64,000 bases of DNA from Gammaproteobacteria bacterium (GTDB lineage Bacteria; Pseudomonadota; Gammaproteobacteria; Steroidobacterales; GCA-2729495): NCBI GenBank assembly GCA_030746435.1, contig JASLMV010000002.1, positions 62,001-126,000 of the forward strand, given 5' to 3'. Every line of letters begins with the position of its first letter. Within the stretch, counting starts at the first letter, position 1. Below the pieces are notes generated by a model that had not been told where the DNA came from, made no database searches, and saw only the letters and a list, made by a program, of their open reading frames with translations. The position numbers and the translations under genes were made by a program. Below, piece after piece: positions 1-64,000 of the stretch.

Positions 1-528
1 GGCCAGAGTATCGGCAACGAACAGTTCCTGGATTTCCTGAGTGGTGAGCTTGACCGTACCGGCGTGAAGACCGAGCGCCTGTGTTTCGAAATCACCGAAA
101 CCGTGGCCGTAGCCAACCTGAAGAAAGCCCAGAACTTCATGAACGTGCTCAAGGAAAAGGGTTGCCATTTCTCGCTGGACGATTTCGGTACCGGCCTCAG
201 CTCATTCGCATACCTCAAGATGTTCCCGGTCGACAAGCTGAAGATCGACGGAAGTTTTGTGCAGGATGTCTGCAAAAATGATGTTTCCCGCTCCATGGTT
301 TCAGCCATTGCAGAAATCGCGCGTGTGATGGGCCTCGAAACGGTCGCCGAGTACGTGGAAGACGAAAGCACCCTTAAGGCCATTCGCGAGATGGGGGTGA
401 ACTGGGCGCAGGGATACCATGTAGGCGAACCTATGCGTTTGAGCTACGTGCTCGGCGAGAGCACTATCGTCGATGAGGTAGATATCGCGGAAGTCGATAC
501 TTCCATGATCGCCAAGCTGCCCGTCTGA
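1..528 (+). CDS. EAL-domain protein, C-terminal part (5' end outside window)
   Basis: The reading frame is open from base 1 to the TGA at 526-528, giving 175 visible residues, so the start lies upstream of the window. The EAL signature parts appear in order: FEITET (metal-binding Glu), LDDFGTG, LKIDGSFV, ETVAEYVE and QGYHVG near the end. This is the C-terminal two thirds of an EAL domain, which hydrolyses cyclic-di-GMP. Conserved acidic residues (ITET, DDFGTG) are kept, so activity is plausible. Many EAL proteins carry GGDEF, PAS or membrane sensor modules N-terminal to this domain; none can be seen here. It is unrelated in function to the catabolic genes downstream and is separated from them by about 220 bp. 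Confidence 0.9.
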   Translation, partial: GQSIGNEQFLDFLSGELDRTGVKTERLCFEITETVAVANLKKAQNFMNVLKEKGCHFSLDDFGTGLSSFAYLKMFPVDKLKIDGSFVQDVCKNDVSRSMVSAIAEIARVMGLETVAEYVEDESTLKAIREMGVNWAQGYHVGEPMRLSYVLGESTIVDEVDIAEVDTSMIAKLPV

Positions 529-749
529 TTTGTCTTCTAATCGAAATCTGGCAGCCTTCCCGGCTGCCGTTAGCCTCTGCGCGCATGAAGGCCGGGCCTG
601 TCTGCAGCGCTCCGATAAGTGGCTCATTCGCTCCGCTGCTTGGTCAGGGGCGGCGTCCCGCGGCGGCCTCCCGGATGCGCCGGTTAGAATCGCGCGCTCA
701 CTGTCGCTTACTTACTATTGCTCAATATTACCGACATGGAGGCCCACCG

Positions 750-2141
750 GTGCATGACCTGAGATCATTTGCCGATGAACTCGAAAAGAACGGCGAACTG
801 GTCCGTATCAGCAAGGAAGTTGACCGTCGCTTCGAACTGCCCGCCCTGCTCGTTCAACTCGAAAAATCCGGGAAAGCCTTTATTTTCGACAACGTGCGTG
901 ATGCATCCTTCCCGCTGATCGGTGGGTTGCTGACGAGTGCTGCGCGGCTGGGCCGATCTGTAGGTCAGGATACCTCCGCCGGCTACACCCACAGGGAGCA
1001 TGCCCGGACCTATGCCCGGGGCGTGCAGTCCCCGGTAGAACCGGTAGTGGTGGAAACAGCGCCCGTGAAAGAGGTGGTGGTTACCGGTGGCGACATAGAT
1101 CTGTCGCAACTGCCGGTACCCACATTCTTCGAACTCGACAGCGGGCCGTTTATGACCGGCGCGGTCGGGCTCAGCTACGATCCTGAGCACGGTCAGCTCA
1201 ACATGGGTTTCTACCGTGGCTGGGTAACGGGTAAAGACACCCTCGTCGTCAACGCGAGCTCCATGAGCGATCTGCGCCGGATATATGCGGCGGCCGATGA
1301 GGCCGGCGGACAGATGCCAATAGCGCTGGCTATTGGCGTTCCCCCGGCACTGCTGATGTGTGCCTCGGGCAAGACACCGCCCGGTGTGTCCGAACTGGCT
1401 ATCGCCGGTGGCCTGCTGGGGAAGCCGGTCGAACTGGTGAAATGCGAAACCAGCGATCTGCTGGTGCCGGCCAACGCGGAAATAATTATCGAAGGCATGG
1501 TAGATACCTCGAACAGGGTCGAGAACACCCTCGGTGAATTTGCCGATCAGTATGGCCCCGAGGTGGCCCCCGTTACGACGGTAACCGCTATCACGCATCG
1601 AAAGGACGCGCTGTACTATTCGATCATGGCCGGCCGCAACGCCGAGCACAATTCGATCGGTGCCGTTTCCGCTTATGGCATGCAGAATGTTGTCGAGACG
1701 ACGCTGCGTGAGCAGTTTCCGAATATCAAGGAAATCAACGTAGCCTGCGAGCCGAAGCTCGGTACGATGCTGCATATGTTCATATCGATCGATAAAAGCA
1801 ATGATGACGAACCGGGCAAGCTGCTGGATGCGGCTTTTGCGGCCCATGCCGGGCTGTTCCCGGTAGGCGTGGTTACCAAGCGCATAGTCATAGTGGACAG
1901 CGATATCGATGTATATGACCTCGAAGACGTCGAGTGGGCTATCTGGTCGCGGCTGTCATGTGCCGACAAAATTCGGACTATCCCGGACGTGCACAGCTGG
2001 GAACTGGAGCGCTGCACCGACGAGAACCAGGCGTCGGCACGGGTCGCTATCGATGCAACCATTGACATGGACAAGCTTGATAAACTCGTCAGACCGGTAA
2101 TCCCCGGTGCGGCAGATATCAAGCTGGATGATTATCTTTAG
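750..2141 (+). CDS. UbiD family decarboxylase
   Basis: The protein has 463 residues from the GTG at 750, preceded by GGAGG at 738-742 and giving an N-terminus (MHDLRSFADELEKNGELVRI) that matches the family start; a longer frame from 585 is unlikely. UbiD enzymes are prenylated-FMN-dependent reversible (de)carboxylases of aromatic, heteroaromatic or alpha,beta-unsaturated acids. Family features seen are GFYRGW with the conserved Arg region, the Glu-rich active-site stretch ENTLGEFADQYGPE, and SIMAGRNAEHNSIG. No UbiX flavin prenyltransferase lies nearby, so prFMN must come from elsewhere. It is 32 bp upstream of a nitrilase-fold gene on the same strand and begins a cluster of amide-cleaving enzymes, so a catabolic role seems likelier than ubiquinone synthesis. 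Substrate unknown. Confidence 0.85.
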   Translation: MHDLRSFADELEKNGELVRISKEVDRRFELPALLVQLEKSGKAFIFDNVRDASFPLIGGLLTSAARLGRSVGQDTSAGYTHREHARTYARGVQSPVEPVVVETAPVKEVVVTGGDIDLSQLPVPTFFELDSGPFMTGAVGLSYDPEHGQLNMGFYRGWVTGKDTLVVNASSMSDLRRIYAAADEAGGQMPIALAIGVPPALLMCASGKTPPGVSELAIAGGLLGKPVELVKCETSDLLVPANAEIIIEGMVDTSNRVENTLGEFADQYGPEVAPVTTVTAITHRKDALYYSIMAGRNAEHNSIGAVSAYGMQNVVETTLREQFPNIKEINVACEPKLGTMLHMFISIDKSNDDEPGKLLDAAFAAHAGLFPVGVVTKRIVIVDSDIDVYDLEDVEWAIWSRLSCADKIRTIPDVHSWELERCTDENQASARVAIDATIDMDKLDKLVRPVIPGAADIKLDDYL

Positions 2142-2173
2142 GGCTGTGAAAGGCTGACACAAGGATCCGATCA

Positions 2174-3223
2174 ATGATTGAGCCATATAACGCTGTCGCA
2201 CTGCAGACCAAGGTCGAAACCGTACACACGCGTGCGGAGTGTGAGAAAAACCTGCAGCACATCGGCAACATGATCGACCTGGTAACGCATATCTGCTCGC
2301 TGGAATTACCGGTGCGGCTGATCTGCATCGGCGAAGGCGCTATCCAGGGTTTTATCGATGAAATCGCCAACATGAGTCCGCCCGAGTACGCCGAGACGAT
2401 GGCGGCCGAGCTACCGGGTTGGGAAACCGAGTTCCTGGGCGAGAAGGCGAAGGAAAAGGGCTGCTTTATCATGGGGCAGCTCAAGGTGAAGCTGCCGGAA
2501 TTCCCGGACCGGTTCTTCAACGCGATATTTATTATCGACCCCAACGGCGAAATCGTTTACACGCATTACAAGAACATCGTGCTGTTCGTCGAGCATTCCA
2601 CGACGCCGCACGATGTATACGACGAATGGGTGAAGCTACACGGTGACGGTCTGGATGCATTCTTCCCGGTGGCGGAAACCGAGATCGGCAACATAGCCGG
2701 CAGCGTGGGTGTGGAAGGTGCTTTTCCGGAGAGTTTCCGCGCCTTCGCGCTGAACGGCGCCGAGATTTTCTATCGTTCCGCCCTGCCCGAACCGTGGGTT
2801 ACGCGCGGCATTTACGAGACCCAGAATCGGGCGCGCGCGATGGACAACACGGCGTACATGGTGGCGCCGAACACAGGAGCGTTGATCGTGCCGGGAGAAA
2901 ACGGCCCGACGGTTGTAGATGGCGCCCTGGGCGGACGTTCGTCTATCGTCGACTACAAGGGCCACGTGCTGGCGCACAACGACATCGTCGGTGATACCTA
3001 CGTAACGGCGGAGATCAACATAGAGGCGTTGCGCCACTACCGCGAAACAGCGAAGTTCCAGAACTGGATTCCCTACATCCGCAGTGAGATCTTCAGCCAC
3101 ATGTACGACGAGCCGATCTGGCCGAAGAACCTGCCGAACATGAAGCACGAAGACGCCGCGGTGGTATTCAAGGAAACGGTCGAGCGGCTGCAGAAGCGCG
3201 GCACGTACAAAAAGAAATTATAA
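2174..3223 (+). CDS. Nitrilase-superfamily protein lacking the catalytic cysteine
   Basis: A 349-residue carbon-nitrogen hydrolase fold protein of the aliphatic amidase/formamidase type. The usual triad is Glu-Lys-Cys. Here Glu54 (GEGAIQGF) and Lys133 (HYKNI) are present, but the position of the nucleophile is Gly179 (GSVGVEGAFPE, codon GGT at 2708-2710). Its paralogue in the same window has LICAEGSFPE with Cys183 at that place. A Cys TGT to Gly GGT change is a single base. The open frame is otherwise intact and well conserved, so this looks like a maintained pseudoenzyme, perhaps structural or regulatory, rather than a decayed gene. It follows the UbiD gene by 32 bp, probably in one operon, and ends at a REP-type repeat. 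Confidence 0.85.
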   Translation: MIEPYNAVALQTKVETVHTRAECEKNLQHIGNMIDLVTHICSLELPVRLICIGEGAIQGFIDEIANMSPPEYAETMAAELPGWETEFLGEKAKEKGCFIMGQLKVKLPEFPDRFFNAIFIIDPNGEIVYTHYKNIVLFVEHSTTPHDVYDEWVKLHGDGLDAFFPVAETEIGNIAGSVGVEGAFPESFRAFALNGAEIFYRSALPEPWVTRGIYETQNRARAMDNTAYMVAPNTGALIVPGENGPTVVDGALGGRSSIVDYKGHVLAHNDIVGDTYVTAEINIEALRHYRETAKFQNWIPYIRSEIFSHMYDEPIWPKNLPNMKHEDAAVVFKETVERLQKRGTYKKKL

Positions 3224-3237
3224 ATCAGCGTACGGTA

Positions 3238-3368
3238 GGTTCGCGGCTAAAGCCGCTCCTACAAGCTCAGGCAGTGTCAATAATATTGGTTGCGGCTAAA
3301 GCCGCTCCTACAGAGAATTTGGAGTCCTTTGAATAGGGCTACCCGTAGGAGCGGCTTTAGCCGCGAAC
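3238..3368. repeat. REP/BIME-type palindromic repeat, three copies
   Basis: Three copies of a 23-24 nt palindromic unit with core GCGGCTAAAGCCGCTCCTAC lie at about 3241-3263 and 3290-3312 (forward) and 3345-3368 (inverted). Copies 1 and 3 can pair to form a long stem. Each copy also folds on itself through GCGGCT/AGCCGC. This resembles the REP elements of Pseudomonas and Xanthomonas relatives, which are moved by REP-associated tyrosine transposases (RAYT); no RAYT gene is seen here. It sits between two convergent nitrilase genes, the classical BIME position, where it may act as a bidirectional transcription terminator. Confidence 0.88.
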
Positions 3369-3421
3369 CCGGTAACCTTGATACGTATTGTCGTAATGGA
3401 ATGCTTTGATGCGGGCTGCAT

Positions 3422-4561
3422 TCAAGCCTTTGCGGCCTTGTCCAGTCGAGTCTGCACCGATTCGGAAATCTTGTAGGGCTTCCAGTCCGCCGTCGGTGTG
3501 TACACACCCCACTCCACCATCTTGTTGACCTGGTGCTTGACCAGTTCCTTTTGGTCGGCCTCGTCGAAGGGCGGATCTTCCATGCAGAGGTTCGTCGGGT
3601 AGATGCCGCCTTTGGCCGCCATGGCGTCGTAGATCACCTTGTATTCTTCCACGCGTATGTCCTTGACGAGGTTCTGCCACTGGCCGCGCAGGCGAAAATC
3701 ACGCAGCCCCTCGATGTCTATTAACCCACTGACCCATGTTTCCCCGGAGCCCAGGTACTGGGAGATCACGTTACCGCGGTAGTCCAGGATCTGGCTTTTA
3801 CCGGTTGCGATCACGTGATCCGGCGCGCCGGGTAAAGATATTGCGCCGATATTGGGTGCAAGCACGTAGCAGGTGTTAAAAATGGCATGCGACTTGTTCT
3901 GCATCTCTGACATCCCGTTACCCATCCACGGTTCCGGGTACTGGGTGCGCCAGATGATCTCCGCCCCGTTCATGGCAAGTCCCCTGGCCGCCTCGGGAAA
4001 GCTTCCCTCGGCACAGATCAGCGTGCCGATGTTGCCGATCTCGGTCTTGGCGACCGGCCAGATGGCCTCGTGCAGTTTCACCGGGTCGTCACCGAACTTG
4101 TCAAGGTAATGGTTCCAGATGTCACCGGGTGCGACGTTAGGCTCGTACTGGTAGAACGCTGTCTTGTAGTGCTTGTGAATGATGTCGCCGTTCGGGTCGA
4201 TGATGAAGGCAATATTGAAAATCTTGTCCTCCATGAAGCCGGGGTCTTTGCAGACCATCTGGGCGACCAGGTAGGTGTTGGTTGCCCTGGCAATATCGGC
4301 AAGCGCCCGGGTTTCAGGGCCATCTATTTCCGGCACGACGTCGCGATAAATGCGCAGGTGCTCTTCGCCCCCGCCCAGCGCCCAGCCACCGATACCCCCT
4401 TCGGAGACCGCAACGAGTTTTACCGGCAGGTCGAGGCTGCAGTTCCATACCGCGAAACCTATCGTTGTGCCCAGTCGTTCTATATCTTTCATGTAGTCGT
4501 CGCGGCTTACTGCCATGCGTGACTGGTTCTGAATTCCGACAGCTGAGTAACGTAAAGACAT
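3422..4561 (-). CDS. Nitrilase-superfamily amidohydrolase (aliphatic amidase/formamidase-like)
   Basis: A 379-residue protein from the ATG at 4559-4561 (MSLRYSAVGIQNQS); a start 45 bp further upstream is possible but gives a Gly/Pro-rich, unlikely leader. It has the full CN-hydrolase triad: Glu in SEGGIGGW, Lys in HKHYKTAF and Cys183 in LICAEGSFPE. Such enzymes hydrolyse small amides or nitriles to acid and ammonia; the size and the HYK and ICAEG motifs suit the aliphatic amidase/formamidase branch. It is paralogous to the upstream, inactive-looking protein, converges on it across the REP array, and is divergent from the isochorismatase-type gene. The likely shared promoter region is 4562-4895. 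Substrate not determinable from sequence. Confidence 0.85.
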   Translation of the reverse strand: MSLRYSAVGIQNQSRMAVSRDDYMKDIERLGTTIGFAVWNCSLDLPVKLVAVSEGGIGGWALGGGEEHLRIYRDVVPEIDGPETRALADIARATNTYLVAQMVCKDPGFMEDKIFNIAFIIDPNGDIIHKHYKTAFYQYEPNVAPGDIWNHYLDKFGDDPVKLHEAIWPVAKTEIGNIGTLICAEGSFPEAARGLAMNGAEIIWRTQYPEPWMGNGMSEMQNKSHAIFNTCYVLAPNIGAISLPGAPDHVIATGKSQILDYRGNVISQYLGSGETWVSGLIDIEGLRDFRLRGQWQNLVKDIRVEEYKVIYDAMAAKGGIYPTNLCMEDPPFDEADQKELVKHQVNKMVEWGVYTPTADWKPYKISESVQTRLDKAAKA

Positions 4562-4895
4562 AGAGTGCGCACCTGGTTGGTGGTTTATTGCGGGGCCGCT
4601 AATCATAACCGTGTCACCAAGCTGCCAGTACCCCGTAAAAACCCGTCCGGCGCTGGCAAAACCATGCAGCGGTCACACCGGAACCGCCCTCCGGCCGGGC
4701 TGTTCAAGCGCGAGCGCCTTGCGTTAGTATCAGCCGACAAAGCGGATGCAGGGTCCAATAACATCAAAGGGTTCTCCACGAGACCTCGTGAACGGCTTAT
4801 GCATCGGCCGCACTGAATAAAACGGATCTTTCCTGCCTTACCAGGCGGCTTTTGCAGTCGGCCGGAAAGCCGCCCAACTAAATGCGGAGATAAAC

Positions 4896-5525
4896 ATGGC
4901 TGATAAACGTGACGACAACTACGAAGGTGTTTGGGACGGTCGTCTGGGTTTCGGTAACAAAACCGCCCTGGTCGTAATCGATCTGCTGCAGGGTTATACA
5001 ACGGAAGGTTCTCCCCTCTACGCGCCGGGTGTGGTTGCCTGCGTTGCCGAAATGCCTGAGCTGCTCAAGGCGGCCCGCGCCACCGACATGCCCATCATCC
5101 ATACCCAGGTGCGCTACAACCCGCATACGTTTATCGACGGTGGCGTGTGGATCAAGAAAGCGCCGGTGCTCAAAAGCCTGGTCGAGGGCGATCCCTATGC
5201 GCAATTTTGTGAAGGCGTTGAGCCGTTGCCCGAGGAGCTGCTGATTACCAAGAACTATGCCAGCGTATTCCACGGCACGTCTTTTGCCGCAACGTTGACC
5301 GCGGCCGGGGTCGACACACTGATGATTACCGGTTGTACGACTTCCGGCTGTATACGGGCCACCGCAGTGGATGCCGTACAGCATGGTTTCCGGCCGATCT
5401 GTGTACGGGAGTGCATAGGCGACCGGCATAACGATCCGCACGAAGCGAACCTCTTTGATATCAACGCCAAGTACGGCGATGTGATCAGCAAAGCCGAAGC
5501 GCTTGAGTACATTAACAGTCTCTGA
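4896..5525 (+). CDS. Isochorismatase-family cysteine hydrolase (N-carbamoylsarcosine/maleamate amidase-like)
   Basis: A 209-residue cytosolic cysteine hydrolase. The catalytic triad of this family is visible: Asp29 (VVIDLLQGYT), Lys119 (ITKNYAS) and Cys152 (TTSGCIRAT). The N-terminal pattern (GFGNKTALVVIDLLQGYTTEGSPLYAPG, here split in description as GFGNKTALVVIDLL then YTTEGSPLYAPG) is that of N-carbamoylsarcosine amidohydrolase and maleamate amidase (NicF) rather than true isochorismatases. It would release ammonia from an amide or carbamoyl group. It begins a rightward run with the deacetylase-fold enzyme 38 bp downstream. With the UbiD and nitrilase neighbours it supports breakdown of a nitrogen-containing, possibly heterocyclic, compound; this role is inferred. 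Confidence 0.85.
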   Translation: MADKRDDNYEGVWDGRLGFGNKTALVVIDLLQGYTTEGSPLYAPGVVACVAEMPELLKAARATDMPIIHTQVRYNPHTFIDGGVWIKKAPVLKSLVEGDPYAQFCEGVEPLPEELLITKNYASVFHGTSFAATLTAAGVDTLMITGCTTSGCIRATAVDAVQHGFRPICVRECIGDRHNDPHEANLFDINAKYGDVISKAEALEYINSL

Positions 5526-5563
5526 TTTCTTGAACAGACACCATCTACTGGGAGTAAACAGTT

Positions 5564-6604
5564 ATGGCCGCCAGAAAGAAAGCCAAAAAGAAAGCGAAGA
5601 AAAAAGCTGCGAAGCGGAAGCCAGCCAGGAAGAAAGTTGCAAAGAAAAGGAAAAAGGCGGCAAAGAAAAAGGCTGCGCCGAAGAAATCCAGAGCCAAGCT
5701 GACCCAGAGCAAGCACTATGACTACGTGCCGATTATCGATCGAAAGCCCTTCAAGCTGCCCAAGGGCGCTCGCGTGGCTGTTATGCCGTATATCAACATC
5801 GAGCATTTTCCGGCCGCCATTCCGGGCACACCCCTGATTCCCGGTACCGCCGGGTTCTCGCCGGATCCGTTGAACTACGGTTGGCGCGATTACGGCAACC
5901 GCGTAGGCTTGTGGCGCATGATGGATCTGATGGACGACTGTGGCATGCGTGGCACAGTGTGCCTGAATGGTGAAATCATTCGCGAGTACCCGCGGATCAT
6001 CGAGGAAGGCGAGAAACGCAAATGGGCCTGGATCGGCCACGGTGTTAACAATGCGCCGGCGAATTTCATCGGTAACGTGCGTAATCCGGACGGTAGCCTG
6101 AGTGAGTTGTCCGAAGCCAACGAGCGCAAGATCCTGGAGGCAACCCTGGGCGGCATGAAGAAAGCGCTCGGCCGCCAGACCAAGGGTTGGCTGTCACCGT
6201 TCCTGACACATACCGACAACACTCCTCGCCTGCTCGAGGAATACGGGGTCGAGTACCTGTGTGACTATACGTGTGACGATCATCCGTTCCGGTTCAACAC
6301 GCCGAAGAACAACCTGATCTCGGTGCCCTACACCGTCGAGGTCAACGATATCCCGGCGTTCCTGAACCTGGGCGTGTCCTCCGAAGCATTCGGCGACATG
6401 ATCATCGATCAGTTCGACGTGCTCTACGAGGAAGGCGCCACGAACGCGCGTTGCATGCCGATTTGTCTGCATACCTTCCACGTCGGCCAGCCGAACAAGT
6501 TCAAGCACCTGAGACGGGCGTTTGAATACATCGCGAGCCACAGGGATGTCTGGCTGACGACGGGTGACGATGTGAACGATTGGTACCGCAAGCAATACAT
6601 GTAG
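5564..6604 (+). CDS. Polysaccharide deacetylase/PuuE-like hydrolase with histone-H1-like N-terminal tail
   Basis: A 346-residue protein. Residues 1-46 are almost only Lys, Ala and Arg in AAKKKA-type repeats, as in bacterial histone-H1-like DNA-binding tails. Residues about 50-346 form a NodB/polysaccharide-deacetylase-like domain: the GLWRMMDLMDDCGMRGT start and the HTDNTP and HTFHVGQP stretches are typical of the cytosolic branch that includes allantoinase PuuE and related C-N hydrolases acting on small molecules. The start at 5564 is supported by GGGAG at 5551-5555 and by the tail being in frame and Lys-codon biased. No signal peptide. The gene follows the amidase by 38 bp and ends at a strong terminator. 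The fusion of a basic tail to this enzyme family is unusual. Confidence 0.8.
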   Translation: MAARKKAKKKAKKKAAKRKPARKKVAKKRKKAAKKKAAPKKSRAKLTQSKHYDYVPIIDRKPFKLPKGARVAVMPYINIEHFPAAIPGTPLIPGTAGFSPDPLNYGWRDYGNRVGLWRMMDLMDDCGMRGTVCLNGEIIREYPRIIEEGEKRKWAWIGHGVNNAPANFIGNVRNPDGSLSELSEANERKILEATLGGMKKALGRQTKGWLSPFLTHTDNTPRLLEEYGVEYLCDYTCDDHPFRFNTPKNNLISVPYTVEVNDIPAFLNLGVSSEAFGDMIIDQFDVLYEEGATNARCMPICLHTFHVGQPNKFKHLRRAFEYIASHRDVWLTTGDDVNDWYRKQYM

Positions 6605-6638
6605 CCATCGGTTAGTACTTTTTTGACCGAAAAGAACA

Positions 6639-6666
6639 GGCCGGTGCTTTGCACCGGCCATTTTTT
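6639..6666 (+). terminator. Rho-independent terminator
   Basis: A perfect 9-bp stem GGCCGGTGC/GCACCGGCC with a TTT loop is followed by A and six T. It ends the amidase-deacetylase transcription unit. Confidence 0.9.
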
Positions 6667-6778
6667 CTCCTAATTTCAAGCAAGATAGAAGTATTTATTA
6701 ATAGAAAGCTTAAGTATGGCCCGGGTTTGGAATCCCCTGCCGGTCATTCCCCACAATTAGCATGTAATTACATATATC

Positions 6779-6787
6779 TGCTATAGT
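6779..6787 (+). promoter_or_regulatory. Candidate extended -10 promoter element
   Basis: TGCTATAGT fits TGn plus a -10 hexamer (TATAGT, consensus TATAAT) 43 bp before the amidohydrolase start, in a locally AT-rich stretch. No good -35 hexamer is evident, which is normal for extended -10 promoters. Prediction from sequence only. Confidence 0.45.
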
Positions 6788-6829
6788 CTGCGCCTTGAGC
6801 GCAACACCTAGATCGAGAGGCTGAACACC

Positions 6830-8254
6830 ATGTGGATCAGGAAAACTGCCAAAGATAAAGAAGCCGGCGAAGGTACCCCGATACCGACGCAGATCGTATC
6901 GAACGAAGAGATTTCACCCCTGCCGCAGACGGAGGACCAGAAGGCGGTGGAGCAGAAAATCAGGGAACTGGCAGACCAGTTTGCCAGCAAGCTTGGCATT
7001 ACCCGGCGTGAGTTTTTGAAAACCTCCGGCGGCATGGCGACCGGTTTCCTGGCCATGAACGCGATCCATGGTTGTACCTACCAGGTAAGCGAGGACGAGG
7101 CACTGGACGAAGTGGCGTACCTCGAGGGCCGTCCGAAAAACCAGTTTATTTTTGATGCGCAGACCCACCACGTAAAAGACAGCATCACCGGGCCCACGAT
7201 GTTTCGCAAACTGACTGCGAAGGCCGGCCTGAATCCCGAACTGACCGAGGGCGATCCGGTTCCGGGCACCCTGCACCGCGGGAATTTCGTTAAAGAGATT
7301 TTCTTCGACAGCGATACCGTCATGGCCATCATGACAGGCGCGACACTCGGCCCGCCGGAACACTATGCGCTGCCTGCCGAGGAGATGGTCAAGACTCGCG
7401 ACATGGTTAACGCGGCCGCCGGTTCGCAGCGCATGCTGAGCCACGGCCTGGCCAACCCGGTCGAGCCCACCTTCGTTTCGGAAGGTATGGACTGGCAGGT
7501 CGAAGAACTCGGCATCGACGGCTGGAAGTGCTACACGGGCAATCCCAGCGGCGCATGGCGCATGGACGACGAGGCCGTTGCCTATCCCTTCTTCGAGAAA
7601 TCGCTCGAACTGGGTATCAAGAACATCAGCCTCCACAAGGGGCTGCCGCTACCCGGCCGCTTCGAGAAGTTTTTCATGGTGGACGACATCATGCAGGCGG
7701 CAAAGGATTTCCCCGACATCAATTTCATCATCTATCACGCGGGGATGAAGCACATGATGACGATGATCCCGCCTGGCCAGAGCGGCGTCGATGAGGACGG
7801 CAACTTGCCCTGGACGACGGACCTTGTACGGATGCAGAAGGAGAACCCGGACGTCACGAATGTCTATGCGGAACTGGGGGCGGTATTCGGCCATTCGGTT
7901 GTGACCCACCCGGAGATATGTGGGCACCTTATGGGGCAGCTGATGGACGGTTTCGGGCCTGAGAAAATCATCTGGGGTACCGACTGCATCTGGTGGGGCT
8001 CGCCGCAGTGGCTGATTGAGGCGTTCCGGCGTTACCAGATGCCGGCGGAGCTCAGGGAAAAATTCGGGTACGCCGATTTAACGGCGGCCGACCGGGAACT
8101 CATCTTCGGCAGGAACATTGCTGGTTTGTACGGTGTCGACATCGAGGCCGCGCGTAAAGATATCCCGGGCGACAGCCTGAGTACCATGAAAAGCGCTTAC
8201 ATTAACGAAGGCCCCGAGCCGAGCAATACGCAGTACGGCTGGGTTGCTGTTTAG
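6830..8254 (+). CDS. Tat-exported amidohydrolase (amidohydrolase_2/ACMSD-like family)
   Basis: A 474-residue protein with an unusually long, polar n-region (about 57 residues) before a twin-arginine motif TRREFLKTSGG and a hydrophobic stretch (MATGFLAMNAIHGC), so it is probably folded in the cytoplasm and exported by Tat. The following domain is an amidohydrolase TIM barrel of the decarboxylase/hydrolase branch (ACMSD, gamma-resorcylate decarboxylase relatives): FDAQTHHV near residue 104 at the first metal-binding strand, SLHKGLPLP, IYHAGMKHM and the C-terminal WGTDCIWWG with the conserved Asp. The cytochrome c gene begins 10 bp downstream, suggesting a periplasmic pair. Substrate unknown; a decarboxylation or hydrolysis step linked to the upstream cluster is an inference. 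Confidence 0.82.
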   Translation: MWIRKTAKDKEAGEGTPIPTQIVSNEEISPLPQTEDQKAVEQKIRELADQFASKLGITRREFLKTSGGMATGFLAMNAIHGCTYQVSEDEALDEVAYLEGRPKNQFIFDAQTHHVKDSITGPTMFRKLTAKAGLNPELTEGDPVPGTLHRGNFVKEIFFDSDTVMAIMTGATLGPPEHYALPAEEMVKTRDMVNAAAGSQRMLSHGLANPVEPTFVSEGMDWQVEELGIDGWKCYTGNPSGAWRMDDEAVAYPFFEKSLELGIKNISLHKGLPLPGRFEKFFMVDDIMQAAKDFPDINFIIYHAGMKHMMTMIPPGQSGVDEDGNLPWTTDLVRMQKENPDVTNVYAELGAVFGHSVVTHPEICGHLMGQLMDGFGPEKIIWGTDCIWWGSPQWLIEAFRRYQMPAELREKFGYADLTAADRELIFGRNIAGLYGVDIEAARKDIPGDSLSTMKSAYINEGPEPSNTQYGWVAV

Positions 8255-8264
8255 GGGTGAATCG

Positions 8265-8726
8265 ATGCCCCCGGTGACTGTAAAACTGAAACTGTGTGCC
8301 CTGCTCTGCGTAGTCGCCCTGTTGCCCGGTTTAGCCACGGCGCAGGACGAATCATTCGGGTTGCCGGAAGGAATGTTAGGAGCGCCGGCAGGAACCGATG
8401 CGCTTAGCACGAACAATTGCGGCCCGACGGGGGACCTGCGCGGCGATCCGGAAAACGGCAAGGAGCTCCATTACAAGCACTGCGTCAGTTGCCACGGGCT
8501 GACGGGTGAGGCCGATGTGGTCGTCATGCACATGGACGAAACCCCGCGTGACCAGAGCGATCCGGAGTTCATGAAGACCCTGCCCGACTCCTATCTGTAC
8601 CTGGCGATCTGTCGAGGTGGCGAGGGCGTCGGCCGTTCCTTCGTCATGTCCCCCTGGGGCGATTTCTTCACCGACCAGGAAATCAAGGACATGATCGCCT
8701 GGATACGAACCTTTTCAGATACTTAA
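8265..8726 (+). CDS. Exported c-type cytochrome (class I, single heme)
   Basis: 153 residues from the ATG at 8265, with AGGGGTGA just upstream; a TTG 21 bp earlier is less likely. The signal peptide is LKLCALLCVVALLPGLATAQ. The single heme site is Cys73-Val-Ser-Cys76-His77, and Met128 in FVMSPWGD is the probable sixth ligand; the C-terminal helix TDQEIKDMIAWIRTF is typical of class I cytochromes c. It is coupled to the Tat-exported amidohydrolase gene (10 bp gap), so it may take electrons from, or simply be co-expressed with, that periplasmic enzyme. No partner oxidase is in the window. Confidence 0.88.
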   Translation: MPPVTVKLKLCALLCVVALLPGLATAQDESFGLPEGMLGAPAGTDALSTNNCGPTGDLRGDPENGKELHYKHCVSCHGLTGEADVVVMHMDETPRDQSDPEFMKTLPDSYLYLAICRGGEGVGRSFVMSPWGDFFTDQEIKDMIAWIRTFSDT

Positions 8727-8869
8727 GGCTCCCTGATAAGGCTTGTTATTAGCTAACTGCCCGCTTAGCCTGGCAGCATTGGCCTGCACGGTTGTGACAT
8801 AAGGCAGCGGGCCATTCCTGTGACCCGCTGTATAGCTGCACGCGCATTTGTGTGTTATTTCTTGTCAAC

Positions 8870-9988
8870 ATGCGCAGACTCCTGATCCCCTTTATCGCCG
8901 CTCTGCTGGCCTGCGTGGTCAGCCTGCCCATGCTGGCGGAACCGACGCTGCCGCGAGGGTTGCAGGCTGTCGAGGTCGATAATCCGGCCAACGATGCGCC
9001 ACCCGTCGTTCGACCCGCGCCCTCCGCCGACTCCGTAAGCCGGGCGATAGTCGCCCAGGAGCGCCACACCGATGCGCTGATGAAGCGTCCGGGGATACAA
9101 GGCACAGCTGTAGGCTGGGGCCCCGATGGCGAAGCGGTGATCAAGATTTACAGGTCATCCGCAGCTTCGGCAGCGGGCTTGCCGGAGACTATTGACGGCA
9201 TACCCGTGGTCATCGAAGACGTGGGCAAGATCTACGCTCAGTACATCCCCTGTGCAGACCGCGAGGAAGGCTCCTGCGGTGATCTGGCAGCCAGTGCCGA
9301 CCCGGAACCCGGCCCGCGTGAATGGCAGCCGCGACCGGTACCCATCGGCGTATCCGCCGGCCACGTCGATATCACCGCCGGCACGCTGGGTTGCCGGGTG
9401 ACTTCCGGTTGCCATACCTACGCGCTGAGCAATGCGCACGTGTTTGCAGACGAGAATGCCGGCCAGGTAGGCGACAATATCCTGCAGCCTGGCCCTTATG
9501 ACGGGGGCATCGACCCGGACGATCAGATCGGGTTGCTGCACAACTCGATCCCGATTAGCTTCACGAGCCCCAACGTGGTCGACGCTGCCATCGCACTGAC
9601 TTCGGACGCCATGGTCGGCGATTCTACTCTGTCGAACGGTTACGGCCGCCCGCGCGCGGCTACCATCAGCGCGGTCGTCAGCATGGATGTCATGAAATAC
9701 GGCCGCACCACCGGCATGACCCACGGGTACATCGACGCGATTAATGCCAATGTCTGGGTGGAGTATTCGAGCGATGATGCGCTGTTCGTGAACCAGATCA
9801 TCATCAAGCCGGACACCGGGCCTGATTTCAGCCGGCCGGGCGATTCGGGCGCGCTGGTTGTCGTAGACGGCGGGTCTAACGATCGCCGTCCTGTGGGCCT
9901 GTTGTTTGCGGCCGGTACCGGGATTACCGTGGCCAACCCGATAGCATTGGTGACCACTGCACTCGGCGTTATTATCGACGGCGACTGA
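8870..9988 (+). CDS. Exported trypsin-like serine protease
   Basis: 372 residues from the ATG at 8870, with signal peptide MRRLLIPFIAALLACVVSLP then MLAEP; a GTG 18 bp upstream is possible. A chymotrypsin-fold triad can be assigned: His190 (LSNAHVFAD), Asp238 (VDAAIAL) and Ser326 (RPGDSGALVV). Cys in GTLGCRVTSGCHTYALSN may form a disulfide. Residues about 50-130 form a separate N-terminal region (LMKRPGIQGTAVGWGPDGEAVIKIY...DGIPVVIEDVG) that is repeated, without the protease domain, in the next gene. Proteins of this sort (nascent-polypeptide or S1-like proteases with an N-terminal region of this pattern) occur in many environmental bacteria. The target is unknown. Confidence 0.8.
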   Translation: MRRLLIPFIAALLACVVSLPMLAEPTLPRGLQAVEVDNPANDAPPVVRPAPSADSVSRAIVAQERHTDALMKRPGIQGTAVGWGPDGEAVIKIYRSSAASAAGLPETIDGIPVVIEDVGKIYAQYIPCADREEGSCGDLAASADPEPGPREWQPRPVPIGVSAGHVDITAGTLGCRVTSGCHTYALSNAHVFADENAGQVGDNILQPGPYDGGIDPDDQIGLLHNSIPISFTSPNVVDAAIALTSDAMVGDSTLSNGYGRPRAATISAVVSMDVMKYGRTTGMTHGYIDAINANVWVEYSSDDALFVNQIIIKPDTGPDFSRPGDSGALVVVDGGSNDRRPVGLLFAAGTGITVANPIALVTTALGVIIDGD

Positions 9989-10006
9989 CCAAGCTGGAGA
10001 ACGTAC

Positions 10007-10489
10007 GTGGAGGGGAAGAAATGGCTGGTTGCCGGGCTCGCCTGCTTGGCCGTGTTTCTGTCGGTACGGCTGCTGATTCAATTGAACACCGAAACCACGC
10101 CGGAAGCGGGTTCGCCGGTCGAGGCGCCGCCCGTTGCTGAGCCAGAAGCAGACAGCGAAGCAGAACTAACAGTGGACGAAGCCGCGCGGGCGGCGTATGA
10201 AGAAAGCCACCAGTCAATTGTTGTCAACAGCGCCACCCGAGGAGACGAAACCGACGTGCCCGTAGACCCACGCACCTCCACGATCGACCAGGTCATCATC
10301 CAGGCCGTGCCGACGCTGATGACCCTGCCCGATGTCGTGAGTGTCGCGGAAGGCATGTGCGAGGACGGCCCCTGCGTGAAGGTTTACATGGCGAAGGAAA
10401 ATGCCGAGACAAGAGCCAAAATCCCCTCGGAGATGGAAGGCTTTCCCGTTACCGTAGAGTATGGCGGTCAACCCAAGGCGGGGATGTAG
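10007..10489 (+). CDS. Small membrane-anchored protein sharing a domain with the upstream protease
   Basis: 160 residues from a GTG at 10007, 18 bp after the protease stop. There is an N-terminal membrane anchor (WLVAGLACLAVFLSVRLLI), then a Pro/Glu/Ala-rich linker (residues 31-62). The C-terminal part (VPTLMTLPDVVSVAEGMCEDG, PCVKVYMAKENAETRAKIP, MEGFPVTVEYGG) aligns by eye with the protease N-terminal region (DALMKRPGIQGTAVGWGPDG, AVIKIY, LPETIDGIPVVIEDVG). I infer a shared fold and a role as partner, inhibitor or chaperone of the protease. The anchor would place this domain in the periplasm. No named family recognised. Confidence 0.7.
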   Translation: MEGKKWLVAGLACLAVFLSVRLLIQLNTETTPEAGSPVEAPPVAEPEADSEAELTVDEAARAAYEESHQSIVVNSATRGDETDVPVDPRTSTIDQVIIQAVPTLMTLPDVVSVAEGMCEDGPCVKVYMAKENAETRAKIPSEMEGFPVTVEYGGQPKAGM

Positions 10490-10496
10490 TTTGCTG

Positions 10497-10616
10497 TCAT
10501 TGAATACTGAAAAAGCTGTGCTTTTCCAGCATTGTCGAGCGAAAAGATTTCCAGCTCGGTTTTTGGAGAAGTAGTCTATTCATTGAATACTGAAAAAGCA
10601 GTGCTTTTCCAGCATT
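10497..10616. repeat. Two direct copies of a 37-nt repeat
   Basis: The unit at 10497-10533 recurs at 10580-10616 with one substitution, and a short third start (CATTGAATG) is seen at 10671. Each copy holds a hairpin CTGAAAAAGC/GCTTTTCCAG with one mismatch. The following bases (AAAAGATTTCYRGCTC) also recur, so the period is 83 bp. The stretch lies between the small membrane protein and tRNA-Lys. Confidence 0.85.
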
Positions 10617-10630
10617 AATTTGGGCAAAAA

Positions 10631-10664
10631 GATTTCTGGCTCTGCTTTGCGAGAGCCAGAAATC
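10631..10664. terminator. 13-bp perfect hairpin downstream of tRNA-Lys
   Basis: GATTTCTGGCTCT (10631-10643) pairs perfectly with AGAGCCAGAAATC (10652-10664) around an 8-nt loop. It lies 14 bp past the 3' end of tRNA-Lys (read leftward) and also after the rightward small gene. It has no long T run, so it may be a processing or rho-assisted end rather than a classical terminator. Confidence 0.6.
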
Positions 10665-10677
10665 TGCCCTCATTGAA

Positions 10678-10752
10678 TGGTGGGGGCACCAGGGATCGAA
10701 CCTGGGACCAATGGCTTAAAAGGCCACTGCTCTACCGCTGAGCTATACCCCC
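10678..10752 (-). tRNA. tRNA-Lys (anticodon TTT)
   Basis: A complete 75-nt tRNA on the minus strand including encoded CCA. Acceptor stem GGGGGTA/TGCCCCC, discriminator A, anticodon stem GTGGC/GCCAT around loop CTTTTAA (anticodon UUU), T-arm CCAGG-TTCGATC-CCTGG. It follows queE-queC, as in pseudomonads. The GGGGGTA acceptor differs from the GGGTCGT of most gammaproteobacterial tRNA-Lys, but U35-U36 and discriminator A73, the main LysRS identity elements, are present. Confidence 0.95.
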
Positions 10753-10823
10753 AGTAGGATTCCGCATTCGGGATGCGCGCGCATATTACCGCAACACCGC
10801 TAAATAACAAATGTTCAGCCGCT

Positions 10824-11495
10824 TCAGGGCTGGTAGCGCGTAGGGTCTGCTACCCCGGCATCGATAAAGCCCTGCCGGCGTAATTCGCAGGCATCGCAAT
10901 GACCACAGGCCGCCCCGTCCTTGTCGGCTTTGTAACACGATACCGTGATCGAGAAATCCACGCCCAGCCTGGTGCCCTCCGCCACGATTTCGGCCTTGCT
11001 GAGCTTAATCAGCGGCGTGCGTATCTCCAGGGGCTGTCCCTCAACAGTCCGTTTGGTTGCGAGGTTGGCCATAGCCTGGAAAGCCTCGATGTACTCCGGC
11101 CGGCAGTCCGGGTAACCGGAATAGTCTACGGCGTTGACGCCGGCGTAGATCGCATCGGCACCAAGGACTTCAGCCCAACCGAGGCCAAGTGACAAAAACA
11201 CGGTGTTGCGGGCGGGCACATAGGTTACAGGGATACCTTCGCTACCGGGTTCCGGCACATCGATACTCGCGTCGGTCAGCGCGGATCCGCCCAGTTCACC
11301 CATGCCAATGGTTATGACCCGGTGTTCAACGGCGCCCAGTTGTTTCGCTATTGACTTCGCCGCGCAGAGTTCCGCCCGGTGCTTCTGGCCATAGTCGAAA
11401 CTGAGCGCATAACACTCATGGCCCTGGTCACCGGCGATGGCCAGTACCGTCGCTGAGTCCATCCCGCCCGATAACAACACGACAACTCTGGCCAT
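10824..11495 (-). CDS. queC: 7-cyano-7-deazaguanine synthase
   Basis: QueC (223 residues) converts 7-carboxy-7-deazaguanine to preQ0 with ATP and ammonia, in queuosine synthesis. The N-terminal PP-loop ATP-binding motif [10 protein letters not shown] is present, as is [10 protein letters not shown], and the C-terminal zinc site is [17 protein letters not shown]. Length is normal for the family. It lies 6 bp downstream of queE on the minus strand, so the two consecutive pathway steps are co-transcribed. Confidence 0.97.
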
Positions 11496-11501
11496 CTGTT
11501 C

Positions 11502-12182
11502 CTAATGCCCGGGGGCATTCCCCCACAGGTATTTGTGTAACTGCACCTGGAAGCGCACCCTGAGTTTATCTGCCAGTATCCATTCGGCCAGTTCTTTCGC
11601 ATCGAGTTGCGGCTGGCTCGGCGAAAACAGCACGCTGCAGATGTCCGTAAGGCCGTGTTCGTCGCATACCTGTTTCGCCCACTCGTAATCGGCGCGGTCG
11701 CAGATCACGAACTTGAGCTGGTCTTCGGATTTCAACAATTCAATATTATCCATGAGGTTATGCGCCTGTTCACCCGAGCGCGGGGTCTTCAGGTCCATGA
11801 CCACGCTCACGCGTTCATCCAGGCCGGATATGTCCATTACGCCGCTGGTCTCCAGCGATACTTTGAAACCGGCGTCGCACAGGGCGGTAAGCAACCGCCG
11901 GCAATTCTCCTGTGCGAGGGGCTCGCCGCCGGTCACGCATACGTACTCGGTTGCATACACTTGAACATCTGCGACGATGCGGTCGATCGTGTACCAGCTA
12001 CCGCCCTGAAATGCGTACTCGGTATCGCAGTACCCGCAGCGCAACGGGCAGCCGGTCAGGCGCACGAACACGGTCGGACAACCGCTGGGCCGCGATTCGC
12101 CCTGTATGGAATGGAAAATTTCGGTTACGCGCAGCCTTTCGTCCGCCGCAAGGCTGTCGCGCGTCGCATGTTTTTCTGTCAT
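11502..12182 (-). CDS. queE: 7-carboxy-7-deazaguanine synthase
   Basis: QueE (226 residues) is a radical-SAM enzyme that turns 6-carboxytetrahydropterin into 7-carboxy-7-deazaguanine, the step before QueC. The radical-SAM cluster motif is CPLRCGYCDTEYAF (CxxxCxxC). The N-terminal FHSIQGESRPSG substrate loop and VTGGEPLAQ, a SAM-binding strand, are intact. It precedes queC by 6 bp. Other pathway genes (queD, folE) are not in the window. Confidence 0.96.
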   Translation of the reverse strand: MTEKHATRDSLAADERLRVTEIFHSIQGESRPSGCPTVFVRLTGCPLRCGYCDTEYAFQGGSWYTIDRIVADVQVYATEYVCVTGGEPLAQENCRRLLTALCDAGFKVSLETSGVMDISGLDERVSVVMDLKTPRSGEQAHNLMDNIELLKSEDQLKFVICDRADYEWAKQVCDEHGLTDICSVLFSPSQPQLDAKELAEWILADKLRVRFQVQLHKYLWGNAPGH

Positions 12183-12233
12183 CGATAAACCTGGCGCGGT
12201 TCAGTACCGTCTTATTAAAGCGATCAGCTGTTG

Positions 12234-12998
12234 TTAACGCCCTTCGGATTCCATCATATCCAGGCGTTGCCGTGCCAGCCGCGCGGCCGTCGTTTCGGGA
12301 AAACGTGACGTTACGACGCTGAGCGCCTGCCGGGCATCGTTCCAGCGCTGCATCTCGTAATTGCAGTAACCGATTTTCAGCCAGGCATCCGGGATCTTGC
12401 GCGAAGTCGGATACCCGGTTACCACTTCCTGGAAACCTTCGAGGGCCGTTTCGTAGTCCTGGCTGACGTAGTGCGTCTCCGCCAGCCAGTATTGCGCGTT
12501 ATCCTTCAGGTTGCTTGCGGGGTACACCACGAGAAAATTCTTAAAGCCGGCGGTCGCTTCCTCGTAGCGGCCCTGTTTCAGGAGATCGAACGCAGCCTGG
12601 TAGGCCAGCTGATCCGATGTGGCGCCGGTCGCCGCCGGTGCTGTATCGCCCGCAGCAGGCACAGGCGCAGCGCCGACGCGCGGTGCGCTGCCCGCTTCCA
12701 GCGCCTGCAGGCGCTGGTCCAGGTCCAGGTAAAGTTGCCGCTGCCGGTCGGCCGACCTGACGGTATCGAACTGGAGCGTTTCGATTTCGTTGCGGAGCGC
12801 CTGGTTTTCTTCCTGCAGTTGCTGGATTTTACGCAGCATGTCTGTCTGGCTGTCGTTGTTGTTGACAGTGCGTTCGAGCCGGGCCAGCCGGGCCTCCAGG
12901 TTGGTAAGGCGCTCGCGGGTAGACTGCGCCATAACGCCGGAGACCAACAGGCAGCCGGTAATGGCAACGATGACAGGTGTGGTCCTTAACACAGCCAC
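12234..12998 (-). CDS. cpoB: Cell division coordinator CpoB (YbgF), Tol-Pal associated
   Basis: 254 residues. A signal peptide (VIVAITGCLLVSGVMAQ) is followed by a coiled-coil trimerisation region (residues about 25-85, LEARLARLERTVNNNDSQ and continuing), a Pro/Ala linker with GSAPRVGAAPVPAAG, and a C-terminal TPR domain of three repeats (YQAAFDLLKQGRYEEATAGF; AQYWLAETHYVSQDYETALEGF; WLKIGYCNYEMQRWNDA). CpoB is periplasmic, binds TolA and couples peptidoglycan synthase PBP1B to outer-membrane constriction. It is the last gene of the tolQRAB-pal-cpoB run here, 49 bp after pal. Confidence 0.94.
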   Translation of the reverse strand: MAVLRTTPVIVAITGCLLVSGVMAQSTRERLTNLEARLARLERTVNNNDSQTDMLRKIQQLQEENQALRNEIETLQFDTVRSADRQRQLYLDLDQRLQALEAGSAPRVGAAPVPAAGDTAPAATGATSDQLAYQAAFDLLKQGRYEEATAGFKNFLVVYPASNLKDNAQYWLAETHYVSQDYETALEGFQEVVTGYPTSRKIPDAWLKIGYCNYEMQRWNDARQALSVVTSRFPETTAARLARQRLDMMESEGR

Positions 12999-13047
12999 TG
13001 CTACTCCTGCTTAACCGGCCGGCAGGTGCCGACCGGTCCGCCGGGAA

Positions 13048-13563
13048 CTACCGCTCGTAGACGATCTCGACCCGTCGGTTTTGCGCCCACGCGTTTTCGT
13101 TACTTGCTGAATTCGCGGGGCGTTCTTCGCCAAAGCTGACCGTACTTTGCTGGCCGGCACTCGCGCCCTGCGCGAGCAGTACCGACTGCACGGCAACCGA
13201 ACGACGTTCGCCCAGGCCGATATTGTATTCACGCGAGCCGCGCTCATCGGCATGACCTTCCAGCCGTACCTTCTCACCGGGATTATCGGCCAGGTAGCGG
13301 CCGTGCTGCCTGAGCAACTGGACCGATGCATCATCAACTTCGGAAGAATCGAATGCAAAGTAGACGATGCGTTCGTTCATCACGATGGTGTCGCGGTCGT
13401 CGCCGATCGGAATCGCCGAACCGTCCGCGCCGCCATCGACACCGGATGTGCCAACGCCTGATCCGTCGTCACCGTACTCACCGTCTGTTTCGGTTCCGGA
13501 CGGCCCTGCACAACCCGCCACCAGCAGAACGCACACCGGTACGAGGAGTTTCCAGTTATTCAT
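13048..13563 (-). CDS. pal: Peptidoglycan-associated lipoprotein Pal
   Basis: 171 residues. The lipobox LLVAGC places the lipidated Cys at residue 18. A Gly/Asp/Ser-rich linker is followed by an OmpA-C-like peptidoglycan-binding domain: VYFAFDSSEVDD, LEGHADERGSREYNIGLGERRSVAVQ (quoted in two parts: LEGHADERGSREYN and IGLGERRS) and NRRVEIVYER. Pal anchors the outer membrane to peptidoglycan and works with TolB. It sits between tolB and cpoB as in other gammaproteobacteria. Confidence 0.97.
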   Translation of the reverse strand: MNNWKLLVPVCVLLVAGCAGPSGTETDGEYGDDGSGVGTSGVDGGADGSAIPIGDDRDTIVMNERIVYFAFDSSEVDDASVQLLRQHGRYLADNPGEKVRLEGHADERGSREYNIGLGERRSVAVQSVLLAQGASAGQQSTVSFGEERPANSASNENAWAQNRRVEIVYER

Positions 13564-13623
13564 TTCCCGCTCCTTAAAATTAAACGCACTAAATCGTTAA
13601 CCCAATAAAACCAGTTCAGCGGC

Positions 13624-14928
13624 CTAGTTTAAGGGAAACGGCGACCATGCCGGCTCGCGCACATCCCCTTCCGTTTCCGCGATACGTTGCTCGAACCGTC
13701 CGTCCACCGACACCATAGCGAGGTAACCTTTACCTCCGCTACGGGATGCAAAAATCAGCACCTCGCCGTTCGGTGCGAAACTCGGCGATTCGTCCAGGCT
13801 GCCATCGGTCAGCACCCGGGTGTACGCACGTTCAACATCGACTACCGCGATTCTATAGTTACCCCTGTCGTTATGCACGACCCCTATTTGCTTGCCGTCG
13901 GGCGACAGCCGGGGTCTGGCGTTATAGGACCCTTCGAAGGTGATCCGGTCTGCCCTGCCGCCATCCGCCGGGATGCGATAGATCTGCGGTCCGCCGCTGC
14001 GGTCCGAGGTGAAGTAAATGTGCTTTCCGTCAGCGCTCCAGTTCGGCTCCGTCTCGATCGAGGGCCAGGTCGTGAGCTGCTTTACGCGCTTGGTCGCGAC
14101 TCTGAGCGTGTATATGTCGAGGTTGCCGTCGCCCTTGGACAGGGTAAGCGCCAGCAAACGTCCGTCCGGCGACCAAACGGGCGCACTGTTCACGCCCTTG
14201 CGCGCCGATACGCGGGTCCGCGCGCCGGTGCGGATAATCTGCACCCAGACCTGCGACTGGTTGTTTTCGAAGGAAACATAGGCCAGCTTGCGCCCGTCCG
14301 GTGACCAGGCCGGCGACATGATGGGCTGGCTGGATTCCATCATGGTTTTCGCATTCTCGCCGTCGGCGTCGGCGACGATCAGCCGAAAGCGTTGGGCTTT
14401 AGTTGTGCCGGTAACGTTCACATAGGCAATACGCGTCGAGGCGATGCCTTTGACGCCCGTCAGCTCCTCGTAAATCATGTCGCTGATTCGATGCGCCGTC
14501 CGGCGCAGGTTCGCCTTGTTGCTCTTCAAACGGAAACCGAGCAATTGTTCCGCACGGAACACATCGAATACCCGGAACTCGATCAGGAAATCGTTCGTAA
14601 AGGATTCGGTAACGCGCCCGACAATGACAACTTCGGTATCGATGATGCGCCAGTCACCGAAATCGATTTCGGCCCCTGTCGTCGGTTTCTGCAACATGTC
14701 GCTCTCGGCGATGGGGGCAAAGCGGCCGGTGCGTGCCAGGTCAGCCGCAACAACGTCCGCGATGGCGAAAGGTTCCTCGCCTGATCCGGTGTAACCGAAA
14801 GGAACAACCGCGATCGGTACGGCTTCACCCTGCCCCTTGGTAATTTCGATGCGCAGTTCGGCGAGCGCCGCCTGCGATAACCACAGCCCGAGGATGAAGC
14901 ATATGAGTCTTAACCCGTTTCGACCCAA
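13624..14928 (-). CDS. tolB: Tol-Pal system protein TolB
   Basis: 434 residues from a TTG at 14926-14928, chosen because a GGAGGT lies six bases upstream and the resulting N-terminus (GRNGLRLICFILGLWLSQAALAE) is a proper signal peptide; the frame is open further upstream but overlaps tolA. The mature protein starts ELRIEITKGQG, then an N-terminal alpha/beta domain (AVVPFGYTG, LARTGRF) and a C-terminal six-bladed beta-propeller with repeated SPDGRKLAYVS-like blades (SPAWSPDG, APVWSPDG, EPNWSADG, ARPRLSPDG, SPSFAPNG). TolB is periplasmic and switches Pal between peptidoglycan-bound and free states. The start is 28 bp after tolA. Confidence 0.95.
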   Translation of the reverse strand: MGRNGLRLICFILGLWLSQAALAELRIEITKGQGEAVPIAVVPFGYTGSGEEPFAIADVVAADLARTGRFAPIAESDMLQKPTTGAEIDFGDWRIIDTEVVIVGRVTESFTNDFLIEFRVFDVFRAEQLLGFRLKSNKANLRRTAHRISDMIYEELTGVKGIASTRIAYVNVTGTTKAQRFRLIVADADGENAKTMMESSQPIMSPAWSPDGRKLAYVSFENNQSQVWVQIIRTGARTRVSARKGVNSAPVWSPDGRLLALTLSKGDGNLDIYTLRVATKRVKQLTTWPSIETEPNWSADGKHIYFTSDRSGGPQIYRIPADGGRADRITFEGSYNARPRLSPDGKQIGVVHNDRGNYRIAVVDVERAYTRVLTDGSLDESPSFAPNGEVLIFASRSGGKGYLAMVSVDGRFEQRIAETEGDVREPAWSPFPLN

Positions 14929-14956
14929 CGGTGCACCTCCTTGTTTACGCACCTTG

Positions 14957-15751
14957 CTATTGTTGCGGTTTGAACACAAATCGCAAGTTTCTTTCAAATA
15001 AGGCCCGGTTTTCCGGCAGGGGCAGAGGCGAGGATCGCCGCACGGCATTTTCGATGGACCTCCGCACGGTCGCATCGCCGTTGCAGGAAACGGTCTGTGC
15101 ATCGATAACGTCGCCGTTAGGCAGTTGCTGTACAACCACTTCGCATTCGAGCCCTTCGCGGACATTACCGGGTGGAGTCCAGTTGCGTTCCACCTTCTGC
15201 TGTATCAGGGCAATATAGCGGCTCATTTCGCCCGACGCGCGTGCTCTCTCCAGGGCTTCTTCAGCTTCCATGGCAGCCACCAGTTCAGCCTGGCGGCGTG
15301 CCTGCTCGGCAGCCCTGGCCTCTGCCGCGCGGCGCTCGGCCTCCGCCTTCGCGCGTGCTTCTGCCGCCTTACGTTCCTGCTCCTGTTTCACACGTGCTTC
15401 CGCCTCACGCTGCTGCCGGGCTTTGCGGGCTTCCGCTTCCTTGCGCTCGCGTTCCACCTGTTGTCTCTGGACCTCCGCCTTGCGCAGGCGTTCCTGCTCG
15501 GCATCCCGGAGCTGCTCTTCCCGGCGGCGCTCGGCTTCGGCCTCCTGTTGGCGCCGTTCGGCTTCGGCGGCTTTGCGTATCGCGCTGGTATCGATCAGCA
15601 CGGCTTCGATGGCCAGCATGGGTAACTGGTTATTCGGGACGAGCACCAGGCTCGTGCTCAACGCGACCAGGATCAATACATGAGCGGCCATGGACAGGGC
15701 CAGGCCGGACCTGTGGGTCGAGACGAATGTTGTCATCGTGCCTGCTGTCAT
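14957..15751 (-). CDS. tolA: Tol-Pal system protein TolA
   Basis: 264 residues. One N-terminal membrane span (LALSMAAHVLILVALSTSLVL), then a long charged helical domain (residues about 60-165) rich in KAEAERR/KEAEARKARQQ repeats that spans the periplasm, and a small globular C-terminal domain (ISLIQQKVERNW-type; here YIALIQQKVERNWTPPG) with a Cys pair for the TolA/TonB C fold. TolA transmits proton-motive energy from TolQR to TolB-Pal. ATG 15736 (MTTFVST) is an alternative start. It is shorter than E. coli TolA (421) but within the usual range. Confidence 0.93.
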   Translation of the reverse strand: MTAGTMTTFVSTHRSGLALSMAAHVLILVALSTSLVLVPNNQLPMLAIEAVLIDTSAIRKAAEAERRQQEAEAERRREEQLRDAEQERLRKAEVQRQQVERERKEAEARKARQQREAEARVKQEQERKAAEARAKAEAERRAAEARAAEQARRQAELVAAMEAEEALERARASGEMSRYIALIQQKVERNWTPPGNVREGLECEVVVQQLPNGDVIDAQTVSCNGDATVRRSIENAVRRSSPLPLPENRALFERNLRFVFKPQQ

Positions 15752-15781
15752 GGTCGTGACGTCCCTGTCTGACCCCGGGCC

Positions 15782-16228
15782 TCAGGAATCGTCCAGGGGA
15801 TCGAATTTCGCCGGGTCAGTCAGGAAGCCTACCTTGGTTGCGCCCGCGCGTTGCAGCAGGACCATGCCGGAGATCACCCGCCCGTAAGGTACGTTTTCGT
15901 CCGCCTTCACGAGCACGGCGGTGTCGGGTTTGCGTTTCAATACCACCTCGGCCAGCCGTACGATTTGTGCAGCCTCGCGCGGTGCTTCCTCGTTATCGCC
16001 CACGTTCAGGTAAAACTCGCCGGCCGCATCGACAGACAAAATCAGCGGCTCCGTATTCTGCATTTCAGGGTCCAGCGGTTCGGCCCCCGCATCGGGTAAC
16101 TCGACTTTCACACCCTGGCTTAGTAGCGGTGCCGTCACCATGAAAATAATCAGCAGCACCAGCATTACGTCGATGTACGGGACGACGTTGATTTCGCCCA
16201 TCAGCCGCCGTTTACGTACGACGTCCAT
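15782..16228 (-). CDS. tolR: Tol-Pal system protein TolR
   Basis: 148 residues, ExbD/TolR family. A short cytoplasmic N-terminus (RKRRLMGEINVVPYIDVML) leads into a single membrane span with the essential proton-relay Asp in PYIDVMLVLLIIFMV, then a periplasmic domain with VLVKADENVPYGRVISGM. With TolQ it forms the proton-driven motor. It overlaps the tolQ stop by one base, so translation is coupled. Confidence 0.96.
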   Translation of the reverse strand: MDVVRKRRLMGEINVVPYIDVMLVLLIIFMVTAPLLSQGVKVELPDAGAEPLDPEMQNTEPLILSVDAAGEFYLNVGDNEEAPREAAQIVRLAEVVLKRKPDTAVLVKADENVPYGRVISGMVLLQRAGATKVGFLTDPAKFDPLDDS

Positions 16229-16926
16229 CAGTCCTTGGCTCCGGAGCCCTGCCTGGTATGCGCATAGCGCTGCAACAACGTGGAGAATTCCTGCGCGAAG
16301 GTGTCGTAACGTACTTCCAGCCGGCTGACCTGGTCGGCATAACGGTTGTAGGCAATCACGGCGGGGATAGCGGCGAACAAACCCATTGCTGTGGCAACCA
16401 GCGCCTCGGCGATGCCGGGCGCAACCATCGCAAGCGTGGCGGACTGCACGTTACCGAGTCCGCGGAACGAGTTCATGATTCCCCAGACCGTTCCGAACAA
16501 CCCGACGTAGGGACTGGTCGAGCCGATGGTCGCCAGGGTCGCAAGACTCTCCTCCAGCCGGTCGGTTTCGCGCATCTGCGCGACCCGCATGGCGCGTTGT
16601 GCACCGTCGAGTACCCGGTCGGCCTCGATCCCCGGTTGCGTAGTCAGGCGTTTAAACTCACGGAAGCCGGCTTCGAAAATACCCGCCATGTTCGCCGGGG
16701 TATCGTCCGAGCCGGTGATTTCGCGATAGATACCGGTCAGGTCACCGCCTGACCAGAAACTGGCTTCGAATTCGTCGGAACTGGCGACCGCTGCTTTCAG
16801 CATCGTGCGTTTACGCAGGATAATCGCCCATGAAGCAACCGACGCTGCCAGCAGCAAAAGCAGCACGAACTGGACGATAGCGCTTGCCTGCAGTACCAGC
16901 CCCATCAATGACATGTCCGTAGTCAT
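16228..16926 (-). CDS. tolQ: Tol-Pal system protein TolQ
   Basis: 232 residues, MotA/TolQ/ExbB family with three membrane spans: IVQFVLLLLLAASVASWAI at the N-terminus, then the pair around YVGLFGTVWGIMNSF and IAEALVATAMGLFAAIPAVIAY, carrying the conserved Gly/Thr pore residues. It forms the stator pentamer around TolR. It is the first tol gene here; the thioesterase ybgC that often precedes it is absent and ruvB comes directly upstream (55 bp gap). Confidence 0.96.
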   Translation of the reverse strand: MTTDMSLMGLVLQASAIVQFVLLLLLAASVASWAIILRKRTMLKAAVASSDEFEASFWSGGDLTGIYREITGSDDTPANMAGIFEAGFREFKRLTTQPGIEADRVLDGAQRAMRVAQMRETDRLEESLATLATIGSTSPYVGLFGTVWGIMNSFRGLGNVQSATLAMVAPGIAEALVATAMGLFAAIPAVIAYNRYADQVSRLEVRYDTFAQEFSTLLQRYAHTRQGSGAKD

Positions 16927-16981
16927 AAAACTGTCCCTAATGTTCTCTCGTGTTTGTCAGTACGGTTAAGCAGGAATAGCA

Positions 16982-18037
16982 TTAGTCGGGGCCATCGAAA
17001 AGCGGCAACTCGGCCGTGGCACCGCCTTTGGGTTCTGCGAGACCGAAGTGCCGGTACGCAAGTGGCGTCGCCACCCTGCCCCTGGGCGTTCGCATCAGGT
17101 AACCCTGCTGGATAAGGAACGGCTCGATGACATCCTCAATGGTGCCACGCTCTTCACCTATCGCTGCCGCCACCGCATCGACGCCCACCGGGCCACCCGA
17201 AAATTTCTCGATAATCGCGAGCAACACCTTCCGATCCATCAGGTCGAAACCGTTCGGGTCGACGTCCAGCAGGTCCATGGCCGCATCGGCGACCGCTTTA
17301 TCGATAAAGCCTTCCGCTTCCACCTCGGCATAGTCGCGCACGCGGCGCATAAGGCGGTTCGCAATCCTGGGTGTGCCCCGCGACCGCGCCGCGATTTCTT
17401 CCGCCCCCTGTTCGTCGAGTCCCACACCGACAATGCCTGCCGACCGATTAACAATAGCCTGTAATTCTTTTTCCGAGTAAAACTCGAGCCGCTGGACGAT
17501 CCCGAAGCGGTCGCGCAAGGGTGACGTGAGCAGGCCTGCCCGTGTCGTCGCACCGACCAGCGTGAAGGGTTTGAGGTTCAGCTTGATCGAGCGCGCGGCC
17601 GGACCTTCGCCGATGAGTATGTCGAGCTGGAAATCTTCCAGCGCCGGGTACAGTACCTCCTCGACGATGGGACTGAGCCGGTGGATCTCATCCACGAACA
17701 GTACGTCGCCGGGTTCGAGGCTCGTGAGTATCGCGGCGAGGTCGCCGGGGCGCTCCAGCACCGGCCCCGAAGTGTGCCGCAGGTTCACATTCAGTTCGCG
17801 GGCAATGATATGAGCCAGTGTCGTTTTGCCCAGCCCGGGCGGGCCGAAGATCAGGGTGTGGTCCAGTGCGTCTTCGCGCTGCCGGGCGGCCGCTATAAAG
17901 ATGCGCATCTGTTTCTTGACAGCAACCTGCCCCACGTAGTCGTCCAGCCTGTCCGGCCTTATCGCGCGTTCGGCTATATCCTCCTCCGCTTCCGGAGCAG
18001 CGGATACCAGGCGTTCGTTTTCCAGTGCGTCAGACAT
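16982..18037 (-). CDS. ruvB: Holliday junction branch migration ATPase RuvB
   Basis: 351 residues. AAA+ motor with Walker [13 protein letters not shown], Walker [11 protein letters not shown], sensor 1 GATTRAG, the arginine finger region [11 protein letters not shown], and a C-terminal winged helix ([18 protein letters not shown]). With RuvA it drives branch migration of Holliday junctions. It is the last of ruvC-ruvA-ruvB, 27 bp after ruvA. Confidence 0.98.
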
Positions 18038-18064
18038 TTACCTAACCCGTTTAAAAAGCGCCGT

Positions 18065-18673
18065 TCATGAATCACCCGCCGGTGCGGCCGAGCGCAGCAC
18101 CGTGCGAAGAATATCTTCGGTCGAAGCGAGTTCCGCGTCAGCACTGTCCAGCATGCGCCGCGCCTCGGCCGGCTTGTAGCCGAGTGCTGTCAACGCCGTA
18201 AATGCTTCGCGCCGCGGCTCTCCATTACCGCCATCCGTGCCGATTGCCGTAATGCTCAGCACGTTGATCTGCTCGTCGACCCGGTCGCGCATATCCAGTA
18301 TGAGCCGTTCGGCCGTCTTGCGGCCGACGCCGGGTAGTTTGGAAAGCGCTGCCTGGTCTTCTTCCTGCACGCAGCGGACAAAGCCGTCGACGCTGATACC
18401 CGACAGTATGCCCAGGGCAAGCTTGGCGCCGACCCGGTTGACCCGGAGCAGGTTCCTGAAGAGTTTGCGCTCGGCCTCGGTCGCGAAACCGTACAGCGTG
18501 TGCTGATCTTCGCGGACGACCAAGTGCGTTATGAGGTGGATTGTCTCCCCCACGTCCGGCAGTTCGAAACAGGTCGACATCGGCGCTTCGATTTCGTAGC
18601 CGATCCCGTTGACATCGACCACCAGTGTCGGCGGGGATTTTTCAATAAGAATTCCGCGCACGAATCCGATCAC
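18065..18673 (-). CDS. ruvA: Holliday junction DNA helicase subunit RuvA
   Basis: 202 residues from the GTG at 18671-18673, giving MIGFVRGILIEK as in the family; a much longer upstream frame only runs over ruvC. It has an OB-fold N-domain, tandem helix-hairpin-helix motifs (FRNLLRVNRVGAKLALGILS and LSKLPGVGRKTAERLILDM) and the C-terminal domain that binds RuvB (TALTALGYKPAEARRML). The GTG overlaps the ruvC stop (GTGA), so the two are translationally coupled. Length matches E. coli RuvA (203). Confidence 0.97.
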   Translation of the reverse strand: MIGFVRGILIEKSPPTLVVDVNGIGYEIEAPMSTCFELPDVGETIHLITHLVVREDQHTLYGFATEAERKLFRNLLRVNRVGAKLALGILSGISVDGFVRCVQEEDQAALSKLPGVGRKTAERLILDMRDRVDEQINVLSITAIGTDGGNGEPRREAFTALTALGYKPAEARRMLDSADAELASTEDILRTVLRSAAPAGDS

Positions 18674-19179
18674 GACATCGCCTCCGCCAGCCTGAGCCCG
18701 GTGGTACGTGTATGGGCATGGCACAGCGCGACGCCCAAGGCGTCGGATGCGTCCATGGACAAGTCTTCGGTCAGGCTCAGTAAAACCCGGACCATGTGCT
18801 GTACCTGCTCCTTCTCTGCGTTGCCCTTGCCGACGACAGCCTGTTTCACCTCGCGCGCTGCGTATTCGTATACCGGCATGCTTGTGCCGAAAGTCGCACA
18901 TATTGCGGCTGCACGTGCCTGCCCGAGCTTGAGCGCACTGTCGGCGTTCCTGCTCACGAATACGCGTTCGATCGCAAGCTCGGCCGGCTGGTAGTTCTCT
19001 ATCAAATCATTTGTTTCAGCAAAGATGACTTCGAGTCGCGCGGCGCCTTTGTCTGCATGCAATGTCTTGATAACCCCCGAGGCGATGTACTTGCTCTGCT
19101 GGCCGTCGGTATCCAGGATTCCATAGCCGGTTACCCGGCTGCCGGGGTCGATTCCGAGTACGCGTGTCCAGGGCCTCAT
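18670..19179 (-). CDS. ruvC: Crossover junction endodeoxyribonuclease RuvC
   Basis: 169 residues. The RNase-H-like resolvase begins VLGIDPGSRVTGYG with the first catalytic Asp; other acidic residues lie in ELAIERVFV and in the C-terminal DASDALGVALCHAH. It cleaves Holliday junctions presented by RuvAB. Read directly after yebC (12 bp gap) and overlapping ruvA by four bases. Confidence 0.97.
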   Translation of the reverse strand: MRPWTRVLGIDPGSRVTGYGILDTDGQQSKYIASGVIKTLHADKGAARLEVIFAETNDLIENYQPAELAIERVFVSRNADSALKLGQARAAAICATFGTSMPVYEYAAREVKQAVVGKGNAEKEQVQHMVRVLLSLTEDLSMDASDALGVALCHAHTRTTGLRLAEAMS

Positions 19180-19191
19180 GCGCCCGGGCCT

Positions 19192-19932
19192 TTACAGGGT
19201 TGCAAGAATGTCATCGGGGATCTCTGCATTGGAGTGTACGTTCTGCACGTCATCCAGATCTTCGAGCATTTCCAGCAGTTTGACCATGCTCGATGCGTCG
19301 TTGCTGTCCAGTTCGCTGTTCACCGACGAGCGCATCGTGATCTCGCCGATATCCGCCGTCAGGCCGGCATCTGCCAGGGCTGCCTGCACGGCTTCGAAGT
19401 CGGTGGGCGCGGTCAGCACCTCGATAGACCCGTCCGTATCGACGACCACGTCCTCGGCACCTGCCTCGATGGCTGCTTCCATGACGGTATCCTCGTTGGT
19501 GCCCGCCGGGAAGCTGAACAGGCCAGTCTTCGTAAACATGTAGGCCACCGAGCCATCCGCGCCCAGGTTACCGCCGAACTTGCTGAACGCATGCCGCACG
19601 TCTGCGACTGTGCGATTGCGGTTGTCAGTCATGCATTCGACCATCACGGCGACCCCGCCCGGCCCGTAGCCTTCGTAGGTGATCTCTTCGTAGTCCGCGC
19701 CCCCTGTGTTGCCGGCGCCGCGCTTGATCGCCGCAGCGATCTTGTCCTTGGGCAGGCTCTGTGCCCGCGCCTTGTCGACCGCCAACCGCAGGGCCGGATT
19801 ACCTTCAAGGTCGTCACCGGCACGGGCTGCCACCGTGATATTGCGGATCAGCTTGGTAAATAACTTGCCGCGTTTCTTGTCCTGGGCGCCCTTGCGATGC
19901 TGAATGTTTGCCCATTTGGAATGGCCAGCCAT
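19192..19932 (-). CDS. yebC: YebC/TACO1 family protein
   Basis: 246 residues, starting [20 protein letters not shown], the diagnostic N-terminus of the family. Later blocks are [19 protein letters not shown] and the acidic end [20 protein letters not shown]. Members have been described as transcription regulators and as ribosome-associated factors that relieve stalling. Its place directly before ruvC is conserved across gammaproteobacteria. Confidence 0.97.
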
Positions 19933-19949
19933 GTATTCCAGCTCCGGTA

Positions 19950-20507
19950 TCAGAACCGCAGGTTCATGCCCAAATGCAGGCCGTTATCGAACAGCGGATC
20001 GGAATCGTTATCGAACTCACCTTTCACGTAGCGCGCACCGATGTAGATATCGCCGTTGCGCAGGAAGTTGTAGGCAAGCCGCACCGTGTAGTCCTCGTAG
20101 CGTTCCAGGTCGATCGTGCTCAGCATGTCGGGCGCGAAGTAGACATCGGCCCTGAGCGACAAGCGGTTACGGTCCGGGAAGGTGTATTTCAGGTAGCCGC
20201 CCAGCGCCAGCAGTAAGCCGTGCTGGTCCGAATCATCGCCGTCGATGTAGCCGGAGCGGGCGCCCAGACCCGCCTGCAGCGGGTTCTCTCCGTCCGAGGC
20301 ATAGCCTGACTGGAAGATCGAGGCATTGATCATGGTGCCTTCGTCGCTGTTATGAAGCAGGCCGTATTCGGCGTCCAGATCATAACTGTCGAGTTCAAAG
20401 GCCCAGAAACCTCGCACGGCGTTGCCGTTAAAGCTGAGGTCGAGTTCCCCGGCTGTGGCACTGGAGCACAGCAGGACGGTGGCCAGCAGGCCGATAAGGG
20501 TTTTCAT
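19950..20507 (-). CDS. YfaZ-like outer-membrane beta-barrel protein
   Basis: 185 residues from ATG 20507 ([21 protein letters not shown], a clean signal peptide); an earlier start 14 codons upstream adds a non-signal leader. The mature part alternates polar and hydrophobic residues in barrel-like strands, ends in Phe (LGMNLRF) as outer-membrane proteins do, and contains [20 protein letters not shown] and [20 protein letters not shown], which recall the YfaZ family. Function unknown. It is 17 bp past the yebC start side and read in the same direction. Confidence 0.7.
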
Positions 20508-20616
20508 GCGCAGACTCCGGAACAACAACGCCGGTAATGATACCGCCAATAGCCCTTGGCAACTAGCCGCTAGCAGTTGGTGGCAACCTTGCGGTGTGCG
20601 GGCAGGAGCCTGTGTG

Positions 20617-21075
20617 TCAGATCAGCCGGGTACCGGCAACTTCGACCAGCAGGTAGACCTCATAGATTATGAGGCACGCGTAGACTGCTGCCAGTGATTC
20701 GAGGACACGCCGCACCGGCAGCAGGCCACCCAGCCTGAAGCGCGCCAGCGCAGCCAGCACGATCACACCCACCCCCGTGGCGGTGTATTTGACGCCCAGA
20801 AAAGTGCCGGTGTCGCTCTCGATCAGTACGTGCATGGCCCAGTTGATTTCCTCACTGCCCAGCGCCAGCAGGTGGAGCGTGAACCAGGCATCCATGCAAC
20901 TCATCAACACGATGCTCATGGACACCAGGAAGAGCCCGGAATCATGCCAATCGAGTACGAACACCTGGTCGTCCGCGGGGCGCCGGTTATTGCGGCGCCT
21001 GGGATGCAGGCCTCCGTGTAGCAACGATCTGATTGTCTGGGTCCTTCGGTCGTGCCGGGTGGTTCTTCGCTCCAC
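20617..21075 (-). CDS. DUF5658-like integral membrane protein
   Basis: 152 residues with three hydrophobic segments: GLFLVSMSIVLMSCMDAWFTLHLL, ATGVGVIVLAALARF and LAAVYACLIIYEVYLLVEV. The Asp-Ala-Trp-Phe-Thr stretch after the first span, followed by GSEEINWAMHVL, is the pattern I associate with DUF5658 proteins. The N-terminal 45 residues are basic and polar; a later start is possible. Function unknown. Confidence 0.6.
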   Translation of the reverse strand: MERRTTRHDRRTQTIRSLLHGGLHPRRRNNRRPADDQVFVLDWHDSGLFLVSMSIVLMSCMDAWFTLHLLALGSEEINWAMHVLIESDTGTFLGVKYTATGVGVIVLAALARFRLGGLLPVRRVLESLAAVYACLIIYEVYLLVEVAGTRLI

Positions 21076-21377
21076 ACCTTCCCCTTTGGCCGCTTCTCTG
21101 GCAGCTTCTGTGCCGGGCCTGTCCCCCGGCTATTCCGCTTGAACGCCCACCGCTGCGGTGCGTTGGATAATGCGTGGTCGATTATAGGGGTAGCGGAAAG
21201 GGCTTAACCCGCTGAATTTGCGGATTATGTCAGCCCTTCAGTGGCCAGGTAACACTCAGGCAGATTGTACTACTAACTATTTCATTATCTGTCAGTCAGT
21301 TATCTACAGTAACTCAAGTTCATTATGAAGGTCAGGCGCCACTTTTTAGTGGCCTGCTGGCCCACAGACGGTCAGCG

Positions 21378-21404
21378 CAAAAAAAAGCCGGGACAAGCCC
21401 GGCT
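21378..21404 (-). terminator. Rho-independent terminator (leftward)
   Basis: AGCCGGG/CCCGGCT stem with a 5-nt loop; on the minus strand it is followed by eight T. It closes the PEP-CTERM gene run. The 300 bp to its left (21076-21377) hold nothing else I can recognise. Confidence 0.85.
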
Positions 21405-21429
21405 CAGTTTCGGGGTCAAAAGTCTGTAT

Positions 21430-21635
21430 CTAGCCCGGGAGCCCATGTAACTCCTCGGATCTTGCATTGTTCCGGCGCCGCATCCAGGCCAGCATGGCGA
21501 TTGCGGATATGAAGAGCCACACAGTGGGCGGCAGCGGTACCACGCTGAACCCCCGTGCATTGGATAATTCGGCAATATTGCCGCCTGCGATACGGCACAA
21601 CCAAGTAAGAGCAGAGTTGCCAGTAGGTGTTTCAT
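21430..21635 (-). pseudogene. Remnant of a third PEP-CTERM gene
   Basis: The ATG at 21635 overlaps the stop of the previous gene (TAATG) and starts a signal peptide (MKHLLATLLLLGCAVSQAA). About 30 codons later a different frame continues with a PEP-CTERM tail (VVPLPPTVWLF, LAWMRRRN). The body of the gene is missing and the two ends are out of frame, so this is a deletion remnant with only the export signal and the exosortase-type anchor left. Confidence 0.75.
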
Positions 21636-22370
21636 TACTGACTCCTACGTCGCACCCAGGCAAGAAACCCTAAACCAGAACCGAACAGCCAGACTGCGGC
21701 GGGGAGGGGGACAGCGTTCAAAGTCACAGAATAGTTTGCGTCAAATACCGCTAAGCCATCTTCCGAGAATTCCGGGTAAGGCAATTCGCTGAAAGAATTA
21801 AAGTTCAAAAGCAAAAATCCATCGCCGGGTAGAAGGCCAGAAAATGTTGCGTCAGTTACGTTACCGCCTTCGTAACTTACTAACGTCGTACAATCAACAT
21901 AGCCATCAAAGCAATGTTCCATCTCGAACATATTTTCAGGGTCAATCCCCAACACCGACAGCGATATGTCGTAACGAACATCATGGCTAATCTCATTCAC
22001 TCTAAATTTTGTAGAGACATACGTGCCATACCTAACTCATGGCCCGTAACCTGCTAATTCCGACTGCATTCCCGCACCGACCGTCCACTGATAGTTCGAG
22101 TATTCACCGGGGTCAGGTGATGCGGCTGAATCACCGGATGCCTGATGCAAAAGGTAATTTCCGGTTCTAGGATGAGTCCAGTCGCCCGTTAACCACGAGA
22201 GGTTGCGGTCGTAGACATAATCTAGAGTCCAGTCGCTGGGGTCTACGCTGCCGCCCTGGTAAGTAATTGGCAGGCCAGGCTGGTTAACGCGAAATCTATC
22301 AAGGTTAAACGTCGCCGCCTGCACCGACCCACACGCTAGCAGCAGCATTAGCATGATTAGTTTTTTTCAT
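21635..22370 (-). pseudogene. PEP-CTERM protein gene with two lesions (A7 frameshift, in-frame TGA)
   Basis: The ATG at 22368-22370 has a GGAG ribosome site and overlaps the stop of the upstream gene (ATGA). It is followed by seven A. With six A the frame would read MKKLIMLMLLLACGSVQAA, an ideal signal peptide, and the gene would be 735 nt (244 residues), close to its 245-residue neighbour. As written, that frame is reached only from ATG 22354. A TGA at 22037-22039 then interrupts the same frame between ELAGYGP and VRYGTYVSTKF; translation resumes without shift to a perfect PEP-CTERM tail (VPLPAAVWLFGSGLGFLAW, RRRSQ). Broken gene, or recoded, or sequence error. Confidence 0.8.
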
Positions 22371-23104
22371 GGCTGACTCCTGCGGCGTACCCAGGCAAGA
22401 AAGCCTAAACCGGAACCGAACAGCCAGACAGCGGCTGGGAGCGGTACCACCGAGCCGGCAAATTTGACGGACCCCGTTGAAGGGTCCATCGGCCAGATGT
22501 CCTTGAAGTTCGGGTTCGTGGAAAGTCCCATAACCTTGGCGACAAAGAGAACGCAATTGGTCGGCGCTACGTCTATAGGATATATCTCGCCGGGGCCCTG
22601 CCCGCCCGGGGCGCACGCTGGCAGATAGTCCTGAGGGGTATCGCCATCAACACCGAAAATCGAGAAGTTCAGCGTATTCTTGAGATACTCACCCGACATA
22701 AAGGCGTCGAAGAAGCCAAACTCGAGCCAACCCTCACCGTTTTCATAATCTTCGTTAACCACCCATTCGAACGGACGAAGAATGTTATTAATCGTTGCGC
22801 CCGAGCTGCCGAAGTTGAACTTGAAGGCACTGATTCCGAAATTGTTCCAGTCGGGAACTAAATTGTGTAGCGCGCCCAGTGTCGTGACGCTGAAATCGAT
22901 ATCGCCGTTGTTTCCATCGCTTATCGTAACTTCCAGGTAGTTCGTGCCGTCCGGGTAAACTTCCTGGTTATTCGACAGGTTCATAAACATGCTGATGCTC
23001 GAAGCACTTGCTTGCGTCGAAATAAGCAGCGCGATACAAGCCAGCGTGTTCAGGGCCAGTGCTTTGCCAATCCAACGTGCACCTTTGGTTGAATGCAACA
23101 TCAT
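22367..23104 (-). CDS. PEP-CTERM exported protein
   Basis: 245 residues from ATG 23104, with GGAGAAG upstream; a longer frame from 23164 lacks a ribosome site. It has an N-terminal signal peptide (WIGKALALNTLACIALLISTQASA), a predicted beta-rich body with Asn/Asp-rich stretches, and the C-terminal sorting signal VPLPAAVWLFGSGLG followed by LAWVRRRS: the PEP-like motif, a membrane span and a basic end. Such proteins are cut and anchored or released by an exosortase, usually with extracellular polysaccharide. No exosortase gene is in this window. It heads a run of three paralogues with overlapping stops and starts. Confidence 0.85.
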   Translation of the reverse strand: MMLHSTKGARWIGKALALNTLACIALLISTQASASSISMFMNLSNNQEVYPDGTNYLEVTISDGNNGDIDFSVTTLGALHNLVPDWNNFGISAFKFNFGSSGATINNILRPFEWVVNEDYENGEGWLEFGFFDAFMSGEYLKNTLNFSIFGVDGDTPQDYLPACAPGGQGPGEIYPIDVAPTNCVLFVAKVMGLSTNPNFKDIWPMDPSTGSVKFAGSVVPLPAAVWLFGSGLGFLAWVRRRSQP

Positions 23105-23379
23105 TCGTTCTTCTCCGCTGTAGTTATTGCTTCTGAACGGATAGCGGCGCTTACGATTCGCCATGTACTATCCATTCGCCTGTACAGCGCGGGGAGGAAC
23201 GATAAGATTCTGTCAGGCCCTGCACCGCCCCGAACTGACGGTGCTACCAGGCAGAGATTGCCTTCCTTCCCTTACTGTACTTACGCCCCAACTGCTGGCT
23301 TCTTGCTACCGCCCTTCGACGGCCTGGGTCTTCTTTAAGGATTTGCCAATCCGCTTAACTAATGCGTCGCTAATCCCTG

Positions 23380-24234
23380 TTAGTCTTCGTCGAGTAGCTT
23401 CTCGAGCCTTTCAACGCGCTCAGCGATATCGGCCAGTCTCACGTCAACCGACTTCTTCGACCGTTTACGCTGCTTGCCTGGTGCCTGTGCGCGATTTCCG
23501 GCGCCGTTTTTTGCGCCGTTCGTTTGACGCTCCATGTTGTGCAGTACCTCTTGAAGCGATCCAATGTCATCCGGTTGTGGCATATAGCCGGGCACCTCGT
23601 CCGACGTGCCGCCGCAGAAGCAGCTCACGTTCCAACTCGAGGCAATCTCATCAGCGTTGCCATTTGCATGGCCGTTGCCATTTGCATGGCCGTTGCCATT
23701 TGCATGGCCGTTGCCATTTGCGTGACCGTTGCTTGAGCCGTTCGTAACGGAACGCCGGCCCCCATTTGTATGGTTTTTGCTGACGAACTCGGAGATATCG
23801 AGGACTGCGCCGATCGGGTACTGTCCGGCGTCAACCACCCTGATCTGAGCCGGGGTGAGGCTGTTCAGTGCTTCCTGGATGGTTTCCGGGGCCACCATGG
23901 GGAACAGCGCAAGGAGTTGTGCGCGAACACGATAGCGGCGGGTTTCATCGACCAGGGCTTTTTCATTGTTCAGCCTGGCCAGGCGATTGATATCGCGCGT
24001 CGATAACTGTTTCAGGAAGGCCGACAGGGCCTGCAGATTCGGAAATTCCTTTTTCATCAGCGTGCGGATACGCGGTACGAGCTGCAGCACATCCACATCG
24101 GACTGTGGGTACCGCGCACCACGGCCCCTGTGTGAGGGCCCGGCGAGTATCCCCTTGGCGATGTAGTCGCTGATGGTTCTGCGCGTGAACCCGGACATCT
24201 GTTCGAGTTCACCTACGGTATAAGTGCGGATCAT
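23380..24234 (-). CDS. MerR-like regulator with Asn-Gly-His-Ala repeat
   Basis: 284 residues. The N-terminal winged helix is MerR-like (YTVGELEQMSGFTRRTISDY, then GRGARYPQSDVDVLQLV). The middle contains a tandem run of NGHANG hexapeptides (about residues 165-195) coded by an 18-bp minisatellite, then CFCGG, and a basic stretch (GKQRKRSKK) before a C-terminal leucine-containing helix (LADIAERVERLEKLL) fit for dimerisation. It lacks a recognisable effector domain of classical MerR proteins. It is divergent from the DUF1838 gene across an AT-rich spacer with a good inverted repeat, so it probably controls itself and its neighbours. Confidence 0.75.
   Translation of the reverse strand: MIRTYTVGELEQMSGFTRRTISDYIAKGILAGPSHRGRGARYPQSDVDVLQLVPRIRTLMKKEFPNLQALSAFLKQLSTRDINRLARLNNEKALVDETRRYRVRAQLLALFPMVAPETIQEALNSLTPAQIRVVDAGQYPIGAVLDISEFVSKNHTNGGRRSVTNGSSNGHANGNGHANGNGHANGNGHANGNADEIASSWNVSCFCGGTSDEVPGYMPQPDDIGSLQEVLHNMERQTNGAKNGAGNRAQAPGKQRKRSKKSVDVRLADIAERVERLEKLLDED
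23655..23735. repeat. 18-bp minisatellite inside the MerR-like gene
   Basis: About four tandem copies of an 18-bp unit (GTTGCCATTTGCATGGCC in plus-strand order), the last degenerate (CGTGAC). It keeps the frame and codes NGHANG hexapeptides. Copy number is likely variable between strains. Confidence 0.9.
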
Positions 24235-24553
24235 TTAGACTCCTTCCACCGGAATAACGCGATAAAACACGTGGTTTTATTCCGCTATTTCACTTAAAAA
24301 TCTACTATAAGCTATTGATAGATAACTTATAAAGATTTTTAATTCCTTAATTAGGAAAATATAGTACAACAAGTCAGTAGTAAACGCCCGTTTTTTTCAT
24401 GATTTGATTGCAATTTTTTCCGATTTTAGCTTTTTCGTGTTGCTGTCGCCTGGTCTTTGGGTGCCCGGATGCGAGGCAGCAGGCGAATATGGCAAGGACA
24501 GGCGCTTGCCCTTAAGCTGCACAGCCGCGCCTCGGTAACGGATGTAAAGATCG
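24235..24553. promoter_or_regulatory. AT-rich divergent promoter region with inverted repeat
   Basis: This 319-bp spacer separates the leftward MerR-like gene and the rightward DUF1838 gene. At 24262-24280 ATAAAAC and GTTTTAT form a perfect 7-bp inverted repeat around ACGTG, extended outward by GGAATAA (24251-24257) and TTATTCC (24277-24283). It is 28 bp from the regulator start, a plausible operator. 24290-24440 is much richer in A and T than its surroundings, with several TATA-like hexamers; no other feature is seen. Confidence 0.5.
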
Positions 24554-25429
24554 ATGGACCGGCGAAAATTTATGTTAAGTGGCGCCCTGCTCCCCCTGGC
24601 CGGCACCTTTCAGGTAATTGCCGGGGCTGCCGGCACGTCACCGGCACTGCTCGCAGCCGACCCGGAGACATTGCGGGCCTGGATGAAACTCGCCGGATCG
24701 CTCGACGACCGGTTGGTAATCTGGTGGATGGACGGCGTGCGCTACGGCGTGGTCGATTCGATGGCCCGGCCCCTGCACGGGATGAAGATCGCGTTGTTCC
24801 AGCGCTACTTCGAGCAACCGGACGGTTACTGGAAGCTCGCCATGTTTGAGCTGACTTACTACACCGACCTGGAGAGCGGCAAGTTGCTGAACACCTTCGC
24901 CAATCCCTACACCGGTGAAACGAACACGGTCCGGCATGTTCGCCTCGGACCTGATATACGGCATCAGACCGCGGACGGCCAGCTCGCTGATCCCGATGAC
25001 GCCGCTATGCAGAGCTTTCTCAAGCAGTATTCGACCAGCCTGGGGCCTGCCCTCGTGAGCGGCGACCATGTCTGGATCCCGACGTCGGTGGAAGCGGAAA
25101 TCGTATTTCCGTCGCCAAAAGCGCCCTCAATACGTATCAGCCACTACACTACCGTGCTGGGTTCGCTGCACGATGTGAATAACCCGGATATTATTTCGGC
25201 ACCGTGCACGCTGGCTTTTCAGAACGTAATCAAGTGGGAACCCTGGATGCAGATGGGCGAGCATCCCGGGCATGGCATGAGCAAGGCCGCTGGCCGCAAA
25301 CTCGAACGTGTGGACGACCTGCCGGCCGACTACCTCGAGATGGCACACCGGGTGCACCCGAAACTGATAAAGGACCCCGTGGCCACGCTCGCCGGCAAGG
25401 TTGCAGAGATCCGGGGTCAGGCAACCTGA
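24554..25429 (+). CDS. DUF1838 family protein, Tat-like signal
   Basis: 291 residues. The N-terminus MDRRKFMLSGALLPLAGTF is a twin-arginine-type signal. The rest matches the DUF1838 pattern: LDDRLVIWWMDGVRYGV, LFQRYFEQPDGYWKLAMFELTYYTDLESG (cited in parts: MFELTYYTDLESG), FANPYTGETNTVRH and KWEPWMQMGEHPGHGM near the end. Function of the family is unknown; members often occur with catabolic or steroid-degradation genes. The HicB-like gene starts directly after its stop. Confidence 0.78.
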   Translation: MDRRKFMLSGALLPLAGTFQVIAGAAGTSPALLAADPETLRAWMKLAGSLDDRLVIWWMDGVRYGVVDSMARPLHGMKIALFQRYFEQPDGYWKLAMFELTYYTDLESGKLLNTFANPYTGETNTVRHVRLGPDIRHQTADGQLADPDDAAMQSFLKQYSTSLGPALVSGDHVWIPTSVEAEIVFPSPKAPSIRISHYTTVLGSLHDVNNPDIISAPCTLAFQNVIKWEPWMQMGEHPGHGMSKAAGRKLERVDDLPADYLEMAHRVHPKLIKDPVATLAGKVAEIRGQAT

Positions 25430-25430
25430 C

Positions 25431-25724
25431 GTGCTGATTCCGGTCGTTATCGTTACAGGCGCCGACGGGCAGTTCAGGGCAACGGTGCCTGACCTCCCCG
25501 GCTGCGAAGCTACGGGTACGGAACTGGACCCAACCCTGACGCGGGTGCATCTGAAGATCGAGGGCTGCATTTCCGAGTTCCTGATTGCCGGCGCGGAATT
25601 GCCGGAGCCAGCGACGCTGGATGCTGTCCGGCAGCGACCGGAGAACGCCGGGCTGGCCTGTTACGAGATCCATATAAACCTGACTCACCTGCGCGCTGTT
25701 GCCCGCCACCAGGCCGGCCGCTAA
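25431..25724 (+). CDS. HicB-like/DUF1902-type small protein, orphan
   Basis: 97 residues from a GTG at 25431, one base after the DUF1838 stop. The first 55 residues follow the HicB partial RNase-H fold: LIPVVIVTGADGQFRATVPDLPGCEATGTEL, cited as VIVTGADGQF and ATVPDLPGCEATG. HicB proteins are antitoxins of the HicA RNase toxin, but no hicA-like gene (about 60 codons with a conserved His) is adjacent, so it may be a stand-alone relative. It is co-transcribed with the DUF1838 gene. Confidence 0.6.
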   Translation: MLIPVVIVTGADGQFRATVPDLPGCEATGTELDPTLTRVHLKIEGCISEFLIAGAELPEPATLDAVRQRPENAGLACYEIHINLTHLRAVARHQAGR

Positions 25725-25740
25725 GTAACCAGGTTACCTG

Positions 25741-27104
25741 CTACGGGTGACAACCCGAGCTGCACGCGGGCGTGTAGATGAAATCCGAACCGCTTATCGA
25801 ACCGCCGGCCAGCAGGTCGCTGGTCAATTCCGGGGAATACGGTTCTTCGCAGCCAATGCCCGTGTCGCCCAGGCGGAACTTGAGAACCAGGTCATTATCG
25901 CCGTCACCGTCAGGGTCACTTATATAGCCCGTACCGACTGCGTGGGCTGCGCCCGGCCCGAATGCAACGCTGCTGATATCCATATCCGTAAGGGCATCGA
26001 ACCCGGGTTCAGTCAGCACAGCCACATGGACCTTGTTGGTGGGTGGCAGGTCCGTATCAATGAAATTCGAGGGATCGCCGGGCTTGATGTTGATGGCAAC
26101 GGTTGAGGATTTAACAAACACCAGTTCCGCATCAATCGTGTTGGCCGTGGCGTTATTCTGGCCGATCGTTTCCAGGTAAATGTCGTAATTACCTACAGGC
26201 AAAACACCTGTCGCGGACAAGGCACCGTCGACGCAATAAGTATCGGGTTGCGAGTCTATGATGACTCGCGCGCCATAGCTCGGGGCACTTACAGTGCAGC
26301 TGCCGCTGATCGTGTATCTGACCTCGCTGTCGAACGTGAGCGTGCCGACGTTCAGGCTGGCACTCGACAGCACGGTAGCATCCGTTGACAGACTGGCTGC
26401 ATTCAGGCTCAGACTGTACTCGGTGTACTCACCCGCGGGCGGAATTTGTGAGGCAAATATTTCTGCATTGCTGACGCCCAGGGGTGTTCCGCCGCAGCCC
26501 AGATCGGCGCTTACCGAATCCGCGTAAGGGCCGGTAGTGGCATAACTTTCGGTTGCGCCCGGGCAGACCAGCAACAAGTCGAACAGTTCGACGAAGCGGT
26601 AGGGATCGGTTACCCAGACATTAAATTCGGGAGTGAAACTTTTCGTGGTAATAGCGCCGGAAACGACTGCCCGTCCGGGATTTGCGGCAGAGGAACTGCC
26701 TTCTACCGACGGCGTGCCCGTCGACCCCGCGGCGGCTACGACGCCCGGCGAGACGACCACCACGCGCCACCGTTATTGGTCAAAGGTGCGGCGAAGCTCA
26801 GCACCAGGTAAGTGTCGTCTGTTCCCGTGTTACCAGCCTGGTTCAGGATCACCGGGTCAGAGACCGGAGTTCCGGAATACAGTTGCGTGTAGGTTTGTGC
26901 GGTTAACGGGGAACCGTCGTTCGCCAGCCCGTTTTGAGTGACGATACTGATGTCGGACAAGGTGTCGGTATCAGCGTCGTAAACAAAAGACCCCGTCGCT
27001 GTTGTGCCATCGTCAAAGACGACATCTTCCAGTATCCAAGCGCGCGGGATGGCATGGGCAGAACCCACCGTCAGCAGGAGAAAAACTCCAACCAGTTTGT
27101 GCAT
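25741..27104 (-). pseudogene. Exported beta-rich protein, frameshifted
   Basis: The 5' part (27104 to about 26760) has a signal peptide (MHKLVGVFLLLTVGSAHA) then a PEP-CTERM-type exported N-terminus (FDDGTTATGSFVYDADT, YLVLSFAAPLTNNGG). The frame then ends at a stop near 26736, while the +1 frame continues as VVVVSPGVVAAAGSTGTPS and on for 340 residues to 25741. Loss of one base near 26755-26762 (GGCGCGTGGTGG) explains both. The C-terminal part carries an INIKPGDPSNFI...DPDGDGDNDLVLKFR module often found on exported proteins of environmental bacteria. The 3' 1 kb remains open, so the lesion is recent or a sequence error. Confidence 0.75.
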
Positions 27105-27159
27105 TGCCCTCGTCCTTGATGCGGCTCTTAATGCAATTACTTATATTGACGAGTAAATA

Positions 27160-27236
27160 TGGTGCCCCGACCATGATTCGAACATGGGACCTTCCGCTTA
27201 GGAGGCGGACGCTCTATCCAGCTGAGCTACCGGGGC
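27160..27236 (-). tRNA. tRNA-Arg (anticodon CCT)
   Basis: A complete 77-nt tRNA with encoded CCA on the minus strand. Acceptor GCCCCGG/TCGGGGC, D-arm GCTCAGCTGGATAGAGC, anticodon stem TCCGC/GCGGA with loop CTCCTAA (anticodon CCU), T-arm CATGG-TTCGAAT-CATGG by sequence CCATG/CATGG. Its 5' end and upstream flank are partly duplicated about 170 bp away. Confidence 0.95.
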
Positions 27237-27431
27237 ATAGTTGCGGCAATTTTAGAGAAGTCAGTCGTTAAAGACACTAGCGGCTCTGCGAGCCGCAGGA
27301 CGCTCCGCTGCGTCGCCCTGCTCTTTCGGGCCCTGTTCTGAGTCGCTGCGCGACTATAGGATTTGCGGGTTCAAATACCCGCAAATTTCCCAGCGACCTA
27401 CCGGGGCTAGGTTCGGGAATTCTAGAGAAGT
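27224..27431. repeat. Direct duplication of tRNA-Arg 5' end and flank
   Basis: 27224-27261 (acceptor start of tRNA-Arg plus upstream flank) is repeated at 27395-27431 with a few changes: CTACCGGGGC, then about 27 bases ending AGAGAAGT. Between them lie GC-rich palindromic stretches (27275-27340) and one copy of the two-hairpin element (27342-27384). The outer copy truncates the neighbouring exported-protein gene. The stretch 27237-27421 has no gene. Confidence 0.8.
27342..27384 (-). repeat. Two-hairpin tRNA-associated element, copy D
   Basis: Minus-strand order: TTGCGGGT, loop ATTTGA, ACCCGCAA; 8-nt spacer; GTCGC, loop GCA, GCGAC. It has the same 43-nt geometry as the three copies at the tRNA-Ser locus, but different base pairs at stem-1 position 6 (G-C here) and stem-2 position 2 (T-A here). 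It follows a tRNA-Arg-like 5' fragment (GCCCCGGTAG) on the same strand. Confidence 0.8.
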
Positions 27432-27904
27432 TTGCGGTCCCGGGATACAAGGGGCACGAGTAAATCCAGCGAGCCAGTACTCGCTGTCGACAGACAACAA
27501 AAAGGAATCGGGCAGTCGCGCTGACCGCCGCCGTTGTCCACCGAGCGAGGGGCCTGAAACCAGTTGCAGGGCAGTGTAAAGATGAAGACCGTTACGTCTT
27601 CGGCCGGGTTACAGATGCTGGCGACGGTGCCGAACTGGGTGACTTCGGAGGCGACCATGGTGGGTCCGCCCACGTCGCTCCAGCCATAGGCTCGCAGCGT
27701 GTTGGGCGCTACAGGGTCGAAGAATTCGTAATGGTTACCGTCGCCGGAACCGATTTCAGTGGCCACTGTCGTCGTGCTGCCCGTGGTCAGGTCGAAGGTC
27801 ACCTGCACAGGCGCGGCCTGCAGCGCAGTGCTGAACGTTCCGAGCAGAAACGCCAGCGTCGCCGCGAAAGGCCAAACAATATGTCTGGTACTGAAACCGC
27901 GCAT
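27422..27904 (-). pseudogene. Exported protein, frameshifted and 3'-truncated
   Basis: Starts at ATG 27904 with signal peptide MRGFSTRHIVWPFAATLAFL continuing to STALQAAP; the mature part is DLTTGSTTTVATEIGSG and so on. Near 27515 the written frame becomes Cys/Pro-rich and implausible (RDCPIPFCC), whereas the neighbouring frame reads DSFLLSVDSEYWLAGFT, a natural continuation, so one base is probably extra there. The coding part runs into the duplicated tRNA-Arg flank and has no C-terminal domain. Perhaps once another PEP-CTERM-type protein. Confidence 0.6.
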
Positions 27905-28152
27905 CGCAAATAACCCATACAACTGGCTCGCACCCAACGGGCCTTAGGGTTGTTACACCTGAAATTAGGGGATTGACGCGTTGAACCACGTCACGAATCA
28001 GGTTTGGATGCGGGTATTTAAATTCGCGATAAAATCTAGGAAAGTATCTTATCTATTTGTTTTTACGGATTATTTATTCGACACAGTGGAAGCAGGAATT
28101 ATGTAAAAGCATGCCCTGCTTTAGATACGGTCTAACGTTCTGCCCGACAGCC

Positions 28153-28569
28153 CTACTCGCCCAGCACGCTCACCGTGATCCGGCGCTGATGGCCTTCATA
28201 CCTGTGCTCCCAGAGATACACGCCCTGCCAGGTTCCGAGGTCGCAGCGTTGGCCGGTCACCGGGATAGAAAGGCCCGTCTGGGTCAGCACCGAGCGCATG
28301 TGTGCGGCCATGTCGTCGGGTCCTTCGGCGGTATGCCGGTATTCCGGGTCACCGTCCGGGGCGATGCGCGCCATGATGGTCTCGAGGTCTGTCAGAACGG
28401 CCGGGTCAGCGTTCTCGCACAGCATCAGCGATGCGCTGGTGTGGTGTACGAAAACCTGGCACAGACCATTCGCAATCCCGGCTCCGCCGACAATTTCCTG
28501 AATCGTGTCCGTAATTTCGTGCGTGCCGCGGCCGCGGGTGACAACTTTGATGCTTTTCTGCACTAACAT
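28153..28569 (-). CDS. yjbQ: YjbQ/UPF0047 family protein
   Basis: 138 residues from ATG 28569 (MLVQKSIKVVTRGRG); longer upstream frames overlap trmH in antisense. Family blocks are FVHHTSASLMLCENADP, PDDMAAHMRSVLTQT, TWQGVYLWEHRYEGHQRRITV (cited in part: TWQGVYLWEHR). Members show weak thiamine-phosphate-synthase activity but the physiological role is unsettled. It is divergent from trmH with 48 bp between starts. Confidence 0.93.
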   Translation of the reverse strand: MLVQKSIKVVTRGRGTHEITDTIQEIVGGAGIANGLCQVFVHHTSASLMLCENADPAVLTDLETIMARIAPDGDPEYRHTAEGPDDMAAHMRSVLTQTGLSIPVTGQRCDLGTWQGVYLWEHRYEGHQRRITVSVLGE

Positions 28570-28617
28570 GCGCTTAAGATTTTCCCTGACCAGAGGAAAG
28601 CGGATTCTAGCCCACTC

Positions 28618-29286
28618 ATGACGCCGGAACGATTCAGAAAAATTCGCGTGATACTGGACAGGCGGCAGCCGGACCTGACGGTCATTGCCGATAATTTCCG
28701 TAAGAGCCATAACGTCGCAGCGCTGGTGCGTACCTGCGATGCTGTAGGTGTCTATCGCCTCCACGTCGTATCCCCGGACGGCGAATCGAAACGGCACCAC
28801 ATGGTTGCCGCAGGCACGCACAAGTGGGTACACACAGCGATACACACCGACGTTGCAACGCCGGCGGATAATCTGCGGGCAACAGGTTTTCGGATCGTCG
28901 CCGCACACCCGGGTGACAAGGCGAAGGACTACCGGGATATCGATTACACGGTGCCGACAGCCGTCGTCCTCGGATCCGAGTTAACCGGGGTGTGCCGGAT
29001 GACCGCGAGGCTCGCGGACGAGCACGTGATGATCCCGATGCGGGGCATGGCCGAGTCGCTGAATGTGTCGGTTGCGAATGCCCTGATCCTGTATGAAGCG
29101 GCCCGCCAGCGCGAGGCGGCGGGTCTTTACGATGCCAGCCGGCTGGATACGACGGAGTACCGCCAGACCCTGTTCGAGTGGTGCTATCCGGATATTGCGA
29201 GGCGTTGCCGGGAACACGGCGTGCCCTATCCTGATCTGGATGACGAAGGTTTATTCCACCACAACCCGCTGCCGGGCGCCGCGTAG
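28618..29286 (+). CDS. trmH: tRNA (guanosine-18-2'-O)-methyltransferase TrmH
   Basis: 222 residues, SPOUT (trefoil knot) family. Motif 1 is NFRKSHNVAALVRTCDAVGV, motif 2 VVLGSELTGV, motif 3 IPMRGMAESLNVSVANALIL. It methylates the ribose of G18 in tRNA. N-terminal MTPERFRKIRVILDRRQPDL is the family start. Close in length to E. coli TrmH (229). Shares a short divergent region with yjbQ. Confidence 0.95.
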   Translation: MTPERFRKIRVILDRRQPDLTVIADNFRKSHNVAALVRTCDAVGVYRLHVVSPDGESKRHHMVAAGTHKWVHTAIHTDVATPADNLRATGFRIVAAHPGDKAKDYRDIDYTVPTAVVLGSELTGVCRMTARLADEHVMIPMRGMAESLNVSVANALILYEAARQREAAGLYDASRLDTTEYRQTLFEWCYPDIARRCREHGVPYPDLDDEGLFHHNPLPGAA

Positions 29287-29287
29287 C

Positions 29288-29893
29288 TCACTCACCCGCG
29301 ACGGGGACCGGTAGGTGAGGGACTCCGTAGCGGAGCCTGAGCGTCTTTACCTTGCCGAACCACGGGATACTGACGATATACAGGTTATCGTACTCGTCGT
29401 GCGCCATCGGCGGCAGCTTCTTGCTGCCCGCCATCTCTGCAATGACCGGCTGTATATGTTCGGGGTGAGTAATCACCAGGATGATCTTGCCCTTGTACTC
29501 ATTCAGGATTTGTTCGACCAGCCCTTCCACATCGGCCGGGTCTTCAACGGTGTGCACCGGCGCTTCGTTTAGCATCGCGAGCGGCACACCCGTGTCGCGG
29601 GCGCTTCGGTCCGGGGTAACGAATATAGCGTCGATACCTGCCACAACATCGACGTCGGCCAGGACCCGGGCCAGTTCTTTGGCGCGGGCGCCGCCGTCAA
29701 CACTCAGTCCGGCGTTACTGGCAGCCAGCGACATCTGATCGGCGTGCCGCGTAACAATTATGGTCGTCGTGGCCTGCAATTCGAAAAACCAGGCGAGGCC
29801 GGTCGTGATGACAATGAATCCCGAGATCGCAACCAGCCGGCGTTTACGTCGCCGTTTGCGTTTTCTCCGCTGGACATCCTGATCAGTGTTCAT
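29288..29893 (-). CDS. Histidine-phosphatase-like membrane-anchored protein
   Basis: 201 residues. A very basic N-terminus (RRKRKRRRKRR) precedes one membrane span (LVAISGFIVITTGLAWFFEL). The following domain resembles the histidine phosphatase (phosphoglycerate-mutase) fold: TTIIVTRHAD in place of the RHG motif, then FVTPDRSARDTG and ITHPEHIQPV. The His of RHA and of THPEH are in the right places, so weak phosphatase or pyrophosphatase activity is possible. Converges on trmH with one base between stops. Confidence 0.65.
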   Translation of the reverse strand: MNTDQDVQRRKRKRRRKRRLVAISGFIVITTGLAWFFELQATTTIIVTRHADQMSLAASNAGLSVDGGARAKELARVLADVDVVAGIDAIFVTPDRSARDTGVPLAMLNEAPVHTVEDPADVEGLVEQILNEYKGKIILVITHPEHIQPVIAEMAGSKKLPPMAHDEYDNLYIVSIPWFGKVKTLRLRYGVPHLPVPVAGE

Positions 29894-29911
29894 GGTGCAG
29901 GCCGGACGTAG

Positions 29912-30205
29912 CTAAAGCTGCCGGTCATCCTCCCTGACGACGCTGTACTCGGCTTCAAGGTCACCGTGTTTGCGCGCGTGCTGTGCCATTTTGCGCCGGA
30001 TCCACCACATGCGCAGGGCGAATACGGCACCGCCGATCAGCATCAGGCCGACGATCCCGGCAATAAAGATGGCGCCCAGGAAAATGGAGATCACGAATGC
30101 GACCAGTCCGATGATAAAAGCAATGGCCCGACCGATCGGATTGCCGGAAAAACCCGGACCGCCCTTCTGCCCGGGTTCGAAACGAATTTGTGAAAATCGT
30201 GGCAT
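29912..30205 (-). CDS. Small two-span membrane protein of unknown function
   Basis: 97 residues. Gly/Phe-rich N-terminus (FEPGQKGGPGFSGNPIG), two adjacent hydrophobic segments (AIAFIIGLVAFVISIFLGA and IFIAGIVGLMLIGGAVFAL) and a basic C-terminal tail (RMWWIRRKMAQHARKHG). No family recognised. It precedes the phosphatase-like gene by 18 bp on the same strand and is probably co-transcribed. The 174 bp to its right (30206-30379) hold nothing recognisable. Confidence 0.6.
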   Translation of the reverse strand: MPRFSQIRFEPGQKGGPGFSGNPIGRAIAFIIGLVAFVISIFLGAIFIAGIVGLMLIGGAVFALRMWWIRRKMAQHARKHGDLEAEYSVVREDDRQL

Positions 30206-30379
30206 AAGCTTCTATTCTAGACCAGTGGCCTGCAATCGCTGCGCAGTGTAGCTGAAAGACCGGAAATCCCCTACTGGTCCCGGTCGACAGGCCTGTCCGG
30301 GTAGACGGAGGACACGGGATTGAACGACAACATGCCGCAGCATTATGGCCGAGGCGATCCTGAACCACCTGGGCCGGGC

Positions 30380-31513
30380 TTACAACAACACACGCTCGAC
30401 CGTCCAGTAAATACCAATCACCGAGATGAGCGCCGACAACGGTATCACCACCCGGCTCCGGTACTGCTCATTGTTGCGGAACCACCCGACTGCAAGAAAC
30501 GCGAGCACGATAACGGTGAGCTGACCGAACTCGACCCCGACATTGAACGTAATGAGAGCGGTCAGGAACTCTGAACGTGGCAACCCGATTTCGGTTAGCA
30601 CACCGGCGAAGCCCATGCCGTGCAGCAGTCCGAACATAAATACCAGCCCGATACGCCAGGGTTTCAATTCACGGTACAGGCAGTTTTCTATCCCGACATA
30701 GGCGATCGACAAAGCGATCAGCGGCTCGACAATGGTGGGCGACAGGGAAATGATGCCGTAAATACTTAAGCCCAGCGTGATGGTGTGGGCAACCGTGAAC
30801 GCCGTTACCTGCCACAAGAGTGGCCGAAATTTCGCGCTGAGCAGAAAGATTCCCACGACGAACAGGATGTGATCGAGCCCTTTCGGGACGATATGTTCGA
30901 AACCGATAACGAGGTAGTCCAGCGCGATTTCCAGGCGCCCGCGTTCGGTGCCGCCTGCGCCTATTCCGATCGGCTCACTTCTCTCGCCTGTTTGCAGCCA
31001 GGCAGCGTAAGGTTCAGTTGAGCCTGCAACACTTACCCGCAATACATTGCTGCCGTATGCTTCGGGCCAGTGCCAGGTCATGGACTCCGAGCCGGCCGGC
31101 CAGACGGCACGGAAATAAATCATCGAGTCCCGTGTCAGTTCCCGGTCGCCGATTTCGGGCGTGTCGATGGATACATACTCCAGGGGGATTCGCTTGCCGT
31201 CGACTTCGAGGCGGATAGCCGTAACCATTTCGTCTGCAAACGGCACAAACAGTTCACTGATGGTCTCGGGAGTTTGCACCCGTAAACGGTCGTATTCGAC
31301 GGCATTGGGTGAATCGTTAGTGTCAGTGACATCGGGTTCAATCCTGGCGAGTAAAGCCTCGGCACTGGTGCGTACCGAAATACTGACCGACCCCTGCGCA
31401 TCGGCCTCCAGCGTCACGACGGAGGGCCTTACGGTGTGTGCGACCGCTGGCCCGGGCACGAGCAGCAGTACGCCCAGAATTACGAAGACCTTGGCAGGAA
31501 ACAGTTGACACAT
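30380..31513 (-). CDS. HupE/UreJ family membrane protein
   Basis: 377 residues. Signal peptide (FVILGVLLLVPGPAVAHT) and an exported domain (about 25-185), then a HupE/UreJ_2 membrane domain with about six spans: HIVPKGLDHILFVVGIFLL, LWQVTAFTVAHTITLGLS, IVEPLIALSIAYVGIENCL, IGLVFMFGLLHGMGFAGVL and two more. The HxxxxDH and FTxAHT histidine motifs are those thought to bind nickel or other metal ions in HupE. It is divergent from the DUF4198 gene (80 bp), a pairing that fits a metal uptake system; the metal is not determinable. Confidence 0.82.
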   Translation of the reverse strand: MCQLFPAKVFVILGVLLLVPGPAVAHTVRPSVVTLEADAQGSVSISVRTSAEALLARIEPDVTDTNDSPNAVEYDRLRVQTPETISELFVPFADEMVTAIRLEVDGKRIPLEYVSIDTPEIGDRELTRDSMIYFRAVWPAGSESMTWHWPEAYGSNVLRVSVAGSTEPYAAWLQTGERSEPIGIGAGGTERGRLEIALDYLVIGFEHIVPKGLDHILFVVGIFLLSAKFRPLLWQVTAFTVAHTITLGLSIYGIISLSPTIVEPLIALSIAYVGIENCLYRELKPWRIGLVFMFGLLHGMGFAGVLTEIGLPRSEFLTALITFNVGVEFGQLTVIVLAFLAVGWFRNNEQYRSRVVIPLSALISVIGIYWTVERVLL

Positions 31514-31593
31514 TATTTAAAATTCAGGCAGTTCGCACTTTACAGCTTCAGTTAAAATAGGGATTCGATACTAACCTCATTTTGGTTTTGTAA

Positions 31594-32469
31594 ATGCGAC
31601 GTTTAAGTTCCCTGGTCGGACTGCCAATTGCCCTCGCCCTGACAATATCGGACCTCTGTGCCCATGACTTCTGGATTGAGCCGGAAATCTTTATGCCGGA
31701 GCCGGACGCCACCATATCGCTAAGTCTGCGCGAGGGTGTCCAGTTCAAAGGCAATACCCTCCCCTATATCACCGACATGCTGCTCGACTTCAGCAAGGTA
31801 ACGGATGCCGGTCGTGAACCCATTAAGTCATTACTGGGTAGTGACCCTGCTGCAACAATCCGGGTGTCGGAAGGCCCGCTGTTGATCGGCTACCAGAGTG
31901 CGGGCAACTTTGTCTTGCTGGATGCCGAGAAGTTCAACAAGTACCTGGAAGAAGAAGGCATTGAGTTCCTGCGCGAGGCGCGCCTGGCCCGAGGCGAGGA
32001 TCATGTGCCGGCTGCGGAAAATTTTTACCGGTACGCCAAGACGCTGATGCAGGTCGGCGACGGTGGTGGTGACCTTTACAAGACCGTACTCGGTTACACC
32101 CTCGAACTCATTCCTGAATCCGATCCATACAGCCTCTCCGCAGGCGACACGCTGACTTTTAAACTGCTGCTGCGGAATGAACCTGCTGCCGGATTGCTTG
32201 TGCAGGCCTTTAATCGCAAAGACCCGACACAAATTCAAAAAGTCAGGGTTGATGAAACCGGTCACGCGACCATCACGCTTTCATCCGCCGGGGACTGGTT
32301 TATTAAAGCGGTCAGTATCGAAGCTATAGAAGAGAATCTTGATTATTCAAATTTTCTGGGCGGGCCCGGCTGGCCTGGGGAGCCCGATCTTGTCCGGGTG
32401 GGCAAGACACGGCCCGAGGCGCTCTGGCGGAGCTACTGGGCAAGCTTCCTGTTTGAGCTGCCCGACTAA
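31594..32469 (+). CDS. DUF4198 family exported protein
   Basis: 291 residues. Signal peptide (LVGLPIALALTISDLCAHD, cleaved near Ala-His) and then HDFWIEPEIFMPEPDATISLSL, the classical DUF4198 start with a possible N-terminal His metal ligand after cleavage. Blocks GYTLELIPESDPYSL and DTLTFKLLLRNEPAAGLLVQ follow. DUF4198 proteins are periplasmic and accompany cobalt/nickel or copper transporters. It is divergent from the HupE-like gene and its last four bases overlap the convergent propeller gene. Confidence 0.8.
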   Translation: MRRLSSLVGLPIALALTISDLCAHDFWIEPEIFMPEPDATISLSLREGVQFKGNTLPYITDMLLDFSKVTDAGREPIKSLLGSDPAATIRVSEGPLLIGYQSAGNFVLLDAEKFNKYLEEEGIEFLREARLARGEDHVPAAENFYRYAKTLMQVGDGGGDLYKTVLGYTLELIPESDPYSLSAGDTLTFKLLLRNEPAAGLLVQAFNRKDPTQIQKVRVDETGHATITLSSAGDWFIKAVSIEAIEENLDYSNFLGGPGWPGEPDLVRVGKTRPEALWRSYWASFLFELPD

Positions 32470-33404
32470 CCCGGAAAAACGGCTATCCCTGCCAGCGACC
32501 TGAAAGGCGCCGTAAAACCTGAATCCATGGTTTGCACCAGTTCACCGGTATTAAGATCGATGCGCGCGGCCATACCGGTCCAGATATTGGCAGCCAGCGC
32601 ATGGTTCGCATCCACGTCCTCGCACACCTGCGCCCAGCCATAGCCGGGCAGTGTCCAGGTCTGGGCTATTGCACCGCTGTCATCGTAAACACGCAGACCG
32701 TCGGATGCCGTGCAGAGTAACCGGCCGTCAGCCATGTAGTTCGGCGCGATGAACCAGCGTTTGTCTTCCCTGTCCTGCGGATCGGCATCCGGGAAACCGT
32801 CCAGGTCATCCATTTGCCGGCTGTTGCGGATGTCGTAGCGCATGAGCCGGCGGCTGGTTTCGGTTGTATAAGTAATGAAATCACCCGAGGGATGCAGCGT
32901 CGAGTGGGTGACACCCTTGAAGCCCGTGAACTCCGGCGCGTTTTCCACCTCGTGGGTTTCCAGCAGTTCCAGGTCCTTGCTGTAGCGGTAGATATTACCG
33001 TTACCCAGCAGACCGTCAGCGCGCAACGTGGCGCTGGTGCCCTGCCAGATCTCGGTACCGATGAAATACTCGCCAAACCAGAGGCTGCCGTCTGCATCGA
33101 AGTTGACGCTGCCAAACGACCGGTCCGAATCCCAGTTCTCAAGTGGCTCACCCGCCGGATTTACCCGGACGGTGATGTGGTCATGGCAATCGAAACCCCA
33201 GAGGGTTCCGTCGGGACCGAACTTGCAGCCGACGATCAGGTAACGGGTGCCTTCCGTGTACAGGGTGCCTTTCGGTATCCAGTTCCTGTCGAACTGGAGG
33301 ATGCGTCCCTCCCCCATGTGGTCATCGTCCGGGTTGTCGAGGTAGGTACACCCCAGGAAAATATCCCCTTTCTCGAAGGGCTTCATGGTAGAAGTCTTGG
33401 TCAT
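32466..33404 (-). CDS. Cytosolic beta-propeller (SMP-30/gluconolactonase-like) protein
   Basis: 312 residues with propeller-like repeats of the form FGPDGTLWGFD, VNFDADGSLWFGE, STLHPSGDFITYTTE, YMADGRLLCTASDG. No signal peptide. This resembles SMP-30/NHL type lactonases, but the calcium-ligand residues are not obvious, so an enzymatic role is uncertain. A start six codons later (MKPFEKG) is possible. Monocistronic by position. Confidence 0.6.
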   Translation of the reverse strand: MTKTSTMKPFEKGDIFLGCTYLDNPDDDHMGEGRILQFDRNWIPKGTLYTEGTRYLIVGCKFGPDGTLWGFDCHDHITVRVNPAGEPLENWDSDRSFGSVNFDADGSLWFGEYFIGTEIWQGTSATLRADGLLGNGNIYRYSKDLELLETHEVENAPEFTGFKGVTHSTLHPSGDFITYTTETSRRLMRYDIRNSRQMDDLDGFPDADPQDREDKRWFIAPNYMADGRLLCTASDGLRVYDDSGAIAQTWTLPGYGWAQVCEDVDANHALAANIWTGMAARIDLNTGELVQTMDSGFTAPFRSLAGIAVFPG

Positions 33405-33515
33405 GGCTGAACCCGCTTTTTTGTTCGTATCCGGGAGATAAGATAATCCCGGACTGGGGTCAGGGGTTCAAGCACTGACAAGCCGATATAGCCGTCTGGG
33501 GTTATTGTGAGCAGT

Positions 33516-34334
33516 TTAAAGGGGCTTTCTGAGCCGCACAACGATACTGGGCGTTAACAGGCCCGAGGTTATGCCGAACGGGCGTGCAAAGACTGCAAGC
33601 AGTTTAAGTATGTTCAGTTTGATAGGGTTTGTGCCGGCATTGCGTTTTATTTCCAGGTAGGTAACGCAGTGATCTGCGAGGTCCTCGTTAACGAGATCGG
33701 GGAAACCGTTACGCACCTCCCATGGAAACAGGCCGCGCATCCGGCTACCGAACCAGTTGTCCATGAACCGGGGGAAATAGTTCGCCAGCCATTTTTCCGA
33801 GTGGATTTCCCGTGGCCAGAGCCGGTTACTGGTGCCCAGCACGTAGAGGAAACCGCCGGGTTTCAGCAGGCGTGACAATTCTCGCTGGATCGCCGGCAAT
33901 TCCTCCCGGTCGACATACTCGAGCACGCTGTTGCAGATAATGCAGTCAAAACTGGCATCGGCGGATGGGATATCGCAACTATCGGCCACCACGCTCAGTT
34001 CGGTGCTGTCAGACACTCCGTAACGGGCAACATTACTGTTGGCAATCTGTACCAGGTCCGGCGCTATGTCACAGCCGGTTACGTGCGCGCCGAGGCGTGC
34101 CAGCACAATCGCAGATGCGCCAACGTTACAACCGAATTCGAACACCCGGGGTGCCGGATTTGAGGCAAATACTTCAGCGACGTAGTGGCGGACCTTGCCC
34201 CACTCGTAGTCGACGTAGTGGCCGATCCACTTCTTGTCTGGGTCATGGCCATGCATTTCGCAAAGACTGCGAAACTCGGCATCGAGTTCCGGCGAAATAA
34301 TTTCGGGAGCAGTGATCTTGTTTTTAAAACTCAC
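33516..34334 (-). CDS. Class I SAM-dependent methyltransferase
   Basis: 272 residues. The SAM-binding glycine motif is VFEFGCNVGASAIVLARLG with acidic strand-2 residue in VTGCDIAPDLVQIA; motif II is FDCIICNSVLEYVDREELP and motif III LKPGGFLYVLGTSN. This is a Methyltransf_11/23-type enzyme acting on a small molecule or lipid; the C-terminal hydrophobic run (LNILKLLAVFARPFGI) may contact the membrane. Substrate unknown. The next 980 bp to the right is the tRNA-Ser/repeat region. Confidence 0.8.
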   Translation of the reverse strand: MSFKNKITAPEIISPELDAEFRSLCEMHGHDPDKKWIGHYVDYEWGKVRHYVAEVFASNPAPRVFEFGCNVGASAIVLARLGAHVTGCDIAPDLVQIANSNVARYGVSDSTELSVVADSCDIPSADASFDCIICNSVLEYVDREELPAIQRELSRLLKPGGFLYVLGTSNRLWPREIHSEKWLANYFPRFMDNWFGSRMRGLFPWEVRNGFPDLVNEDLADHCVTYLEIKRNAGTNPIKLNILKLLAVFARPFGITSGLLTPSIVVRLRKPL

Positions 34335-34528
34335 CAGAGTTATATCCGCGTACTCGGGGTACTTTCAGAGATCGGTCGGAGTTTATTTTAGCAGCTAATA
34401 GTTGGCATATAGATAAATTCACCTATGCGCACACACGCAGGAGTTAGTGACCGCGAGGTGACAGCGAATCTTAAGTTAAGAAGCTTAAGCGCCGGACTAG
34501 TTTTGGCAGACGGCCCCGCAAGGGGAAT

Positions 34529-34571
34529 TTGCGTGTATTCGGACACGCAAGTTTTAGGGCTGCAAAGCGGC
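34529..34571 (+). repeat. Two-hairpin tRNA-associated element, copy A
   Basis: TTGCGTGT, loop ATTCGG, ACACGCAA; spacer GTTTTAGG; GCTGC, loop AAA, GCGGC (one G-T wobble). Preceded by GGGGAAT. Shares the continuation CTCCTG with copy B. Confidence 0.85.
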
Positions 34572-34638
34572 TCCTGCCCTGAAATAGCTCAGCTAAGCTG
34601 GGTAAACCGTCTGTGAGCAATTTGGCGGAGAGGGGAAT

Positions 34639-34681
34639 TTGCGCGTATTCGGACGCGCAGGTTTTACAGCCGTGAAGCGGC
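34639..34681 (+). repeat. Two-hairpin tRNA-associated element, copy B
   Basis: TTGCGCGT, loop ATTCGG, ACGCGCAG; spacer GTTTTACA; GCCGT, loop GAA, GCGGC. Preceded by GGGGAAT and, directly before that, by TTTGGCGGAGAG, identical to the complement of the tRNA-Ser 3' end with CCA. Stem-1 position 6 is C-G here versus T-A in copies A and C. Confidence 0.85.
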
Positions 34682-34736
34682 TCCTGTTCTGAGCCCGGGT
34701 CGAACCCATGGGGGTTCGTCCACACGCCCTACCCAC

Positions 34737-34765
34737 AAAAAATCAAAGCCCCGCAAGGGGGCTTT
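34737..34765 (-). terminator. Terminator of tRNA-Ser (leftward)
   Basis: AAAGCCCC/GGGGCTTT stem with a GCAAG loop, followed on the minus strand by a T-rich stretch (TGATTTTTT). Lies nine bases past the tRNA-Ser 3' end. Confidence 0.8.
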
Positions 34766-34773
34766 CAATTTTT

Positions 34774-34863
34774 TGGCGGAGAGGGAGGGATTCGAACCCC
34801 CGGACCCGGTGAAGGGTCAACGGTTTTCAAGACCGCCGCATTCGACCACTCTGCCACCTCTCC
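34774..34863 (-). tRNA. tRNA-Ser (anticodon TGA)
   Basis: A complete 90-nt type-II tRNA with encoded CCA. Acceptor GGAGAGG/CCTCTCC, discriminator G, anticodon stem GCGGT/ACCGT with loop CTTGAAA (anticodon UGA), long variable arm (GACCCTTCACCGGGTC), T-loop TTCGAAT. The seryl-tRNA synthetase gene lies 1.2 kb downstream on the same strand by coincidence or synteny. Confidence 0.95.
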
Positions 34864-35032
34864 GTGCTCTGAATTGTAAGGACTTGGAGTTGAATCTGCT
34901 CGTCCCGGTCGGGATTGACTCGCTCGTTAACACTCGCTTCGCCCTTCGGGCGCTTTCCGCGGCTACACCGCTCAAGCGTCCTCTCGCCCGTCTGCCCGAA
35001 CGCTGCGCGTTCCGTCAACCGTGCTCGGGTCA

Positions 35033-35152
35033 AACCCCCGGACCCGGTGAAGGGTCAACGGTTTTCAAGACCGCCGCATTCGGGCCATACAAATATGTGC
35101 CGCTACGCGGCCCTCAAACCTGCGTGTCCGAATACACGCAGATTCCCTCTCC
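35033..35152 (-). pseudogene. Pseudo-tRNA-Ser interrupted by the two-hairpin element
   Basis: Read on the minus strand from 35152: GGAGAGG (tRNA-Ser acceptor), then about 64 nt with element copy C in place of the D-arm, then from CGAATGCGG onward 50 nt identical to the intact tRNA-Ser (35033-35082 equals 34795-34844), covering the anticodon arm, variable arm and half the T-arm. The 3' acceptor strand is lost. The flank upstream of 35152 (CCTTACAAT) resembles that upstream of the intact gene, so promoter and 5' end were duplicated together. Confidence 0.8.
35099..35141 (-). repeat. Two-hairpin tRNA-associated element, copy C
   Basis: Minus-strand order: CTGCGTGT, loop ATTCGG, ACACGCAG; 8-nt spacer GTTTGAGG; GCCGC, loop GTA, GCGGC. 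Stem-1 outer pair is C-G here versus T-A in copies A and D. Lies inside the pseudo-tRNA-Ser. Confidence 0.85.
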
Positions 35153-35316
35153 GAACTCTTATTGTAAGGCCTCGATGCACTTTGCGAGTTCCCGGTCGGG
35201 CGCGATTCTCGCGCTTCTGCGGACTTAACACAATTCGCCGGGCACTTTTCAGCCTGTATTGCTGTCCCACGTGACGTGCTAAAATTCACAGCCAGACCGC
35301 GTCTAATCAGGAGAAA

Positions 35317-36012
35317 ATGATGCAACAGGATCCAGTTCGCCGGGATGGAACCCGCGTAGCTTATGGACAGCCGATTCGCGAATCGGCGCTGCAAACCAAC
35401 AAGGTTCTGCGGAGTACCTACATGCTGCTATCAGTGACATTGCTGTTCAGTGCAGCGATGGCTGGTGTCTCGATGGCGCTGAAACTCCCCTACTTCGGGC
35501 CGCTGTTAACCATCGGCGGTATGATCGGGTTGCTGTTTCTCACGCACTCCCTGCGTAATTCAGCAGGCGGCATCATCGCCGTGTTCGCGTTCACGGGATT
35601 TATGGGTCTCGTGCTGGGCCCGACACTCACGATGTACATGGAAAACATGCCCAACGGCGGCGAGCTTATTCTGACGGCGCTGGGTGCCACCGGCCTGATT
35701 TTTCTGTCGCTGAGCGCTTATGTACTGAAAACCGGGAAGGATTTTAGTTTCCTGGGCGGTTTTCTGTTCGTGGGCCTGATCGGTGTCGTAATCGTGATGC
35801 TGCTGGGATTGTTCTTTTTCGACTTCTCGGCCTATCAGATGGTTATTTCATCGGTGGTCGTGCTGCTGATGGGTGGTTTTATCCTGTTCGATACGAGCCG
35901 CATCATTCACGGCGGAGAGACCAACTATATTTCTGCCACCGTGAGCCTGTACCTGTCGATATACAATATTTTTATACATCTGCTGGCGCTGCTCGGCGGG
36001 AGTCGCGATTAA
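35317..36012 (+). CDS. yccA: Bax inhibitor-1/YccA family membrane protein
   Basis: 231 residues with seven hydrophobic segments (from TYMLLSVTLLFSAAMAGVSM to IYNIFIHLLALLGG). The C-terminal LFDTSRIIHGG, the family signature with the conserved Asp, and YISATVSLYLSIYNIF are diagnostic. YccA in E. coli interacts with FtsH and moderates its membrane proteolysis; related proteins act as ion leak channels. GGAGAAA precedes the start; the next codon is another ATG. A bidirectional terminator follows. Confidence 0.9.
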   Translation: MMQQDPVRRDGTRVAYGQPIRESALQTNKVLRSTYMLLSVTLLFSAAMAGVSMALKLPYFGPLLTIGGMIGLLFLTHSLRNSAGGIIAVFAFTGFMGLVLGPTLTMYMENMPNGGELILTALGATGLIFLSLSAYVLKTGKDFSFLGGFLFVGLIGVVIVMLLGLFFFDFSAYQMVISSVVVLLMGGFILFDTSRIIHGGETNYISATVSLYLSIYNIFIHLLALLGGSRD

Positions 36013-36030
36013 GTTCGCCGCAACCGAATA

Positions 36031-36058
36031 AAAAAGCCCCGCAAGCGGGGCTTTTTTT
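36031..36058. terminator. Bidirectional terminator
   Basis: AAGCCCCGC/GCGGGGCTT, 9-bp stem with AA loop, flanked by A6 on the left and T7 on the right; serves yccA (rightward) and serS (leftward). Confidence 0.92.
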
Positions 36059-36061
36059 GGC

Positions 36062-37378
<1,317 letters not shown>

Positions 37379-37426
37379 TTAAGGGGGAACCCCGGCGCAG
37401 AGTTTACACTGCGGGTGCGCTTTCGG

Positions 37427-38773
37427 TCAGGATTGCTTGCGTCTGCGTGATTTCTGCGCATCTTTTTTTCTCTCCTGCCGGTTGGCCTCACGCAGCCGCT
37501 CCAGTTTTTCGCCTATCTGTATCTCGAGCCCGGCGGGTACCGGGTTGTAGTAATTACGTTCGTCCATATCGTCGGGAAAATAGTGCTCACCGGCAGCAAA
37601 CGCATCGGGCTCGTTGTGGGCATAACGGTAATCTTTGCCGTGACCGAGCTCTTTTGCGAGCCGTGTCGGCGCGTTGCGGAGTCGTTCCGGCACTTCCCTG
37701 CTGCCCAGCTCACGCACATCCCTGCTGGCCCGCCCGAGCGCTGTGTAGACCGCATTGCTTTTCGCTGCACAGGCCAGGAATACCAGTGCCTGTGCGAGTG
37801 CAAGTTCGCCTTCCGGGCTGCCCAGCCGTTCGTAAGTTTCGCAGGCATCAAGAGCGAGACGCAGGGCGCGCGGATCGGCGTTGCCTATATCTTCCGATGC
37901 CATGCGTATCATGCGCCGGGCGATATACAGAGGGTCGCAGCCACCGTCGAGCATGCGCGCAAACCAATAGAGTGACGCGTCCGGGTCGGAGCCGCGCACC
38001 GCTTTGTGTAACGCTGATATCTGGTCATAAAAAACATCGCCGCCCCGGTCGAAGCGTCGCATACCCCCCGTCGCCACCTCCGCGACCAGTTCTTCGTTGA
38101 TGCACTTGCTGCCCGTACTGTCGGCGAGTCCCGCCGCCAGTTCGAGCAGATTCAATGCCCGGCGCGCATCCCCGTCTGCCGCAACCGAAATCTGCCGGAC
38201 CTGCTCAGGCGCGCACTCGAATGCGCCGGCGAGCCCGTTCTCATCGTCTGTGAGCGCACGTTCGACAAGGACGGCTATGTCCTCCGCAGAAAGAGTCTTG
38301 AGCACATAGACTCGTGCCCGCGACAGGAGCGCGTTGTTCAGTTCAAACGACGGGTTTTCGGTGGTAGCACCTATGAATATCAGGGTACCGTCCTCGACCC
38401 AGGGCAGGAAGGCATCCTGCTGGGCCTTGTTAAAGCGATGCACCTCGTCGAGGAACAAAACCGTAGAGCAGTGTTTAACAGAGCGATATTCCTTCGCTTT
38501 TTCAACTGCTTGCCGTATATCCTTAACACCCGACATTACAGCAGAGAAGGCGATAAACTCGGCCCCCGCCGCACCCGCTACCAGCCGTGCGAGGGTCGTT
38601 TTGCCGGTACCGGGCGGTCCCCACAGGATAGCGGAATGCAGCGGATCGGCGTTAAGAAGCCCGGTCAGGGGTTTGCCCGGACCGAGCAGGTGCGGCTGTC
38701 CGACGACGTCTTCCACCCTCGCCGGCCGCATACGATCGGCCAGCGGGCGCGCCGTTGCAGGGGTTGAGGTCAC
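37427..38773 (-). CDS. rarA: Replication-associated recombination protein RarA (MgsA)
   Basis: 448 residues. AAA+ clamp-loader-like ATPase with RPARVEDVVGQPHLLGPGKPL, Walker A GPPGTGKTTLARLVAG, Walker B VLFLDEVHRFNKAQQD, sensor 1 IGATTENPSFELN, and the C-terminal tetramerisation domain. It acts at stalled replication forks. It lies between serS and lolA as in enterics, overlapping the VanZ-like gene by four bases. Confidence 0.97.
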   Translation of the reverse strand: MTSTPATARPLADRMRPARVEDVVGQPHLLGPGKPLTGLLNADPLHSAILWGPPGTGKTTLARLVAGAAGAEFIAFSAVMSGVKDIRQAVEKAKEYRSVKHCSTVLFLDEVHRFNKAQQDAFLPWVEDGTLIFIGATTENPSFELNNALLSRARVYVLKTLSAEDIAVLVERALTDDENGLAGAFECAPEQVRQISVAADGDARRALNLLELAAGLADSTGSKCINEELVAEVATGGMRRFDRGGDVFYDQISALHKAVRGSDPDASLYWFARMLDGGCDPLYIARRMIRMASEDIGNADPRALRLALDACETYERLGSPEGELALAQALVFLACAAKSNAVYTALGRASRDVRELGSREVPERLRNAPTRLAKELGHGKDYRYAHNEPDAFAAGEHYFPDDMDERNYYNPVPAGLEIQIGEKLERLREANRQERKKDAQKSRRRKQS

Positions 38774-39168
38774 CTTACCCCCAGCAGCCGTTCAACCCAG
38801 TTTGCCCAGTTTGCCAGACCTGCTTTGTTCATATACCAGCCCAGTATCAGACCACCCGCATCCGCAACTATATCGCCCCATTCCATCACCCGGTATCCCG
38901 TGAAGAACTGCATAACCTCGATGAAAACACCGTAAGTCAGCAGTAGCCCGAATAAAGACGGCCAGCGGGATTGCGGGACCACGGAGCTGAACCAGACTAT
39001 TAAGGCGGTAAACGCCAGCATATGCGCGATTTTGTCCGCGAAAGTGACAGGCAGGTCCGGCCCTGTATACGGCACCAGCGAGAGGGCCAGGACTACGCTC
39101 AGCAGGACCACCCCGCCCGCGACCCAGTAGGGCCTGTATCGGAGCTGATCCGGTGAAAGAATATGCAT
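38770..39168 (-). CDS. VanZ-like membrane protein
   Basis: 132 residues with about four spans (YWVAGGVVLLSVVLALSLV; DKIAHMLAFTALIVWFSSV; LFGLLLTYGVFIEVMQFF; VADAGGLILGWYM). The FADKIAHMLAF, EVMQFFTGYR and WGDIVADAGG blocks are the VanZ-like signature. Family members are linked to glycopeptide resistance in Gram-positives; the role in Gram-negatives is unknown. Overlaps rarA by four bases, so translationally coupled; six bases after lolA. Confidence 0.85.
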   Translation of the reverse strand: MHILSPDQLRYRPYWVAGGVVLLSVVLALSLVPYTGPDLPVTFADKIAHMLAFTALIVWFSSVVPQSRWPSLFGLLLTYGVFIEVMQFFTGYRVMEWGDIVADAGGLILGWYMNKAGLANWANWVERLLGVR

Positions 39169-39174
39169 GCCGTA

Positions 39175-39834
39175 CTAGTTGTTGCGTTGATCGATAAGGT
39201 CCGCGCCGTCCGGGAGAACGAAGGAAAACAAATCTGCGCTCAGCGGCGGGTTTCGTTGCGTATTTTCGAATGCAATCAGGGTGTGCTGCCCGAAACTGTC
39301 CTGGATCGCGAGGCTTTCCAGCCTGGATTCCGCAAAGCTCAGGATTATTTCCCTGAAGTCGCTGTTGCCGGCGCGGGGTACGAGCGTTACCCGTGAACCA
39401 TCGTCCTCATCGTATACGGCAGTTATCGAGTAATTTTCCAGTGCGGCCAGGTTGCCCGCCAGCAACCCGGCCGGTGTCTGTGCAATGGCGCCATCGGCCG
39501 GGCGCACCGTCGCCTGCTCCAGCTCTGTATCGTATATCCAGATCTCGGTACTGTTCGCAACGATCAGTTGTTCCCAGGGGGCTGAGTAATTCCAGCGGAA
39601 CATGCCCGGCCTTTGCAGCCAGAGAGTACCGCTGCCCTCCTCGACAATCTCGCCCGCCTCATCGCTCACCACCTGCTCGAAATCGGCACGGTAACTGTCG
39701 AATGACGTCAGAAACCCGCACAAAACGGCCGGGTAGCCTTGGTCCGCGCAGTCATTTGTGCCGGCGTTTGCCGGGGCAACAGCAATAAGCAGCAGCGCTA
39801 CGATTTGCAGCAGTAAGCGAATACAGGCGGCCAT
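39175..39834 (-). CDS. lolA: Outer-membrane lipoprotein carrier LolA
   Basis: 219 residues. Signal peptide (IRLLLQIVALLLIAVAPANAG), then the half-barrel with FDSYRADFEQVVSDEAGEIVEEGSGTLWLQRPGMFRW (cited as GTLWLQRPGMFRW) and IWIYDTELEQATVRPAD, both typical. LolA carries lipoproteins across the periplasm from LolCDE to LolB. Slightly longer than E. coli LolA. Five bases after ftsK; co-transcribed. Confidence 0.95.
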   Translation of the reverse strand: MAACIRLLLQIVALLLIAVAPANAGTNDCADQGYPAVLCGFLTSFDSYRADFEQVVSDEAGEIVEEGSGTLWLQRPGMFRWNYSAPWEQLIVANSTEIWIYDTELEQATVRPADGAIAQTPAGLLAGNLAALENYSITAVYDEDDGSRVTLVPRAGNSDFREIILSFAESRLESLAIQDSFGQHTLIAFENTQRNPPLSADLFSFVLPDGADLIDQRNN

Positions 39835-39839
39835 GCCGG

Positions 39840-42158
39840 CTAATCGTCGCTCGGCGGTGGCGGTGCCAGCACTTCGCGGGTGCCATTCGCTTCCAGCGGG
39901 CTGACGATGCCTGCAGCTTCCATGCTTTCGACCAGGCGGGCCGCCCGGTTGTAGCCGATTTTGAGGCGCCGCTGTACACCCGAGATGGATGCCCTGCGCG
40001 TCTCCGTAACGATCTGTACCGCCTGGTCGTAGAGCGGGTCTTCTTCACCGTCCCCGGCGCCAGCGGCGGGCTCCCCGGATAAACCCGGAATGGGCGCCGA
40101 GGGGCCCTCGGTTACTTCATCGATATAGGTAGGCGCACCCGAAGCTTTGAGCCTGGCCGCAACCCGCAGCACTTCCTGGTCGGATACGAACGCCCCGTGC
40201 ACGCGCACGGGGGTCGGCGCACCCGATGGCAGGAACAACATATCGCCATGGCCCAGCAGGGTTTCCGCCCCGGACTGGTCGAGGATGGTCCGCGAATCGA
40301 CCTTGGCAGACACCTGGAAGGCAATGCGGCAGGGAATATTCGCCTTGATCAGGCCGGTGATCACGTCCACCGACGGCCTTTGTGTCGCAACTATCATGTG
40401 GATTCCCGATGCGCGCGCTTTCTGGGCCAGCCGTGCAATCAGCTCTTCTACTTTCTTGCCGACGATCATCATCATATCGGCGAGTTCGTCGATAACGACG
40501 ACAATATTGGGTAACACCTGCAACGTAGGTATGTCTGTCGGCTGATCGGTTTCGCTCACAACGTACAGCGGATCCGGTATGGGAATACCCTTCTCGATCG
40601 CCGCACTCACCTTTTTGTTGTAACCGCTGAGGTTACGGGTTTTTAAAGCGGCCATAAGTTTGTAGCGGCGTTCCATTTCCGCGACACACCAGCGCAGTGA
40701 ATTCGCGGCTTCTTTCATGTCGGTAACGACCGGTGCAAGCAAGTGCGGTATGCCTTCATATACCGAAAGCTCGAGCATCTTGGGATCGATCATGATCATC
40801 CTGACCTGCTCGGGCTTCGACTTGTACAACAGGCTAAGGACCATGGCATTGATGCCGACCGACTTACCCGACCCGGTGGTGCCGGCGATCATAAGGTGCG
40901 GCATTCGCGCCAGGTCAGCCACGACGGATTTGCCGCTGATATCCTTACCGAGTGCGAGCGTAAGCGGAGACGGCAATTCCTCGTACGCCCTGGAGCGCAG
41001 TATTTCGCCGAGCGTCACCATCTCGCGGGATTCATTGGGTATTTCAAGGCCGACGTAGGTCTTGCCGGGAATAACCTCGACGACGCGCACGCTTATTGCC
41101 GACAAGGCGCGGGCTATGTCCTTGGCGAGGTTGCTGATCTGGCTGACTTTTACGCCGGCCGCCGGATTGAGTTCGAAACGGGTAACGACCGGGCCCGGGT
41201 GGACCGCCACGACTTCGACGTCGACGCCGAAGTCACGCAGTTTCAGTTCGACCAGGCGTGACATGCCCTCCAGGGCTTCGTCTGAATAAGCGGGCGGCCT
41301 GGCAGGCGGATCATCCAGCAATGATAGCGGCGGCAGACTGCCGGCCGGAACATTGTCGAACATCGGGACCTGGCGTTCTTTTTCTGCTCGTTGGCTGGCC
41401 TCCGGTGCTTTGGTCGGCGGCTCGATACGCGGTTTAGACTTCCGGAAACGCTTGTTCTCGATCTGCCGTTTAACGCGCACAGCTTCCTGGCGCTGCTGTT
41501 GTACCTGCCTGGCCTGCAGTCTTTCCAGGCTGGTCGTGAAAGCTTTACGCAGCAGGTCGCCCCCGCCGAGGATATGGCGGCCGACCAGGTCCATAGCAGC
41601 CAGCCATGACAGCCCGGTAAACAGGGAAATCGACGCCAGCCAGAGTGCCAGCATCAGTAATGTCGCCCCGAGCAGCCCCAGCGCGCTTTCGAGAGTCAGG
41701 CCTACCAGTTGTCCGAGCACTCCGCCGGCCGATTCCCGCAGTTCCGGGTGGGTGAAATGCAGTGTGGCCAGTCCGCAGCTGGTTACCAGCGCAAGCAGAA
41801 ATCCGCAGGTCCGCGACAGGAATGCTGACTTGTCGAGTGGTTCGGTGCTCTCACGGGCGGAAAACATGAACCAGCCCGCCAGCAGCGTCATGGCCGGGAA
41901 CAGGAATGCGGGCATACCACACAGGTAAAAAGCGATATCGGCGAACCAGGCCCCGGCCGCGCCGATCTGATTGTGTAACGGTTCGGTACTGATTCCGGTA
42001 TGACTGAAGCCGGGGTCTTCGGGGTGATAGCTAAGCAGTGCCAACAGCATGATCAGTGACAGGGCACTGAAAACCCACAGCGCGGATTCACGCACCGAGC
42101 GGGTCACTGCAGATGACGCCGCGGAGCCCTGCCGTCCTAGTTGAGCTGCCTTGGCCAC
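39840..42158 (-). CDS. ftsK: DNA translocase FtsK
   Basis: 772 residues. Four N-terminal membrane spans (from [18 protein letters not shown] to [17 protein letters not shown]), a short charged linker (residues about 195-270, much shorter than in E. coli), then the RecA-like motor with Walker [19 protein letters not shown] and Walker [15 protein letters not shown], and a C-terminal gamma winged helix ([21 protein letters not shown]) that reads KOPS sites. It moves chromosome dimers to dif and works with the divisome. In the E. coli-like order ftsK-lolA-rarA-serS, but no lrp gene precedes it. Confidence 0.97.
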
Positions 42159-42370
42159 GATATTCTCTCAGCTAAATCATTTAACTGTATCGAAAACACT
42201 GTGGTAACGCATACACGCTGCAAGCGCAACATCGTTTTGCCTGCCGGCATAAGAGTATGAAACTCCGTTCTTTGCACCGAACAGGCATTCCCCTACACTA
42301 CAGCGCCGGTTTCAGGAGCGAAGATTTCTCCACTTCCGGACTACGCAACCACAACAACCTCCGGTATTAA

Positions 42371-43372
<1,002 letters not shown>

Positions 43373-43385
43373 TTAAACTCTGGGC

Positions 43386-44531
43386 ATGCACATCCGGGTT
43401 CGAGATTCCATAAGCACCATTGAGCCGGCAGACTGGAACGGTCTTCTAACCCGGGACGATCCTTTTTTACGGCACGAGTTCTTGCTGGCGCTCGAAGAGT
43501 CCGGCAGCGTATCCCGCGAGAGCGGCTGGAGCCCCTGCCACCTCACCTGCGAAAACGATTCGGGCGAGTTACTGGGGGCGCTGCCTCTTTACCTGAAGGA
43601 CAACTCTTACGGCGAGTTCGTATTCGATTTCGCGTGGGCAAGCGCTTACCAGCAAGCGGGGCTGGCCTACTACCCGAAACTGGTTTGTTCGGTTCCCTTC
43701 ACGCCGGTTACCGGATCCCGGCTGCTGGTAGCGGGGCAACAAGCTAACCGGGATGCGATTAGGTCGGCACTGGTCGAAGGAGCTATCAACTGCACATCGG
43801 AATCAGGCGCATCTTCCCTGCACGTATTGTTCCCCGATAAAGAAGAAACCCCCCTGCTCGAACGGTCAGAGATGTTGTTGCGCAAGGATTGCCAGTTTCA
43901 CTGGCACAATCGCAACTACATGGATTTCGATCATTTTCTCGCAGGCTTTACTTCGGCTAAACGCAAGAAGGCGCGCCGCGAGCGGCGGCGCATAGAAGAA
44001 CAGGGCATCCGTTTCGAAGTGCGCACCGGGAACGACCTCGACGAGGCTGCCTGGCAGGAAATCATGCCGCTTTACCGCACGACTTTTTTACGCCGTGGCC
44101 GCGAACCCTACCTTGAAATCGGGTTTTTTCTACAGCTGTCCGCAACGCTGCCGGACAGCCTGGTCGTCTTCCTCGGTTATGCTGGCGATGAGCTCGTTGC
44201 CGTTGCGATCTGCTTCAGGAGTGACACGAGCCTGTACGGACGCTACTGGGGCGCGAACCAGTACATAGACTCTCTGCATTTCGAAACCTGCTACTACCAG
44301 GGTATCGAGTACTGTATATCCGAAGGGCTGCAGACCTTTGAGCCGGGCACGCAGGGCGAGCACAAGATCAGCCGGGGGTTCGTCCCGACGGAAACCTGGT
44401 CGGCGCACTGGCTGACCCATCCGCAGTTTGCTGCAGCGGTGGATGACTACCTTGAACGCGAACGTGAACACATAGACCGGTATATAGATGTAGTCGCATC
44501 TCATGTGCCCTACCGCAACGACAGCTCGTGA
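43386..44531 (+). CDS. FemAB-like GNAT N-acyltransferase (COG3146/DUF482)
   Basis: 381 residues, no membrane span. It contains the pattern of the DUF482 family: HEFLLALEESGSVSRESGWSP, LYLKDNSYGEFVFDFAW, LLVAGQQANRDAIRSAL, RRRIEEQGIRFEVRTG, LYGRYWGANQY and CYYQGIEYCISEGLQTFEPG. It resembles peptidoglycan-bridge FemAB transferases that use aminoacyl-tRNA, but the substrate is unknown. Its place between trxB and aat also occurs in pseudomonads and suggests linked expression; aat follows six bases later. Confidence 0.85.
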   Translation: MHIRVRDSISTIEPADWNGLLTRDDPFLRHEFLLALEESGSVSRESGWSPCHLTCENDSGELLGALPLYLKDNSYGEFVFDFAWASAYQQAGLAYYPKLVCSVPFTPVTGSRLLVAGQQANRDAIRSALVEGAINCTSESGASSLHVLFPDKEETPLLERSEMLLRKDCQFHWHNRNYMDFDHFLAGFTSAKRKKARRERRRIEEQGIRFEVRTGNDLDEAAWQEIMPLYRTTFLRRGREPYLEIGFFLQLSATLPDSLVVFLGYAGDELVAVAICFRSDTSLYGRYWGANQYIDSLHFETCYYQGIEYCISEGLQTFEPGTQGEHKISRGFVPTETWSAHWLTHPQFAAAVDDYLEREREHIDRYIDVVASHVPYRNDSS

Positions 44532-44537
44532 AATCAG

Positions 44538-45287
44538 ATGGGCTTTCGCGTCAAGAACCTCCACCCTTCGGACCCGCCCGACAGTTTCCCCGATCCTGCA
44601 ACCGCGGGTATTGCGCTGGGTGCTCCGGACGGCTTACTGGCGATCGGTGGAGATTTGTCACCGGAACGTCTGCTGGCAGCCTACCGCGCCGGTTTATTCC
44701 CCTGGTTCAACGACGACCAGCCGATACTATGGTGGTCGCCGCATCCGCGCGCAGTTCTCTTTCCTGAGCATTTTCATATGTCGCGTTCGCTGGCGCGCAC
44801 GTTGCGAAATGACGCCTGGGAATACTCACTTAACCAGTCTTTCGAAACCGTCATACAGGGATGTGCAGACGACCGCGGCGAGTACGGAACCTGGTTAATA
44901 CCGGACATGATTGCGGCATACTGCAGGATGCACGAACTAGGTTACGCACATTCGGTCGAATGCTGGCGCGATGGAAGAATCGCAGGCGGTATTTACGGAA
45001 TTCGCCTCGGCAAAATATTTTTCGGTGAGTCCATGTACAGCGCCCGGGAAAGTGGTTCGAAAGTTGCATTGAGCGCACTGGTACATATATGCATTGAATC
45101 CGGGGTTCGGTTAATCGATTGCCAGGTTGAGTCCCGCCATCTGCACACACTTGGCATGCAGGAAATTGACCGGGCAGAGTTTCTAAAGATTTTGCATGAG
45201 TGCGTGCCCGGCGAGGCCCCAATGCAGGACTGGAAACTGGAGAAGCGCGACGCGGCTCCGCTCGCCGCATTGAGGCACCAGGCGTAG
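44538..45287 (+). CDS. aat: Leucyl/phenylalanyl-tRNA--protein transferase
   Basis: 249 residues. Family blocks in order: LLAIGGDLSPERLLAAYRAGLFPWFN, cited as GGDLSPERLLAAYRAGLFPW; ILWWSPHPRAVLFPE; GTWLIPDMIAAYCRMHELGYAHSVE, cited as YCRMHELGYAHSVECW; GGIYGIRLGKIFFGESMYS; LIDCQVESRHLHTLG. It adds Leu or Phe to proteins with N-terminal Lys or Arg, making them ClpS/ClpAP substrates; clpA and clpS are 0.4-2.7 kb downstream, so the N-degron pathway genes are grouped here. Confidence 0.97.
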   Translation: MGFRVKNLHPSDPPDSFPDPATAGIALGAPDGLLAIGGDLSPERLLAAYRAGLFPWFNDDQPILWWSPHPRAVLFPEHFHMSRSLARTLRNDAWEYSLNQSFETVIQGCADDRGEYGTWLIPDMIAAYCRMHELGYAHSVECWRDGRIAGGIYGIRLGKIFFGESMYSARESGSKVALSALVHICIESGVRLIDCQVESRHLHTLGMQEIDRAEFLKILHECVPGEAPMQDWKLEKRDAAPLAALRHQA

Positions 45288-45377
45288 CGGAAAACCTTGC
45301 AGGTCAATGCCCGCGCTTGCGTCGCTTGGCTGCTTCTTGCACAATGCGCCCGCCCTGTTTGAGGAACCGTAAAACTT

Positions 45378-45596
45378 ATGGCTAAGGAAGAAGCCATCCA
45401 GATGGAAGGCGTTGTATCCGAAACGCTACCCAACACCACCTTCCGGGTGGAGCTGGAAAATGGCCATGTCGTTACTGCGCATATATCCGGAAAAATGCGG
45501 AAGCATTACATCCGGATACTCACGGGCGACAAAGTTACGGTTGAGCTGACTCCTTACGACCTGAGCAAGGGCCGTATCATTTATCGCTCCCGCTAG
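45378..45596 (+). CDS. infA: Translation initiation factor IF-1
   Basis: 72 residues, the exact family length. The sequence [20 protein letters not shown] and [20 protein letters not shown], then [20 protein letters not shown], is near-identical to other IF-1 proteins. OB fold; binds the 30S A site with IF-2 and IF-3. Order aat-infA-clpA matches E. coli, but the tRNA-Ser found between infA and clpA there is not present. Confidence 0.99.
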
Positions 45597-45626
45597 AGAA
45601 GCGGGGAAGCGCAAGGCAAAGAAAGC

Positions 45627-47951
45627 TCAGGTATGAGCTTTGGGCGAACTGTTGCGTTCGCCGGAACTGTCTTCCTGGTGCTCGAGCCTGCGGGTGTCCG
45701 GCGTGGCAACCAGTTTCAGTTCCCCGTCGTCATCCAGGACGATGGTGACATGACCGCCGTCGACGAGCTCCCCGAATAGCAGCTGCTCCGCCAGCGGCCT
45801 TTTGATCTTTTCCTGGATAACCCGGGCCATGGGCCGGGCACCCATCTTCGGGTCATACCCTTCATCGGCGATGAACTGCCTGGCCGCATCGTCGAGTTCC
45901 AGCGTTACGTCATTGGATTCAAGCTGTGTTTCAAGTTCCAGCACAAGCTTGTCGACGACGCGCAGTACCGAGGTGCGATCAAGCTCTTTGAAATTGATAA
46001 CCGTATCCAGCCGGTTGCGGAACTCAGGCGTAAACAGCTTCTCGATCGCTACCATGCTGTCCGATGCGTGATCCTGTTGAGTAAAGCCTATCGATGCCCT
46101 GCTCATTTCACGGGCACCCGCGTTGGTTGTCATGACGATAATGACGTTGCGGAAGTCGGCCTTGCGCCCGTTGTTATCGGTCAGGGTGCCGTGGTCCATG
46201 ACCTGCAGGAGCAGGTTGAATACTTCGGGGTGTGCCTTCTCGATTTCGTCGAGCAGCAGCACTGCATGGGGATTACGGCTGACTGCCTCGGTGAGCAAGC
46301 CTCCCTGATCGAAGCCGACATAGCCCGGCGGCGCACCTATAAGCCTCGAAACGGTATGCCGTTCCATATACTCGGACATGTCGAAGCGAATCAGCTCTAT
46401 CCCTAAGCAATAGGCCAGTTGCCGCGTTACTTCCGTCTTACCTACCCCGGTCGGGCCGGCAAACAGAAACGCACCCACCGGCTTTTCATCTTCCCGCAGC
46501 CCTGACCGCGCCATCTTAATTGCGGTTGATAACGCAGAAATTGCATCGTCCTGGCCAAAAATAACGAGCCTGAGATCGCGATCAAGGTTCTTCAGCAAGT
46601 CACGATCCGATGCGGAAACACTCTTGGGCGGTATGCGCGCCATACGCGCAACAACATTTTCAACCTCTTCCATCCCGATTATTTCCGGCCGGTCTTTTTC
46701 ATCCAGGAGTCTTACGCTGGCCCCCGCTTCGTCGATCACATCAATCGCTTTGTCGGGCAACTGACGTTCATTGATGTGGCGTGCCGCCAGTTGTGCCGCC
46801 GCGTCCATCGCCTCATCGCTGTACTTGACGTTGTGGTGCTCCTCGAAGCGACTCTGCAGACCGCGCAGTATCTCGATCGTTTCGGCGATGCTCGGCTCCA
46901 GCACGTCGATCTTCTGGAAGCGCCGGGCAAGCGCGTGGTCCTTTTCGAATATGTGCCGGTACTCACGATAGGTCGTTGACCCTATGCAGCGGAGTTCGCC
47001 GTTTGCCAGCACTGGTTTGATCAGGTTGGACGCATCCAGCACGCCGCCTGATGCAGCACCGGCACCAATAACGGTGTGTATCTCGTCAATAAAAAGTATT
47101 GCGCCCTTATCCTTGCTGAGTTCGGCGATTACACCTTTCAGGCGCTTCTCGAAATCACCCCGGTACTTTGTGCCGGCAAGCAGTGCACCCATATCCAGCG
47201 CGTATATCGTTGCGTCGCAGAGCACTTCGGGCACTTCCTCGTCGACGATGCGTTTCGCTAGCCCCTCGGCCAGCGCCGTCTTGCCGACACCGGATTCCCC
47301 GGCATAGAGCGGGTTGTTTTTGCGCCGGCGGCACAAAACCTGGATGGTCCGCTGGATTTCCGCATCCCGGCCGATGAGCGGATCAATCTTTCCTTCTTTG
47401 GCTCTTTCATTCAGGTTGGTCGCGAACTGGTCAAGCGGACTGGCTGCCATATCCCCTTCCAGTTCGGCGGCACCGACATCGTCTCCACCGTCCGGTTCAT
47501 TTTCGCCCAGCTTCGAAACACCGTGCGATACGAAATTTACGACATCCAGACGGCTGACATCCTGGATTCCGAGCAGGTACACAGCATGGGTCTGTTTCTC
47601 ACCGAACAGCGCCACCAGCACGTTCACGCCGGTTACTTCCTTCTTACCGCTGGACTGCACATGGTAAACGGCACGCTGGAGCACCCTTTGGAATCCCAGC
47701 GTAGGTGCAACTTCCTGCTCGGTATCGCCACTCAGCAGCGGTGTCGTTTCATCGATGTGGTCCTGGAGGTCTTTGCGCAACCGCGGTAGATCGCAGCCAC
47801 ACTCCTTCAACACTTCCACTACGCCCGGAATATCTGAAACCGCAAGCAACAGGTGCTCGACTGTCATAAACTCATGGCGGCTGGCACGAGCCTGCTGAAA
47901 GGCTTCGTTCAAACAATATTCAAGTTCTGCGCTTAACATCGGTTCAACCAA
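45627..47951 (-). CDS. clpA: ATP-dependent Clp protease ATPase subunit ClpA
   Basis: 774 residues. Clp-N repeats (LEYCLNEAFQQARASRHEFM, then FQRVLQRAVYHVQSSGKKEV), AAA1 with Walker A GESGVGKTALAEGLA and Walker B ILFIDEIHTVIGAG, AAA2 with Walker A GPTGVGKTEVTRQ and VLLLDEIEKAHPEV, and the ClpP-contacting IGF-type loop region. It unfolds substrates for ClpP. Follows clpS by nine bases on the minus strand; clpP is not in this window. Confidence 0.97.
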   Translation of the reverse strand: MVEPMLSAELEYCLNEAFQQARASRHEFMTVEHLLLAVSDIPGVVEVLKECGCDLPRLRKDLQDHIDETTPLLSGDTEQEVAPTLGFQRVLQRAVYHVQSSGKKEVTGVNVLVALFGEKQTHAVYLLGIQDVSRLDVVNFVSHGVSKLGENEPDGGDDVGAAELEGDMAASPLDQFATNLNERAKEGKIDPLIGRDAEIQRTIQVLCRRRKNNPLYAGESGVGKTALAEGLAKRIVDEEVPEVLCDATIYALDMGALLAGTKYRGDFEKRLKGVIAELSKDKGAILFIDEIHTVIGAGAASGGVLDASNLIKPVLANGELRCIGSTTYREYRHIFEKDHALARRFQKIDVLEPSIAETIEILRGLQSRFEEHHNVKYSDEAMDAAAQLAARHINERQLPDKAIDVIDEAGASVRLLDEKDRPEIIGMEEVENVVARMARIPPKSVSASDRDLLKNLDRDLRLVIFGQDDAISALSTAIKMARSGLREDEKPVGAFLFAGPTGVGKTEVTRQLAYCLGIELIRFDMSEYMERHTVSRLIGAPPGYVGFDQGGLLTEAVSRNPHAVLLLDEIEKAHPEVFNLLLQVMDHGTLTDNNGRKADFRNVIIVMTTNAGAREMSRASIGFTQQDHASDSMVAIEKLFTPEFRNRLDTVINFKELDRTSVLRVVDKLVLELETQLESNDVTLELDDAARQFIADEGYDPKMGARPMARVIQEKIKRPLAEQLLFGELVDGGHVTIVLDDDGELKLVATPDTRRLEHQEDSSGERNSSPKAHT

Positions 47952-47960
47952 ATCCCTTTG

Positions 47961-48299
47961 TCAGAGTTCCTCCAGTGTCGACAGCAGCGGGTGCTGATGC
48001 TGCTGCGCGTAACTACTTACCTGTGCAACTTTTGTTTCTGCAATTTCGTACGTAAACACCCCGCAACGGCCTTTACCCTTGGTATGCACTTCCAACATGA
48101 TGCGGGTCGCTTTTTGCCGGTCCATCCCGAAAATAAGTTCCAGTACCTCGACCACGAAATCCATCGGTGTGTAGTCGTCATTCAGCAAAATAACCTGGTA
48201 AAGCGGTGGCTTTTTTACCTTCGGTTTTGCTTCCTCTACGATCAGGCCCCGCTCATCTTCGCTCTCGGTCAGAAAGTCTTTATTCGGATCTTCAGACAT
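47961..48299 (-). CDS. clpS: ATP-dependent Clp protease adaptor ClpS
   Basis: 112 residues. The folded domain has [20 protein letters not shown] with the Asn-Asp pair that binds the N-terminal residue of substrates, then [19 protein letters not shown] and [16 protein letters not shown]. The disordered N-terminus is typical. It delivers N-degron proteins to ClpA. Its first codon faces a 358-bp upstream region. Confidence 0.97.
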
Positions 48300-48657
48300 A
48301 GCGAGAGTCGTTCCCTTGGAGCCCTTCCGTGCGTTTGGAATAATTCTACATTCTTTGTCTGGGCTGTCCTAACCGTGCGCGCAGCGTTTGGCACAGGTTG
48401 AACAGCGCAGCATTGCATAAGCCGCGCAACGGCTGCACAGGTTGTGCTCACCCCCGCCCCCCGCGTCAACTGGTATCCCGCAGTATTGTTCAGAAATTCT
48501 TTGCATCCCACTGCAAAATAAAGAAAAATCAGGCCCTCAATATGGGTGAGCAGGCGCTTGTCCGAGCCCCCGATTATGACAAACACCGGTAGCGGGGGGA
48601 ATTGCTTCGACTGGTCGACTGTCAGAGACTGGAAAACCGATTAAAGTTGCGACCGCA
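48300..48657. other. Intergenic region between divergent clpS and gspC
   Basis: 358 bp with no credible gene. GC-rich near 48360-48480 and more AT-rich near 48490-48540 and 48570-48650. Must carry the clpS and gspC promoters, but I see no clear box. Confidence 0.7.
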
Positions 48658-49581
48658 ATGGACCTTGTACATAAAATAGAATCGCTTCGTGCACAGCCCC
48701 CGACATACTGGGCCAATGCTGCAAATCAGCATCTGCCATCGGCATGCTCTATTCTGCTGGTCGTCGCAATCGCTTGGTACCTGGCCAAGTTGATATGGGT
48801 GCTGGTACCACCGTCCGACGAGTTTGATTGGACGGTCAAGAGTCCGGTAGCTTCCGGCGCGGGCGCGCAGGCAACCGACATCTCGTCCACCACGTTCAGA
48901 ACCATTGCGAGTGCGCATTTATTTGGCGAACCTGGCGCGGCACCGGCACCGGTTGCAACGGTCAACGCCCCGGAAACGCGGCTGAACCTGAAACTAAGGG
49001 GCACGATTGCGGCACCTGACGACAGTCTTGCACATGCAATCATTGCGGACGGCAAGGGCCAGGATGAGGTTTATTTTATCCGGGACAGAGTTCCGGGCGG
49101 CGCGTTGTTACATGAAGTACACCCGGACAGGGTGATACTGAACAGAGGTGGTACCCTGGAAACACTTAAGCTACCCAAGTTCAGCGAGGCTGGCGGCCGG
49201 CCGGCGGTTCGGCAGTCTTCGACCCCGGTAAACCGTGCTACCCCGGCCGCAATGGCAATGGCGCAAAGGGTGCAGCAGAATCCGGGCGCATTCACTCAAA
49301 TACTGCGCCCGCAACCCTACATGCCCAACGGGCAACTCAAGGGTTACCGGGTCTATCCTGGCCGCGACCGGCGTCGTTTCGCCGCGCTGGGACTCAGACC
49401 GGGCGACTTGATTACTGAAATCAACGGTCAGAGCCTGACCAACCTGCAGGACGGCATGGAAGTATTTAAGTCCATTGGGGATACCCCCCAGATAACAGTT
49501 ACGATTGAACGGAACGGAAATCCAATGGTCCTTTCTCTCGACAGCTCCGAGGTTATGGGCACAGGCGGTGGTCCACAATGA
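48658..49581 (+). CDS. gspC: Type II secretion system protein GspC
   Basis: 307 residues. Short cytoplasmic N-terminus, one membrane span (ACSILLVVAIAWYLAKLIWVLV), the periplasmic homology region (TRLNLKLRGTIAAPDDSLAHAIIADGKGQDEVYFIRD, cited as LNLKLRGTIAAPDDSLAHA), and a C-terminal PDZ domain (GLRPGDLITEINGQSLTNLQ). GspC links the inner-membrane platform to the secretin. First gene of gspCDEF; overlaps gspD by four bases. Confidence 0.93.
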   Translation: MDLVHKIESLRAQPPTYWANAANQHLPSACSILLVVAIAWYLAKLIWVLVPPSDEFDWTVKSPVASGAGAQATDISSTTFRTIASAHLFGEPGAAPAPVATVNAPETRLNLKLRGTIAAPDDSLAHAIIADGKGQDEVYFIRDRVPGGALLHEVHPDRVILNRGGTLETLKLPKFSEAGGRPAVRQSSTPVNRATPAAMAMAQRVQQNPGAFTQILRPQPYMPNGQLKGYRVYPGRDRRRFAALGLRPGDLITEINGQSLTNLQDGMEVFKSIGDTPQITVTIERNGNPMVLSLDSSEVMGTGGGPQ

Positions 49582-51611
49582 AGCGAGTACAGCGCTCAGG
49601 GAACAGAGCCGGCCGGTTGGTGCTTTGGATAGCACTGGCACTTGCGCCTGCGACCGCGTTTAGCCAGGCCACCATCACCCCCAATTACAAGGATGCCGAT
49701 ATCCAGCAGGTTATCGAAGCCGTTGGTGAGGTTACCGGCAAGAATTTCATTATCGACCCGCGCGTGAAGGCGCAGGTAACGATGGTGTCGTCGACCCCGA
49801 TGTCGGCGGAAGCGTTCTACGAAGCTTTCCTTTCTATTTTGCAGGTCTACGGTTTCGTCGCCGTGCCCTCCGGTGAAGTCATTAAAATATTGCCGGATGC
49901 GAACGCCCGGCAGTTACCCGGCTGGGAAGGCGCGGCAGAAAAGAACAGGCGTGCAGATGACATCGTCACGCAGGTGGTCATGGTCAGAAACGTAGCTGCC
50001 GCGCAGTTGGTCCCGATACTGCGCCCGCTGATACCCCAGTATGGACACCTGGCGGCCCACCCTGCTTCCAACATGCTGATCATTTCCGACCGGGCGGCGA
50101 ACGTTGAACGCATCAAGACGATTATCCGGCGCATCGATCAGTCGAGCGATGAAGAATACGAAGTCATACCGCTTATTCATGCCTCCGCCGCCGAGACGGT
50201 GCGGGTGATTACTGCGCTTCAACAGGGCTCCGGCGCCGACACTACCGGTCAGCGCACGACCGTGGTTGCTGACGAGCGGACCAACAGCATCCTCGTCAGC
50301 GGCGAGAAAACGAATCGCTTGCGGTTGCGCACACTGATTGCCCACCTCGACACGCCGCTCGAAGACGGCGGCGACACGCGGGTCCGCTATTTGCGCTATG
50401 CCGACTCACTCGACCTTGCAACTAAACTACAGGCACAGTACAGCGGCGCAGGCGCGTCGGAAGGCGGTCCGCCGGGCACTACTACGGATATTTCTATCTG
50501 GGCCGACGAGCAGACCAACGCACTGGTAATTACAGCACCGCCCAAAACCATGCGTTCGATGATGGCCGTAATCGACAAGATCGATATACGCCGCGCCCAG
50601 GTGCTGGTGGAAGCCATCATAGTCGAAGTCTCGACCGACAAATCCAGGGAACTCGGCATTACCTGGGCGGTGTTTAACGAAAGCTCTGCCGCCGGCGCTA
50701 CTAATTTCGGCCTCACACCCGGCATATTGGGGCTTGCGACGGGCGCGGGCAGCGAGGACGGGCTCGACTTAACGGCCCTGGGTGACGGCGGCACCCTTAT
50801 TGCCGGCGATATCAAGGATGACGGGACCAGTTGGGCCGGCCTGATCAAGGCGCTCGAAGGCGACGCGGATACCAATATCATGGCGACACCGTCACTGGTG
50901 ACCATGGATAATGAAGAGGCTGAGTTCAACGTGGGCCAGGAAGTTCCCTTTCGCACGGGTAGTTTTACGAACACTGGCGCCGCCGGCGGTTCGGTCAACC
51001 CCTTCGAGACGGTCGAGCGCGAACAGGTCGGCCTGACGCTGAAACTGACGCCGCAGATCAACGAGGGCGATGCCGTGCTGCTGGAGATCGACCAGGAGCT
51101 GTCCAGCCTCGCGGGTTCGGTCGAGGGCGCCGCCGACCTGGTGACCAACAACCGCACCGTGACGACGTCGGTCATCGTCGAGGACCGGGCGATACTCGTA
51201 CTCAGCGGACTCATCCAGGAAGAACAGATAGAACGCGAACAGCGCGTGCCCGTACTGGGCAGCATCCCGCTGCTGGGCCGCTTGTTCCGCTCCGATAAAA
51301 CCGAGGTCAGGAAGAAGAACCTGATGATCTTCATCAAGCCGACGATACTCAGGGACAAAGTTGCGACCGCATTTGAGACCAACGAGAAATACCGCTTCAT
51401 ACGCGATTTGCAGATCGATGCCCGAGAAGGTGAGCGGAAAACATTCCCGGACTTAGAGCCGCCAATGCTTCCGGAGCTCGAAGAACTGGTACCGCCCCCG
51501 AATACCATCGACCTGCGGGAACTCGAACCGGAAGGGCCGGGCGAGAACGAAACTGCCGAACCTGCTGACGAGGCTGATGCAGAAGAGCAAACCGAAACGG
51601 TAGACGGCTAG
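49578..51611 (+). CDS. gspD: Type II secretion system secretin GspD
   Basis: 677 residues. Signal peptide (LVLWIALALAPATAFSQ), N0 domain (YKDADIQQVIEAVGEVTGKN), N1-N3 repeats (SDRAANVERIKTIIRRIDQ, and VLVEAIIVEVSTDKSRELGI) and the secretin core with VPVLGSIPLLGRLFRSD and IFIKPTILRD. A low-complexity acidic tail (PEGPGENETAEPADEADAEE) ends the protein. It forms the outer-membrane channel. The last base overlaps the gspE start. Confidence 0.96.
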   Translation: MKRVQRSGNRAGRLVLWIALALAPATAFSQATITPNYKDADIQQVIEAVGEVTGKNFIIDPRVKAQVTMVSSTPMSAEAFYEAFLSILQVYGFVAVPSGEVIKILPDANARQLPGWEGAAEKNRRADDIVTQVVMVRNVAAAQLVPILRPLIPQYGHLAAHPASNMLIISDRAANVERIKTIIRRIDQSSDEEYEVIPLIHASAAETVRVITALQQGSGADTTGQRTTVVADERTNSILVSGEKTNRLRLRTLIAHLDTPLEDGGDTRVRYLRYADSLDLATKLQAQYSGAGASEGGPPGTTTDISIWADEQTNALVITAPPKTMRSMMAVIDKIDIRRAQVLVEAIIVEVSTDKSRELGITWAVFNESSAAGATNFGLTPGILGLATGAGSEDGLDLTALGDGGTLIAGDIKDDGTSWAGLIKALEGDADTNIMATPSLVTMDNEEAEFNVGQEVPFRTGSFTNTGAAGGSVNPFETVEREQVGLTLKLTPQINEGDAVLLEIDQELSSLAGSVEGAADLVTNNRTVTTSVIVEDRAILVLSGLIQEEQIEREQRVPVLGSIPLLGRLFRSDKTEVRKKNLMIFIKPTILRDKVATAFETNEKYRFIRDLQIDAREGERKTFPDLEPPMLPELEELVPPPNTIDLRELEPEGPGENETAEPADEADAEEQTETVDG

Positions 51612-53146
51612 TGGTTTCGTCGATCGAATCCGACACGCAACCGGAAGGCACGGCTCCGGAAACAACACCGGGGAGCCCCAGCCAGTTGTCGTTCAGTTTT
51701 GCCCGCCGCCACGGGGTTATCGTCGAACCTAACAAGGACGCAGATCGTGCCGCGGTAATAGTGCGCAAGGGCGCATCGCCCTCCATCCTTTCGGAAGTGC
51801 GCCGGGTTGTAGATGCTGAACTCGATATACAGATGGCAACGGCCGAGGAATTCGAAGCCCATTTGCAGCGTATCTACGGCCAGGATGGCAGTAATGCAAA
51901 GCAAATGGTGGAAGGCCTGGAAGACAATACCGACCTGTTACAGGTTGCCCAGGAACTGCCGGAACCTTCCGACCTCATGGAGGCGGACGATGACGCGCCG
52001 ATCATCCGTCTGATAAATGCGATTCTTACGTCGGCGATCAAGGAAAACGCTTCCGATATACACATAGAACCTTTCGAGAACCGGCTGGTTGTCCGGTTTC
52101 GTATTGACGGCGTGATGCAGGAAGTCCTGCAGTCCCGCCGCGCGGTCGCCCCGCTCGTCGTTTCGCGCATAAAAGTGATGTCCAAGCTGGACATTGCGGA
52201 GAAGCGCCTCCCGCAGGACGGCCGGATTTCCCTGCGTATAGCGGGACGGGCTGTCGACGTCAGGGTTTCTACCATGCCGTCGAGTCACGGCGAACGGGTC
52301 GTGCTGCGTCTGCTCGACAAGCAGGCCGGAAGAATCAGCCTCGAAGGCCTCGGCATGAATGCCGAGACGCAAACCATTACGGATCGGCTTATCCATCGGC
52401 CGCACGGCATCATCCTGGTCACCGGCCCGACGGGTTCGGGTAAAACCACCACTCTGTACGCGGCACTGGAACGTATTAACGACGATACGCGCAACATCAT
52501 GACGGTCGAAGACCCGATCGAGTATTACTTCGACGGAATCGGACAGACGCAGGTCAACACAAAGGTCGAAATGACTTTTGCCCGTGGCCTGCGCGCCATC
52601 CTGCGCCAGGATCCTGACGTGGTTATGGTCGGCGAGATTCGCGACCTTGAAACCGCGGAAATTGCCGTGCAGGCCAGCCTGACCGGTCACCTGGTGCTGT
52701 CTACCCTGCATACCAATACCGCTGTTGGCGCGGTGACCCGGTTACGCGACATGGGCGTAGAGCCGTTCCTGCTTTCATCGAGCCTGATAGGCGTAATTGC
52801 GCAGCGCCTGGTACGCGTACTGGACACGGATACTCGCCAGCCCTACCCGGCTTCGGAATACGAATGCAAGTTACTCGGCGCTGACCCCGCCGACCCGCCG
52901 ACCCTCTACCATGCCGCCGACCCCCAAGCGGGACAGGGAACCGGTTACAAGGGACGCACCGGCATTTACGAAATGGTTGCAGTCGACGAGGAATTGCGAC
53001 GCATGATCCACGATGGTGCCGGTGAACACGAACTCGAGACGTATGCCCGGCAGAACAGCCCGGGCATACGCGACGAAGGCCTGAGCAAGGTGCAGAAGGG
53101 CATCACGACCCTTGAGGAAGTGTTACGGGTTACGCGTGCCGACTAG
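51611..53146 (+). CDS. gspE: Type II secretion ATPase GspE, no tetracysteine motif
   Basis: 511 residues from a GTG overlapping the gspD stop by one base. N-terminal GspE domain, then the ATPase with Walker A ILVTGPTGSGKTTTLYAAL, Asp box EDPIEYYFDGIGQTQVN, Walker B LRQDPDVVMVGEIRDLETA and His box LTGHLVLSTLHTNTA. The CxxC zinc pairs normally before GRTGIYEM are absent: only one Cys occurs in the segment (YECKLLGADPADPP). Such a loss is known in some lineages. The protein drives pseudopilus assembly. Confidence 0.95.
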   Translation: MVSSIESDTQPEGTAPETTPGSPSQLSFSFARRHGVIVEPNKDADRAAVIVRKGASPSILSEVRRVVDAELDIQMATAEEFEAHLQRIYGQDGSNAKQMVEGLEDNTDLLQVAQELPEPSDLMEADDDAPIIRLINAILTSAIKENASDIHIEPFENRLVVRFRIDGVMQEVLQSRRAVAPLVVSRIKVMSKLDIAEKRLPQDGRISLRIAGRAVDVRVSTMPSSHGERVVLRLLDKQAGRISLEGLGMNAETQTITDRLIHRPHGIILVTGPTGSGKTTTLYAALERINDDTRNIMTVEDPIEYYFDGIGQTQVNTKVEMTFARGLRAILRQDPDVVMVGEIRDLETAEIAVQASLTGHLVLSTLHTNTAVGAVTRLRDMGVEPFLLSSSLIGVIAQRLVRVLDTDTRQPYPASEYECKLLGADPADPPTLYHAADPQAGQGTGYKGRTGIYEMVAVDEELRRMIHDGAGEHELETYARQNSPGIRDEGLSKVQKGITTLEEVLRVTRAD

Positions 53147-53151
53147 TATTT

Positions 53152-54366
53152 ATGGGCGCATTTGAGTTCACAGCCGTTGATGCGGCAGGTAAACAGCAAA
53201 AAGGTATCCTGGAAGGCGATACAGCGCGCCAGGTACGCCAGTCTTTGCGGGACCGCAAACTCCTGCCCCTTACGGTTACGGAAGCAGCGGAAAAGGAGTC
53301 CCACCGCCAGGCATCGTTCTCGTTCGGGAAAGGATTGTCCGCCACAGACCTCGCAATCCTCACCCGCCAGCTTGCGACGCTCGTGCAATCAGGTATGCCA
53401 CTCGAACAGGCTTTGGCCGCCGTTGGTGAACAAAACGACAATGCTCGCATGCAAAGCATCGTCCTGGGTGTGCGCGCGCGGGTAATGGAAGGCTTCACAT
53501 TCGCTGACGGACTCCGGGACTTCCCCCGCGCCTTTCCCGAAATATACCGGGCAACCATCGATGCCGGCGAACAGTCCGGTCACCTGGATGCAGTCCTGGA
53601 ACGGCTCGCAGACTACACAGAGGGACGCCAGGAACTTGTGCAAAAGATCCGTAATGCGATGATTTACCCGGTCGTCCTGCTTACCTTCTGCCTGCTGATC
53701 GTGACATTGATGATGGCGTACGTCGTGCCCAAGGTCATCGGGGTATTCGCAAACACCGGACAGGAACTGCCGGGGCCGACCCAGGCACTTATCAATATCA
53801 GTGATTTCGTGCAGGCTTACGGCTGGCTCGCGGCCCTGGTTATTGTGATCCTCGCCTTCGCTGCAAACCGCTTGCTGAAACAGCCGGGCCCGCGGAAGCA
53901 ATACGATCTTTTCATGTTACGTGTACCGGTTATCGGCAAAATTATCAGGGGGCTGAACACGGCACGGTTCACCCGCACGTTCAGCATCATGACCGGCAGC
54001 GGCGTGCCAATACTCGAAGGGCTTAAAATTTCGGGCGAGGTTATCAACAGCGTGCCGATGCGCGAAACCGTTGAGGACGCAACGCTGCGAATCAGAGAAG
54101 GCGCGCCTATCGGTACTTCGCTCGGCCAGTCCGGGCACTTCCCCCCGCTTTGCATCCACCTGATATCCAGCGGTGAGGCAAGCGGTCAGCTCGAGGCGAT
54201 GCTGGGAAAAGCCGCGGGCCAGCAGGAACGCGAAATGGATGGGCTTATTGCCACCTTACTTAACGTTCTCGAACCCGGCATGATTATTTTGATGGGGGCC
54301 CTTGTGTTGTCGATGGTCATAGCCCTGCTGTTACCCATATTCGAGATGAACAAGCTCGTTCTATAA
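53152..54366 (+). CDS. gspF: Type II secretion system platform protein GspF
   Basis: 404 residues. Two GspF domains: ILTRQLATLVQSGMPLEQALA and FTRTFSIMTGSGVPILEGL, with three membrane spans (VVLLTFCLLIVTLMMAYVVP; YGWLAALVIVILAFAA; MIILMGALVLSMVIALLLPI). It is the core membrane platform protein that contacts GspE. Five bases after gspE. The operon ends here: pseudopilin genes gspG-K are not downstream. Confidence 0.95.
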   Translation: MGAFEFTAVDAAGKQQKGILEGDTARQVRQSLRDRKLLPLTVTEAAEKESHRQASFSFGKGLSATDLAILTRQLATLVQSGMPLEQALAAVGEQNDNARMQSIVLGVRARVMEGFTFADGLRDFPRAFPEIYRATIDAGEQSGHLDAVLERLADYTEGRQELVQKIRNAMIYPVVLLTFCLLIVTLMMAYVVPKVIGVFANTGQELPGPTQALINISDFVQAYGWLAALVIVILAFAANRLLKQPGPRKQYDLFMLRVPVIGKIIRGLNTARFTRTFSIMTGSGVPILEGLKISGEVINSVPMRETVEDATLRIREGAPIGTSLGQSGHFPPLCIHLISSGEASGQLEAMLGKAAGQQEREMDGLIATLLNVLEPGMIILMGALVLSMVIALLLPIFEMNKLVL

Positions 54367-54567
54367 CCTTGTTCGGCGGTCCACAGCCCTTTAACTGCAA
54401 GGAATTAGCGGTATTGGGTCACATCCGGCCGGCCAGATTGTGACTGGCTTCACGTTTCCGGCAGAAAACCCCCTTTTCCATCTTGTCAGGCCAATTTTTT
54501 GGGTCTATAAAAAACCTGCACGAACGCGTTACAACGTAAATGCATGGGTTTTGACAGGAGGTCAGCC

Positions 54568-54876
54568 ATGGAAGGGCGTAACGGTAATGCCGATGAGGCA
54601 ATCAAAGACGAACAGGACGTCGAGGTTGCCGATTCGGAAACACTGACCGAAACGATGATTCTGGATGAGAGCGAAGCGGAAACGGAGTCCAGTGACAACG
54701 TCGGCATGAGTTCGGTTCAGTTTGATGTCGAAGAACTCGTTGCCGAGATGGAAGCAGAAGCACCGGATGGCGTAGACGAGGACGGACGTTTGCGTAAACG
54801 CCTTGATGCCATTAGGGAACGCAAGCGCCGCGAAGAAGCACTGGCAGATTTCGACGACTACGATATCGACAGCTAG
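54568..54876 (+). CDS. Small acidic protein of unknown function
   Basis: 102 residues from ATG 54568, chosen for the AGGAGG at 54556-54561; an ATG 24 bp earlier has no ribosome site. Very acidic, with no signal or membrane span; likely disordered N-terminal half (DEAIKDEQDVEVADSETLTE) and a basic helix near the end (RLRKRLDAIRERKRREEAL). The final codons run to DDYDIDS; its stop overlaps the convergent dnaE2 end by four bases. No family recognised. Confidence 0.7.
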   Translation: MEGRNGNADEAIKDEQDVEVADSETLTETMILDESEAETESSDNVGMSSVQFDVEELVAEMEAEAPDGVDEDGRLRKRLDAIRERKRREEALADFDDYDIDS

Positions 54877-57800
54877 TGGAAATCCCAGCTTGGCGTACGC
54901 AGGCTGTCAAGCAATGCGCTGTGATCCTGCAGTCGTTGCACAATGACATGCAGGACACCATCCTGCTTCTGAACCACACCATCCACCCCCATTAAAGCCG
55001 TATTCAGCAGCACCTGCCGCTGCCTTTCTGCCGTCTTTTCCCAGACCACCAGGTTTATAAATCCGGTTTCGTCTTCCAGCGTGACAAAGGTGACATTGCC
55101 GGTACTCCCCGGCCGCTGGCGTGTGATCACGAGACCAGCCACGTAGACCCGCGCACCGTCCTGCAAATCCCACAACTCGGTCGCCGTAACGCAGTCCTGC
55201 GGAAGTCCCGGGCGGACCAGCGCCAGCGGATGCTGCCTGAGGCTGAGCCCGGTGCTTGCATAGTCGCTAATGACCGAAGCCATCGGGGTCGGGCGACGGA
55301 GCATCGGTGTGGCCTCGGCGAACCGTGGCTCCGGAAATACGGGCAGTGGCGATTCTATACCCGCCACCTGCCAGCGGGCCCGGTGGCGGTTGCCGGCAAT
55401 TCCTTGCAGCGCATCCGCAGAAGCCAGTGCCGCATAATCGTGCTGGTCCAGCCCCGCACGTGCGGCAAGGTCGGCAACGCTGTCGAACGCCTGCCCGCCC
55501 CTGCCGGTTACCAGTTTAAGTGCGGCCTGTTTCGCAAGGCCTTTTACCATGCGCAGGCCGAGCCTTAGTGCCGGCTTTTCACCCTGGCTTGTCTCCAGTG
55601 TGCAATCCCACAGGCTGTGGTTTACATCGACGGGCCTGACTTCGGCTTTATGTTTCCGGGCGTCCTGAACAAGCTGTGACGGTGCATAAAAACCCATGGG
55701 CTGGCTGTTCAGTAATGCGCAGGCAAATATGGCCGGCTCAAAGCACTTCAGCCAGGCCGATACGTATACGAGTAACGCAAAACTCGCCGCGTGGGATTCG
55801 GGGAAGCCGTATTCCCCGAATCCCTTAATTTGCCGGAAGATCTGCCGGGCGAACTCTGCGGAATAACCTCGCTCCCGCATCCCTTCAGTCAGGCGTTTCT
55901 CGAACGGTTGCAACTCACCGAGGCGCTTCCATGCGGCCATCGCACGCCTCAACTGGTCCGCTTCGCCACCGGAGAACCCGGCTGCCACGATGGCAATTTC
56001 CATTACTTGTTCCTGGAAAATCGGCACGCCCAGCGTTCGTTCCAGGACACTGCGCACCGCCTCACTGGGATAGCTGACCGGCTCCTCCCCGTTACGCCGG
56101 CGCAGATACGGGTGCACCATGTTGCCCTGGATGGGACCCGGCCGGACCAGCGCGACTTCGATAACCAGGTCGTAATAACAGCGCGGCTTCAATCGCGGCA
56201 ACATGGCCATCTGTGCGCGCGACTCTATCTGGAATACGCCCACGGTATCGCCCTTGCTGACCATGTCATAAACGGCCGGGTCCTCCGCCGGTACGGTCGC
56301 CATGCTGAGTTGCCTGCCGTACCAGTCATGTAGCAGGTCGAAACCGCGATGTATGGCCGACAACATACCGAGCGCCAGCACGTCGACTTTGAGCAGGCCC
56401 AGGTCATCGAGGTCATCCTTATCCCACTGGATGACCGTACGGTCCTCCATCGCGGCATTCTCGACCGGTACGATTTCGGCCAGGGGCCGCTCAGAAATCA
56501 GGAAGCCGCCAACGTGCTGCGAAAGATGGCGGGGAAAACCGAGCAACTGGTCAACGAGCACGAGCAGGCGCCGGATAAGCGGACTGTTCGGATCCAGTCC
56601 GGCCTCACGCACCCGATCCTCGCTGATGGTTTTGCCGTCCCACCATTGCATGGCGCGCGCCATACGGTTGACCTGCAGGTCTGCAAGCCCGAGGGCCTTG
56701 CCCACGTCCCGGATCGCGCTGCGGGGACGGTAAGTAATCACGGTGGCCGTCAGCGCGGCCCGCGAGCGGCCGTACTTGTTATAGATGTACTGGATAACTT
56801 CTTCACGCCGTTCGTGTTCAAAGTCCACATCGATGTCCGGCGGTTCGTTACGTTCTTTCGAGATAAACCGTTCGATCAGCATGTTCATGCGACCGGGGTC
56901 GACCTCGGTGATGCCTAAGCAAAAACACACGGCGGAATTGGCGGCCGACCCGCGCCCCTGGCAGAGGATGCCGTTCCTGCGGGCGAAACGAACGATGTCG
57001 TGCACTGTCAGGAAATAGGCCTCGTAACCGAGTTCACGTATCAGCCGGAGTTCGTATTCCACCTGCCGCCGCACCCGCGCGGGTTCGCCGTCAGGCCAGC
57101 GCCAGCGCAGCCCTTTCCCGGTCAGGCGGCGCAACCAGCTACTGGCGGACTCGCCTGCCGGGACCAGTTCATGCGGGTACTGGTAATCGAGGTCGGCAAG
57201 GCTGAAATCCGTGCGGGCGGCGATATCGGTACTGGCTGCGAGCCATTCAGGCGGATAAATCTGCCCCAGGTAGTCACGGGCACGTAAATAACACTCACCG
57301 TTGGGGTGCAATCGGACCCCGGCCCGGTCGAGGGGCATGCCCAGCCGTATCGCCGTCAGCGTGTCCTGCAGCGCCCTCCGTTCGGCCCTGTGCATGCGTA
57401 TGTCGCCACAAGCTACCAAAGGAAATGAAGTTCTCTTACTAAATTGTTTGTATTTCCTGATTTTTTTCTTCTTATCTGCCTTCCCACAGAGCTCGACCGC
57501 GAGCCAGGCCCGGCCCGGAAAGGCATTCAGCAGCCAGTGAGCCTGCGCCTCATCCGGCCGGGCCTCAGCCAGCCACAGCAGCAGGCAGTCCTCCAGACCC
57601 GCTGCGAGGTCTGTGCGGTCAAGCAGGTATTCCCCCTTGGGCGCAGCCCGGCGCGCCCGGGTGATCAACGTGCATAACTGCGTGTAACCACGCTGGTTCG
57701 TGGCCAGCAACACGACCCGTAACCCGTTCCGCAAGCGAAATTCGCTGCCCGTGATCAGCCTGATGCCGTACTTTTTGGCTGCCATGTAAGCGCGCACCAG

Positions 57801-57962
57801 GCTGGCGACCGAGCATTCGTCGGTGATGGCAATTGCCTCGTAGCCGAGTTCGCAGGCCCGGGCTACCAGTTCCTCGGGGCGGGATGCGCCGCGCAGGAAG
57901 GTGAAATTGCTGATGCAGTGAAGTTCGGCATAAGCGGGCAGTAAGTGCCCTGCTTGTTTCAC
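54873..57962 (-). CDS. dnaE2: Error-prone DNA polymerase III alpha homologue DnaE2
   Basis: 1029 residues. N-terminal PHP domain (YAELHCISNFTFLRGASRPE), the polymerase palm with PPDIDVDFEHERREEVIQYI, fingers and a C-terminal OB domain (VYVAGLVITRQRPGSTGN). Shorter than replicative DnaE, as expected for DnaE2. It performs translesion synthesis and damage-induced mutagenesis with ImuA and ImuB. ATG overlaps the imuB stop (ATGA). Residues around 165 contain an unusual Lys run (KADKKKKIRKYKQF) coded by an A-rich stretch. Confidence 0.97.
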   Translation of the reverse strand: MKQAGHLLPAYAELHCISNFTFLRGASRPEELVARACELGYEAIAITDECSVASLVRAYMAAKKYGIRLITGSEFRLRNGLRVVLLATNQRGYTQLCTLITRARRAAPKGEYLLDRTDLAAGLEDCLLLWLAEARPDEAQAHWLLNAFPGRAWLAVELCGKADKKKKIRKYKQFSKRTSFPLVACGDIRMHRAERRALQDTLTAIRLGMPLDRAGVRLHPNGECYLRARDYLGQIYPPEWLAASTDIAARTDFSLADLDYQYPHELVPAGESASSWLRRLTGKGLRWRWPDGEPARVRRQVEYELRLIRELGYEAYFLTVHDIVRFARRNGILCQGRGSAANSAVCFCLGITEVDPGRMNMLIERFISKERNEPPDIDVDFEHERREEVIQYIYNKYGRSRAALTATVITYRPRSAIRDVGKALGLADLQVNRMARAMQWWDGKTISEDRVREAGLDPNSPLIRRLLVLVDQLLGFPRHLSQHVGGFLISERPLAEIVPVENAAMEDRTVIQWDKDDLDDLGLLKVDVLALGMLSAIHRGFDLLHDWYGRQLSMATVPAEDPAVYDMVSKGDTVGVFQIESRAQMAMLPRLKPRCYYDLVIEVALVRPGPIQGNMVHPYLRRRNGEEPVSYPSEAVRSVLERTLGVPIFQEQVMEIAIVAAGFSGGEADQLRRAMAAWKRLGELQPFEKRLTEGMRERGYSAEFARQIFRQIKGFGEYGFPESHAASFALLVYVSAWLKCFEPAIFACALLNSQPMGFYAPSQLVQDARKHKAEVRPVDVNHSLWDCTLETSQGEKPALRLGLRMVKGLAKQAALKLVTGRGGQAFDSVADLAARAGLDQHDYAALASADALQGIAGNRHRARWQVAGIESPLPVFPEPRFAEATPMLRRPTPMASVISDYASTGLSLRQHPLALVRPGLPQDCVTATELWDLQDGARVYVAGLVITRQRPGSTGNVTFVTLEDETGFINLVVWEKTAERQRQVLLNTALMGVDGVVQKQDGVLHVIVQRLQDHSALLDSLRTPSWDFH

Positions 57963-59569
57963 GCGTATACCCCGTGCAAATACCAGCAGGAATTACGGCA
58001 ATCCCTGAAAATCCACCAGCGACCCCCCCGGTGGCCGGTAACCGTGTAGTAATCCCGGCGCACATCGTTGCCGTCCCACCACCCGCTTTCAATGCGTTCG
58101 GCATCACTCGAGAAAACAAGTAAACGGTTATGGTCGTCAACAGGCCTGCCCCGGTGCACGTTGAGGCGCCTGGGCTGTTCCAGCAGCCACAGGGGGCGTA
58201 CCCGGCTGGCCATTTCACCGGGCACGTCGCTCGTGTAGCCCGGGCCGGCGATATCCCTGGTGCGCCACGCATATTCAGGCCGGTAATCGGCAGCCCACCC
58301 TAAACCATGCACACGTTTATCGCCAAGCCGGGCACGGAGCCGTTCTATAAGTCCCGTAAACCTGCCGGCGGCTTCCGATTGTGTACGGCCGAACAGACTG
58401 CCGCTGCTGAATGCGGCAAGCGGCATAGCAACCGCCCGGAGTTTTATGGCGGTAACGGGTGCGGGCAGCGCCTGCCGGTCGAGTTTCAGGCGCAGTAATT
58501 CGAGTAAATGGCTGGTGTGGGCGGACGGTTCACGCAACGCGATTTCCAGCAGACTCGCCGGCCGGCGGTAATGCTCAAAATGTAAATCTAACCGTTCCGT
58601 ACTTGCCTGGCGTTCACGTAAAAAATCTGCCAGGCGATCGAACAAGCCGCAGGCTGCAGTTTCGATTTCACCGGCGACCTGAGTTTCGCCCGGCAGTTCA
58701 AAACATTCATTAAATATATAGGGCTCCCGGTGGCGCCGGAGCAATTCGGGCTGCCGCCCAAGGCCCTGGTCGATATCGAGCAGGTATTCCGGCCCTATGC
58801 GCCGTGCAAAACCTTCGCGTGGCAGGCGAAAACACTCCCCCAGCGTGCGTACACCCATTTGCATCAATTTGTGCTGCACCCTGGCGGGCCAGCGCAGACA
58901 TTCCAGCGGCAACTCTGCCAGCACACCCGGAAGCCCCGGGGTGTTATTGCAATCAAACTGTATGCCGGCCCGCACCAGCCAGAGTGCGGCTCTGGGTACG
59001 GGCGCGCTGGCCATAACGGCCCGGCAACCACGGCCTGACAACTCGTGCTTCAGTTGTTTGCGCAGTTGCCCGAGCCCGCCAAATAACCTGAGGCTGCCAC
59101 GAATTTCGAGGAGCAATGCCCCGTCAGGGTCGATGCTGACCACGGGCGTGAACCTGAGCGCCCACCTGGCAAGGTTCTGCAGCACCGCCGCCTCGGCCGA
59201 CATGGCCCGTTGGTGCACGCTGAGTACGGGCAATAATGCCAGTGCCGTGTTAAGCGATACACCCGGGGTTATCCCCGCCCACTCTGCTGATGTATTGGCT
59301 GCAACGACGAGCGCGGAACTGCCCTCACCGCTGATAGCGACTGCCGGCGGTTCATCTCCTATGCCCAGCGCTTCCAGTATGAGCCCGGGAAAAGCGATGC
59401 AAAGCCACAGGCTGGCCGAAGCCTGTGCCCCGTGATCGGCCGGTGCGGGGATATCCGGGTGTGCAGGACTTAAGTTTTTGCCGGCGGAAATACGGGGATG
59501 GCGGGTAGCTGCCTGCCGGATAAACAATTGCAATTGCCTGCCTGTAACGCGTGCCCGGGACATCAGCAC
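57959..59569 (-). CDS. imuB: Y-family polymerase-like protein ImuB
   Basis: 536 residues. The Y-family fold is recognisable (RLFGGLGQLRKQLKHELSG, MGVRTLGECFRLPREGFARRIG, cited as LGECFRLPREGFARRIG), but the catalytic DMDAFF motif is replaced by LWLCIAFPGLILEAL, as in all ImuB: it is not a polymerase but binds the beta clamp and brings DnaE2 to lesions. The first 50 residues are probably not part of the domain. Overlaps imuA by seven bases and dnaE2 by four. Confidence 0.95.
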   Translation of the reverse strand: MLMSRARVTGRQLQLFIRQAATRHPRISAGKNLSPAHPDIPAPADHGAQASASLWLCIAFPGLILEALGIGDEPPAVAISGEGSSALVVAANTSAEWAGITPGVSLNTALALLPVLSVHQRAMSAEAAVLQNLARWALRFTPVVSIDPDGALLLEIRGSLRLFGGLGQLRKQLKHELSGRGCRAVMASAPVPRAALWLVRAGIQFDCNNTPGLPGVLAELPLECLRWPARVQHKLMQMGVRTLGECFRLPREGFARRIGPEYLLDIDQGLGRQPELLRRHREPYIFNECFELPGETQVAGEIETAACGLFDRLADFLRERQASTERLDLHFEHYRRPASLLEIALREPSAHTSHLLELLRLKLDRQALPAPVTAIKLRAVAMPLAAFSSGSLFGRTQSEAAGRFTGLIERLRARLGDKRVHGLGWAADYRPEYAWRTRDIAGPGYTSDVPGEMASRVRPLWLLEQPRRLNVHRGRPVDDHNRLLVFSSDAERIESGWWDGNDVRRDYYTVTGHRGGRWWIFRDCRNSCWYLHGVYA

Positions 59570-60204
59570 TGCAGAAACAATGAGCCAACTGCCCCGTAAC
59601 GGTTGCGGATGATATCCAGTTCAAGCTGACCGTCGTCCGGCTGTAACTTTATTCGTAAAGGTGCCGGAGAATTCTGGCCGGCAAATCTTGTATGCCGGAA
59701 AATGACCGCCCAGCACAACCCCGCCTCGGCCGCGAGTTGCAGGCGCCGCATGGAACGCTCATCGATAGCTGCCAACCAGGCCAGTACGGCCACACATGTC
59801 GATGAACGCAACGCCTGCTCCATCGCCCACAGGACATCAGCCTGTTTGTCCGGATGAATAACGAGGACTCGCGAAGTGTCGACACCATACAAACCGAGTG
59901 CAGGTGCATAAGGGATATGTGGAGGCGCTACCCATGCGATCCAGCCCCCGCCGGCATCCGGCTGTTCTTCCGGGTTGTCTGCCCTGCTCAGGAATGCCAG
60001 GGCGGGCATTAACACCCTGAGTTCCCCGATGCCCTGTTTACTGAATAAGAGTTCGGTTATTCCTTCTACCGGCCAGCCTCCTCCCAGTCGCCGGTCAAGC
60101 GCGGCAAACCCGGTTGGTACCGTGCGCCTCGCAACTACTGCTGTTCCCGGCCGCCATATACGCGGATGTTTAAGTAACTCCTGGAGACCGTATTCCCTCG
60201 ACAT
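59563..60204 (-). CDS. imuA: ImuA (RecA-like mutasome component)
   Basis: 213 residues. Short RecA/SulA-like protein: VPTGFAALDRRLGGGWPVEGITELLFSKQGIGELRVLMPAL, cited as GFAALDRRLGGGWPVEGITELL; the Walker A is replaced by FSKQGIGELRVL, as usual in ImuA; Walker-B-like strand SRVLVIHPD. It binds ImuB and promotes mutasome activity. First of the three mutasome genes, 44 bp after lexA. Confidence 0.93.
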   Translation of the reverse strand: MSREYGLQELLKHPRIWRPGTAVVARRTVPTGFAALDRRLGGGWPVEGITELLFSKQGIGELRVLMPALAFLSRADNPEEQPDAGGGWIAWVAPPHIPYAPALGLYGVDTSRVLVIHPDKQADVLWAMEQALRSSTCVAVLAWLAAIDERSMRRLQLAAEAGLCWAVIFRHTRFAGQNSPAPLRIKLQPDDGQLELDIIRNRYGAVGSLFLQC

Positions 60205-60248
60205 TCGAGTCGCATATCTTCTTGTTATGTACGTTAACGGGAGTCTGC

Positions 60249-60878
60249 TCAGTGCCTGAGCGGTATGCCATTGCGTAACAGGCCGACGACAACCCCTTCG
60301 ATCATGAGGTGCTGCTCGTTAAGATCGACTTCGATAGGACTGAAATCATCGTTTTCCGGTAACAGCCAGACCGTATGGCCTTCCTGCCGGTAACGTTTTA
60401 CGGTGACTTCGTCTTCGAGACGGGCGACCACAATCTGCCGGTTACGGACATCGGGCGTGCGATGGACGGCAACCAGGTCACCGTCCAGTATGCCGACATC
60501 TTTCATACTCATACCTTCGACCCGCAGCAGGTAATGCGGTACAGGATCGAACATCGACGGATCGATGCGTACACGATCTTCGATATTTTCTTCGGCCAGG
60601 ATGGGATTGCCTGCGGCCACCCGGCCGACCAGTGGCAGCCCCGCTAACGATTCCTGCGCTGCGGCCTGGTCGCTGAGTTGTATGCCCCTCGAAGTGCCCG
60701 GGATCAGTTCGATGGCTCCCTTGCGCTGCAGGGCACGCAAATGCTCCTCGGCGGCATTGGCCGAGCGGAACCCCAGTTGTTTGGCTATTTCCGCCCGGGT
60801 AGGCGGCATGCCCGCATCAGTCATGAATTCGCGTATGAAATTCAGAACTTCCGATTGCCGTTCGGTGAGTTCATACAT
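60249..60878 (-). CDS. lexA: LexA repressor
   Basis: 209 residues. N-terminal winged helix ([24 protein letters not shown], cited as [15 protein letters not shown]) with [21 protein letters not shown] recognition helix, and the S24 autoprotease: cleavage site Ala89-Gly90 (GRVAAGNP), Ser124 (EGMSMKD), Lys161 (TVKRY). It represses the SOS genes and cuts itself when RecA is activated. Two SOS boxes lie directly upstream, so it controls itself and probably the mutasome genes behind it. Confidence 0.97.
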
Positions 60879-60887
60879 GGCAATAAC

Positions 60888-60903
60888 CTGTATAAAAAAA
60901 CAG
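60888..60903. promoter_or_regulatory. SOS box 1 (LexA operator)
   Basis: CTGTATAAAAAAACAG matches CTG-N10-CAG exactly, ten bases from the lexA ATG at 60878. Confidence 0.9.
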
Positions 60904-60905
60904 GC

Positions 60906-60921
60906 CTGTGATTATATACAG
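60906..60921. promoter_or_regulatory. SOS box 2 (LexA operator)
   Basis: CTGTGATTATATACAG, a second perfect CTG-N10-CAG two bases beyond box 1. Tandem boxes of this kind are usual before lexA. Confidence 0.88.
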
Positions 60922-61236
60922 ATCAGGGGGCTGTGCAAGCCCCCGCAGAGCCCTTGCCGGACCGGGACCGGGCGATGTTGCCAGGTGGCTGCGGCCACCT
61001 TTTTACAGACCTGTTACATCTGTGCCGCTCTACCGGTCGCGCACGACCCTGACAAAAAATTTCCGCTGCAATTTAAATCCTGTTTAAGCATATAAAGGCA
61101 CTGTCGCAAACATATTTATGGGGGTTTCTCCTATTTGCCCTTTCATAATGTTTAAGTCATTATCCGGGCATCAATCGTTACCGATGATTGAAAAAATACA
61201 GGTTTTAAATCTGCTTTTTACCGTCGAGGGAAACTA
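60922..61236. other. Intergenic region before the lipoprotein gene
   Basis: 315 bp. The left half is GC-rich, the right half (61080-61235) AT-rich with TATA-like stretches (AGCATATAAAGG, TTCATAATG) that probably hold the lipoprotein promoter. GAGGGAAAC precedes the start. No gene seen. Confidence 0.65.
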
Positions 61237-61524
61237 ATGAATAAAAAACTTCAGACTGCTATCAAAGCGAGCGTAATAGCGTGTGTTGTGGTTTTGGCGT
61301 CCGGTTGTACCATCTCACAGAATCGCCTTGACCAGCTTGAAACCAAAGTCGGCTTGTTGGAGCAGGAAGTTGCCGCTGCTAACTCAGCTGCAGCTCAGCA
61401 GGCTGCTGAAGCTGCGCAGGCAACGGCAGGCGAGGCACTGGCTGCCGCCGCCGAGAACGCGGCCTGCTGTGATGCGACCAACGAGAAAATTGACCGCATG
61501 TTCCAACGCAGTCAAAGCAAGTAA
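61237..61524 (+). CDS. Small Lpp/OprI-like outer-membrane lipoprotein
   Basis: 95 residues. Lipobox LASGC (Cys at residue 24) after a signal peptide (AIKASVIACVVVLASG). The mature part is a Leu/Val heptad coiled coil (NRLDQLETKVGLLEQEVAAA) followed by an Ala-rich helix (AAAQQAAEAAQATAGEALAA), as in the Lpp/OprI murein lipoproteins, but the C-terminal Lys that joins peptidoglycan is preceded by an unusual ACCDAT and the end is RSQSK. A strong terminator follows. Highly expressed structural role inferred. Confidence 0.8.
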   Translation: MNKKLQTAIKASVIACVVVLASGCTISQNRLDQLETKVGLLEQEVAAANSAAAQQAAEAAQATAGEALAAAAENAACCDATNEKIDRMFQRSQSK

Positions 61525-61541
61525 GCTCTTCTCTACCTGTG

Positions 61542-61571
61542 AAAAAGCCACAGCAGTGCTGTGGCTTTTTT
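61542..61571 (+). terminator. Rho-independent terminator
   Basis: AAGCCACAGCA/TGCTGTGGCTT, one-base loop centre G, followed by T6. It ends the small lipoprotein gene. Confidence 0.93.
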
Positions 61572-61584
61572 CTTGCCCGGCTGT

Positions 61585-62556
61585 TTAGTCAGATGGATTG
61601 CCGGAATTCTGTGCGAGGCTGCTGACCCGACCGCGCCTTACCCCTACCCTGACCGGTATGCCGGTTTTTTCTCTGAAGGTGTCGGCAATCAGCTCCCAGT
61701 CCGCTTCGGCCTCGCTTTCCTGCGTCGCGAATACGTATTCTTCGGTAAGCAGGGTCATCACGGATTTCCCGGCGGCATCGGCGTCCGCGAGTTCCGGGTG
61801 AACTTCCAGGTAAAGTTCGTTGCCCTTCCAGCCGAACTTGACCGGCTGGTTGATGAACTGCACGGGCGTTGCCACGCCCACTTTTGTATACAGCCATTCG
61901 ATGTCTTCCGGGAACAGGCGTATGCAACCGTGGGTTACCCGCATCCCGACCCCGGCGGGTTTGTTCGTGCCGTGTATCAGGTAGCCTGCCAGGCTCAGCC
62001 TCAGCGCGTAGTCACCCAGGGGATTCTCCGGCCCGGGCGGAATTTCCCGGTCCAGCTTTCGGCCTTCTGCAGCATATTCCAGCCGCACCGACTCCGGCGG
62101 GTACCAGGTAGGACGATGCACTTTGGCAGCGACGCTGGTGGTACCGAGCGGCGTTTCCCAGTCCATGCGACCGATGCTCGCCGGCAGCGTCGCAACATAG
62201 CTCTGCCCTTCTGCCCCGTAAAAGTAATAGACGCGATACTCGGCGAGATTTATGACGATCCCGTCGCGCTCGACCCTGGGCAGGACATATTCGGTAGGCA
62301 GGACAATACCGGTCCCTTCGCCCGGCAGCCACGGGTCAACCTCAGGGTTTGCCGCGCGTAGCTCCTCGTAGCCCAGGTTATGCAGGCGCCCGAGGTCGAT
62401 AAAAGTATCCGCGTATTTGCTGTGGATGAACTGGCTCTGACCGACCAGATCAGGGCCGGCGGCCAGTTCAAAGACCTCTGCCCGGGCCACGGCCGTAATC
62501 ATACCGTACGCTGTCAGCAGCGCAGCGAGGGCGGTTGTTATGTGACGGGACGTCAT
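61585..62556 (-). CDS. L,D-transpeptidase (YkuD/ErfK family)
   Basis: 323 residues from ATG 62556. Signal peptide (TTALAALLTAYGMITAVARAE), a LysM-like region (FIDLGRLHNLGYEELRAANP), and the YkuD domain with IHGTNKPAGVGMRVTHGCIRL, where the HGCIR Cys is the catalytic residue. Such enzymes make 3-3 peptidoglycan crosslinks or attach murein lipoproteins; the neighbouring lipoprotein gene makes the second option attractive, though the two are convergent. Overlaps the SLC13 stop by four bases (ATGA). Confidence 0.93.
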   Translation of the reverse strand: MTSRHITTALAALLTAYGMITAVARAEVFELAAGPDLVGQSQFIHSKYADTFIDLGRLHNLGYEELRAANPEVDPWLPGEGTGIVLPTEYVLPRVERDGIVINLAEYRVYYFYGAEGQSYVATLPASIGRMDWETPLGTTSVAAKVHRPTWYPPESVRLEYAAEGRKLDREIPPGPENPLGDYALRLSLAGYLIHGTNKPAGVGMRVTHGCIRLFPEDIEWLYTKVGVATPVQFINQPVKFGWKGNELYLEVHPELADADAAGKSVMTLLTEEYVFATQESEAEADWELIADTFREKTGIPVRVGVRRGRVSSLAQNSGNPSD

Positions 62557-64000
62557 AATTCTATACCCAGCAGCGGTATAAGTATGACATAGGCGGCCAC
62601 GGTAATTAGCACTATTGCCATAAGGTTCAATACGATGCCAGCCCTGCTCATCTGGGCAATCCTGAGGAGACCGGAGCCGAATACGATGGCATTGGGCGGC
62701 GTCGCAACCGGCAGCATGAATGCACAACTCGCGGCCAGCGTAGCCGGCAACACCAGCAGTAACGGTGGCAGGTTCGCCCCCAGGGCTACCGCCAGCACCA
62801 CGGGCACGAGTGTTGCAGTGGTAGCCGTATTACTGACCATCTCGGTTAGGAACACGATAATTGCGACGAGCAGCGATACGATCATCCAGCTGGGCCAGCT
62901 ACCGAAGCCCGCAAGCAGGCTGCCAAGGTAAATGTTAAAACCGGTGTCGACCATCGCTGCAGCCAGCGACAGCCCGCCACCAAACAGGATCAGCATGCCC
63001 CAGGGGAGTCTGACCGCCGTTGCCCAGTCCATGAGAAACTCCGCCCGCCGGAAACGGACCGGCGTTACGAACAGCACCATGGCGCAAATGATGGCGATGC
63101 CTGCATCGCTCAGCCCCGCCAGCGGCTGCATACTGCCGATACGCAGCTCATTGAGCAACGGTCGCGTGATCCAGGCGAGGGCCGTGAACAGGAATACCAG
63201 GAGCGTCAGCAACTCGCCGCGTGACAGTTTTGTCAGCTCTGCTTTTCTTTGCTGCAGCAGTTTACGGGTGCCCTCCAGTTTCGTCAGGCGCATCGGGTAG
63301 ACCCAGCGCGTCAGCACCAGCCAGACAATCGGTACGAATACACAAACGAGCGGTACAGCAAAAATCATCCAGCCGATAAAACTGATGTCCCGCCCAAGTT
63401 CCTCCTTTATAAAAGATACAGCGAAGGCGTTCGGGGCGGTGCCTATGATGGTTCCCATGCCACCGAGTGACGCCGCGTAGGCAATTCCAAGCAACAGGCA
63501 GAGCGTGAAATTGGAGCTTTCCCCTTCCCCATCCGGGCCGGGTAACAGTGCAATCACGCTGATGGCTACCGGCAGCAACATCAGTGTCGTTGCCGTGTTA
63601 GTAACCCACATACTCATAAACGCAGCGACGGCCATAAAAGCGCCGACCACCGCACCCGGCCTGGGTCCGACCGCGGCAAGGACGTTCAGCGCCAGCCGTT
63701 TGTGCAAACCCCAGCGCTCTATCGCAAGCGCCAGCACGAAACCGCCCATGAACAAAAAGATAATTTCATGCCCGTAAGACGAGGCCGTGATACGTATATC
63801 GGCAATACCCAGTATGGGGAACAGGCACAACGGCACCAGCGCGGTTGCATAGATCGAAATGGCCTCGGTCAGCCACCATACCGCCATCAGCGAAGCCACG
63901 CCCGCGACAGCCCTGGCCGCAAGGGATAACTCCTGATGTACACCGCCGCTGTCGGTGTAGCCCAGGGGAATAAGCAAAGTCACGATGACCGCGACCACCG
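62553..64000 (-). CDS. SLC13/DASS family sodium-coupled anion transporter (5' end outside window)
   Basis: At least 481 residues; the frame is open to the window edge, so the N-terminus may be missing. About 11-12 hydrophobic segments. The two SNT-type signature motifs are present: FMSMWVTNTATTLMLLP and VSNTATTATLVPVVLAV, the Na+/substrate sites of dicarboxylate or sulfate carriers. Also FLFMGGFVLALAIERWGLHKR and PNAIVFGSGLL. It probably imports C4-dicarboxylates or a related anion. Its stop overlaps the transpeptidase start, so the pair may be one transcript. Confidence 0.9.
   Translation of the reverse strand, partial: VVAVIVTLLIPLGYTDSGGVHQELSLAARAVAGVASLMAVWWLTEAISIYATALVPLCLFPILGIADIRITASSYGHEIIFLFMGGFVLALAIERWGLHKRLALNVLAAVGPRPGAVVGAFMAVAAFMSMWVTNTATTLMLLPVAISVIALLPGPDGEGESSNFTLCLLLGIAYAASLGGMGTIIGTAPNAFAVSFIKEELGRDISFIGWMIFAVPLVCVFVPIVWLVLTRWVYPMRLTKLEGTRKLLQQRKAELTKLSRGELLTLLVFLFTALAWITRPLLNELRIGSMQPLAGLSDAGIAIICAMVLFVTPVRFRRAEFLMDWATAVRLPWGMLILFGGGLSLAAAMVDTGFNIYLGSLLAGFGSWPSWMIVSLLVAIIVFLTEMVSNTATTATLVPVVLAVALGANLPPLLLVLPATLAASCAFMLPVATPPNAIVFGSGLLRIAQMSRAGIVLNLMAIVLITVAAYVILIPLLGIEL

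Follow-up and report, generated by a model that had tools for sequence, protein, structure and literature searches.

A covarying double-hairpin repeat often joined to the 3' ends of stable-RNA genes in an uncultured order of Gammaproteobacteria

What is the short two-hairpin sequence that recurs beside tRNA genes in this gammaproteobacterial genome: a part of the transcripts next to which it lies, a product of local copying or an element that moves? The question arises from a preliminary description of the 64-kb stretch of DNA analyzed here (the window), in which four copies with a uniform layout were reported (8-bp stem, 6-nt loop, 8-nt spacer, 5-bp stem, 3-nt loop). As set out below, the module is a genuine, structured, lineage-restricted repeat. 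The likeliest reading is a mobile palindromic module which, in general terms, is of a known kind, but which has a new layout and is notable for its joining to RNA-gene 3' ends.

Results

Four copies of the module in the window

Direct inspection of the sequence established that all four copies are real and that the layout holds in each of them (Table 1). The paired changes reported at position 6 of the first stem (T-A, C-G, T-A and G-C), at its outer pair (T-A, T-G, C-G and T-A) and at position 2 of the second stem (C-G or T-A) are present in the window copies as claimed; the second stem contains one G-T wobble in copy 1 and one in copy 2. A pattern scan of the window with up to three mismatches matched only these four copies, a number reached in none of 100 shuffled windows (mean 0.06, largest 2). 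An unfiltered covariance model retrieved the same four (E-values of 1.5e-20 to 1.8e-19) and, at each of these sites taken together, four antisense echoes (E 0.06-0.8). When the copies were folded, their z-scores ranged from -3.5 to -5.7 as RNA and from -2.9 to -6.9 as DNA. Two of the three tRNA loci detected in the window are occupied by the module.

At curated scores, the Rfam search of the window returned three tRNAs only and no family match on the module, and none of the six matches from an E-value search of positions 34400-35300, five of them under the gathering score, was assigned to it; over all stretches searched, Rfam matches were to tRNA, tmRNA and rRNA alone. Near the tRNA-Ser locus lies a seryl-tRNA synthetase gene (36062-37339, Pfam), whose relatives among the 80 loci kept from a scan are at most 68% identical. 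In the DNA below the tRNA-Lys gene (10497-10665), a pair of hairpin-like 37-nt repeats (97%) occurs together with a perfect inverted repeat of 14 bp.

Table 1. Module copies and neighboring tRNA genes and gene fragments in the window (E, covariance model E-value; helix names as in the text)
Feature	Position	Strand	Two-hairpin core	Remarks
Module copy 1	34523..34576	+	34529-34571	E 1.8e-19; K5' 34525-34528; S stem 34531-34536 with 34543-34548; loop K3' 34537-34540; H2 34559-34571
Module copy 2	34633..34686	+	34639-34681	E 7.9e-20; GAATTT end adjoins reverse-complement tRNA-Ser 3' end copy
Module copy 3	35094..35147	-	35099-35141	E 1.5e-20; acceptor-like CGGAGAGG on one side, remainder of partial tRNA-Ser copy on the other
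Module copy 4	27337..27390	-	27342-27384	E 2.4e-20; adjoins partial copy of tRNA-Arg 5' end
tRNA-Ser (TGA) gene	34774..34863	-		
14-nt tRNA-Ser 3' end copy (CCCTCTCCGCCAAA)	34621..34634	-		Adjoins copy 2; original 34772-34785
53-nt partial tRNA-Ser copy (98%)	35030..35082	-		Adjoins copy 3; original 34792-34844, 238 bp away
tRNA-Arg (CCT) gene	27160..27236	-		
Partial copy of tRNA-Arg 5' end and upstream DNA	27395..27431	-		Adjoins copy 4; originals 27224-27236 and 27233-27261

Copy number and proximity to tRNA genes in the genome of origin

The genome from which the window derives (G000; 2.43 Mb in 38 contigs) gave 84 matches to an 18-nt core pattern with up to three mismatches, compared with 56 for the reversed control, and 33 compared with none when at most one mismatch was allowed. 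Thirty-eight places were kept and 37 aligned; the covariance model R1 returned 39 copies, four further rows from this genome being antisense echoes.

The preliminary description had the module occurring only next to tRNA genes in the window. Genome-wide, the bias stands and the exclusivity does not: for ten of the 38 copies, a tRNA match (38 in this genome) is no more than 500 bp away, at seven loci (Ser-TGA with three copies, Ser-GGA with two, Ser-CGA, Arg-CCT, Arg-ACG, Thr-TGT and Pro-GGG), whereas for 28 the contig has no tRNA match within 500 bp. Other repeats came equally close at none of 40 control places (Fisher 4e-4), which were hand-picked, included one transposase gene by mistake and were in part adjacent to each other; the bias is modest if intergenic DNA alone is counted as available (binomial 0.04, the factor of 8 being a guess). 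The tRNA-locus bias of the module is therefore real, though not exclusive.

Pairing in the two hairpins

In 33 distinct rows from the genome of origin, 99.7% of 363 cells pair and five of the eleven base pairs have changed on both sides, a statistic matched by none of 500 shuffles. Since the row filter used for the alignment and the pairing counts demanded at least four of five stem pairs in the first hairpin (H1), pairing in H1 is partly selected; this filter dropped one copy with a stem mismatch (C4:84056), and three places that passed it but lack the second hairpin (H2) were removed by hand (in L047, in L049 and one in L045). H2 lay outside the selection criterion; 99.4% of its cells are paired, and three of its five pairs are compensated. 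When copies from other genomes were included (25 rows), 99.3% of cells pair and six of eleven pairs are compensated, the number of pair types being equalled in 19 of 500 shuffles. The two hairpins are favored both by RNA folding (eight copies) and by DNA folding (four copies). The earlier statement that covariation means a selected fold is thus right in that the fold is maintained and somewhat too strong in equating this with selection, because hairpin-templated mutation can also keep palindromes paired.

A third covarying helix

Such mutation is harder to invoke for a third helix (K), which was missed in the preliminary description and crosses the inner 6-bp stem (S) of the first hairpin. Four bases that end two positions upstream of S (K5') are complementary to the first four bases of loop 1 (K3'). 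The pairing is GAAT/ATTC in most copies of the genome of origin, AAAT/ATTT at tRNA-Pro and tmRNA and CGAT/ATCG in genus g24, with GAGT/ACTC, GGAT/ATCC, AATC/GATT, TGAT/ATCG, CGAT/ATTG and GGCG/CGCT as single cases. All four pairs are present in 55 of 65 rows (38 from the genome of origin and 27 others). In the 48 distinct rows, each of the four pairs shows two-sided changes (37 cells) and the score is 0.567 as against 0.203 in shuffled rows; slid versions of the pairing fail, and only 223 of 354 cells are paired if K5' is matched instead to the 3' extension outside H1. As neither R1 nor the second model, R2, held any K pairs, the helix was not selected as such.

K is incomplete in six rows of the genome of origin that have a GGTAGT flank and in L118, L206 (by a one-base shift), L210 and L121. 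Outside these counts stand C4:84056, four places on contig C26 of G067, tandem G054 copies of identical sequence and the weak places of five genomes (G023, G191, G231, G269 and G363). Among seven such extra rows that were scored, one C26 copy, similar to the included C69 copy, keeps all four pairs, the weak places L211, L213 and L214 keep three each, C4:84056 two and two C26 copies one; most of K is missing from C4:84056 and from two tandem G067 copies.

Since K crosses S, the two helices would form either a compact H-type pseudoknot or alternative, two-state hairpins, and the first hairpin is best drawn in one of these two ways. The putative pseudoknot would have helices of 4 bp and 6 bp and connecting loops of 2, 0 and 2 nt; so short a loop spanning 4 bp would be tight. 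The energy model, which is nested and blind to K, prefers an extended first hairpin and, for several copies, predicts that K5' pairs with this outer 3' extension. A reading of K as a guide that pairs with its target was rejected: the K5' letters are missing at this place from module-free MITE-like and REP-like units, and K5' therefore seems to travel with the element. Ancestry from a tRNA T-arm, with the H1 loop resembling TTCGAAT and H2 a variable arm, was dismissed as well, the spacing being unlike that of tRNA, and so was a Xer/dif site, since by eye the arms do not look like dif halves.

Distribution among genomes

When the 39 other family members were searched with R1, five had places, that in G023 being weak (E 0.005). 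The model search of the genome and its relatives suggested in the preliminary description uncovered many more copies: with R2, the carriers in the order are G000 and 14 of the 395 other genomes, with at least 37 places in those 14, and the module was not found in 381. Copy numbers in other genomes are lower bounds, as scoring was limited to 14 or 15 candidates in each. In five carriers the only place is a weak one (E 4e-6 to 5e-5; G046, G191, G231, G269 and G363), and a class-wide sample of 369 genomes added two others with one weak match each. The rows behind R2 include five with a CCA flank in addition to that of the genome of origin, those behind R1 one among 37, so that the weak R2 matches beside CCA in G046 and G191 may be helped by their flank.

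The distribution is patchy even within the genus, with 39 copies in the genome of origin, one in its congener G002 and none found in G001, G003 and G004; a one-mismatch match in G001 was counted as chance because it looks coding and has no H2. A stable-RNA gene or fragment lies at or near at least one place in seven of the 14 other genomes (G002, G016, G039, G046, G067, G092 and G191). G054 carries at least 14 copies, and the stretches read around them gave no Rfam match, none lying beside a known RNA gene. On contig C39 of this genome (L236, 40458-41171) the module occurs three times at a spacing of 330 bp. Three exact patterns had no match in viral contigs, the plasmids and phages searched had none either, leaving a phage or plasmid origin unsupported, and an H1 pattern scan of named genomes likewise gave none.

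Larger repeats that carry the module

The copies are modules of larger palindromic mosaics. In the genome of origin many are found next to REPs, in units of tandem hairpins or within MITE-A, a repeat of the MITE-like kind. MITE-like and REP-flanked carriers also exist without the module: MITE-A has it at at least five places and lacks it at seven distinct ones, and REP-flanked units without it are present too. Comparison of MITE-A with and without the module shows replacement of CGTGCC rather than simple addition, and no target duplication; a clean module-only insertion with constant edges and target duplication was not seen. Nested hairpins with AGGGATG-like or AGGATG-like loops are numerous in L006, L028, L031 and L116, where one palindrome sits within the loop of another.

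Some copies directly follow a REP-like palindrome (GCCGCGAACC joined to GAATTTGCG), and the genome of origin encodes two Y1-transposases (PF01797), which would be in keeping with an ordinary REP family mobilized by a resident REP-associated transposase. One of the two genes, however, is flanked by ordinary REPs, the model found no module within 1.5 kb on either side of either gene, and the aligned copies begin with (G/A)AATTT and end with GCGAC instead of carrying the GTAG or CGTC tag that marks one end of the 20-40 bp REP palindromes; we therefore rejected a plain REP of this transposase as scarcely probable. The gene between inverted REPs (GTGGGAGCGGCTTTAGCCGCGAA and its complement) lies in L113 at 1220-1820 (contig C33 near 4019).

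Junctions with RNA-gene 3' ends

The module stands in sense orientation directly after the CCA of an intact gene at tRNA-Pro in G002, at tmRNA in G016 and, with a weak score, at tRNA-Pro in G046, and possibly also follows an intact tRNA-Glu in G191. It abuts displaced 3' fragments of tmRNA in G039, of tRNA-Pro in the genome of origin and at two places in G067 (one with a different loop), of 5S rRNA in G067 and of tRNA-Ser in the genome of origin. The junctions are spread over several genera, and the 3'-end copies vary in length.

The sense copies behind CCA, a terminator-like hairpin that the module precedes in G016 and the three covarying helices speak for a structured RNA trailer that is transcribed with the tRNA, tmRNA or 5S and whose fold shapes 3' processing, an exonuclease block or termination, the dispersed copies being by-products. 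We nevertheless hold this to be unlikely, as the module has antisense orientation at 5S and tRNA-Ser, is absent from 381 of the 396 genomes of the order and from three of the four congeners and, in the genome of origin, mostly lies away from RNA genes.

Comparisons between genomes are informative about how the fragments arose. At tRNA-Pro, the genome of origin and G002 share 97.6% over 82 bp of the tRNA and 88% over the 67 bp that comprise the tRNA 3' fragment and the module, and a displacement of 195 bp sets the two parts apart in the former, which has a 22-nt copy of the 3' end; this locus has also been rearranged, since the neighboring gene is inverted and on the other side compared with G002. 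At tmRNA, where G016 has the module behind the gene, fragment and module are about 153 bp further on in G039. A 75-bp part of the G039 stretch matches (81%) the sequence after the module in G016, in which the matching stretch is followed by another 14-nt copy of the tmRNA 3' end. In G067 (L205, around 1480-1690) the antisense module lies between two copies of a stretch (81 bp, 93%) that comprises the 3' end and terminator of 5S rRNA. It follows that RNA-gene 3' ends collect successive insertions or duplications, of which the module is one recurrent component.

At tRNA-Pro and tmRNA an att-like copy of the RNA-gene 3' end is thus present on the far side. Taken with the repeat spacings of 195 bp and about 153 bp and with the homologous inserts that G039 and G016 hold in different order, this might indicate gene-less miniature elements of 150-200 bp that a tyrosine recombinase inserts at RNA-gene 3' ends, the 3' fragment being a displaced att copy and the module lying at one end. 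Integrase-family genes occur in all six carriers examined (two in the genome of origin), but they also occur in all 14 control genomes. The nearest one found on the same contig as a copy is about 2.9 kb away, and around eight integrase genes of carrier genomes the model detected no module. The module is moreover found in both orientations and away from RNA genes, and the duplicated 5S part in G067 includes the terminator, all of which makes insertion of this type decidedly improbable.

A further explanation dispenses with any mobility of the module: replication slippage and template switching at hairpins would copy parts of palindromes and of RNA genes, and the stems would be kept paired by hairpin-templated mutation. 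The tandem partial duplications, namely that at 5S, one of the tRNA-Ser-GGA 3' end with its hairpin and the 53-nt one of tRNA-Ser-TGA, and the nested palindromes throughout fit this. We judge it rather improbable all the same, in that the same module occurs beside unrelated RNA genes, inside unrelated repeats and on many contigs, and that a K helix crossing S is not readily explained by hairpin-templated correction.

Retro-insertion, in which RNA 3' ends with the module are reverse transcribed and then inserted, would account for duplicates of variable length that include the mature RNA 3' end, two of which start inside the T-loop (L044 and the first fragment of L003). A reverse transcriptase domain (RVT_1) was found once each in G002 and G039, and no match was found in the other four of six carriers (G000, G016, G054 and G067); this route was rejected as a general explanation and appears very improbable. 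No mobilizing enzyme is tied to the module.

Discussion

The reading that we prefer, at a probability of about 0.5, is that of a non-autonomous mobile palindromic repeat unit of ~50 nt, found mainly in one uncultured gammaproteobacterial order, which settles beside the ends of structured RNAs or hairpins and hitch-hikes in larger repeats. One strand would fold as K5' (4 nt), 2 nt, S5' (6), K3' (4), 2 nt, S3' (6), a spacer and the 5-bp hairpin H2, often followed by a third hairpin. We infer that the module itself is mobile, that it probably moves as DNA, not RNA, and that the folded single strand may be the form recognized by an enzyme acting in trans. It would come to rest directly beside the 3' ends of tRNA, tmRNA or 5S genes or beside REP hairpins, the RNA-gene ends presumably reflecting an insertion preference and not a site of function, and would reach its high copy number when larger mobile repeats carry it. 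A subsequent insertion or duplication at the 3' end of an RNA gene may then part the module from the gene and leave a short 3' end copy beside it. Whether it represents a new class of bacterial non-autonomous element, in which a single-strand pseudoknot whose loop pairs with its own 5' edge and a second hairpin are delivered in trans to stable-RNA-gene 3' ends and REP hairpins, is a tentative and on balance doubtful proposition.

Like REPs and BIMEs (PMC3733652), the module is a short extragenic palindrome that is limited to a lineage and forms mosaics with other palindromes, and a REP family with a REP-flanked gene for a REP-associated tyrosine transposase exists in the same genome. It differs from them in lacking the GTAG tag, in having two hairpins and a loop-to-flank helix, in abutting RNA-gene 3' ends and in flanking no transposase gene; the words 'pseudoknot' and 'compensatory' are absent from the main text of this REP paper. 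With bacterial MITEs such as ERIC, RUP, Nezha and NEMIS (same source) it shares small size, absence of genes and folding, and MITE-A carries it. Unlike them, it shows, in the alignment, no pair of terminal inverted repeats of 15-30 bp, which the carrier MITE-A does have. As to target duplication, none accompanies the module in MITE-A, and the RNA-gene loci have 3'-end copies of varying length.

The fixed two-hairpin layout, the many dispersed copies and the presence or absence between close relatives are also traits of mitochondrial double-hairpin elements (Allomyces, sponges), which are multi-hairpin, intergenic and patchy between close relatives, with the enzyme unknown; an RNA-mediated route is cited for those of Allomyces (PMC2800124). 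The likeness is one of description, the module is bacterial rather than mitochondrial, and the passages of PMC2800124 consulted describe neither a loop-to-flank helix nor a junction with RNA-gene 3' ends. PMC2884548 was a further source.

The open-access listings searched gave no account of a comparable element at the ends of RNA genes, so that novelty in print is provisional. Short palindromic repeats are common, and to our knowledge covariation kept across several families of an order has rarely been shown for them; nor is any palindromic repeat with a loop-to-flank helix known to us from the open-access literature. The repeats downstream of E. coli tyrT (rtT) each hold a tRNA 3' fragment and thereby resemble the module loci, and are not known to contain a double-hairpin module. 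The exact joining of the module to the 3' ends of tRNA, tmRNA and 5S offers defined junctions at which a mobilizing activity can be sought, and the module marks how tRNA neighborhoods gather partial gene copies.

A second module, which ends in GAGTC, was noticed in L003 (1385-1419), L044 (1470-1501) and L004 (1301-1318). Its junction with tRNA 3' fragments, or with sequence resembling them, falls within the T-loop (GAGTC|AATCC), which suggests another element with its own junction rule.
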